NCBI GenBank assembly: GCA_002728715.1
Contig: PBVQ01000026.1
Span: 1 to 35,145, forward strand
DNA length: 35,145 nucleotides
Direction: 5' to 3'
Origin: Dehalococcoidia bacterium
GTDB lineage: Bacteria > Chloroflexota > Dehalococcoidia > Lucifugimonadales > Lucifugimonadaceae
Both the position numbers and the translations under genes were made by a program. Positions within the stretch are counted from its first letter, which is position 1. Every line of letters begins with the position of its first letter. Shown piece after piece: positions 1-35,145 of this stretch. Below the pieces are notes generated by a model that was not told the DNA's origin, ran no database searches, and was given only the letters and a program-made list of their open reading frames with translations.

Positions 1-962
<962 letters not shown>

Positions 963-1040
963 AAATTGACGTTCTTTCTGTCTACTATTCAGTTTTTAAG
1001 GTACTGCTAAACAATTAAATTCATGTTTAAGCGAAATTCT

Positions 1041-1070
1041 AGTGTATTATTTTTAAAGCCATTAAGTCAA
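1041..1070 (-). promoter_or_regulatory. candidate proximal promoter of the 16S gene
   Basis: On the minus strand a TTGACT -35 (1070-1065) is followed after 18 bases by a TACACT -10 (1046-1041). This would start transcription near 1034, about 70 bases before the mature 16S end. The stretch just upstream is a run of A and T, as expected for an UP-element-like region. The match is by eye only. Confidence 0.45.
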
Positions 1071-1086
1071 TATATACAAAATAAAA

Positions 1087-1116
1087 TTTATACCAAAATA
1101 ATATATTTATTGACAA
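1087..1116 (-). promoter_or_regulatory. candidate distal promoter of the 16S gene
   Basis: Minus-strand TTGTCA (1116-1111), an 18-base spacer, then TATAAA (1092-1087). It lies 46 bases upstream of the proximal candidate; tandem promoters are common for rRNA operons. The same bases read on the plus strand give TTGACA (1110-1115), a possible -35 for the divergent rhodanese gene, although no good -10 lies at the right distance for it. Confidence 0.3.
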
Positions 1117-1207
1117 ATCAAAGACTTTTTTGATTTTTTTATCTGATTTACTGTGTAAAATTACATATATTTATACAATATATTGCATTGGAATGGAGTA
1201 AATTTAA

Positions 1208-1561
1208 ATGCCTAGAAATATACCTGGAGAACCATACACAAGGATTACAGCTAAAGAAGGAAAAGAGTTATTTGATTCAGGAAATTCAGTTATTATAGAC
1301 GTCAGAAGTGAGGATGAATACTTAGCTGGGCATGTAAAAGATTCAATATGGATTCCTGTAGATGACATTATTGATAGGTATTCTGATCTTCCATCTGATA
1401 AAAAATTACTTTTTATTTGTGAAGTTGGTGCTAGATCGGGACTTGCGGCTGAATATGCATCTTCTATGGGCTCAGATAATTCCGACCTTTATAATATAGA
1501 TGAAGGAACTTCGCAGTGGATTAATCAAGGATTACCCCATTCTAAAGGCCAAGAGAAATAA
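1208..1561 (+). CDS. single-domain rhodanese-like sulfurtransferase
   Basis: A 117-residue single rhodanese domain, likely cytoplasmic, that transfers sulfane sulfur or acts as a persulfide carrier. It shows the family landmarks: DVR at 31-33, the GH of the 'AGHV' strand at 41-42, and the active-site loop CEVGAR with the catalytic Cys at 71, followed by the usual C-terminal 'W...GLP' segment. The length is typical of stand-alone rhodaneses. GGAG lies about ten bases before the ATG. It is the first gene of a plus-strand run, and the next gene (PfkB) starts 13 bases after its stop, so the two are probably cotranscribed. The context of methionine/SAM genes hints at sulfur handling, but the substrate cannot be read from the sequence. 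Confidence 0.9.
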   Translation: MPRNIPGEPYTRITAKEGKELFDSGNSVIIDVRSEDEYLAGHVKDSIWIPVDDIIDRYSDLPSDKKLLFICEVGARSGLAAEYASSMGSDNSDLYNIDEGTSQWINQGLPHSKGQEK

Positions 1562-1574
1562 CAGGAATTTAAAT

Positions 1575-2501
1575 TTGTCATTATTAGTAGTTGGTTCCAT
1601 AGCATACGATTCAGTTGAAACTCCATCAGGAAAACGCGAGGATCAACTTGGTGGGTCTGGGTGTTTTTTTTCAGTAGCAGCAAGTTATTTTACTGAAGTT
1701 TCTATAATAGGTGTAATAGGTAAAGATTTTAATGACTCTGACTTAAGATTTCTTCAAGAAAAAAATATTGATATCTCAGGGATTGAAAAAACTGATGGAA
1801 AAACTTTCAGGTGGACCGGAGAATATATGGATGATATCAATACAGCAGTAACATTAGAAACACAACTTAATGTATTTGGTAATTTTAATCCAAAAATTAG
1901 CAATCAACATTCGAAAAAACCATATTTATTTTTAGCTAATATAGACCCAGAGATTCAAAATAAAGTATTAGAAAGCATGAATGTAAAACCCAAATTTGTA
2001 GCCTGCGACACTATGAATTTATGGATAGATATCAAAAAAAACGAACTATTAGATCTAATATCTAAAGTTGATATGTTATTTATAAACCATGAAGAGTCAA
2101 AGCAATTAACTTCTGAAGATAATTCAATAAACATATATGAAAAAGTGAAAACGTATGGATCGAACAATCTTGTAATAAAGTTGGGCGAATTTGGAGCTAA
2201 ACTTTTTTCCAAGAGCAATATTTTTTCTGCTCCTGCTTTTCCTGTAGAAAATGTTGTTGATCCAACCGGTGCAGGAGATTCATTTGCAGGGGGCTTTATG
2301 GGGTATATAGCTAAGCACGGAGAGATTGATTCTGAAACACTAAAAACTGCTACTATAGTAGGAAGCACAATGGCTTCATTCGCTGTTGAGGACTTCGGTA
2401 TCAATAGGTTTAAAAATCTTAAGCAAAGTGATATAAAAGATCGTTTTGAAGAATTCTCTAAATTAACTTATTTTAACCCTATGCACAAACAGCAAACATG
2501 A
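1575..2501 (+). CDS. PfkB-family carbohydrate/nucleoside kinase
   Basis: A 308-residue ribokinase-fold kinase. The N-terminal part has VVGSIAYDSV and the GGSG motif of the substrate pocket. The C-terminal part has the diagnostic DPTGAGDSFAGGF box, whose Asp is the catalytic base and whose GAGD forms the anion hole. I choose the TTG at 1575: AGGA lies eight bases upstream, and translation then begins LSLLVVGS, as expected for the first beta strand. An in-frame ATG at 1500 would overlap the rhodanese gene by 62 bases and add non-homologous residues. From memory, this PfkB subfamily (GKTFRW and LANIDPE motifs) tends to sit beside SAH or MTA metabolism genes. With ahcY and metK directly downstream, an adenosine kinase or related role is plausible but unproven. 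Confidence 0.88.
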   Translation: MSLLVVGSIAYDSVETPSGKREDQLGGSGCFFSVAASYFTEVSIIGVIGKDFNDSDLRFLQEKNIDISGIEKTDGKTFRWTGEYMDDINTAVTLETQLNVFGNFNPKISNQHSKKPYLFLANIDPEIQNKVLESMNVKPKFVACDTMNLWIDIKKNELLDLISKVDMLFINHEESKQLTSEDNSINIYEKVKTYGSNNLVIKLGEFGAKLFSKSNIFSAPAFPVENVVDPTGAGDSFAGGFMGYIAKHGEIDSETLKTATIVGSTMASFAVEDFGINRFKNLKQSDIKDRFEEFSKLTYFNPMHKQQT

Positions 2502-2544
2502 AATAGAATATATTTAGAAATAATTATACTTTAATGGAGATAAC

Positions 2545-3798
2545 ATGGATTACGATATCAAAGATATTAGTCTTGCAAAAAAAGGTTACCTTAGAGCCGA
2601 ATGGGCAGAAAGAGAAATGCCTGTCTTAAGAAAAATAAAGGATAGATTCTATAAAGAAAAACCCTTAAAAGGTATCAAGCTTGCGGGTTGTCTTCATATA
2701 ACAGCAGAAACTGCCAATCTCGCTATGACACTACAAGCTGGAGGTGCAGAACTTACACTTTGTGCTTCAAACCCACTTTCAACACAAGATGATATTGCAG
2801 CTCATCTAGTTGAGAATGGTATACCAATTTTTGCAATAAAAGGTGAAGACTCTAAAACATACTATGAACATATGTCAGCAACTGTTGATACTGCTCCAAA
2901 TATAACAATGGATGACGGAGCAGATGTAGTAGCAATGCTTCATAGCGACAAGCGACATTTACTAGATAATGTTATTGGTGGAATGGAAGAAACAACAACG
3001 GGTGTAATTAGATTAAAAGCTCTTTCTAATGAGAAAAAGTTAATGTATCCGGTAGTAGCTGTAAACGACTCACAAACTAAGCACATGTTTGATAATAGAT
3101 ATGGGACAGGCCAAAGTACATTAGATGGAATCATAAGAGCAACTAATATTCTAATTACTGGAAAAACTGTCGTTACAATCGGATATGGTTGGTGCGGAAA
3201 AGGTTTTGCAATGAGAGCAAAAGGAATGGGAGCACACACGGTTGTTTGCGAAGTTGATCCTGTAAAAGCATTAGAAGCAGTTATGGATGGACATCAGGTT
3301 ATGTCTATGAATGAAGCTAGTTCAATAGGTGACATTTTCCTAACTGTTACAGGAGGCATGAGCGCTGTTGACAAGCATCATTTTGAAAAAATGAAAGATG
3401 GAGCTATAGTTGCTAAATCAGGTCATTTCAACGTAGAAATCAATATAGATTCTTTAGAAAAAATGTGTGAATCCAAAAGACAAATAAGAGAATTTGTTGA
3501 AGAATATACAGTTGAAGATGGTAGAAAGATTTTTATTTTGGGCGAAGGTAGATTAATTAATCTATCTGCAGCAGAAGGACATCCGCCGAGTGTAATGGAT
3601 ATGTCTTTTGCAAATCAAGCATTAGCTGGAGAATACATAGTAAAAAATCATAAAACTTTATCTCCTGAAGTTTACACTTTGCCAAATGATGTTGATTCTG
3701 AAATTGCTAGATTAAAGCTAACTGCTATGAATATGTCATTCGATACTCTTACAGCAGAGCAAGATAAATACTTAAATAGTTGGGAGTTAGGAACCTAA
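2545..3798 (+). CDS. ahcY: adenosylhomocysteinase (S-adenosyl-L-homocysteine hydrolase)
   Basis: NAD-dependent hydrolysis of SAH to homocysteine and adenosine, relieving product inhibition of methyltransferases. The 417 residues match the shorter form common in archaea and many bacteria, which lacks the insert of the approximately 470-residue proteobacterial form. Visible signatures are CLHITAETA (His51), the [11 protein letters not shown] block, DDGADVV at 123-129, [14 protein letters not shown] near 182-195, and the NAD-binding glycine motif GYGWCGKG at 213-220. The C-terminus ends with the usual [11 protein letters not shown] helix. GGAGA lies five bases ahead of the ATG. The metK gene begins 11 bases after the stop. 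I see no SAH or SAM riboswitch in the 43-base gap upstream. Confidence 0.97.
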
Positions 3799-3809
3799 TA
3801 GGAAAAAAA

Positions 3810-4991
3810 ATGAATAATAATAACTACTTACTTACATCTGAATCTGTTTCTGGAGGACACCCAGACAAAATGTGTGATCAAATCTCAGATTCTATTCTCG
3901 ATGCATATTTAGAGCAAGATCCATTGAGCCGAGTAGCATGCGAAACATCAATTACTACAGGCTTGGTATTAGTTTTTGGAGAAATAACGTCTAAAGCTAA
4001 AGTTGATATAAAAAATATTGTAAAAGAAACTATAAAAAATATCGGATATGATAAACCAAGTTATGGCTTCGATTCTGAAAGTTGTTCCATTCTTATTGCA
4101 CTGGATGAGCAATCTAGCGATATTTCAGCCGGGGTAACAGACTCACTAGAAACAAGAGAAACTGATAGCCAAGAAGTTGGCGCTGGAGACCAAGGGATGA
4201 TGATAGGTTATGCAACTAATGAAACAAAGCCTTTGATGCCTTTACCTATTTTTCTAGCTCATGAATTAACAAAAGAGATGACTAATGCTATGAAAAATAA
4301 AACGATTAAGTACTTAAGACCCGATTCAAAAAGTCAAGTAACAGTTGAATATAATTCCGATCATGTACCTCAGAGAGTTGACACTATAGTAATTTCTACT
4401 CAACATGACCCTGATGTAAATAATGAAACCATACATCAAGATATAAAAAATAAGATTATAAAAAAAATAATTCCTGATAATTTGATTGATGACAACACCA
4501 AATATTTTATAAATCCCTCAGGAAGATTCGTGATTGGGGGGCCTGTTGGTGATGCAGGATTGACAGGTAGAAAAATTATTGTTGATACATATGGTGGTAG
4601 TGCAAGGCATGGAGGAGGTGCTTTTTCAGGAAAAGACCCAACTAAAGTTGATAGGTCTGCGGCGTATGCTGCTAGATGGGTTGCAAAAAACATTGTTGGA
4701 TCTAAATTAGCCGATAAAGCAGAAGTTCAATTATCATATGCTATTGGTGTTTCTAGACCAATATCAATACAAATTGACACTAAGGGAACTTCAAAAATAA
4801 GTGAAGGAAAATTAGTTGATATTGTTAATGAGGTTTTTGACCTTAGGCCTCAATCAATTATAGATCATTTCAACCTTAGAAGGCCTATATACAAACAAAC
4901 CGCTGCATATGGACATTTTGGAAGAGATGACCTAGAACTACCTTGGGAAAAATTAGATAAGGTTGAATCTCTATCAAAAGCTTTAGAATAA
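3810..4991 (+). CDS. metK: S-adenosylmethionine synthetase
   Basis: Makes S-adenosylmethionine from ATP and methionine; 393 residues, the usual size. Landmarks: the N-terminal [12 protein letters not shown] (His17, Asp19) that binds ATP/Mg, [12 protein letters not shown] in the first third, and the glycine-rich P-loop-like segment [19 protein letters not shown]. The start is the ATG at 3810, preceded by AGGA. The upstream in-frame ATG at 3780 lies inside ahcY and adds ten residues not seen in MetK proteins. One small oddity is SVSGG where most MetK proteins read SVSEG. Cotranscribed with ahcY (11-base gap). With AhcY it forms the core of the activated methyl cycle. Confidence 0.97.
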
Positions 4992-5005
4992 AAACTTAGT
5001 TTTAT

Positions 5006-6421
5006 ATGAATCCAAATACAAAAATTAAATTTGGAACTGATGGTTGGAGAGACACTTATCAGGAAAATTTTAATGAGAAAAATATAAAACTTTGCATTAT
5101 TGGTCTGATTAAGCATATATTAAACCAATCGATTCAATCTAAACCCGTCGTGGTTGGATACGATAGCAGGTACAAATCTAAGGAATTTGCTGAAATTGTT
5201 GTAAGTACTCTAAATGAACATAATATACAAACATTTTCATTTGATTCATTCGCACCTACCCCCGCTTGTAGTATTGCAGTAAAACATTATCAAGCTAGTT
5301 ATGGAGTAATGATTACCGCAAGTCACAACTCTAAGGAATGGAATGGAATAAAAATAAAATACAAAAATGGTGGTTCTGCCCCTGAAAAAGATATAAAAGA
5401 AATTGAAAAAAATATTTACTCAGGTATAAATATTCAGAAAAGTTATGATATAAGTTCAAACTTAGATACAAAATTCGATGTTCATTCATTATATATAAAA
5501 AAAATATTTGAAAATTTTGATATTGATTCTGTTAATGGAAAATTGAAAATTGTTGTAGATTACATGCATGGTTCTGGGTCAAATTTAGTAAAAAAAATTC
5601 TAAAAAATACCAGTCATGAAGTAATTGAAATACGTGAAAATTTTAATCCAGAATTCCCAAATATGGTACAACCAGAACCGATTGAAAAAAACTTAAAGCC
5701 ATTGATGGATTATATAAAAGAAAATAATGCTGATCTTGGGATTGCATTCGATGGAGATGCTGACAGATTAGGAATTGTTGATGAAAAAGGCAATTATATT
5801 TCTACTTTGAATGTATTTTCAATACTGTCAGATCATATTCTTAGTGATGAAAAGAGCCTAACATCAATAGTATGCAATATAAATATGTCTTCAACAGTAG
5901 AAAAAATTGGAGAAAAATATAATTGCAAGATAATACGAACCCCAGTTGGTTTTAAAAATATTGCCCCAATATTTGAAGAAAAGAAATCAATCTTGGGTGG
6001 AGAAGAAAGTGGAGGATATGCATTTAGAAATCATATTCCCGAAAGAGATGGGATTTTATCTGCGCTATACTTTTTACAGTCTATGATAAAAAGTAACCAA
6101 TCTCCAAGTAATCTGCTTGATAAATTACATAAAGAGTTTGGTTATAAAATTTATCACAGAATTGACAAAGAAATTCATCCTGAAATATTTGAAGATATTA
6201 GAAAAAATATACTTTTATTAAAACCAGAATACATAGGAAAATTTAAAGTTTTAGGAATCGACACCCTTGATGGGATAAAATTTTTTATTGATGATGATTC
6301 CTGGGTATCTATTAGAGTGTCAGGGACAGAACCACTACTAAGAATATACATTGAAACAAAAGATTACAAAAATATTGAGGAAATATCAAATTCAATAATG
6401 AAAGACTTAGGGATAAAATAG
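5006..6421 (+). CDS. phosphoglucomutase/phosphomannomutase family protein
   Basis: A 471-residue alpha-D-phosphohexomutase interconverting hexose-1- and -6-phosphates. All four domains are recognisable in order: the substrate start FGTDGWRD near residue 9; the phosphoserine loop TASHN with the catalytic Ser near 105; the metal loop AFDGDADRLGI near 249-259; the sugar loop GGEESGGYAF near 332; and the phosphate-binding loop RVSGTEPLLRI near 442. Substrate preference (glucose, mannose or glucosamine) cannot be decided. It starts 14 bases after metK with no good Shine-Dalgarno sequence, so it may be a distal operon member. A GDP-mannose role is an appealing link to the PimA-like glycosyltransferase further on, but that is only inference. 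The stop codon directly abuts a convergent tRNA-Leu gene. Confidence 0.92.
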   Translation: MNPNTKIKFGTDGWRDTYQENFNEKNIKLCIIGLIKHILNQSIQSKPVVVGYDSRYKSKEFAEIVVSTLNEHNIQTFSFDSFAPTPACSIAVKHYQASYGVMITASHNSKEWNGIKIKYKNGGSAPEKDIKEIEKNIYSGINIQKSYDISSNLDTKFDVHSLYIKKIFENFDIDSVNGKLKIVVDYMHGSGSNLVKKILKNTSHEVIEIRENFNPEFPNMVQPEPIEKNLKPLMDYIKENNADLGIAFDGDADRLGIVDEKGNYISTLNVFSILSDHILSDEKSLTSIVCNINMSSTVEKIGEKYNCKIIRTPVGFKNIAPIFEEKKSILGGEESGGYAFRNHIPERDGILSALYFLQSMIKSNQSPSNLLDKLHKEFGYKIYHRIDKEIHPEIFEDIRKNILLLKPEYIGKFKVLGIDTLDGIKFFIDDDSWVSIRVSGTEPLLRIYIETKDYKNIEEISNSIMKDLGIK

Positions 6422-6509
6422 TGGTACCGAGGGTGGGATTCGAACCCACACGCCATTTTACTGGCGGCGGGTTTTAAGCCCGCTGCGTCTGCCATTCCGC
6501 CACCTCGGC
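6422..6509 (-). tRNA. tRNA-Leu (anticodon UAA)
   Basis: The minus strand folds as a class II tRNA: acceptor GCCGAGG pairs with CCTCGGT (first pair G-U), D-arm TGGCGGAATGGCAGACGC, anticodon loop CTTAAAA on a GCGGG/CCCGC stem giving anticodon TAA, a long variable arm typical of leucine, T-loop GTTCGAATC, and discriminator A followed by an encoded CCA (6424-6422). It reads UUA codons, frequent in this AT-rich genome. The CCA end is adjacent to the stop codon of the convergent phosphohexomutase gene, leaving no space between them. Confidence 0.97.
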
Positions 6510-6612
6510 AAATAAATGATATTGTAATTATAATCATTTATAAAATAATTATAAATATCCGAAATTAATGATACAAATATAATATAAATTAATAAACATA
6601 AATAATAAAAAA
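6510..6612. other. AT-rich intergenic region between tRNA-Leu and mtaP
   Basis: A 103-base divergent spacer almost entirely of A and T. It must hold the promoters for tRNA-Leu (minus) and mtaP (plus). A TATAAT can be read on the minus strand at 6532-6527 and on the plus strand at 6529-6534, but with no convincing -35 for either. No RNA gene or ORF is visible. Confidence 0.4.
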
Positions 6613-7503
6613 ATGAACTCAAAAATTGGAATAATTGGTGGAACAGGGCTATATGACTTAGAAGGATTTACTGATCAACAGTGGTTGAAAGTTAGTTCAA
6701 ATTTTGGAAATCCTTCTGATAGATTACTATTCGGAAAATTAAATGACCATGAGATAGTTTTTTTACCTAGACATGCAAGAGGTCACACAATTTCGCCTAG
6801 CGACATTAACTATAGGGCAAATATTGAAGCATTAAAAAACTCTGGAGTAGATAGAATAATTTCTTTATCAGCTGTAGGGTCTCTAAATATTAACATCAAA
6901 CCTGGATCATTTGTAATTGTAGATCAATATATTGATAGAACTTATCTCAGACAAAATTCTTTTTTTGAGAAAGGTTTTGTAGTTCATGTAAGTATGGCTG
7001 AACCTACTTGTAAAATAATGAATAAAGTAATTTATGACTCCGCTAAGCAACTAAATATTAAGGTACATGACTCAGGCACATACGTAGTTATAGAAGGACC
7101 CCAATTCTCAACAAAAGCTGAATCAAACTATTTCCGAAAAATGGGAGCTGATATTATAGGAATGACAAATATGCCTGAGGCAAAATTAGCTAGAGAAGCT
7201 GAAATCGCGTACTCTACTATTGCTCTTGTAACTGACTATGATTGTTGGCACGATGATCATGAAAACGTTAGTACCAATTCAATATTAGATACTCTTTCAA
7301 AAAATACAGATAATGCAAAAAAACTAATCTCAAAAATCATACCAATTATATCTAATTTGAAAGCACCATTTTCTTGCGGCAGTCATAATTCACTTGAGCA
7401 TGCTGTTGCAACTTCAAAAGAATATAGAGACGAAAAAGAAATGAAAAAAATAAGTAATATTGCTGGTCGAATAATTGATAAAAAAGGTTGGAATAACAAA
7501 TGA
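6613..7503 (+). CDS. mtnP: S-methyl-5'-thioadenosine phosphorylase
   Basis: Phosphorolysis of methylthioadenosine to adenine and 5-methylthioribose-1-phosphate; 296 residues, cytoplasmic. It carries the PNP/MTAP family-2 landmarks: IGIIGGTGLYD at the start, LPRHARGHTISPSDINYRAN, the MAEPTC segment, IEGPQFSTKAES, and GADIIGMTNMPEAKLAREA. The base-recognition strand reads TDYDCW. The Asp residues there favour 6-aminopurines, pointing to MTAP rather than a guanosine/inosine phosphorylase. The start has no Shine-Dalgarno site. The stop overlaps the next start by four bases (ATGA), so the sugar-acid dehydratase-like gene downstream is translationally coupled. With metK and ahcY nearby it completes a set of SAM-product enzymes. 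Confidence 0.94.
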   Translation: MNSKIGIIGGTGLYDLEGFTDQQWLKVSSNFGNPSDRLLFGKLNDHEIVFLPRHARGHTISPSDINYRANIEALKNSGVDRIISLSAVGSLNINIKPGSFVIVDQYIDRTYLRQNSFFEKGFVVHVSMAEPTCKIMNKVIYDSAKQLNIKVHDSGTYVVIEGPQFSTKAESNYFRKMGADIIGMTNMPEAKLAREAEIAYSTIALVTDYDCWHDDHENVSTNSILDTLSKNTDNAKKLISKIIPIISNLKAPFSCGSHNSLEHAVATSKEYRDEKEMKKISNIAGRIIDKKGWNNK

Positions 7504-8702
7504 AAATAACTAAATTAGAAATTCTAAAAATTCCTCCAAGTTGGGTATGGTTAAAAATTCATACTGATACAGAAATTTTTGGCATAGGAGAACCATATCT
7601 TGAAAATCATCCCGAACCTGTAATTTCTGAAGTTATGAGACTAGAAAATATCTTAATTGGTGAAGATCCTACAAATGTTGAAAAATTGTGGAAAAAAATG
7701 TATGAACATAGCGCTGGGTACTATGGTGGGCCAATTAAAATGAGTGCAATAAGTGGGATAGATATAGCTTTATGGGATATTGCGGGCAAAGCTGCAGGTT
7801 TACCAATATATAAAATGCTAGGCGGTAAAGTTCATGAAAAAATTAAAATTTATAGAGCATTAGGACATGAAATGCCACACTTTGTGGAACCTGGTGATCC
7901 ATATATGGCAGATAAACGAAACGCAAAAGTTTTTTTTAGTAATTTTTATAACGTAAAGCCTGAAATGTATAAAATTGCAGCTGAGGTATTAACTGAAGAA
8001 TGGGGATTTAAGGCATTAAAAATGCATATTTCCTTAGGAGACGAATTAGAGTCTACAAATAAAGTTGATGAAATAGTAAAACGATTTGTTGCAGCCAAAG
8101 AAGGGGTTGGCAAAGATATTGATATTGCAATAGATATTCATAACCCAAATCCGATTATAGGAAAGCAACTCATTAAGGCATTAGAACCTCATAGACCATT
8201 ATTTATCGAAGAACCAATGCCTGTTGAAAGAGTTGATATTCTTAGGGATGTAAAAAATGATACATATGGGACTATAGCAGCTGGAGAAAGATGGATGGGC
8301 AAATGGATATTCTTTGATGCATTAAAACAAAATTCTATTAATGTTATGCAACCTGATATATGTCATGCAGGTGGAATCACTGAATCAAAAAAAATAGCAT
8401 CAATCGGAGAAGCTGCTTATGCAAAACTCGCACTACACTGCCCACTAAGTATTGTGGCGTTAGCTGCATGTTTTCAAGTTGATGCATGTACAACAAACTT
8501 CCTCATACAAGAGCATAACGAAGTGAATGATTTTCGAAAAGATAACAAAACTATTATTGGTAACGGATATATAAAAGATCCATATGTTCTTGATAGAGAT
8601 GGATGTATAAATGTCGGTGATAAACCAGGACTGGGAATAGAACTCAACGATGATGGTCTTGAAAAAATAATGTCAAAAAAATGGAGCACTATTAGAGGAT
8701 AG
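7500..8702 (+). CDS. mandelate racemase/muconate lactonizing enzyme family protein, galactonate-dehydratase-like
   Basis: A 400-residue enolase-superfamily enzyme; family members abstract a proton alpha to a carboxylate, usually dehydrating sugar acids. It resembles DgoD: N-terminal capping domain starting MKITKLEILKIPP, GGPIKMSAISGIDIALWDI near 77-94, then the barrel. Metal ligands are visible as D212 in DIHNPN (with H214, the position used as acid in DgoD), E237 or E238 in FIEEP, and E263 in AGER. His313 in LHCPLS matches the catalytic base. An insert near 125-155 (PHFVEPGDPY and following) is longer than in DgoD. Physiological substrate unknown: galactonate, mannonate or another acid sugar. 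Coupled to mtnP by a four-base overlap and followed by an EamA transporter. Confidence 0.88.
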   Translation: MKITKLEILKIPPSWVWLKIHTDTEIFGIGEPYLENHPEPVISEVMRLENILIGEDPTNVEKLWKKMYEHSAGYYGGPIKMSAISGIDIALWDIAGKAAGLPIYKMLGGKVHEKIKIYRALGHEMPHFVEPGDPYMADKRNAKVFFSNFYNVKPEMYKIAAEVLTEEWGFKALKMHISLGDELESTNKVDEIVKRFVAAKEGVGKDIDIAIDIHNPNPIIGKQLIKALEPHRPLFIEEPMPVERVDILRDVKNDTYGTIAAGERWMGKWIFFDALKQNSINVMQPDICHAGGITESKKIASIGEAAYAKLALHCPLSIVALAACFQVDACTTNFLIQEHNEVNDFRKDNKTIIGNGYIKDPYVLDRDGCINVGDKPGLGIELNDDGLEKIMSKKWSTIRG

Positions 8703-8714
8703 GATTTTAAGACT

Positions 8715-9626
8715 TTGGAACTTTGGATAATTTTTTCAATTTTAAATCCTATTATTTTTGCCATTGTTAATATTACTGATAAAAGAGTATTATCTGAATT
8801 TAATCTTTCTATTAAGAGTTTTAATTTATTTGTTGGACTAAGCCAAGGAATTATAGGTATATTTTTATTCTTATTAAACTTTCCTGAAAATTTAACCCTT
8901 AAACTTTTATTAATTGGGTGTTCAATAGGAGCATTACAAGGCATAGGATTAATTATTATGTTTTGGATGATACAAAAAACTGAACCTTCTAGAGTTTCAA
9001 CTATAATGTCTACATATCCTATATACGTAGCAATTATGGGGGTAATTATATTTAATGAAATACTAAGTATTCTAAACTGGGTTGCAATAATTCTTGCAAT
9101 AACTGGTACAATAATTGCTTCTTTAAGATTTTCAGAGCAAAAGAAAAAAAACAATCAATTATTTGAGCCATTGCTTCTTTTACTAGTCATAAGTGCTATA
9201 TTAATTGGAACATCACACTTAATCACTAAATCAATAAGCGAAGAATTTTCACCCTACCAGATTGTTTCAATGAGAGGTATTGGAATATCAATTACAATGA
9301 TGGCTTTATTTCTTAGAAAAGATTCCTTAAGAGATCTTTTTAGTTTTATCCTAGTACCAAAAAGATCATTATGGTTAATATCAAGTCAAGGTCTTGCTCC
9401 AGTATTTGGCCATTTATCAATAACCTACGCAATATCAAATGGACCAGTAGCGCTTGTATCAACAATCACAAGTTCTAGAACTGTTTTTATTTTCATAATC
9501 AGCTTAATTGGTTCGTATATAACTCCAAAATTAGTTCATGAAAAATTTATTTTCCCAGATATAATTTTTAAGTTTATTTCGGTATTAATGGTTATAGCTT
9601 CTATAATTATGATCACCTATTTATAA
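8715..9626 (+). CDS. EamA/DMT-family membrane transporter
   Basis: A 303-residue integral membrane protein with about ten hydrophobic segments arranged as two EamA repeats (roughly residues 3-135 and 150-300), typical of drug/metabolite transporters in the inner membrane. The first repeat ends with a conserved 'NWVAIILAITGTIIAS' helix. The start is TTG at 8715, with AGGA ten bases upstream (8701-8704); no ATG is available nearby. Twelve bases separate it from the sugar-acid enzyme stop, so the two are likely cotranscribed, suggesting import or export of that enzyme's substrate. Its stop lies only two bases from the end of the convergent LDH2 gene. Confidence 0.85.
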   Translation: MELWIIFSILNPIIFAIVNITDKRVLSEFNLSIKSFNLFVGLSQGIIGIFLFLLNFPENLTLKLLLIGCSIGALQGIGLIIMFWMIQKTEPSRVSTIMSTYPIYVAIMGVIIFNEILSILNWVAIILAITGTIIASLRFSEQKKKNNQLFEPLLLLLVISAILIGTSHLITKSISEEFSPYQIVSMRGIGISITMMALFLRKDSLRDLFSFILVPKRSLWLISSQGLAPVFGHLSITYAISNGPVALVSTITSSRTVFIFIISLIGSYITPKLVHEKFIFPDIIFKFISVLMVIASIIMITYL

Positions 9627-9628
9627 AA

Positions 9629-10723
9629 TTATTCATAAAGATTAAAACTTAAATCCATTTCATTTTTGTATGATTCGAACCAATTTATAACCTCTGAATG
9701 ATATGGTATACCTTTGGATTTTCTAATTTTTTGCTCCTCATACTCAGTTAACCCTGGATAGATTACTCTATCTTTGTTTGGAGCAGGTTTAGCATTTATC
9801 AAACCCAATAAAAATTTATCCATATCTTTCTTAAAATCATCTGGATCTATAAATCCATCAATCTTAATAGCTTGAACGTAATGTCCCATGACTGTCCTTG
9901 GTTTAGGTGGCATCAAAAAACCTGGTCCCATACCTGATAATATGGTAGATAAAATCTCGCTTGTAGCTGCGAAACCATAACCCTTATGAGATCCTTGTTC
10001 TCTAGTTCCTCCAAAGGGTAAAAGCATATATTCATCTGGAAGCTTAGTAGGCTCTTGTATAGGTCTACCTTTAGTATCAGCTATCCAAGATGGTTCAATA
10101 TCCGCACCTACTCTTTTTGCAAGATGTAGTTTATTACCAGCAACTTGTGTAGTCGCGACGTCAAAAACAAATGGAGGTAAAGTCATTGCAGGAGCAGCCC
10201 ATGCCCAAGGATTAGTAGCAAATAATTTTTCCCCTGCGTTAGTTGGAACCATGGTCAACGGGTTTCCAGCAGTAGTTGTAAAACCAATCATATTATTACT
10301 TAATGGCATCATTGAATAATAAGCAAGCATACCAATATGCCTTGAGTTATGCACTGTTACACTACCTATTCCGTGTTTCTCAGCCTTATCAATCGCAATT
10401 TCCATAGCTTTTGGTAAAACATGTAAACCTAGGCCTTCATCCCCATTCAAATTAGCAGTGGCATTAGTTTCTCTAACTATTTCTATGTTTGGTCTGGGAT
10501 TAATTTCGCCATCATTATACATTTTTGTATAAACTCTTAATTGATTTGACACACCATGAGATTCACATCCTCTTAGATCACTGGTCATCAAAACATCTGC
10601 AGAGGTTTTTGCATTTATATCTGACAAACCACAAGACTTGAAAATTTCAATTGTTGCAGTTCTCATTTTTTCCTCAGAAATATAGATTCTATCTTTCTCT
10701 GGAACTAAAAATCTTTCTAGCAT
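9629..10723 (-). CDS. malate/L-lactate dehydrogenase family (LDH2/MDH2) oxidoreductase
   Basis: A 364-residue NAD(P)-dependent 2-hydroxyacid dehydrogenase of the LDH2 family (AllD/DlgD/YlbC relatives), with a fold unrelated to classical lactate dehydrogenase. Motifs: DLRGCESHG near 50-58 (Arg and His-Gly of the family signature), SRHIGMLAYYS near 137 with the putative catalytic His, the NPWAWAAPA segment near 171, and GTREQGSHKGYGFA near 241. Family members reduce or oxidise malate, lactate, ureidoglycolate, 2,3-diketogulonate or delta-1-piperideine-2-carboxylate; the substrate cannot be named. It follows the CocE hydrolase gene on the same strand (seven-base gap), so it probably handles a hydroxyacid released by that enzyme or imported. 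Confidence 0.9.
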   Translation of the reverse strand: MLERFLVPEKDRIYISEEKMRTATIEIFKSCGLSDINAKTSADVLMTSDLRGCESHGVSNQLRVYTKMYNDGEINPRPNIEIVRETNATANLNGDEGLGLHVLPKAMEIAIDKAEKHGIGSVTVHNSRHIGMLAYYSMMPLSNNMIGFTTTAGNPLTMVPTNAGEKLFATNPWAWAAPAMTLPPFVFDVATTQVAGNKLHLAKRVGADIEPSWIADTKGRPIQEPTKLPDEYMLLPFGGTREQGSHKGYGFAATSEILSTILSGMGPGFLMPPKPRTVMGHYVQAIKIDGFIDPDDFKKDMDKFLLGLINAKPAPNKDRVIYPGLTEYEEQKIRKSKGIPYHSEVINWFESYKNEMDLSFNLYE

Positions 10724-10730
10724 ATAATTG

Positions 10731-12455
10731 TTATTCCTTAGGTATTATAGGTAATACTAATCGTGAAGGATATTCTGAACCATGATATATTTTTTGGTTA
10801 GCTTTTTTCATTTCAAATCCTTTTTCTATATTACCTCCAGTATTAAGATTACGATTGTAACGTGGGAAGTTAGAACTTGATATCTCCAAACATATCATGT
10901 GATTTTTTTTAAATAAATTTGAAGTATTCCACATATCAATCTCAACCTCATAAATTTTATTTGGTTTTAACATTTTTGGATTATCTGTACCATTTCTAAA
11001 TCTGGCCCTAACTATTCCCTCGCAAAGCGCAATTGCTTTTCCATTTTCCTCTATATCTGTCAAGGTAGCAGTAAAGTCAGTATCAATACAATCTGAGGAT
11101 ACATATATTATAGCTTTTATAGGTCCCGTAATTTCAATTTCTTGATCTAATTTTTTTGACTGAAAAACTAACACATCCGATCTTTCTTGAATTTTTGATC
11201 TGTCATGTGGTCCACAAAAATCGTAAGTTTGGTACTGAGATCCCAATGAAGGAACAGGATCATTAGGGTCATAAATATAAGAATCAAATAATTTTTTTTC
11301 TATTGGTTTGTGGATTTTTAATTTTCCTTTTTCACTTTTAGCATTTCCTTCACTCGAGATATAAAAATCTGTCCAATTTGTTCTTTTTAGTGGCCATTCA
11401 TTTTCATATCTCCAAACGTTTTCACCCATAACAAAAAGTTTTATTGGTGGTTCGTCATCAATACCAGTATTTATGCCCTTGAGTCGCTGATCATACCAAT
11501 GAGTATGCATATTTATAATGTCTAAAAGAGAATTTTTACCAAAAACTCTATCCGCATACTCTCCATTTTCACCCATCATTACTCTCCCCCACGGAGCAAT
11601 TTGGTGGCTCCATGGGCCAATAATCAACTTTGTTTTTTCACGCGCATCTTTTGTTTTTGATTTTTTTGTCCAGCCATTAAATATCTTAAAATTTTCATTT
11701 TGTAAGGAATCATACCAACCAGTAATAAATAACGAAGGAACTTCCATATCTTGGTATTTATCTATTAAGCTATAACTTGTCCACCATTCATCATATTTTT
11801 CATGTTCTAAAACACCTTTAAAGTATGGATGGGTGTCAGAAACTTTTTCCATTGCTGTTTCCAAAGGTAATTCGAAAAAAAAACTATCTTGATCAAAATG
11901 TTTCAAAGCCTCATATTGCATTGACTTTCCAAGCATATTTAAGAATGCAAAACACACCATATGATGAATAACGCCATTAACTCTATGGTGACCATAATTA
12001 TCTTGTTGAGATGCAATAGGAGCTATAGCTTTTAAATACTTCGAATTTAAGCTTGCAGGTAAAGACTGTGTAAAGCCTGGATAAGATAGACCAAATGTAC
12101 CTAAATTACCATCACACCATGATTGCCGTCCAATCCATTCATGTGTATCGTATCCATCATATAGTTCGCATACGTATGGATCCCACACTCCTTCAGAATC
12201 ACCTCTGCCCCTACAATCCTGAAGTACTACTGCATAACCAGATTCATTAAAATATCTGGTCCATTCAATATATCTTGATTCTTGATTATCATAAATAGTT
12301 CTAAGCAAAAGAACAGGCCATGGACCATTACCAAATTTTGATGGAGGGAGCCATATATCAGCTGACAATTTTATTCCGTCACGCATAGTTACAGGAACAT
12401 TTATCATCAAGCGGCCAGGTTCAACTAAAGGTAAATTTTCTAAGGGATTTTTCAT
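10731..12455 (-). CDS. CocE/NonD family hydrolase (X-Pro dipeptidyl-peptidase S15-like)
   Basis: A 574-residue alpha/beta-hydrolase of the CocE/NonD group, acting on esters or amides such as acylated compounds or peptides. N-terminal catalytic domain: the DGIKLSADIWLPP start, DCRGRGDSEG near 80-89, and the nucleophile elbow GLSYPG with Ser124. Asp249 (TGWYDS) and His284 (GPWSHQ) complete the triad. The C-terminal part is the jelly-roll beta domain, ending with the family-typical SSNFPRYNRNLNTGG. No signal peptide is seen, so it is probably cytoplasmic. I place the start at the ATG at 12455; the frame stays open upstream but runs through tRNA genes, which is not coding. There is no clear Shine-Dalgarno site. 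Confidence 0.92.
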   Translation of the reverse strand: MKNPLENLPLVEPGRLMINVPVTMRDGIKLSADIWLPPSKFGNGPWPVLLLRTIYDNQESRYIEWTRYFNESGYAVVLQDCRGRGDSEGVWDPYVCELYDGYDTHEWIGRQSWCDGNLGTFGLSYPGFTQSLPASLNSKYLKAIAPIASQQDNYGHHRVNGVIHHMVCFAFLNMLGKSMQYEALKHFDQDSFFFELPLETAMEKVSDTHPYFKGVLEHEKYDEWWTSYSLIDKYQDMEVPSLFITGWYDSLQNENFKIFNGWTKKSKTKDAREKTKLIIGPWSHQIAPWGRVMMGENGEYADRVFGKNSLLDIINMHTHWYDQRLKGINTGIDDEPPIKLFVMGENVWRYENEWPLKRTNWTDFYISSEGNAKSEKGKLKIHKPIEKKLFDSYIYDPNDPVPSLGSQYQTYDFCGPHDRSKIQERSDVLVFQSKKLDQEIEITGPIKAIIYVSSDCIDTDFTATLTDIEENGKAIALCEGIVRARFRNGTDNPKMLKPNKIYEVEIDMWNTSNLFKKNHMICLEISSSNFPRYNRNLNTGGNIEKGFEMKKANQKIYHGSEYPSRLVLPIIPKE

Positions 12456-12481
12456 TTTACACCATATAAAATTTAATAATT

Positions 12482-12558
12482 TGGAGGCGACGGGCGGATT
12501 CGAACCGCCGAATAAAGGTTTTGCAGACCTCCGCCTTAAACCACTTGGCCACGTCGCC
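12482..12558 (-). tRNA. tRNA-Cys (anticodon GCA)
   Basis: Minus strand: acceptor GGCGACG pairs with CGTCGCC, anticodon loop CTGCAAA on a GAGGT/ACCTT stem gives GCA, T-loop GTTCGAATC, discriminator U as usual for cysteine, and encoded CCA (12484-12482). Last of three clustered tRNAs, 26 bases ahead of the CocE start codon, so readthrough into that gene is possible. Confidence 0.97.
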
Positions 12559-12587
12559 ATTTTCATATAATTATATACTAATATTAT

Positions 12588-12673
12588 TGGTGCCGAGGGC
12601 GGGATTCGAACCCGCACGATCAATGATCACTACGCCCTCAACGTAGCCTGTCTACCAGTTTCAGCACCCCGGC
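12588..12673 (-). tRNA. tRNA-Leu (anticodon GAG)
   Basis: Minus strand: class II tRNA with acceptor GCCGGGG/CCTCGGC (one G-U pair), anticodon loop TTGAGGG on a CTACG/CGTAG stem giving GAG, a variable arm TGATCATTGATCGT, T-loop GTTCGAATC, discriminator A and encoded CCA (12590-12588). Second leucine tRNA in the window, reading CUC/CUU codons. Confidence 0.97.
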
Positions 12674-12683
12674 TGATAATATA

Positions 12684-12760
12684 TGGCAGGAGCGGGAGGA
12701 CTCGAACCCCCGACCCCTGGTTTTGGAAACCAGTGCTCTAGCCAACTGAGCTACGCTCCT
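12684..12760 (-). tRNA. tRNA-Trp (anticodon CCA)
   Basis: Minus strand: acceptor AGGAGCG/CGCTCCT, D-arm TAGCTCAGTTGGCTAGAGCA, anticodon loop TTCCAAA on a CTGGT/ACCAG stem giving CCA, T-loop GTTCGAGTC, discriminator G as is usual for tryptophan, and encoded CCA (12686-12684). First of the three tRNAs in transcription order. Confidence 0.97.
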
Positions 12761-12822
12761 AAAACAATTAATGATACACGATTCATAAGAATTAATTTAT
12801 ATATTTAATATGCCTTAAATAT

Positions 12823-12856
12823 AAAAACCTACTAGTAAAAGTTTTTACTTAGTAGG
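12823..12856 (-). terminator. rho-independent terminator downstream of amt
   Basis: On the minus strand CCTACTA and GTAAAA pair with TTTTAC and TAGTAGG (one unpaired A, short loop), a stem of about 13 pairs at 12856-12828. Five T residues follow (12827-12823). It begins 16 bases after the amt stop codon, separating amt from the tRNA cluster. The other strand also carries T residues after the stem (12858-12861), so it might work weakly in both directions. Confidence 0.8.
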
Positions 12857-12872
12857 CTTTTATATATGAATA

Positions 12873-14099
12873 TTAGTTTGCTCCATCCTCTATGGAAGAT
12901 TGCTCACCGTGCTCAGAAAGGTCAAGTCCTTGATCTTCACTTGAGTCAGATACTCTTAGACCCAATACTGGAATTTTATCAAGAATATACAAAATCCCAT
13001 AAGTAAGTACAAAAGAGTAAGCCAATGTACCCAGCGCAGTATAAATTTGAATCCATACTTGATCAAATTCACCTTGTACCACTCCCTTAACTCCTGCTAT
13101 ACTTTCTATTGCAAAAATACCTGTAGCGATACATCCCCATAATCCTCCAACTCCATGAACTGCAAAAACATCCAAGGCATCATCTAGTTTAGTTTTATGA
13201 ATTAATTCCACAGCATAATAACATATCAAACCAGCTCCAAAACCAATTGCTAAGGCTCCAATTGGATTTACAGCACCTGCTGCAGGGGTAATAGCAACAA
13301 GACCAGCGACGGCTCCAGTCGCAGTACCAACGGCACTAATTTTTCCAGAACTAATCATACTGAGGATTCCCCAAGTAGTTGCAGCTGTACCTGCAGCTAT
13401 TTGAGTCACAAGCATAGCATTTACAGCATAGTCATCTGATGCCAAAGCAGAACCTCCATTAAATCCAAACCAACCAAACCATAGTATTGATGCCCCTAAA
13501 ACAATGTATGGGACATTATTTGGTTGTAAACCTGGAAGTTTCCTTCTACCAACAAGTAGAGCAGCTGCAACTGCTGCGGCTCCAGCATTTATATGTATTA
13601 CAGTTCCACCTGCAAAATCGAGTGCTCCTGCTCCATCAGCACCGATCCATCCTCCACCCCAAACCCAATGAGCAACTGGGGCATATACTATAGTTATCCA
13701 AATAACAGTGAATACTAAATATGTAGAAAATTTGAATCTTTCAACAAATGCTCCTGTAATCAATGCTGGAGTTATTATTGCAAACATCATTTGGAATAAC
13801 ACATCATATAAAGGACTTATAGCATCTCCTTCTTGAGAGAACATTTCAACTCCACTAAGGCCTAATAAAGAAAAATCTCCAATGAACCCATCAATTAATT
13901 CACCATTTCCATAAGCAAGACTATACCCCCACAAGGTCCAAACAATTGAAACAACACCAATTGTTATAAAACTTAACATTATTGTGTTTACTAAGCTTTT
14001 TGCCCTTACTAAACCTCCATAAAAAAAAGCTAAACCAGGTGTCATAAAAAATACAAGTGCAGATGCAGTAAGCATCCATGCGGTATGACCAGAATCCAT
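12873..14099 (-). CDS. amt: ammonium transporter, Amt family
   Basis: A 408-residue polytopic inner-membrane ammonium channel with about eleven hydrophobic helices. The conserved pore histidines are in GGTVIHINAG (about 168) and VFAVHGVGGLWG (about 318). The family signature DFAGGTVIHINAGAAAVAAA is intact, and the external Phe-gate region (AFVERFKFSTY) is present. No cleavable signal peptide is evident; the N-terminus goes directly into the first helix, a common bacterial variant. AGGAGAA lies five bases before the ATG. No glnK/PII gene is beside it here. The upstream region carries a regular 11-base repeat array that suggests control by an OmpR/PhoB-type regulator; a terminator follows the gene. 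Confidence 0.97.
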   Translation of the reverse strand: MDSGHTAWMLTASALVFFMTPGLAFFYGGLVRAKSLVNTIMLSFITIGVVSIVWTLWGYSLAYGNGELIDGFIGDFSLLGLSGVEMFSQEGDAISPLYDVLFQMMFAIITPALITGAFVERFKFSTYLVFTVIWITIVYAPVAHWVWGGGWIGADGAGALDFAGGTVIHINAGAAAVAAALLVGRRKLPGLQPNNVPYIVLGASILWFGWFGFNGGSALASDDYAVNAMLVTQIAAGTAATTWGILSMISSGKISAVGTATGAVAGLVAITPAAGAVNPIGALAIGFGAGLICYYAVELIHKTKLDDALDVFAVHGVGGLWGCIATGIFAIESIAGVKGVVQGEFDQVWIQIYTALGTLAYSFVLTYGILYILDKIPVLGLRVSDSSEDQGLDLSEHGEQSSIEDGAN

Positions 14100-14125
14100 A
14101 ATTTTCTCCTATAAATATATTTTTA

Positions 14126-14154
14126 GTTATAGAATTAAATGTAAATTGCAAATA
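14126..14154 (-). promoter_or_regulatory. candidate amt core promoter
   Basis: Minus-strand TATAAC (14131-14126) is a fair -10. The position expected for its -35 (14154-14149) reads TATTTG, which is poor, and lies at the very end of the GAAACA repeat array. A weak -35 with adjoining activator sites is what is seen at activator-dependent promoters. Judged by eye. Confidence 0.35.
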
Positions 14155-14213
14155 TTTCTTTTATGTTTCCTACTTGTTTCTTTTGTGTTTCATATATGTT
14201 TCTAATATGTTTC
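14153..14213. promoter_or_regulatory. tandem 11-base repeat array (TGTTTC / GAAACA), probable operator
   Basis: Plus-strand TGTTTC occurs at 14164, 14175, 14186, 14197 and 14208, each start exactly 11 bases after the last. A sixth copy with one change, TATTTC, sits in phase at 14153. Read toward amt the unit is GAAACA plus five variable, AT-rich bases. One DNA turn per repeat places all copies on the same helix face, the arrangement used by tandem OmpR/PhoB-family dimers. GlnR, the actinobacterial nitrogen regulator of that family, uses GTnAC and GAAAC half-sites with the same 11-base register, and amt is a known GlnR target. The regulator here is not identified. The array also lies 35 bases upstream of the divergent amidohydrolase start, so both genes may be controlled. 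Confidence 0.8.
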
Positions 14214-14247
14214 GTAGTTATTCTTTATATATTATTTTTTCTATATA

Positions 14248-15105
14248 ATGTATGAAGTTATGATTATAGATTCACATTGCCATGCATGGAAAATTTGGCC
14301 ATATTTACCTGAAGTACCAGACCCTGAGAACCATGGATCAATAGAATTACTCTTAAATAAAATTACTCTAAATAAAGTCAATTTAGCAACAATAGTTTGT
14401 GCGGAAATATTTAATAATTTTGATAACAATGTTTACGTATTTGACAAAATTAAAAATTATCCAGATAAATTTTTACAATTAGCAGATATCGATTCTATGT
14501 GGTCAAAAACTTATCATACAAAAGGTGCAACTAATAGGTTAGAAAATGCATTAAAGAAATATAATATTCTTGGATTTACTCATTATGTTGCAGAAGAGGA
14601 TGATGCATCGTGGTTTAATTCTTCAGAAGGATTAGATTTTTTTAAATTTGCAAATGATAATAAATTAATTGCATCCTTAGCCATTAAACCAAATCACCAA
14701 AAAGAACTAAGAAAATTGGCAGAGAGATTCCCAAATCTTAATATTCTATGTCATCACATGTCTGGTTTAACTGTAAAAAACTCTAAAATAAAAAAAAATT
14801 TAATTGAGGTCAAAGAAAGTTCAAAATTAGATAATATACACTTAAAATTCTCTGGATTCCATTATGTAGACAAGTTTCATTGGAAATATCCTTATGATGA
14901 TTCAAGATGGATTTTTGAGGAGTGCTATAATTCCTTTAATAAAAAAATGTGCTGGGGTTCAGATTTCCCTGTAGTTCAAGAATCAATGACATACAAGCAA
15001 ACTATTGAAGCTTTGAGAAAAAACTGTAATTTTATTGATGTAAACGATATGAATTATATTTTAGGAGAAACATTGAATAATCTGATCAAGATGAGGTTTT
15101 CTTAG
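14248..15105 (+). CDS. amidohydrolase family protein (COG3618-type, TIM-barrel metal hydrolase)
   Basis: A 285-residue metal-dependent hydrolase of the amidohydrolase-2 group, relatives of which open lactones (L-fuconolactonase) or decarboxylate aromatic acids. It has the N-terminal IDSHCHAW with the HxH metal pair, CHHMSG near 170 and the late GSDFPV with the catalytic/metal Asp near 245. The exact reaction is unknown. The ATG at 14260 (giving MIIDSHCHAW) matches the family start better than the ATG at 14248; neither has a good ribosome site. It is divergent from amt and shares its repeat-bearing promoter region. Its last 20 bases overlap the 3' end of the convergent metallopeptidase gene. 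Confidence 0.85.
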   Translation: MYEVMIIDSHCHAWKIWPYLPEVPDPENHGSIELLLNKITLNKVNLATIVCAEIFNNFDNNVYVFDKIKNYPDKFLQLADIDSMWSKTYHTKGATNRLENALKKYNILGFTHYVAEEDDASWFNSSEGLDFFKFANDNKLIASLAIKPNHQKELRKLAERFPNLNILCHHMSGLTVKNSKIKKNLIEVKESSKLDNIHLKFSGFHYVDKFHWKYPYDDSRWIFEECYNSFNKKMCWGSDFPVVQESMTYKQTIEALRKNCNFIDVNDMNYILGETLNNLIKMRFS

Positions 15106-16351
15106 CCCACCTAAATAAAAGTAATAACACAAGTGCAGAAACCAACAATGACAGAATTATGTAATAATTTTTCCTTATAAATAATTTATCCATTAAGCTT
15201 ATATTTTTAGGAGATTTAATTTCTAGTTCTTGATATAAATTATCTTTCCACAAAGAATATAACTGATCTAAATTAAATCCGTATATATTAGTAAATTCAG
15301 TATCAATTGCAGAATATGATTTAATTTTTCTTATCCGTTGGAATAAATTAGCTATGTTTTTTTGGCCATAATTATCAATTAAATACCTCACTGTACTTTG
15401 ACTTTGACCATAGGCTAAAATTGTCTTTTTAGGATCGCCAGGAAAGGTATTAAGTTGCTTAAGTGGCAATAAATTTTCTGTTTCTATACCCCACTTAAGT
15501 ATAGAAGCGTATTTCTGGGGAGTTATATCGGAATATTCTGATAGACCTTCATTCAACCATAATGGAAAAAAATCACTATTATCAGTAGCAATTGAACTTA
15601 TTATATGTGTTATTTCATGATTTACAGTTTCAAAAACCTGTTCATCTAATAAAACAATTACAATTTTTTCATCTGAAAAAGCCTGACCTAATATGGTCAA
15701 TTTTTCACTAGAGGTTTTACTTTTATGCGTTACAGCAGAATACATATCATCGGTATTGTTATATATGACAAGATTAATACTATTACCAATTTTTACATCA
15801 AGCAATTTAGACATTTTGGTAATTGTTTGATCTGAAATATTTGATATCGCTTCAGCTAAATCTATAGATATATCATAAAAAAATACATTAGACTTTTCTG
15901 TAATTATTTCTTGCCATTTGAATCTATTATCGTGATAAAAAAATAAAAAGTCTTCAGAAATATATGAGGAATTATCATCAAAAATAAACTCATAAAAATA
16001 ACTAATTTTGGTAGATGGTGGAATGAAATTATTTATACTACCAGAATTAAAAAAATGTTCTGCGAAAATTTGATTATTTGCTTTACTTAAATCCATATAT
16101 GAGTATTGAGAAGTACTCCGATTGCCAACTAAAAGCACAATCTTAACATCTTCTATATTTTTTTCAGAGGTGAAATTAATTTGAAAATTTATGCCATTAG
16201 GAAAATCAGAATCAGCAGACTGCTCTAATATATCAACATATTCTGTGTAATCAGAAAATAAAGCAATATTCTTGTGAATACTAGAAAATATTAAGAAAAG
16301 TGCAAGTAGTAATATTAGAAATAAATTTATTTTTTTCGTAAAGTATTCCAT
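15086..16351 (-). CDS. membrane-anchored gluzincin metallopeptidase (peptidase MA-like)
   Basis: A 421-residue zinc peptidase candidate. An N-terminal hydrophobic segment (about 8-25) is a signal anchor. A beta-rich extracellular region follows, with the zinc site HEITH at 245-249 and the third ligand Glu268 in LNEGLSEY, the gluzincin pattern. A second membrane helix lies at about 397-416, followed by a basic tail (RWAKKTSS). So the catalytic domain should face outside between two membrane anchors. From memory, such MA-type proteins are frequent in Chloroflexota; substrate unknown. Its start overlaps the phosphatidyltransferase gene by 25 bases, so it belongs to the inositol-lipid transcription unit. 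Its stop overlaps the convergent amidohydrolase gene. Confidence 0.82.
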   Translation of the reverse strand: MEYFTKKINLFLILLLALFLIFSSIHKNIALFSDYTEYVDILEQSADSDFPNGINFQINFTSEKNIEDVKIVLLVGNRSTSQYSYMDLSKANNQIFAEHFFNSGSINNFIPPSTKISYFYEFIFDDNSSYISEDFLFFYHDNRFKWQEIITEKSNVFFYDISIDLAEAISNISDQTITKMSKLLDVKIGNSINLVIYNNTDDMYSAVTHKSKTSSEKLTILGQAFSDEKIVIVLLDEQVFETVNHEITHIISSIATDNSDFFPLWLNEGLSEYSDITPQKYASILKWGIETENLLPLKQLNTFPGDPKKTILAYGQSQSTVRYLIDNYGQKNIANLFQRIRKIKSYSAIDTEFTNIYGFNLDQLYSLWKDNLYQELEIKSPKNISLMDKLFIRKNYYIILSLLVSALVLLLLFRWAKKTSS

Positions 16352-16935
16352 GAATCAAAAAATCTAATACCTGCGCTAATTGGTGTACCTATTGCAAGAA
16401 TCCACAAAGCATAAATTGGATTATTCAACATTAAGGATACAATTAAAATTATTAATCTTTCTGGCCTAGTTAATATTCCAGCGGTACCAGAAACTCCCAA
16501 TGATTCAGATCTAGCACGAATATAACTTACCATAATCGAGCCAACTAATCCAAGAATACATATATATACTTCAAAATTATTTTCCGATCCATTACTCAGA
16601 TAATAAAAAACTAAAGATATAAATATGACAGCCTCAGAAATTCTATCAAAAACAGAATCTAATAGAGCACCAGCGTTGCTTACAGTATTAGTTTTTCTTG
16701 CAATACCTCCATCTAACATATCAAATGAAGAACCTACAAGAAGTATAATAGCAGAGATAACAAAACTTCCTTGATAAATAAAATAAGATGAAATTAATGT
16801 AATAAAAAAGCCTAAAAGAGTAATTGTAGATGCTCTAAATTTAATACTTATAAATATATTTACCAATGGTTCTTCATAATATTTTCCAATAAAATACCTT
16901 ATTTTATACCTGAATTTTTGCAAATCTAAAATCAT
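16327..16935 (-). CDS. CDP-alcohol phosphatidyltransferase, probable phosphatidylinositol-phosphate synthase
   Basis: A 202-residue integral membrane enzyme with about six helices. It carries the complete CDP-alcohol phosphotransferase signature: D72, D75-G76, A79-R80, G89, D93 and D97 with the exact family spacing. The family joins CDP-diacylglycerol to an alcohol; the alternatives are glycerol phosphate (PgsA) or inositol phosphate. Inositol phosphate is favoured by the neighbours: one base upstream is a PimA-like glycosyltransferase and beyond it an inositol-phosphate synthase, the same gene types found around the mycobacterial PI-phosphate synthase. The motif alone cannot settle this. Downstream the metallopeptidase gene overlaps by 25 bases. 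Confidence 0.85.
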   Translation of the reverse strand: MILDLQKFRYKIRYFIGKYYEEPLVNIFISIKFRASTITLLGFFITLISSYFIYQGSFVISAIILLVGSSFDMLDGGIARKTNTVSNAGALLDSVFDRISEAVIFISLVFYYLSNGSENNFEVYICILGLVGSIMVSYIRARSESLGVSGTAGILTRPERLIILIVSLMLNNPIYALWILAIGTPISAGIRFFDSWNTLRKK

Positions 16936-16936
16936 A

Positions 16937-18106
16937 TTAGATTACTTTATTTTTAGATTTTTTTAGTGTGTTATTACGTATATTTTTCACATTATTAAAG
17001 TAACGAATTATATTGTTAGTGACTTTTTTCCAACTGTACTTCTCCACAGACAGCTTACCATTTATTTCAAGTGAAGTTCTTAGTGATGGATTATCTATAA
17101 GTTTTTTAATAGCTATTGCTAAAGCTTTTTCATTTTTTGGTTCAACCAAAATTCCATTATATCCATCTTTAATGACAGACATAAAACCAGGAATACTAGC
17201 AGCAACCACAGGAGTTGATGATGCCATAGATTCTATGGTAATGAATCCAAAACTTTCTTTGCCTGTATTTGGGGCCAAGAATATGTCTGCATGTTGATAA
17301 TAACTTGGTAATTCAGACTCTGACATAGGACCTAAAAATATTACATCATCTAAAGATCTTTCTCCCATAACTCTGTATGATTCTTTGTCTGGCACTCCTG
17401 AGCCAACAACAATTAATCTTAATTTAGGATATTGCCACTTTAGCCTAGAGTATGCACCAAGAGCATATCTAAGACCTTTTCTTGACTCATTAACTCGTCC
17501 TACGAAAAGTAAATTAATGTTTTCACTTTTCATAACGGTTGGCCTCATTGTAGGAGTTGAAAATCTATCCACATCTAAGCCATTTGGTATTACCTTGTAA
17601 TCTGATGGAAAATATTTATTATGAAAGATTTTCGCAGGCTCTGAAACAGCTATTCTCCCATCTAATCTATTTGCAAATCTTTCAAGTAACCTTAGCCTTT
17701 TACCTAATATATATCCCTTAGATCTACCTTCATTATAGGCATGAAAAGTACCTATAGTTGTAGACCTAGAAAATCTAGCTGCAGTAAGAGATGTGAGTGG
17801 CATAAGTGGTTCATGAATGTGAACTATATCGAAATTTTCATTTTGTAAAAAGGATTTCAATTTCCATTCATGCCATAGTGAAATAGAGATTCTTGCAATA
17901 GAACCAGCAGTAGGAAAAGGAATGGATCTACCAAGAGGAACAAAATTAACATTTTCCAGATTGACTAGTGGAGTTGACTTTGAGCATGGACCTATGACTG
18001 AAACATCGTGACCCCTTAAAACCAGTTCACTGCTTAATGAAGATATGTGCCTTTGTACACCACCAGGATGTGCAAAATCATAAGGAGAAATCTCTGCTAT
18101 TTTCAT
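16937..18106 (-). CDS. GT4 glycosyltransferase, PimA-like (phosphatidylinositol mannosyltransferase candidate)
   Basis: A 389-residue GT-B glycosyltransferase, probably peripheral on the cytoplasmic membrane face. It closely follows the mycobacterial PimA layout: N-terminal PYDFAHPGGVQRH glycine loop, VHIHEP near 95-100, IGTFHA, GRIAVS, IPNGLDV, the GRVNESRKG donor-domain entry, and the KESFGFITIESMA block with the two Glu of the E-x7-E element that contacts the nucleotide sugar. PimA transfers mannose from GDP-mannose to PI; donor and acceptor here are inferred from similarity and from the adjacent PI-type synthase. The C-terminal lysine-rich tail (KKSKNKVI) may help membrane attachment. One base separates it from the synthase gene. 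Confidence 0.88.
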   Translation of the reverse strand: MKIAEISPYDFAHPGGVQRHISSLSSELVLRGHDVSVIGPCSKSTPLVNLENVNFVPLGRSIPFPTAGSIARISISLWHEWKLKSFLQNENFDIVHIHEPLMPLTSLTAARFSRSTTIGTFHAYNEGRSKGYILGKRLRLLERFANRLDGRIAVSEPAKIFHNKYFPSDYKVIPNGLDVDRFSTPTMRPTVMKSENINLLFVGRVNESRKGLRYALGAYSRLKWQYPKLRLIVVGSGVPDKESYRVMGERSLDDVIFLGPMSESELPSYYQHADIFLAPNTGKESFGFITIESMASSTPVVAASIPGFMSVIKDGYNGILVEPKNEKALAIAIKKLIDNPSLRTSLEINGKLSVEKYSWKKVTNNIIRYFNNVKNIRNNTLKKSKNKVI

Positions 18107-18156
18107 TTTATTACCTAAAAAATATAACGTTTTAGTTAGGATTAAGTGTATAACAA

Positions 18157-18186
18157 ATTATGATTATCCATGAGTTGAAAACTCAA
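18157..18186 (-). promoter_or_regulatory. candidate promoter of the PimA-like/phosphatidyltransferase/peptidase unit
   Basis: Minus-strand TTGAGT (18186-18181), 18-base spacer, CATAAT (18162-18157), about 50 bases ahead of the glycosyltransferase ATG. It lies in the 115-base gap after the inositol-phosphate synthase gene. The same gap has small inverted repeats: TGAGTT/AACTCA at 18171-18185, and ATTTAGA/TCTAAAT at 18215-18232 overlapping the synthase stop codon. Neither is followed by a clear T run. Weak evidence. Confidence 0.3.
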
Positions 18187-18221
18187 ACTAATATCACATT
18201 TTTTAGAACTAATTATTTAGA

Positions 18222-19295
18222 TTATTCTAAATCTGCAAAATTTTCAACTGCTTTTCTCGCATCATCATCTCGCATTTGTAATGGTGGAGATTTCATAAAA
18301 TACGCTGAAGCAGGCTCTACAGGCCCACTTATTCCTTTGTCTAATGCAATTTTAGCATTTCTAATTGCATCGATAGCAACCCCTGCAGAGTTTGGACTAT
18401 CTTCAACTTCTAATTTTAATTCTACATTTAGCGGCTGGTCTCCCCATGATGTACCCTCTAATCTAATATACGCCCACTTTCTATCTTCAAGCCACGGGAC
18501 ATGATCTGACGGTCCAATATGAACATCATCTGTTGGTAATTCTTTTTCCAATTGGGATTGAACAGCGTTAGTTTTAGAAATCTTTTTTGATTTTAATCTT
18601 GATCTTTCAAGCATATTATAAAAATCCGTATTACCACCAAAATTTAATTGATATGTTTTATCTAATCTAACACCCCTATCTTCAAACAATCTAGCAAGCA
18701 CTCGATGTACGATTGTTGCACCAACCTGTGACTTAATATCATCTCCCACTATTGGTAAACCTCTATCTTTGAATCTTTTTTGCCAGTATGGTTCTTTCGC
18801 TATAAAAACCGGAATACAGTTTACAAAAGCACAACCGGCAGAAAGAACTTGTTCTACATACCATTTAGTTGCTTGTTCAGAGCCAACAGGTAAATAATTT
18901 ATTACAACATCAACTTTTCGATCTCTCAATATCCCTACAATATCTGATGTTTCACCTGAGGCTTTCTCGATTACTTCTTCCAAATACTCTCCAATACCAT
19001 CATGAGTCATACCTCTATCAACCTTTACACCCATATTTGGTACATCATGAAATTTTAGAGCATTATTATTTTTGGTAAATAAAGCTTCAGATAAATCTTT
19101 ACCAACTTTTTCCTTATCAACATCAAACGCAGCAACTATATTCACATCACTTAATGCATACCCACCAAGAACATTATGCATTAATCCTGGAATTTTTTCC
19201 GAAGTTTCATCAACTTCACTATACTTATACAATCCTTGCACAAGGGAAGAAGCACAGTTTCCTGCCCCTATAATAGCTACATTTATCTTGCCCAT
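18222..19295 (-). CDS. ino1: myo-inositol-1-phosphate synthase (actinobacterial/Chloroflexota type)
   Basis: Converts glucose-6-phosphate to inositol phosphate using NAD internally; 357 residues, close to the mycobacterial Ino1 length and much shorter than the eukaryotic enzyme. Visible: N-terminal NAD loop [16 protein letters not shown], the family-diagnostic [12 protein letters not shown] near 183-194, and the active-site block [20 protein letters not shown], whose lysines and Asn/Asp residues contact substrate. AGGAGA lies five bases before the ATG. It supplies inositol phosphate for the phosphatidyltransferase downstream on the same strand, with a 115-base gap that may hold a second promoter. 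Confidence 0.95.
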
Positions 19296-19388
19296 TTTTT
19301 TCTCCTGTATTTTACTTCTATAAATGAAAATTAAATATATTTAACTATATTAGAAATTATATAGACAATAGTCCCTTTTTTTCTACTA

Positions 19389-19414
19389 TTAGTTCCGTAA
19401 ACTTCCGGAACTAA
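19389..19414. repeat. inverted repeat between HTH gene and ino1
   Basis: TTAGTTCC (19389-19396) and GGAACTAA (19407-19414) pair perfectly over eight bases, with a ten-base loop containing part of the palindrome TTCCGGAA (19403-19410). The repeat includes the stop codon of the HTH gene. An adjoining AATAGT/ACTATT pair lies at 19368-19373 and 19385-19390. Neither strand shows a T run directly after the stem, so it is not a standard terminator. It could be an operator for the adjoining regulator, an RNA processing signal or a weak transcription stop. Confidence 0.5.
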
Positions 19415-20331
19415 TTAATTATCATCTTCTGTGATATTTCTGAAAGGGAATATATTGGTATATATGGGTTACTTCCAGACCAAATATATTCAAAATGATT
19501 CCTAAGAATTCTACCGTAATCACTTTTGGATTTCAGCTGCATCATTGGAACTAATCCATCGAAGGAAGATTCTCCATAAATATTTTGCAGGTTTGCAAAC
19601 TGATAAGATTCTAGAAAGGTATATTTTTCTGTCATAATTAGATAGGATGATGGCCAATGATTAACGAATTTTACATCAAGAGAAAAACTAGAAAGATCTA
19701 GGGATTTTTTTTTGATGGACGCAATCATATTCATACTTCTCCAACTATCACTATAAAGTGGACCTGACTTAAAAACTTCATCATCATCAAAAACTATACC
19801 ATCTTCGGCTATTGCTCTAGCTTTAGCAAAATCACTATTAGGATTAACTAATAAAGCCTTAATCTGTATTTTTCTGTTTTCATTTAGCATTTTTCTAAGA
19901 ATATCGGCATAACCCTTATCTCCAAAAAATTCTCTTAGTCCAATCCCTTGTAAAAGTATTTCACCAGTTGATGAATCAAGTACATCAGAAATCCTATCCA
20001 CAGTTTTTGAGTCCAAACTTCTTGGACCAAGAATTTTCTCATAACCGTGGTCTATTGCTGAAGATAAAAATTCAGTAAACTTATCCAGTACCTCAATCTC
20101 TTTTAAGTCTTGTTCATCTGTATTCTTAAAGTCTCGATTGGTAAGAGTAATTTTTTCTAAGCTCTGCTTAGGATATATTTCTGGATTTACAAGTTTTTCA
20201 ATTTCATTTTCTGAAATAACCCATGTTTTTCCAAGTCGCTTTGCTGGTATAATCCCCTGTGAGAGCCATTTGTAAACTGTTTTCTCACTTACGTTTAATT
20301 TTATTGCTACTTCTCTAACTTTTAGATTCAT
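19411..20331 (-). CDS. excisionase/MerR-type HTH protein with a C-terminal domain of unknown function
   Basis: A 306-residue predicted DNA-binding protein. Residues 2-48 form a helix-turn-helix of the excisionase/MerR kind (KVREVAIKLNVSEKTVYKWL with an IPAKRLGKTWVI wing). After a charged linker (about 50-85) comes a mixed alpha/beta domain with the sequence IQIKALLVNPNSDFAKARA near 155 and VKFVNHWPSSYLIMTEKY near 225. This recalls the phospholipase-D-like/DUF5919-type domains found attached to HTH regulators, but I see no HKD motif. Ligand unknown. It lies upstream of ino1 on the same strand with a palindrome between, so it may regulate that gene or itself. It could instead be an unrelated sensor. 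Confidence 0.7.
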   Translation of the reverse strand: MNLKVREVAIKLNVSEKTVYKWLSQGIIPAKRLGKTWVISENEIEKLVNPEIYPKQSLEKITLTNRDFKNTDEQDLKEIEVLDKFTEFLSSAIDHGYEKILGPRSLDSKTVDRISDVLDSSTGEILLQGIGLREFFGDKGYADILRKMLNENRKIQIKALLVNPNSDFAKARAIAEDGIVFDDDEVFKSGPLYSDSWRSMNMIASIKKKSLDLSSFSLDVKFVNHWPSSYLIMTEKYTFLESYQFANLQNIYGESSFDGLVPMMQLKSKSDYGRILRNHFEYIWSGSNPYIPIYSLSEISQKMIIN

Positions 20332-20390
20332 TATATAAAAATATATAAAAAGGTATATTTTTCCATTATATTCTAAAATATTCTAAAATT
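20332..20390. other. short spacer with a 10-base tandem repeat
   Basis: The 59-base gap upstream of the HTH gene contains ATTCTAAAAT twice in tandem (20370-20379, 20380-20389) plus TCTA of a third partial copy that runs into the end of the neighbouring gamma-glutamyltransferase-family gene. It also has an AT-only inverted repeat near 20340-20360 (AAATATA / TATATTT) that could serve as an operator or promoter for the HTH gene. No ORF or RNA gene is seen. Confidence 0.45.
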
Positions 20391-22010
20391 CTACCATCCA
20401 ACAGCTATCCCGTCTTTTCTTGGCTCTGTTCCTCCCATCAATAAATTACTAGAAGGATCTCTAAATATTATCTGACCTCCACCAAAACTTATCCTATCAT
20501 AACCTGAGACAATATTTACCTCATGCCCCTTCTTCTTTAATTCATTCACTAACTCAGAACTTACGCCTTCTTCAAGATGAATTACACCATTCCCCTCAAC
20601 ATCTATTCGAAATCTTAGTGCATCTAAAGCTTGTTGGGGGTCCAGATCAAAATCAATCATATTAACTAGGGTTTGTAAGTGCCCTTGAGGCTGCTGAAAG
20701 CCACCCATAACTCCAAAACTAAGACTTAGTTCACCATCTTTTGTAGCCATTCCCGGAATAATTGTATGATAAGGCTTTTTGCTTGGCTCTAAATAATTTG
20801 GATGCTCAGGATCAAGTGAAAAAAGTGAGCCTCTATTTTGCAAAGCTATTCCATATTCCGGAACTACTAAACCTGTACCGAAACTACTATATAAACTGTT
20901 TATAAAAGAGCAAGCATTACCTTCTTTATCGATTACCGATAGGTAAACTGTATCACTTCCACCCATAGGATTTCCGTATGATATATTGTAGTTTTTCTCT
21001 TTTGAGGAAATCTCTAAACCCCTCTTATATGCATAATTTTTTGACAACAATTGATCAACAGGAACATGAGTCTTATTAGGATCTGCAACATAAAATAAAC
21101 CATCTGCAAAAGCCAATCTCATAGATTCAATTAAGTGATGATAGGTTTCTGCTGATTGTAACCCCATAGACTTAATATCAAAATTTTCAACAATATTTAA
21201 TGCCATAAGGGCAATAATTCCTGCACCATTTGGAGGGCATTCCCATATTTCATATCCTCTATAGGTTGTGCTAATTGGATCTACCCATTCAGATTTATGT
21301 TTAGCGAGATCTTCCATACACAACCAACCACCCTCAGACTGAATAAAATTGGTTATAGCCGAAGCTATTTCACCTTTGTAGAAAGCTTCCGATCCACCTT
21401 CTGAAATGATCCTTAATGATTTAGCTAGTTCAGGTAACTTTATAATTTCACCATACTTTGGGGCATTTCCATTTGGCAAAAATTGTTCTCCAGATTTTCT
21501 AAAACTAAGTTTTTCCACAACTTCTTTTGATGACCATACGTTAGAGATAATCTCGGAGACTGGAAAACCTTTTTCAGCATAATTAATTGAGTCAAGTAAA
21601 ACATCTGAGAATTTCATTGATCCAAATTTATTAATTAATGACTCCCATCCATCAACAGTCCCTGGTACGCTAACGGCAAAATGCGAATTGTTTTTTTCGT
21701 TCGGAATAGATTTCAAACCCAAATCTGTCAAATCTTTTACCTCAACATTACATGATTGACTGCCAGATCCATTAATCGAAAATACTTTTTTTTGCTTGTT
21801 ATCCCAGTACAAAGCAAACATATCTCCTCCTATACCAGTAGACATAGGTTCAACAACATTAAGAACAGCTGCTGTTGCAACAGCAGCGTCAACTGCATTA
21901 CCTCCGTTTTTTAAGATTTCTAAACCTGATTGAGATGCAAGTGGTTGACTGGTTGCCACCATACCATTTTTTGCTAATACGGTAGATCTTCTTGAAACGA
22001 AATTAAACAT
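20391..22010 (-). CDS. gamma-glutamyltransferase family Ntn hydrolase
   Basis: A 539-residue self-processing enzyme of the GGT family, which cleaves gamma-glutamyl or related amide bonds. N-terminal landmarks: ATSQPLASQSGLEILKNGGNAVDAA and GIGGDMFAL. The new N-terminal nucleophile after autocleavage should be Thr354 in GGSDTVYLS. The C-terminal subunit has the NSLYSSFGTGLVVPEYG loop and ends with the typical GTEPRKDG segment. No signal peptide is visible, unlike classical periplasmic GGT, so it probably works in the cytoplasm; oxamate-amidohydrolase-like enzymes belong to the same family. It sits alone with a divergent 2-hydroxyacid dehydrogenase gene upstream (94-base gap). Confidence 0.92.
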   Translation of the reverse strand: MFNFVSRRSTVLAKNGMVATSQPLASQSGLEILKNGGNAVDAAVATAAVLNVVEPMSTGIGGDMFALYWDNKQKKVFSINGSGSQSCNVEVKDLTDLGLKSIPNEKNNSHFAVSVPGTVDGWESLINKFGSMKFSDVLLDSINYAEKGFPVSEIISNVWSSKEVVEKLSFRKSGEQFLPNGNAPKYGEIIKLPELAKSLRIISEGGSEAFYKGEIASAITNFIQSEGGWLCMEDLAKHKSEWVDPISTTYRGYEIWECPPNGAGIIALMALNIVENFDIKSMGLQSAETYHHLIESMRLAFADGLFYVADPNKTHVPVDQLLSKNYAYKRGLEISSKEKNYNISYGNPMGGSDTVYLSVIDKEGNACSFINSLYSSFGTGLVVPEYGIALQNRGSLFSLDPEHPNYLEPSKKPYHTIIPGMATKDGELSLSFGVMGGFQQPQGHLQTLVNMIDFDLDPQQALDALRFRIDVEGNGVIHLEEGVSSELVNELKKKGHEVNIVSGYDRISFGGGQIIFRDPSSNLLMGGTEPRKDGIAVGW

Positions 22011-22104
22011 ATAACTACTCCAATCGATATGAGTCCAATAATGAATAAAACTTTGATAACATATATCGAAATAACACTTATTTTGAATTAACTATAAAAA
22101 AATT

Positions 22105-23175
22105 ATGAAAAATTTTCCACCTAATGTAGGCCTTGTTTGCAATAAAGAAGTCTTTGAAAATTATATAGATCCACGAGATCTTGAAAAACTTAAGAAAATT
22201 TCAAACTTTCAATGGTTGGAGCTAAATGAATTTTCAAGTTGGGATGAGTCTCCAGAGTCATCACTTATGGTCATGAATGACCTAAAAAAATTTTCTCAAA
22301 ATCTAGATGCTATTATTGTTTGCCATGGTTCACCAAAGATTACAAAAGAAGTAATAGATAATTCAAAAAATTTATCCTTTATTGGGGAACTAGAGGGCGA
22401 TAGATTTTCTAAAAGAATGGATTCTGAGTACGCAATAAGCAAAAAAATAAATGTTATAGATACCACTCATGGGTCATCTTATCCTGTATCAGAGTGGGCT
22501 CTAGGGCTAATTTTAATTGGTCTTAGAAGCGCAGGATATCATTTCAGGAAAATTATAGATAACCAATATTGGCAGCCTAGTAATGAAAAAGATAATATAA
22601 TTTTTCAAAATGAAGAGTTGACTGAAAAAAAAATAGGGTTCATTGGATTTGGGTACATTGCTAAAAAGTTGTGCGAATATCTTGAACCTTTTAATACAAA
22701 AATATCCGTCTATGATCCTTATGTTTCAAATAATATCATAAGTAAGTTAGGTTATTCTAAAATAGAACTCAATCAAATATTTTCTGAAAATGATGTAGTA
22801 GTATGCTTAGCGCCATTAACACCTTCAACAAATAAAATGATTAACCTTAAACATTTTAATCTTTTAAGAGATGGTTCTGTTTTTGTTAATGTTTCAAGAG
22901 GGCAAATAGTTAATACTAAAGATATGATATATGCATTGCAAAATAAAAAAATAACTGCATGCTTAGATGTTTTTGACCCTGAACCAATACCGATTAACTC
23001 CAAAATTAGAAAATTACCTAATGTTTTTTTATCCCCTCATATAGCAGGAACTACTAAGAGATCGAGAACAAGATTTTTCGAAGAAATGGTTGATGAAATC
23101 TATAGACATTTTTCAGGGAAGAAAACACTTCATAATATAACATTATCAACTATAAAGAATAGAAAAGGAACTTAA
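22105..23175 (+). CDS. D-isomer-specific 2-hydroxyacid dehydrogenase family protein
   Basis: A 356-residue NAD(P)-dependent oxidoreductase. The Rossmann entry IGFIGFGYIAKKL is near 178-190. Catalytic residues of the family are recognisable as Arg in NVSRGQIVNT, Glu in DPEPI and His in LSPHIAG, in the correct order. The N-terminal substrate domain is divergent (ELEGDRF in place of the usual G-x-G-x-D pattern), so the substrate cannot be guessed. Translation begins at ATG 22105 after an A-rich stretch without a Shine-Dalgarno site. It is a single gene; downstream is a repeat-rich convergent spacer. Confidence 0.87.
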   Translation: MKNFPPNVGLVCNKEVFENYIDPRDLEKLKKISNFQWLELNEFSSWDESPESSLMVMNDLKKFSQNLDAIIVCHGSPKITKEVIDNSKNLSFIGELEGDRFSKRMDSEYAISKKINVIDTTHGSSYPVSEWALGLILIGLRSAGYHFRKIIDNQYWQPSNEKDNIIFQNEELTEKKIGFIGFGYIAKKLCEYLEPFNTKISVYDPYVSNNIISKLGYSKIELNQIFSENDVVVCLAPLTPSTNKMINLKHFNLLRDGSVFVNVSRGQIVNTKDMIYALQNKKITACLDVFDPEPIPINSKIRKLPNVFLSPHIAGTTKRSRTRFFEEMVDEIYRHFSGKKTLHNITLSTIKNRKGT

Positions 23176-23209
23176 TATACTTTTACGTGTAGAGTACCGT
23201 GTAAAAATC

Positions 23210-23238
23210 AAAGTGTATCCATACATGATTACACTTTT
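23210..23238 (+). terminator. candidate terminator of the 2-hydroxyacid dehydrogenase gene
   Basis: AAAGTGTA (23210-23217) pairs with TACACTTT (23230-23237) across a 12-base loop, ending in four T residues (23235-23238). The stem is AT-rich with only two G-C pairs and the T run is short, so efficiency is doubtful. Confidence 0.3.
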
Positions 23239-23259
23239 CCGTGTAAAATAAAATTATCT

Positions 23260-23294
23260 AAATATAAATAACCATTTTACGTGTAGGGTTATTT
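23260..23294 (-). terminator. candidate terminator of the guaB3-hisS-prfA-prmC operon
   Basis: On the minus strand AAATAACC (23294-23287) and GGTTATTT (23273-23266) make an eight-base stem with a 13-base loop that contains one CGTGTA repeat. A T-rich ATATTTA follows. It lies about 25 bases beyond the prmC stop codon. Confidence 0.4.
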
Positions 23295-23319
23295 CCTGTT
23301 ACCGTGTAGATTATAAAAA

Positions 23320-24162
23320 CTAAGTTGTTATTGATAATATTCTTGGATAACCTGAGTAATCATTTTTTATATTATATTTAAGGTTATCTGGCAATTCTGA
23401 TAGTGTTTTTCTTAGTGATGATAAAACTTGAGGGTCTATTTCAATAAATATTCCCGAAGCTGTCTTTTTATTAATTTTATTTATTCCAATATTGATAATT
23501 TTAGATATTATATCCATGCCATCTAAACCTCCATCCAATGCTAAAACAGGTTCATAAAGAACTTCTCTTTGAAGATTTTTTATTTTATCAGTCATTATAT
23601 ATGGAGGATTGGATATAATAATATCAAAATTACAATCTATATCTGCAAATAAATCACCTTCATAAAACTTAATAATTACATCATTTTTTTTTGCATTAAT
23701 TTTGGCTACATCTATGGCTTCTTTCGATATGTCAACAGCATAAATTATTGAACCTGATATTTCCTTAGCAATAGAAATTGCAATAGAACCAGAACCTGTT
23801 CCAATATCAATTATATTGGGATTTTTAATTTTATTTCTCTTAATAAATTTTATACACTTCTCAATTAAAATTTCTGTTTCAGGTCTAGGAATAAGTACAT
23901 TTTCATTAACATAAAATTTTGATTTATAAAAATTCACCTCTTGTGTAATATACTGCAGAGGAAAACCTAAAGATCTTTTTTGTATCATCTTTAATAAAAA
24001 TGATTGATTAGAAGGACTAAGCTTAGTATCTTCAGTTATTTTTTTTTCTTTTATAAAATATTTCAACAATATTGAAGCTTCTAAATGATGATCATCAATT
24101 AAATGATTTTCAAATTGACTTAATATGTATTTATATAGGTTTGGAAAATTTAATTTTTTCAA
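23320..24162 (-). CDS. prmC: peptide chain release factor N5-glutamine methyltransferase
   Basis: Methylates the Gln of the GGQ motif in release factors, using SAM. The 280 residues contain an N-terminal helical domain, then the Rossmann methyltransferase with IDIGTGSGSIAIS (SAM loop), the acidic end of the second strand (VDIS), and the defining NPPYI catalytic motif near 187. LIPRPETE before the SAM loop is typical of PrmC. Its start overlaps the end of prfA by four bases, the classical prfA-prmC pairing in which enzyme and substrate are cotranslated. Last gene of the minus-strand operon. Confidence 0.95.
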   Translation of the reverse strand: MKKLNFPNLYKYILSQFENHLIDDHHLEASILLKYFIKEKKITEDTKLSPSNQSFLLKMIQKRSLGFPLQYITQEVNFYKSKFYVNENVLIPRPETEILIEKCIKFIKRNKIKNPNIIDIGTGSGSIAISIAKEISGSIIYAVDISKEAIDVAKINAKKNDVIIKFYEGDLFADIDCNFDIIISNPPYIMTDKIKNLQREVLYEPVLALDGGLDGMDIISKIINIGINKINKKTASGIFIEIDPQVLSSLRKTLSELPDNLKYNIKNDYSGYPRILSITT

Positions 24163-25253
24163 TTACTTGTATTAGATTCTAATGATGCCAATTTTTTTGC
24201 TTGTTCTTCTTGAAGTAAAGGATCAATAAAAACATCTAAATCTCCGTCTAAAACTTGTGCCATTTGATGGCTATTTATGTTTATTCTATGGTCAGTAATT
24301 CTAGATTGTGGAAAATTATAAGTCCTAATTTTTTCAGATCTATCTCCAGTTCCGACTTGAGATTTTCTGTTAGCGCTTATCTCATCTCTTTGTTTTCTAA
24401 TTTCATTGTCCCAGAGCCTAGATCTTAATATTTCTAATGCTTGTAATTTATTTTGTAGTTGAGATCTTTCATTTTGACATTGAACCACAATCCCTGAAGG
24501 TTCATGAGTTATTCTAATTGCTGTTGCAACTTTATTAACGTTTTGACCACCTGCACCACCTGAATGAAAAACATCAATTTTTAAATCGTTTTCATTAATT
24601 TCAACATCTATTTCTTCTGCTTTAGGTAAAACCGCCACAGTTATTGTAGATGTATGAATTCTTCCTTGAGATTCAGTAGAAGGAACTCTTTGAACTCTGT
24701 GAACTCCGCTTTCTAGGTGCAATCTTTGATAGACTTTTTCGCCACTGATTTCAAAAGTCACCTCTTTTATTCCACCTACCCCTGTATCATTTTGACTGAG
24801 AATTTTTAGTTTCCAGGATTTTAACTCGCTATATCTTTGATACATGCGAAAAATTTCAGAAGCAAATAACCCAGCTTCATCACCTCCTGCTCCTGCTCTT
24901 ATTTCTATAACTGCATCAGCCAAATCCGCATCATCTTTAGGTAATAATTCAAGTTTAATTTTTTCAGTTGATAGTAGTATTTTTTTTTCAAGTAATTGAG
25001 CTTCTTCTCTAGCCATTTCAATTACTTCAGGATCCGTTTCTTCTTTAATTATTTCCTTAGTTTCATTCAAATTTTTCTCGCTTTGATTTATATCGCTCCA
25101 TAAGTCTACTATTCCCTGAAGTTGACTATATTCTCTTCCTAGTTTTCTTATAGAATTGGGGTCAGATGCTATTTCGTTTTGTGACATAAGTTTTTCTATT
25201 TCAAAGTATCTAGCTTGAATTTCGTCTAATCTATTTTGCATTGATTGAAGCAT
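24159..25253 (-). CDS. prfA: peptide chain release factor 1
   Basis: Recognises UAA and UAG stop codons and triggers peptide release; 364 residues, normal size. Stop-codon reading motif PST at 191-193 (PxT type, so RF1 rather than RF2), the GGQ peptidyl-hydrolysis motif at 235-237 within HSGGAGGQNVNK, and the domain-1 GAGGDEAGLF segment are all present. The first ATG overlaps the hisS stop codon by one base (TAATG); a second Met four codons later is an alternative start. Cotranscribed with prmC, which modifies its GGQ glutamine. Confidence 0.97.
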   Translation of the reverse strand: MLQSMQNRLDEIQARYFEIEKLMSQNEIASDPNSIRKLGREYSQLQGIVDLWSDINQSEKNLNETKEIIKEETDPEVIEMAREEAQLLEKKILLSTEKIKLELLPKDDADLADAVIEIRAGAGGDEAGLFASEIFRMYQRYSELKSWKLKILSQNDTGVGGIKEVTFEISGEKVYQRLHLESGVHRVQRVPSTESQGRIHTSTITVAVLPKAEEIDVEINENDLKIDVFHSGGAGGQNVNKVATAIRITHEPSGIVVQCQNERSQLQNKLQALEILRSRLWDNEIRKQRDEISANRKSQVGTGDRSEKIRTYNFPQSRITDHRININSHQMAQVLDGDLDVFIDPLLQEEQAKKLASLESNTSN

Positions 25254-26545
25254 TAGTAACCTATTAATATATTTTTTTCTCTTAAGTACTTTACAATCAC
25301 ATTTGAGTCTAAAACAATCTCTTTTTGGGATTCTCTAGTAGATAAATCCTTTATATTAACAGAGCCTTTGGAAATTTCGTCTGGGCCTACAATAATTGCA
25401 ATTTTAGCATTTATATTATTTGCATAACGCATTTGTGATTTCATTGATCGATTAGGAGCAAAAACTGTGGATAAGCCATTATCTCTTAGGTCTGAAATCA
25501 ATCCCCACAATTCTTCAATAATTCCTCCCGTGTGCACGATTACAACATCCACTGTTTGATTAACTGGTATTTTAACTTTTTGTTTCTTGAGTTCAATTAT
25601 CATTCTCTCAATTCCAGAACCAAATCCTATACCAGGAGTTGATTGACCACCAAGCATTTCTATTAAGGGGTCATATCTTCCACCTCCTAAAATAGTTCCT
25701 TGGGTACCAGAATTTTTTGGTATAAATTCAAATACTGTTCTATTGTAATAATCTAAACCTCTTACTAATCTATTATCTACTTCATAATGAAAATCCTCAT
25801 TATTTTCTGCAAATTTATCGAGTAAATAAATTAGCCTATCCCAGTGTATTTTCGACTCTTCAGACAAATAGTTTACTGACTTAGGAGCATCTAATGATAG
25901 TTCTTTGGTTATAATCTCTTTTGAATCTAATAATCTAAGCGGGGATCTTAATAATCTATCCGAATCTATTTTAGGTAGTTTATCAATAAATTGTTTATAA
26001 TAATTTGATAAATCTCTTAAGTATATGTCCCTAGTTTTGGAATCCCCTAGAGTATTTAACTTAAGTTCTATATTACTTAGTCCAAGATTTTTAATATATT
26101 TCCAGCCTAATTGTATTATCTCTGCATCGTACTCTGGATTTTCATCACCAATAATTTCACATCCAAATTGATGATGCTCTCGTAATCTACCTGCTTGCGG
26201 TCTTTCATATCTAAACATTGAAGCATTATAAAAATATTTTTGAGGTTGTGGTTGATTTTTCATTCCATTTTCAATATAGGCTCTACAAACTGATGCTGTA
26301 CCCTCAGGTCTAAGTGTTATAGAATCACCACCAAGATCGTCGAATGAATACATTTCTTTCATTACAACGTCAGTACCTTCTCCAACTCCTCTTTTAAATA
26401 AATTAGTATCTTCAAAAGTTGGAGTTTCTATACTTTGAAATCCAAATTTAATAGCAGTATTCTTGGCTGTATCTGATACATAATTCCAATAATTTTGCTG
26501 ATCTGGTAATATGTCTGATGTACCTCGCGGCCTAATAAACTTCAT
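25253..26545 (-). CDS. hisS: histidyl-tRNA synthetase
   Basis: Class II aminoacyl-tRNA synthetase, 430 residues. N-terminal RPRGTSDILP, class II motif 2 (MFRYERPQAGRLREHHQFG), the histidine-binding LVRGLDYYNRTVFEF segment, GGGRYDPLIEMLGG, and class II motif 3 (PGIGFGSGIERM) are all visible. The C-terminal anticodon-binding domain begins near 335 (VDVVIVHTGG). Its start overlaps the guaB3 stop by four bases (ATGA) and its stop overlaps the prfA start. Confidence 0.97.
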   Translation of the reverse strand: MKFIRPRGTSDILPDQQNYWNYVSDTAKNTAIKFGFQSIETPTFEDTNLFKRGVGEGTDVVMKEMYSFDDLGGDSITLRPEGTASVCRAYIENGMKNQPQPQKYFYNASMFRYERPQAGRLREHHQFGCEIIGDENPEYDAEIIQLGWKYIKNLGLSNIELKLNTLGDSKTRDIYLRDLSNYYKQFIDKLPKIDSDRLLRSPLRLLDSKEIITKELSLDAPKSVNYLSEESKIHWDRLIYLLDKFAENNEDFHYEVDNRLVRGLDYYNRTVFEFIPKNSGTQGTILGGGRYDPLIEMLGGQSTPGIGFGSGIERMIIELKKQKVKIPVNQTVDVVIVHTGGIIEELWGLISDLRDNGLSTVFAPNRSMKSQMRYANNINAKIAIIVGPDEISKGSVNIKDLSTRESQKEIVLDSNVIVKYLREKNILIGY

Positions 26546-27687
26546 GAACCTAATCCACCAGACTGATATATTTTTCCCTCTGTTTTTATCGCTGGGGCAT
26601 ACACCATCTTGGCTTTATTCATTTCTTTCAAGTTTCTAGCACCAACATATCCCATACAAACTCTCAACGCACCAACAAGGTTCAAAGTACCATCGGTTCG
26701 AGAAGATGGGCCGAATAATAATTCTTCTAAGGAATATTCCGCACCTAACTTAATTCTGGTTCCTCTTGGTAATGAGTCATGCCAAGTTGCCATACCCCAA
26801 TGAAAACCTTTTGCAGGGGCTTCTTTACATTTTGCAAACGGGCTGCCTATCATTACTGCGTCCGTACCAGCAGCAAATGACTTGCAAACATCTCCTCCAG
26901 TTCTAATTCCTCCATCGGTAATTATAGGAATGTATCTTCCATTATCTTTGTAATAATCATCCCTGGCTGCAGCACACTCAATAGTTGCTGTTATCTGCGG
27001 AATTCCTATACCTAAAACTTCTCTACTTGTGCAAACTGATCCAGGACCCACTCCTACCAAGATTCCGTCAATATTTTCATTCATAAGTTCTTTGGTAACA
27101 TCGTAAGAAACAGTATTTCCAACAATAATTGGAACGCCTAATTCTTTTTTTAATTTAGAAAGTATTAATCCCTCAAGACTTTTTGATGAATGTCTAGCTG
27201 TTACTACTGTACCTTGAATAACAACTATATCAGCTCCAGCTTCAACTGCTATTGGGGCATGTCTTTTAGCAGTTTGAGGTACGAAAGAAACCGCAACAAT
27301 ACTGCCATTTTTTTTAGCCTCTTCAATTCTTTTTGAGATTAGATTTTTGTCTATGGGTTTGGAGTATATTTTTTGCATAATCTCAGTTGCTTTATCTTTA
27401 GGAGCATTGATAATATCTTCATAAACTTGCCCTAATTCTTCATATCGTATATGAATACCATCCATATTCATTACCCCAAGTCCACCAGATTTTGTCATGT
27501 ATGATGCAAAATTAGGATCGACAACTGCATCCATAGCAGAAGCAATAAATGGAATTTGAAATTTTTTTTCACTATTTTCACCAATACTAAACGATAAATC
27601 TGTCATGTCAGGATTAATTGTTTCTATACCCGGAGAAATAGAAACATCATCAAAACCGTATGCTGGATCTAATTGCTTGAATCCCAT
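26542..27687 (-). CDS. guaB3: IMP dehydrogenase family protein, GuaB3 type
   Basis: A 381-residue TIM-barrel enzyme of the IMPDH/GMP reductase superfamily. It lacks the CBS-domain pair of classical GuaB: the barrel runs straight through residues 100-130 where the insert would be. The catalytic Cys is at 219 in GVGPGSVCTSRE, with IITDGGIRTGGDVCK and the MIGSPFAKCKEAPAKG phosphate loop. Overall layout (GFDDVSISPG start, PRGTRIKLG flap) matches the GuaB3 group of actinobacteria and cyanobacteria. Whether it makes XMP or has another role cannot be read here; a full-length GuaB elsewhere would be expected if it does not. First gene of the operon with hisS, prfA and prmC. Confidence 0.9.
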   Translation of the reverse strand: MGFKQLDPAYGFDDVSISPGIETINPDMTDLSFSIGENSEKKFQIPFIASAMDAVVDPNFASYMTKSGGLGVMNMDGIHIRYEELGQVYEDIINAPKDKATEIMQKIYSKPIDKNLISKRIEEAKKNGSIVAVSFVPQTAKRHAPIAVEAGADIVVIQGTVVTARHSSKSLEGLILSKLKKELGVPIIVGNTVSYDVTKELMNENIDGILVGVGPGSVCTSREVLGIGIPQITATIECAAARDDYYKDNGRYIPIITDGGIRTGGDVCKSFAAGTDAVMIGSPFAKCKEAPAKGFHWGMATWHDSLPRGTRIKLGAEYSLEELLFGPSSRTDGTLNLVGALRVCMGYVGARNLKEMNKAKMVYAPAIKTEGKIYQSGGLGS

Positions 27688-27833
27688 ATTTTTGAACCTT
27701 ATAACCTTATTTTAATTGATTAATTATCTTGTATATATAAAATTTATCACAAATATTACTAACCATGGAATTTATATATTAGTATAAAACAAATAAAAGA
27801 TAATTTTAATTTAAAATTGTTACAATCAATATT
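27688..27833. other. divergent spacer between guaB3 and the P1 hydrolase gene
   Basis: 146 AT-rich bases with no ORF or RNA gene visible. They must carry promoters for both flanking genes. AAGG sites ahead of guaB3 (27693-27710 region, minus strand) are likely its ribosome site. A small inverted repeat ATTGT/ACAAT lies near 27817, close to the plus-strand gene. Confidence 0.35.
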
Positions 27834-28811
27834 ATGAATAATTACGGTTCAATAACTGATATAACTGGCATAAAAGTAGGTCATTACACAGATCTAGAGA
27901 ATGGAACTGGTTGCACAGCATTAATTTCTGAAAATCAAATGTCTGCTGGAATAGAAATTAGAGGTGCAGCACCAGGGTCAAAAGAAACTGCCCTTTTAGA
28001 CCCGCTAGCAAGTCATAAATGGATAAATGGAATACTTCTTACTGGAGGAAGTGCATTTGGTTTAAGTGCTTCAAATGGAGTTATGCAATTTCTTGAAGAA
28101 AAAAAAATAGGAATAAAATATGGTCGATCAGTTATACCAATAGTCCCGAGTGCAGTTGTTTTTGATCTTGGATTTATTAATCATAAAATACGACCTAATG
28201 TAGAATCAGGATACATCGCAGCATCAACAGCAAGTAAACAATTCTCAACCGGCAACTTTGGTGCAGGAACTGGTTGTACGGTAGGAAAAATACTTGGTAA
28301 AAAATTTTCAACCAAAGGAGGTATTGGTACATCATGTATTAAAATTTCTTCAGGGATTAAAGTTGCTTCATTAATAGTTGTAAATGCTTTTGGTAGCGTT
28401 TTTGATTCTAAAAAAGGAAATATTATAGCTGGTCCAAAATCAAAAAATAACTTCTTAGATACGAATGAAATACTAATAAAAAATCCTCCTAAAAAAAGAA
28501 AAACATTTTTCACAAATACTACCATAGGAATTGTAGCTACTGATGCTAGGTTAGACAAAATTCAAGCGACAAGACTTGCCATGGCAGGTCAAGATGGAAT
28601 AGCCCTAAGCATAAGACCTTCGCACACAGAAAATGATGGTGATACAATTTTTGGTATATCTACTAACACATCAAAAAAAGATTTTAATATTGATGAGATT
28701 CACTCTGCTGCATTAGAAAGTGTTAACTTAGCAATAATAAATGAAATAGAAAATGCTAAAACTTTAGGCAATGTTGACTCTGCTAATAAAACAAAATCTA
28801 AAAATACTTGA
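27834..28811 (+). CDS. P1 family peptidase / DmpA-NylC-type Ntn hydrolase
   Basis: A 325-residue self-cleaving hydrolase; family members are aminopeptidases, beta-peptidases (BapA) or nylon-oligomer hydrolases (NylC). N-terminal ITGIKVGHYTD, the RGAAPGSKETALLDP and LLTGGSAFGLSA blocks, and GAGTGCTVGK are typical. Autocleavage is expected between Asn228 and Thr229 in FTNTTIGIVATDA, making Thr229 the nucleophile; the Asn-Thr junction resembles NylC more than DmpA (Gly-Ser). No signal peptide is evident, so cytoplasmic action on small amides or D/beta-peptides is likely. It starts a plus-strand run; surE follows after 40 bases. Confidence 0.92.
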   Translation: MNNYGSITDITGIKVGHYTDLENGTGCTALISENQMSAGIEIRGAAPGSKETALLDPLASHKWINGILLTGGSAFGLSASNGVMQFLEEKKIGIKYGRSVIPIVPSAVVFDLGFINHKIRPNVESGYIAASTASKQFSTGNFGAGTGCTVGKILGKKFSTKGGIGTSCIKISSGIKVASLIVVNAFGSVFDSKKGNIIAGPKSKNNFLDTNEILIKNPPKKRKTFFTNTTIGIVATDARLDKIQATRLAMAGQDGIALSIRPSHTENDGDTIFGISTNTSKKDFNIDEIHSAALESVNLAIINEIENAKTLGNVDSANKTKSKNT

Positions 28812-28854
28812 AAAAATTAAATAATATAATTTAAATATGGAAAATAGTTGAATG

Positions 28855-29622
28855 ATGAAAATACTTATTACAAATGATGACGGTGTAGAAAGTGAAGGCA
28901 TCTGGGCTTTGGCTAGATCAGTAGTAAACTTAGGAAAAGTTACTATTGTTGCCCCAAAATATAACAAATCAGGAACTAGTGGAAGTATTACTTTCATTAA
29001 ATCACTTGAAGTTGAAAAACAAAAGAATCGAATAAAAGGGGTTGAGTGTTTTTCAGTTGAAGGAACACCTGCTGACTCTGTAATTATTGGACTAAAAGAA
29101 ATTTGTAAAAATCCTACAATAGTCCTATCAGGAATAAATAATGGATATAATCTAAGTCGAAATATTATGATATCTGGAACGATTGGTGCGGCGATGATAG
29201 CAAACACACAAGGAAAAAAAAGCATAGCATTCTCCTCAGAGTCATTTGAATCAATCCATAATCATCATTTGGAAATGATGATAAATCGAATAGTAAAAGA
29301 ATGTATCTCTGAAAACATACCTAATGAAACATTTCTAAATATAAATTTTCCTAATGTTAAAAATGAAAAAATCGGACATGCAATAGAAACCACACCAGAA
29401 AACTCTAATCTCAGTATTACAACAGATCAAGTTTCAAAAAATGAATATAAAATTTTATTATCGCAACTACAATCTCAAAAAAGTAATAATCTAAAAGATA
29501 AAACTGATATGAAAACTGTAAAAAATGGTTTAGTATCTATAACATTACTAAATGGAAATAATTTCAGTCAACATAAAAGTAAAAATACAATGAAAAGAAT
29601 TTTGAAAGCAGCAAATATATAA
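28855..29622 (+). CDS. surE: 5'/3'-nucleotidase SurE
   Basis: Metal-dependent phosphatase for nucleoside monophosphates and short polyphosphate; 255 residues. Metal ligands: the Asp pair in ILITNDDG at the start, Ser in NKSGTSGSIT and Asn in SGINNG near 95-100; FSVEGTPADSV is also conserved. I prefer the ATG at 28855, giving the canonical MKILITNDDG start; another ATG lies one codon upstream. Its stop overlaps the next start by one base (TAATG), so the thiolase-like gene is translationally coupled. Confidence 0.95.
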   Translation: MKILITNDDGVESEGIWALARSVVNLGKVTIVAPKYNKSGTSGSITFIKSLEVEKQKNRIKGVECFSVEGTPADSVIIGLKEICKNPTIVLSGINNGYNLSRNIMISGTIGAAMIANTQGKKSIAFSSESFESIHNHHLEMMINRIVKECISENIPNETFLNINFPNVKNEKIGHAIETTPENSNLSITTDQVSKNEYKILLSQLQSQKSNNLKDKTDMKTVKNGLVSITLLNGNNFSQHKSKNTMKRILKAANI

Positions 29623-30785
29623 TGCCGAACATAAATAAACTAAAAAGTATTTCAGGTGAGGCTCATATTATTGGAGTTGCTGAATCAAACGAGATTGGTA
29701 AAGTTCCTAACAAGTCTCCAATAGCCCTTCATGCAGAAGCTGCTCTTAATGCCCTTGATGACGCTGGGCTTAATTTATCCGATGTCGATGGTTTATTTAC
29801 TGCTGGCTGGTCAACATTAGATATTGCTGAATATTTGGGAATAAATCCTAAATACACCGATAGTACATCTGTAGGAGGTTCTTCCTTCGTTATACATGTT
29901 GCTCATGCATTATCTGCCATTGCATCAGGTTATTGTGAAGTTGCGCTTATAACACATGGGCAATCAGGAAGATCAGACAGAGAACCCATGCCAAGAAATC
30001 CAGCAGCTCCTATGGCTCAATATGAAAATCCTCATGGAATCATTGGTCCTCCTATATCATATGCCATGGCAGCAAGAAGATATATGCATATTTACGGAGA
30101 AAACAATACTAGAGAAGCAATGGCGAGTATTGCTTTACAAACTCGAAAATGGGCTAATTTGAATCCAAAGGCGTATTTTTATGATAAAAAAATGTCAGAA
30201 GAAGATTATCATAACTCTAGATGGATTGCATGGCCTTTTCATTTATTAGATTGTTGTCTTGTTACAGATGCAGGTGCAGCTATTGTGATAACAAGTAAGG
30301 AACGTGCAAAAGATTCAAAAAATGGAAGCGTATCCATACTAGGTGCAGCTGAAGGACATGATCATTCAATGATATCCCAAATGCCCGATTTAACTAAAGC
30401 TTTTGGTACTTACACTGGACCACAAGCTATGAAAATGGCTGGAGTATCTCACACAGATTTTGATTTAGCTATGTTATATGATTCTTTCACCTATACAGTA
30501 TTGATTACCCTTGAAAATCTTGGATTTTGTGAACCTGGTGAAGGCCCAGATTTTATTAAGTCTAAAATATTAGGACCAGGTGGAAATTTTCCCCTTAATA
30601 CTAATGGTGGAGGATTATCATATACTCATCCTGGGATGTATGGTATTTTTACTGTAGTAGAAGCTGCTAGGCAGATGAGAAATCAAGCTAAAGATAGACA
30701 ATTAAAAAAATGTAATCTCGCATTAGTTCATGGGACTGGGGGATTATTATCCTCAACAGGTACAGTTATATTAGGAAAAGATTAG
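29622..30785 (+). CDS. thiolase-family protein (SCP-x-like), catalytic cysteines not evident
   Basis: A 387-residue thiolase-fold protein of the group encoded next to DUF35 proteins. The N-terminal domain shows AHIIGVAES and DVDGLFTAGW. Where biosynthetic or degradative thiolases carry the nucleophilic Cys, it reads TSVGGSSFVIH (85-89 GGSSF), without Cys. The late motif keeps the His in NTNGGGLSYTHPGMYG, but the usual C-terminal Cys-Gly-Gly motif reads VHGTGG. Such thiolase-like proteins often work with the DUF35 partner in acyl-CoA cleavage of sterol- or branched side chains, possibly as lyases rather than thiolases. Here the partner follows after 13 bases. Reaction not established. Confidence 0.82.
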   Translation: MPNINKLKSISGEAHIIGVAESNEIGKVPNKSPIALHAEAALNALDDAGLNLSDVDGLFTAGWSTLDIAEYLGINPKYTDSTSVGGSSFVIHVAHALSAIASGYCEVALITHGQSGRSDREPMPRNPAAPMAQYENPHGIIGPPISYAMAARRYMHIYGENNTREAMASIALQTRKWANLNPKAYFYDKKMSEEDYHNSRWIAWPFHLLDCCLVTDAGAAIVITSKERAKDSKNGSVSILGAAEGHDHSMISQMPDLTKAFGTYTGPQAMKMAGVSHTDFDLAMLYDSFTYTVLITLENLGFCEPGEGPDFIKSKILGPGGNFPLNTNGGGLSYTHPGMYGIFTVVEAARQMRNQAKDRQLKKCNLALVHGTGGLLSSTGTVILGKD

Positions 30786-30798
30786 GATAAATTATAAA

Positions 30799-31200
30799 AT
30801 GATACAACCTATTGCCCAACCAGAATCTGATTTTTATTGGGAAAACTTAAAAAAAGAAAAAATTTTCATCCAAAGATCAAAAAATACAAAAAAATTTCAA
30901 TTTTTTCCTAGAGAAATTTCTATCCATAATCCTAATGAAAAATTAGAATGGGTAGAAGTTTCAGGGGAAGCTGAACTTTATACATTTTCCATAGTTTACG
31001 TGGCTCCACATAAAAATTTTATTGACCATGTTCCATATATAACTGCACTAGTAAAATTAAAAGAAGGTGTGATAATACCTACGAATATAATTAATGTTGA
31101 GCCAAAACCAGAAAACTTAGTCATAGGAATGAAATTAAGCCCAGTTTTTGTTCACAAAAATAATCAACCTACACTACTAAAATTTCAACCAAAAAAATAA
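30799..31200 (+). CDS. DUF35/OB-fold acyl-CoA-associated protein, zinc ribbon lost
   Basis: A 133-residue partner protein of thiolase-like enzymes. The layout is N-terminal helix (FYWENLKKEKIFIQR), then the short rubredoxin-like ribbon region, then an OB fold beginning LEWVEVSGEAELYTFSIV. In standard members the ribbon holds two CxxC pairs; here the region (about 24-48, with FFPREISIHNP) has no Cys at all, so zinc binding is not expected. A ribbon-less subfamily exists to my knowledge. The pairing with the upstream thiolase-like gene supports a heteromeric complex acting on an acyl-CoA. Confidence 0.8.
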   Translation: MIQPIAQPESDFYWENLKKEKIFIQRSKNTKKFQFFPREISIHNPNEKLEWVEVSGEAELYTFSIVYVAPHKNFIDHVPYITALVKLKEGVIIPTNIINVEPKPENLVIGMKLSPVFVHKNNQPTLLKFQPKK

Positions 31201-31212
31201 AGGAAATTAAAA

Positions 31213-32115
31213 ATGATTAAAGGACTTATTGCACCAATATTAACTCCATTCAATAATGATCTTTCTCTCAACAATGAAATTTTTAATAATTTTGCAAAAT
31301 ATCTTTTAGAAAATGGTTGCTCAGGATTAGCTCCTTTTGGAACTACAGGGGAGGCATTGTCAATTAGTAATACAGAAAGAATGAATGCATTGGAAAGTAT
31401 GGTGAAAAGTGGTATAAACCCAAAAGTACTAATTCCAGGTACAGGTCTTTGTAATTTTCCTGATACGGTAAAAATTAGTAAACATGCCATAGAATTGGGT
31501 TGTCACGGAGTTATGGTGCTCCCTCCTTTTTATTATAAAGGCGTATCAGATGAAGGTCTATTTAATCATTACGAAAAGCTTATCTCAGAAATCAATCACC
31601 CTGATTTAAAAATTTATCTTTATCACATACCAGCTATGACTGGAGTTCCTTTATCTACTAAATTAGTGAGTAAATTAAAGTCAAAGTATCCTGATATAGT
31701 TTTAGGAATAAAAGACAGCACAGGAGATTGGAATAACACAAAATCTTTTCTAGAAATCGATCAACTAATAGTATACCCTGGTGCAGAGCTTTTAGTTATA
31801 GATTCAATTAAATTAGGTGGGCCGGGTTGTATATCTGCCACAGCAAATATTAATAGTAAAAATATTTCTAAAGTTATAGAATCTGCCCATAATGGAGATT
31901 GGGAAGCAGCAAATAAAATTATGGAGGAAGTTAGAAATGTTAGGCTTCTTTTCCAAGATTATGCTCCGATTCCTGCACAAAAAGCTATGCTTGCTAAAAA
32001 ATTCAATGAACCTTTATGGAAAAATGTCAGATCACCCTTACTTCAAACACTGACAAAAGATCGGTCGGATATTCTTTCTGAAAAATTAAGAAATGAGTAT
32101 AACATTAGAATATAA
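31213..32115 (+). CDS. dihydrodipicolinate synthase/N-acetylneuraminate lyase family protein
   Basis: A 300-residue class I aldolase/lyase barrel. The pyruvate-carboxylate loop PFGTTGEALS is at 41-50, Tyr137 in LYHIP and the Schiff-base Lys167 in GIKDSTGD are in the correct places, so it should condense or cleave a pyruvate-type 2-oxo acid. It could be DapA (lysine biosynthesis) or a catabolic relative (2-keto-3-deoxy-sugar-acid aldolase, neuraminate lyase). The YHIP rather than YNVP motif and the absence of lysine genes nearby lean toward a catabolic or side role. A good Shine-Dalgarno site (AAAGGA at 31199-31204) precedes the ATG, and it is probably cotranscribed with the DUF35 gene (12-base gap). 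Confidence 0.88.
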   Translation: MIKGLIAPILTPFNNDLSLNNEIFNNFAKYLLENGCSGLAPFGTTGEALSISNTERMNALESMVKSGINPKVLIPGTGLCNFPDTVKISKHAIELGCHGVMVLPPFYYKGVSDEGLFNHYEKLISEINHPDLKIYLYHIPAMTGVPLSTKLVSKLKSKYPDIVLGIKDSTGDWNNTKSFLEIDQLIVYPGAELLVIDSIKLGGPGCISATANINSKNISKVIESAHNGDWEAANKIMEEVRNVRLLFQDYAPIPAQKAMLAKKFNEPLWKNVRSPLLQTLTKDRSDILSEKLRNEYNIRI

Positions 32116-32159
32116 AATCCCTTTATTGTTATTACTAAATTAGGGATATTCAACAACTG

Positions 32160-32165
32160 TATAAT
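32160..32165 (+). promoter_or_regulatory. candidate -10 element of argF
   Basis: A perfect TATAAT at 32160-32165, 16 bases before the argF ATG, would give a transcript with a leader of about ten bases and no Shine-Dalgarno site. No good -35 is visible 17 bases upstream. The same spacer has ATCCCT (32117-32122) and AGGGAT (32142-32147), an inverted repeat with a 19-base loop that might help stop transcription from the upstream gene. Confidence 0.4.
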
Positions 32166-32181
32166 ATGCAATAATTAAATT

Positions 32182-33096
32182 ATGAATAATCATTTTTTAG
32201 AATTTAAAGATATATCAACTAATGATATAAATGAAATTACTGACAGAGCAATAGAACTAAAGTCAGGTTCTGAATGTGACGCATTAAGAAACTTAAATGC
32301 TGTATTACTTTTTGAAAAACCGTCATTAAGGACAAAATTAGGATTTTGGGTTGGGATACAGAAACTCGGAGGAAACCCATTATATTTCGGTCCTGAAGAA
32401 GTTGGGTTAGGAAGCCGAGAATCCGTTAGGGATGTATCAAGTGTAATTTCAAGAATAGCTGACATTATAATAATAAGAACATTTGAACATGAAAAAATTC
32501 ATGAGTTCTCAAAATACTCATCTGTCCCAGTTATTAATGCATTAACTGACCACGAGCATCCATGCCAAGCTCTAGCAGATATTCAAACCATTAGGGAAAA
32601 CTTAACTAAAATCAAGGGATCTAAGGTAGCTTTTATTGGCGATGGAAATAATGTTTCCAGAAGTTTATCCTACGCATTAGCAGGCTCAGGTGCAAACCTA
32701 GTAATTGCTTCTCCTAATAATTATGAAATTGATGATAAAACTATAGATGGCGCAAATAATTATGCTAAAAATACTGGTGGATCCGTTACAAAAATATCCG
32801 ATCCAAAAAAAGCAGTTATAAACGCAGATTTTATATATACTGATGTTTGGGCAAGCATGGGGCAGGAAAAAGAACAGGAAATCAGAAGAGCAGCCTTCGA
32901 AGGATATCAAGTAGATGAAAACTTACTTGACATGGCATCAAAAAATGTAAAATTTATGCATGATTTACCAGCACACCCTAATGAAGAAATATCAGAAAAT
33001 TTATTATATGATGAAAGATCCATTGTTTTTCCACAATCAGAAAATCGTATGTGGTCTCAAATGGCATTAATAGAAAAAATAATTAAAAGAAAATAA
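32182..33096 (+). CDS. argF: ornithine carbamoyltransferase family protein
   Basis: A 304-residue carbamoyltransferase, expected to make citrulline from ornithine and carbamoyl phosphate. The carbamoyl-phosphate loop reads SLRTK at 48-52 (usual STRTR), HPCQALAD is at 126-133, the ornithine-binding DVWASMG at 221-227 is intact, and a late Arg289 is present. The canonical HCLPAHRG motif is altered to HDLPAHPN (260-267): the Cys contacting ornithine is Asp261 here. The SMG motif supports OTC over aspartate or N-acetylornithine transcarbamoylase, but the altered loop leaves the second substrate less certain. It starts a probable operon with der, plsY and gpsA (two-base gap to der). Confidence 0.82.
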   Translation: MNNHFLEFKDISTNDINEITDRAIELKSGSECDALRNLNAVLLFEKPSLRTKLGFWVGIQKLGGNPLYFGPEEVGLGSRESVRDVSSVISRIADIIIIRTFEHEKIHEFSKYSSVPVINALTDHEHPCQALADIQTIRENLTKIKGSKVAFIGDGNNVSRSLSYALAGSGANLVIASPNNYEIDDKTIDGANNYAKNTGGSVTKISDPKKAVINADFIYTDVWASMGQEKEQEIRRAAFEGYQVDENLLDMASKNVKFMHDLPAHPNEEISENLLYDERSIVFPQSENRMWSQMALIEKIIKRK

Positions 33097-33098
33097 AT

Positions 33099-34421
33099 AT
33101 GTCAATACCAATAATCGCGATCGTTGGAAGACCAAACGTTGGCAAATCTACATTGTTTAATAGAATAGCTGGAAGACGAATAGCTATTGTCAGTGATATT
33201 CCCGGGACTACAAGAGATCGTGTTTCTATTGATACTGTCTGGAATGATAAGAAATTTATTCTAGTCGATACCGCTGGTGTTGAAAATCAACCTCATGATC
33301 AGTTAATGTGGGATCAAATAAGGTCACAAGTAGAGCTTGCAATAGAACAATCTGATTTAATAATTTTTACTGTTGACTCTTCTCAAGACATTACAGATTC
33401 TGACAGAGAGATTTCACAAATGTTAAGAAAAATTAATAAACCAATTATCATAGCAGCTAATAAAGTTGATACACCGGAGAAAAGCGATTATATACATAAT
33501 TTTTATTCCCTGGGATTTGATAATTTGCTACCAATAAGTGCATACCATAACCTCGGAATTGATGATCTTATAAATGAAAGTTTTAATTATTTAGATCATA
33601 CTAATGATGATAATAAAAAAAATGACAGTATTCGTGTAGCAATATCAGGGAGACCAAATGTAGGTAAATCAGCATTATTTAATTCAATTATAGATTCAAA
33701 AAGATCAATTGTATCTGAGGTAGCTGGAACCACAAGAGATATGATTGATTACGAATTAATTTATAACGAAAAAAAACTTACATTTCTAGACACAGCAGGT
33801 CTTAGAAAAAGGGGAAAAATTGAAAATGGAATAGAAAAATATAGTTCTCTGAGAACTATTAGAGCTATAGAAATGTCTCACATATCACTTATTGTTTTAG
33901 ATGCAAGTGAACTAATAACATCTCAAGATTCACATATCATTGGATATATTAAAGACGCTAATAGAGCTACAATTATCATCGTGAATAAATGGGATTTAGC
34001 ACCAAAATTACAACTTAAAAAAGATGAAGTTAAAAATTTGATTATTGAGAAACTAAATTTTATTCCAAACACACCAATATTATTTACATCTGCAATAAAT
34101 AATTCTGGAGTATCAAAAATTTTTGATTCTATTTTTGAAGTATATAGCGAGTTCAATAAAAGAATTCCTTCTTCAGAAATTAATAAAATTATTTTCGAAG
34201 CAATGGGTAAAAATCCATTACCTGGATTTGGAAGAAAAAGACCTAGAATTTATAGATGTATTCAAAAAAAAGTGGCTCCTCCAAGCTTTGATATAATTAC
34301 AAAAAATCCTGAACTAATTCATTTTAGTTACAGAAGATATCTTGAAAATATAATAAGAAATAGGTATGGTTTTATCGGATCTCCAATAAAATTATCATTT
34401 ATGAATAGAAAATATGAATAA
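33099..34421 (+). CDS. der: ribosome-associated GTPase Der (EngA)
   Basis: Essential double-GTPase of 50S subunit assembly; 440 residues. The first G domain starts at once with GRPNVGKST (10-18), PGTTRDR, DTAG and NKVD; the second repeats GRPNVGKSA near 184, AGTTRDM, DTAGLRKRG and NKWD. A C-terminal KH-like domain spans about 355-440. No Shine-Dalgarno site is seen before the ATG, which lies two bases after the argF stop, suggesting coupled translation. Its last eight bases overlap the start of plsY. Confidence 0.97.
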   Translation: MSIPIIAIVGRPNVGKSTLFNRIAGRRIAIVSDIPGTTRDRVSIDTVWNDKKFILVDTAGVENQPHDQLMWDQIRSQVELAIEQSDLIIFTVDSSQDITDSDREISQMLRKINKPIIIAANKVDTPEKSDYIHNFYSLGFDNLLPISAYHNLGIDDLINESFNYLDHTNDDNKKNDSIRVAISGRPNVGKSALFNSIIDSKRSIVSEVAGTTRDMIDYELIYNEKKLTFLDTAGLRKRGKIENGIEKYSSLRTIRAIEMSHISLIVLDASELITSQDSHIIGYIKDANRATIIIVNKWDLAPKLQLKKDEVKNLIIEKLNFIPNTPILFTSAINNSGVSKIFDSIFEVYSEFNKRIPSSEINKIIFEAMGKNPLPGFGRKRPRIYRCIQKKVAPPSFDIITKNPELIHFSYRRYLENIIRNRYGFIGSPIKLSFMNRKYE

Positions 34422-35052
34422 TTTACCAGAAATAGTTTTAGTTTGTTCGATCGCATATCTTGTTGGCTCTATTCCAACTGGGGTCATTGTGACAAAATTT
34501 GCAAAGGGTGTTGATATACGCAGTTATGGAAGTGGAAGTTCAGGTGCAACTAATGTTGCAAGAACTTTGGGCCCTAAACTCGGGGGTTTAGTATTAATTT
34601 TGGATATATTGAAAGGCTATATCTCTATATATATTATTAGTCATATTGCTAATGATTATTGGATAATACCATTCTCAGGATTTTTATTAGTTTTAGGGCA
34701 TTGTTATCCCATTTATATCAAATTTAGAGGTGGCAAGGGTATTACAACTGGTTTTGGAACACTAATTTTTTTATCACCAATAGCAATGGCTTTATCACTG
34801 ATTGGTGTATCAATTGCTATAATCACTAGATATATCTCTCTAGGTTCAATTATTGGAACTTTATTAAGTCTGTTATCTTTACTATTTTTTAGCATTTATG
34901 AAATTTTTGGTTCAAAATATGAGGACTTACTGTATTGCATTCCTGTAGGGTTGATAATCCTATTGCGCCATAAGTCTAATTTTCTTAGACTGATAAAAGG
35001 TAAAGAGGGTAAGTTGGAAAATAAAGCTTCTCCAAAAAAGAAACATAATTAG
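34414..35052 (+). CDS. plsY: acyl-phosphate glycerol-3-phosphate acyltransferase PlsY
   Basis: Integral membrane enzyme that transfers an acyl group from acyl phosphate to glycerol-3-phosphate, the first step of phospholipid synthesis. The 212 residues have about five to seven membrane segments and the three PlsY motifs: GSIPTG with GSGSSGATNVAR (near 18-50), GHCYPIYIKFRGGKG (near 97-111) and a third late motif (PVGLIILLRHKSN near 175-187). The lysine-rich tail is typical. It overlaps der by eight bases and is followed after seven bases by gpsA, which makes its glycerol-3-phosphate substrate. Confidence 0.95.
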   Translation: MNNLPEIVLVCSIAYLVGSIPTGVIVTKFAKGVDIRSYGSGSSGATNVARTLGPKLGGLVLILDILKGYISIYIISHIANDYWIIPFSGFLLVLGHCYPIYIKFRGGKGITTGFGTLIFLSPIAMALSLIGVSIAIITRYISLGSIIGTLLSLLSLLFFSIYEIFGSKYEDLLYCIPVGLIILLRHKSNFLRLIKGKEGKLENKASPKKKHN

Positions 35053-35059
35053 GTAAATT

Positions 35060-35145
35060 TTGCTAAATATAGGAATTATAGGTAATGGTGCTTGGGGCAC
35101 CACATTGAGTATTTTGTTAAGTGAACGAAACAAAGTAACTATGTG
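35060..35145 (+). CDS. gpsA: glycerol-3-phosphate dehydrogenase [NAD(P)+], N-terminal fragment (cut by window end)
   Basis: Only the first 28 codons are present. They read the Rossmann start LNIGIIGNGAWGTTL with the GxGxxG dinucleotide loop (GNGAWG) characteristic of GpsA, which reduces dihydroxyacetone phosphate to glycerol-3-phosphate. The start is TTG at 35060, preceded by AGGT about seven bases upstream. It lies seven bases after plsY, a common plsY-gpsA pairing in glycerophospholipid synthesis. Confidence 0.88.
   Translation, partial: MLNIGIIGNGAWGTTLSILLSERNKVTM

Follow-up and report, generated by a model that had tools for sequence, protein, structure and literature searches.

A six-box array upstream of an ammonium transporter gene as a probable GlnR-type operator in a Dehalococcoidia bacterium

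What is the role of a row of short, evenly spaced units in front of an ammonium transporter gene (amt) in a Dehalococcoidia genome, and which protein would bind it? The stretch of DNA analyzed here, 35,145 nt in length and referred to below as the window, carries this row between amt and a divergent amidohydrolase gene. A sequence-only reading had proposed that a nitrogen- or phosphate-responsive regulator of the OmpR family controls amt from these units, perhaps with unusually many identical half-sites, and perhaps the amidohydrolase gene as well. We considered this proposal in the context of the whole genome, its relatives, and the known actinobacterial GlnR operator.

The array and the promoter of amt

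On the forward strand of the window, TGTTTC starts at 14164, 14175, 14186, 14197 and 14208, and TATTTC at 14153. Read on the amt strand, these are five GAAAC boxes and a sixth unit, GAAAT (14154-14158), with low coordinates at 14209, 14198, 14187, 14176, 14165 and 14154 and a period of exactly 11 bp. The locus contains the following features.

14209..14213, minus strand: box 1, most promoter-distal, GAAAC; conserved in G000-G003
14198..14202, minus strand: box 2, GAAAC; GTAAC in the sister species G002
14187..14191, minus strand: box 3, GAAAC
14176..14180, minus strand: box 4, GAAAC
14165..14169, minus strand: box 5, GAAAC
14154..14158, minus strand: box 6, promoter-proximal, GAAAT
14138..14143, minus strand: putative -10 element TACATT, 10 bp after box 6; TANNNT as in related operators, position conserved
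14106..14110, minus strand: Shine-Dalgarno-like AGGAG of amt, read directly
12873..14099, minus strand: amt, ammonium transporter of 408 aa (TIGR00836, 446 bits, cut-off 343), the presumed controlled gene
14248..15105, plus strand: divergent amidohydrolase (PF04909), a neighbor for which control by the array is unsupported

The five perfect units and the one-mismatch sixth, in exact 11-base register, had been noticed from the letters alone, and both the coordinates and a shuffling test bear this out. Dinucleotide shuffling of the window, repeated 300 times, gave a longest period-11 run of GAAAC of one unit in 286 cases and two in the other 14, against the five observed; no 5-mers of the window other than GAAAC and those that overlap or complement it reach a run of at least three. 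A scan of the 1.35-Mb genome for box triples, suggested by the sequence-only reading, found three perfect boxes in tandem before this amt gene (amt1) and at only one other place, C29:11386, about 60 bp upstream of a second amt gene (amt2). GAAAT is also the last box of the amt3, PII and G028 amt arrays; the sixth unit is a conserved promoter-proximal box, and not a sign of array decay. The candidate -10, earlier placed about 21 bases from the array, is revised here to TACATT, which agrees with the layout seen across the family and lies exactly 10 bp beyond the end of box 6.

The layout at other loci and in other genomes

Within the same genome, boxes separated by 6 bp and followed by n10-TANNNT are found upstream of amt1, amt3 and the single PII gene. 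The amt3 operator reads TTAAT-GAAAC-GATAC-GAAAT-n10-TAATAT and that of PII reads TTAAT-n6-GAAAC-n6-TTAAT-n6-GAAAT-n10-TAAAAT, a layout conserved in G002 and G003, with one spacer longer by 1 base in G001. At amt2 the spacing is atypical: three perfect boxes are present, and the likely -10 (TATATT/TAAATT) lies 5 bp further off than usual. Two-mismatch matches in this genome are mostly chance, their number being close to the control, and we retained just two of them, at amt3 and PII, for their position and conservation. The six-box amt1 array is present in all four genomes of the genus, and the exact three-box-n10-TANNNT pattern occurs in each of them at amt1 and amt3 only (8 sites, with 0 control matches). 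The PII gene is split across two contigs (L135:1501-1731 and L136:1480-1635), and the tyrosine context usual for the T-loop is missing from it. The gene that follows amt2 (L013:5756-7414, contig C29) is malate synthase A-like.

The same picture extends to more distant relatives. We scanned 60 related genomes for the four-box pattern with n10-TANNNT, allowing two mismatches and using a reversed control, and recovered 51 distinct sites compared with 2 in the control. Thirty-eight of the 51 are sense-strand sites no more than 400 bp upstream of an amt gene. By family search of the downstream genes, the remaining 13 include sites before glnA (G057, G056, G041, G055), glnII (G043), a NasC-like assimilatory nitrate reductase (G030) and glnB (G015, G040). 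In G024 the order, read by eye, is a short DNA-binding protein and then glnB; a site on G040:C10 lies upstream of another OmpR-type gene, one in G022 is near a short OmpR-type gene, and those in G007 and G019 look like chance. When amt upstream regions were scored directly, 53 of 76 reached at least 14/18 for the four-box form (reversed control 0), with a bimodal score distribution, and sense-strand GAAAC triplets of at least 12/15 were found in 43 of the 76 at period 11, versus 0-2 at periods 8-10 and 12-14. Some genomes that have both amt and GlnR show no recognizable site. Three perfect GAAACA units at 11 bp also occur in G017 and G026 (L018 and L019, near 1501-1528), with a peptide-type ABC permease gene on one side and a divergent lipoprotein-like binding-protein gene on the other.

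Conservation, which the sequence-only reading had made a touchstone, holds for the array in four of four genus genomes and for a four-box form at the amt genes of the wider family and order; within the genome the motif is scarce and linked to amt and PII rather than common and unlinked to nitrogen genes. The point about many identical half-sites holds for this genome, but six boxes are not unique, since six contiguous boxes with n10-TANNNT precede amt in other Dehalococcoidia (for example G282, G196, G141 and G230), family f63 of this class among them.

This arrangement closely resembles an operator known from another phylum. The published GlnR operator, a1-b1-a2-b2, has the form gTnAc-n6-GaAAc-n6-GtnAC-n6-GAAAc (PMC10704036). 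It shares with the arrays described here the 5-bp boxes, the 6-bp spacers, the 11-bp period, the head-to-tail order on the coding strand, the location upstream of nitrogen genes, and the n10-TANNNT after the last box. As a positive control, the same pattern was run on 24 genomes of actinobacteria, accessed by way of their GlnR loci, and gave 18 matches (0 in the control), most of them upstream of glnA as judged by translated start. At amt1, at amt3 and in relatives, the distance from last box to -10 is that of actinobacterial glnA promoters; PII fits this n10-TANNNT spacing in G000, G002 and G003, and amt2 does not. The genes downstream are nitrogen-assimilation genes (amt, glnA, glnII, glnB and nitrate reductase), and the boxes are of the GTnAC/GAAAC kind with 6-bp spacers and at least two in tandem.

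There are differences as well. The amt1 array consists of six contiguous boxes, in place of the usual four of actinobacterial GlnR, and all six are of the b type (GAAAC/T), so that the alternation of a (GTnAC) and b (GAAAC) boxes, itself a consensus form from which published sites vary, is absent there; alternating boxes do occur in this genome at PII and amt3, as well as at box 2 of G002 and in most relatives. The targets in this family are amt and PII, not glnRA. Here glnR-glnA is a conserved gene pair at which we found no operator, scores staying at background (at most 12/18), whereas other families have an operator upstream of glnA.

A parallel in box number is the amtB promoter of Streptomyces coelicolor, which, as summarized in PMC10704036, has three GlnR boxes, all three of them needed, each box being an a-b pair, and hence six half-sites (Wang et al., 2012). 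Both promoters place six half-sites upstream of an ammonium transporter; in S. coelicolor, according to the same account, a PhoP-protected stretch separates the first and second box, whereas the half-sites here are contiguous. As described in that review, the solved GlnR complex contains four GlnR molecules head to tail beside RNA polymerase. Promoters of the PhoB/PhoP type (e.g. 9JI5, with six PhoP molecules) likewise have tandem OmpR-family sites in place of the -35 and several protomers per promoter, but differ in their boxes and target genes.

Candidate regulators

The genome encodes four proteins with an OmpR DNA-binding domain. Two are beside histidine kinases on contig C2, and the third is a 93-aa stand-alone domain encoded after amt3. 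The fourth, on contig C11 (glnR, L014:1471-2163), is the kind of orphan that had been anticipated: it lies directly upstream of glnA, its other neighbor is the divergent rpsL, and no histidine kinase gene adjoins it.

Several lines of evidence identify the C11 protein as GlnR-type. Its best PDB sequence matches are structures whose entry titles name GlnR, at 103 bits versus 80 for the next protein, and it keeps the recognition helix FGGTRTVDVH common to SAR202 and actinobacterial GlnR. In a tree of the DNA-binding domain, the protein and its relatives group with actinobacterial GlnR, apart from RegX3, MtrA, PrrA, BaeR, RpaA and PhoP, with support of 88/94, which is moderate given about 100 residues and long branches. 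Homologues at E <=1e-15 occur in 55 of 60 relatives, some of them being other OmpR proteins, and glnA directly follows glnR in most of the family. A structure search returned the OmpR-family fold without separating GlnR from other OmpR proteins; the assignment rests on sequence, tree, gene neighborhood and operator, and not on that search.

The receiver of this protein is degenerate. A Pfam search of the C11 protein gave no Response_reg match, although the domain is predicted to fold as a receiver (mean pLDDT 89, in a model of the 88%-identical protein from MAG SAT182), and Asn or other residues take the position of the Asp in the phosphorylation pocket. In actinobacterial GlnR, Asp-50 and Arg-52 hold the dimer (PMC10704036). 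They belong to a VDAR motif (VDGR in one protein) that is absent from the genus of the window and from its family. In other words, the protein resembles actinobacterial GlnR (8HIG, 8HML, 8HIH) in its OmpR-family fold, orphan gene, near-identical recognition helix and degenerate receiver, and differs from it in lacking the receiver Asp and Arg and in being encoded beside glnA. We therefore call it GlnR-type rather than a strict actinobacterial GlnR, and its control must differ in part from that of the actinobacterial protein.

The most serious competitors for the array are the other OmpR-type proteins. One possibility is that a kinase-linked protein of contig C2, PhoB/RegX3-like or BaeR-like, binds the boxes and makes amt respond to phosphate or envelope signals. 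Both C2 proteins belong to the OmpR family, which binds direct repeats spaced 11 bp. Their closest PDB relatives, however, are RegX3/MtrA and BaeR, not GlnR; the identified target genes are all nitrogen genes or OmpR-type regulators; and the operator is also found in actinobacteria, in which it is known to belong to GlnR. We consider this possibility quite unlikely. The C11 candidate, for its part, does not look like a PhoB/RegX3-type regulator, having no kinase neighbor and no phosphate gene among its identified targets. The nitrogen half of the earlier proposal is supported, in GlnR form, by the rarity of the array, its link to amt and PII, its conservation and the orphan beside glnA; the phosphate half finds no support.

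It is about equally improbable that the 93-aa protein is the main binder, or that it competes with GlnR and so damps activation. Its gene follows amt3 in the same orientation (L017:1453-1734, contig C18; also L315, L316, L314), similar proteins without a receiver are encoded near an operator in G022 and, in G015 and G024, between operator and glnB, and in the tree the protein lies on the same side as GlnR. Against such a role, it lacks the FGGTRTVDVH recognition-helix sequence, sits on a very long branch, and has no receiver for dimer formation.

Proposed mechanism and its implications

Taken together, we favor a model in which the array is the operator of the GlnR-type C11 protein, bound head to tail and turning on ammonium uptake under nitrogen limitation, and we put the probability of this reading at roughly 0.84. 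Copies of the regulator would occupy one face of the DNA, one per 11-bp box, and by analogy with the solved GlnR complex the array could hold up to six protomers, the last of them adjoining TACATT at the place where a -35 normally lies. We suggest that the bound regulators would bring in RNA polymerase and switch amt on when nitrogen runs low, and that amt2, amt3 and PII may be under the same regulator. The binding of the C11 protein to the array is inferred; activation rather than repression, and low nitrogen as the signal, are suggested by the targets and by the example of actinobacterial GlnR. A more elaborate version, in which three GlnR dimers occupy the six identical boxes and form a steep, cooperative switch that dispenses with the Asp/Arg dimer lock, and the receiver-less 93-aa protein competes for these boxes as a brake, is doubtful.

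Two further readings concern the array itself. It could serve mainly the divergent amidohydrolase gene, or repress both genes; the array does sit between the two, and the pair is kept in G001, G002, G003 and G028. The boxes, however, run toward amt at a fixed distance from the amt -10, and amt2, amt3 and PII carry the layout with no amidohydrolase neighbor, so we regard this reading as highly unlikely; the earlier suggestion that the amidohydrolase is also controlled finds no support. A neutral tandem repeat, as the AT-richness and the period of 11 or 22 reported by Tandem Repeats Finder might suggest, is scarcely credible, because the spacers have changed more than the boxes (4 of 36 versus 1 of 30 columns vary among the four amt1 arrays of the genus, small counts from closely related species) and unlinked amt loci and another phylum share the layout.

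A literature search for GlnR control in Chloroflexota found no description. The GlnR-type system itself is known; what is new is its presence in Chloroflexota and its homogeneous six-box form, and a switch for nitrogen starvation known from actinobacteria would seem to operate in a second phylum as well. An operator, promoter spacing and regulator shared by Actinomycetota and Chloroflexota would imply either that the switch is ancient, older than the actinobacterial model, or that it passed from one phylum to the other. For uncultured, abundant ocean bacteria, the model offers a concrete regulator-operator prediction that concerns a single protein and an 80-bp piece of DNA. Nature supplies promoters with three, four and six boxes, and these, together with a regulator that lacks the dimer-locking Asp and Arg, provide a way to ask what the extra sites do.
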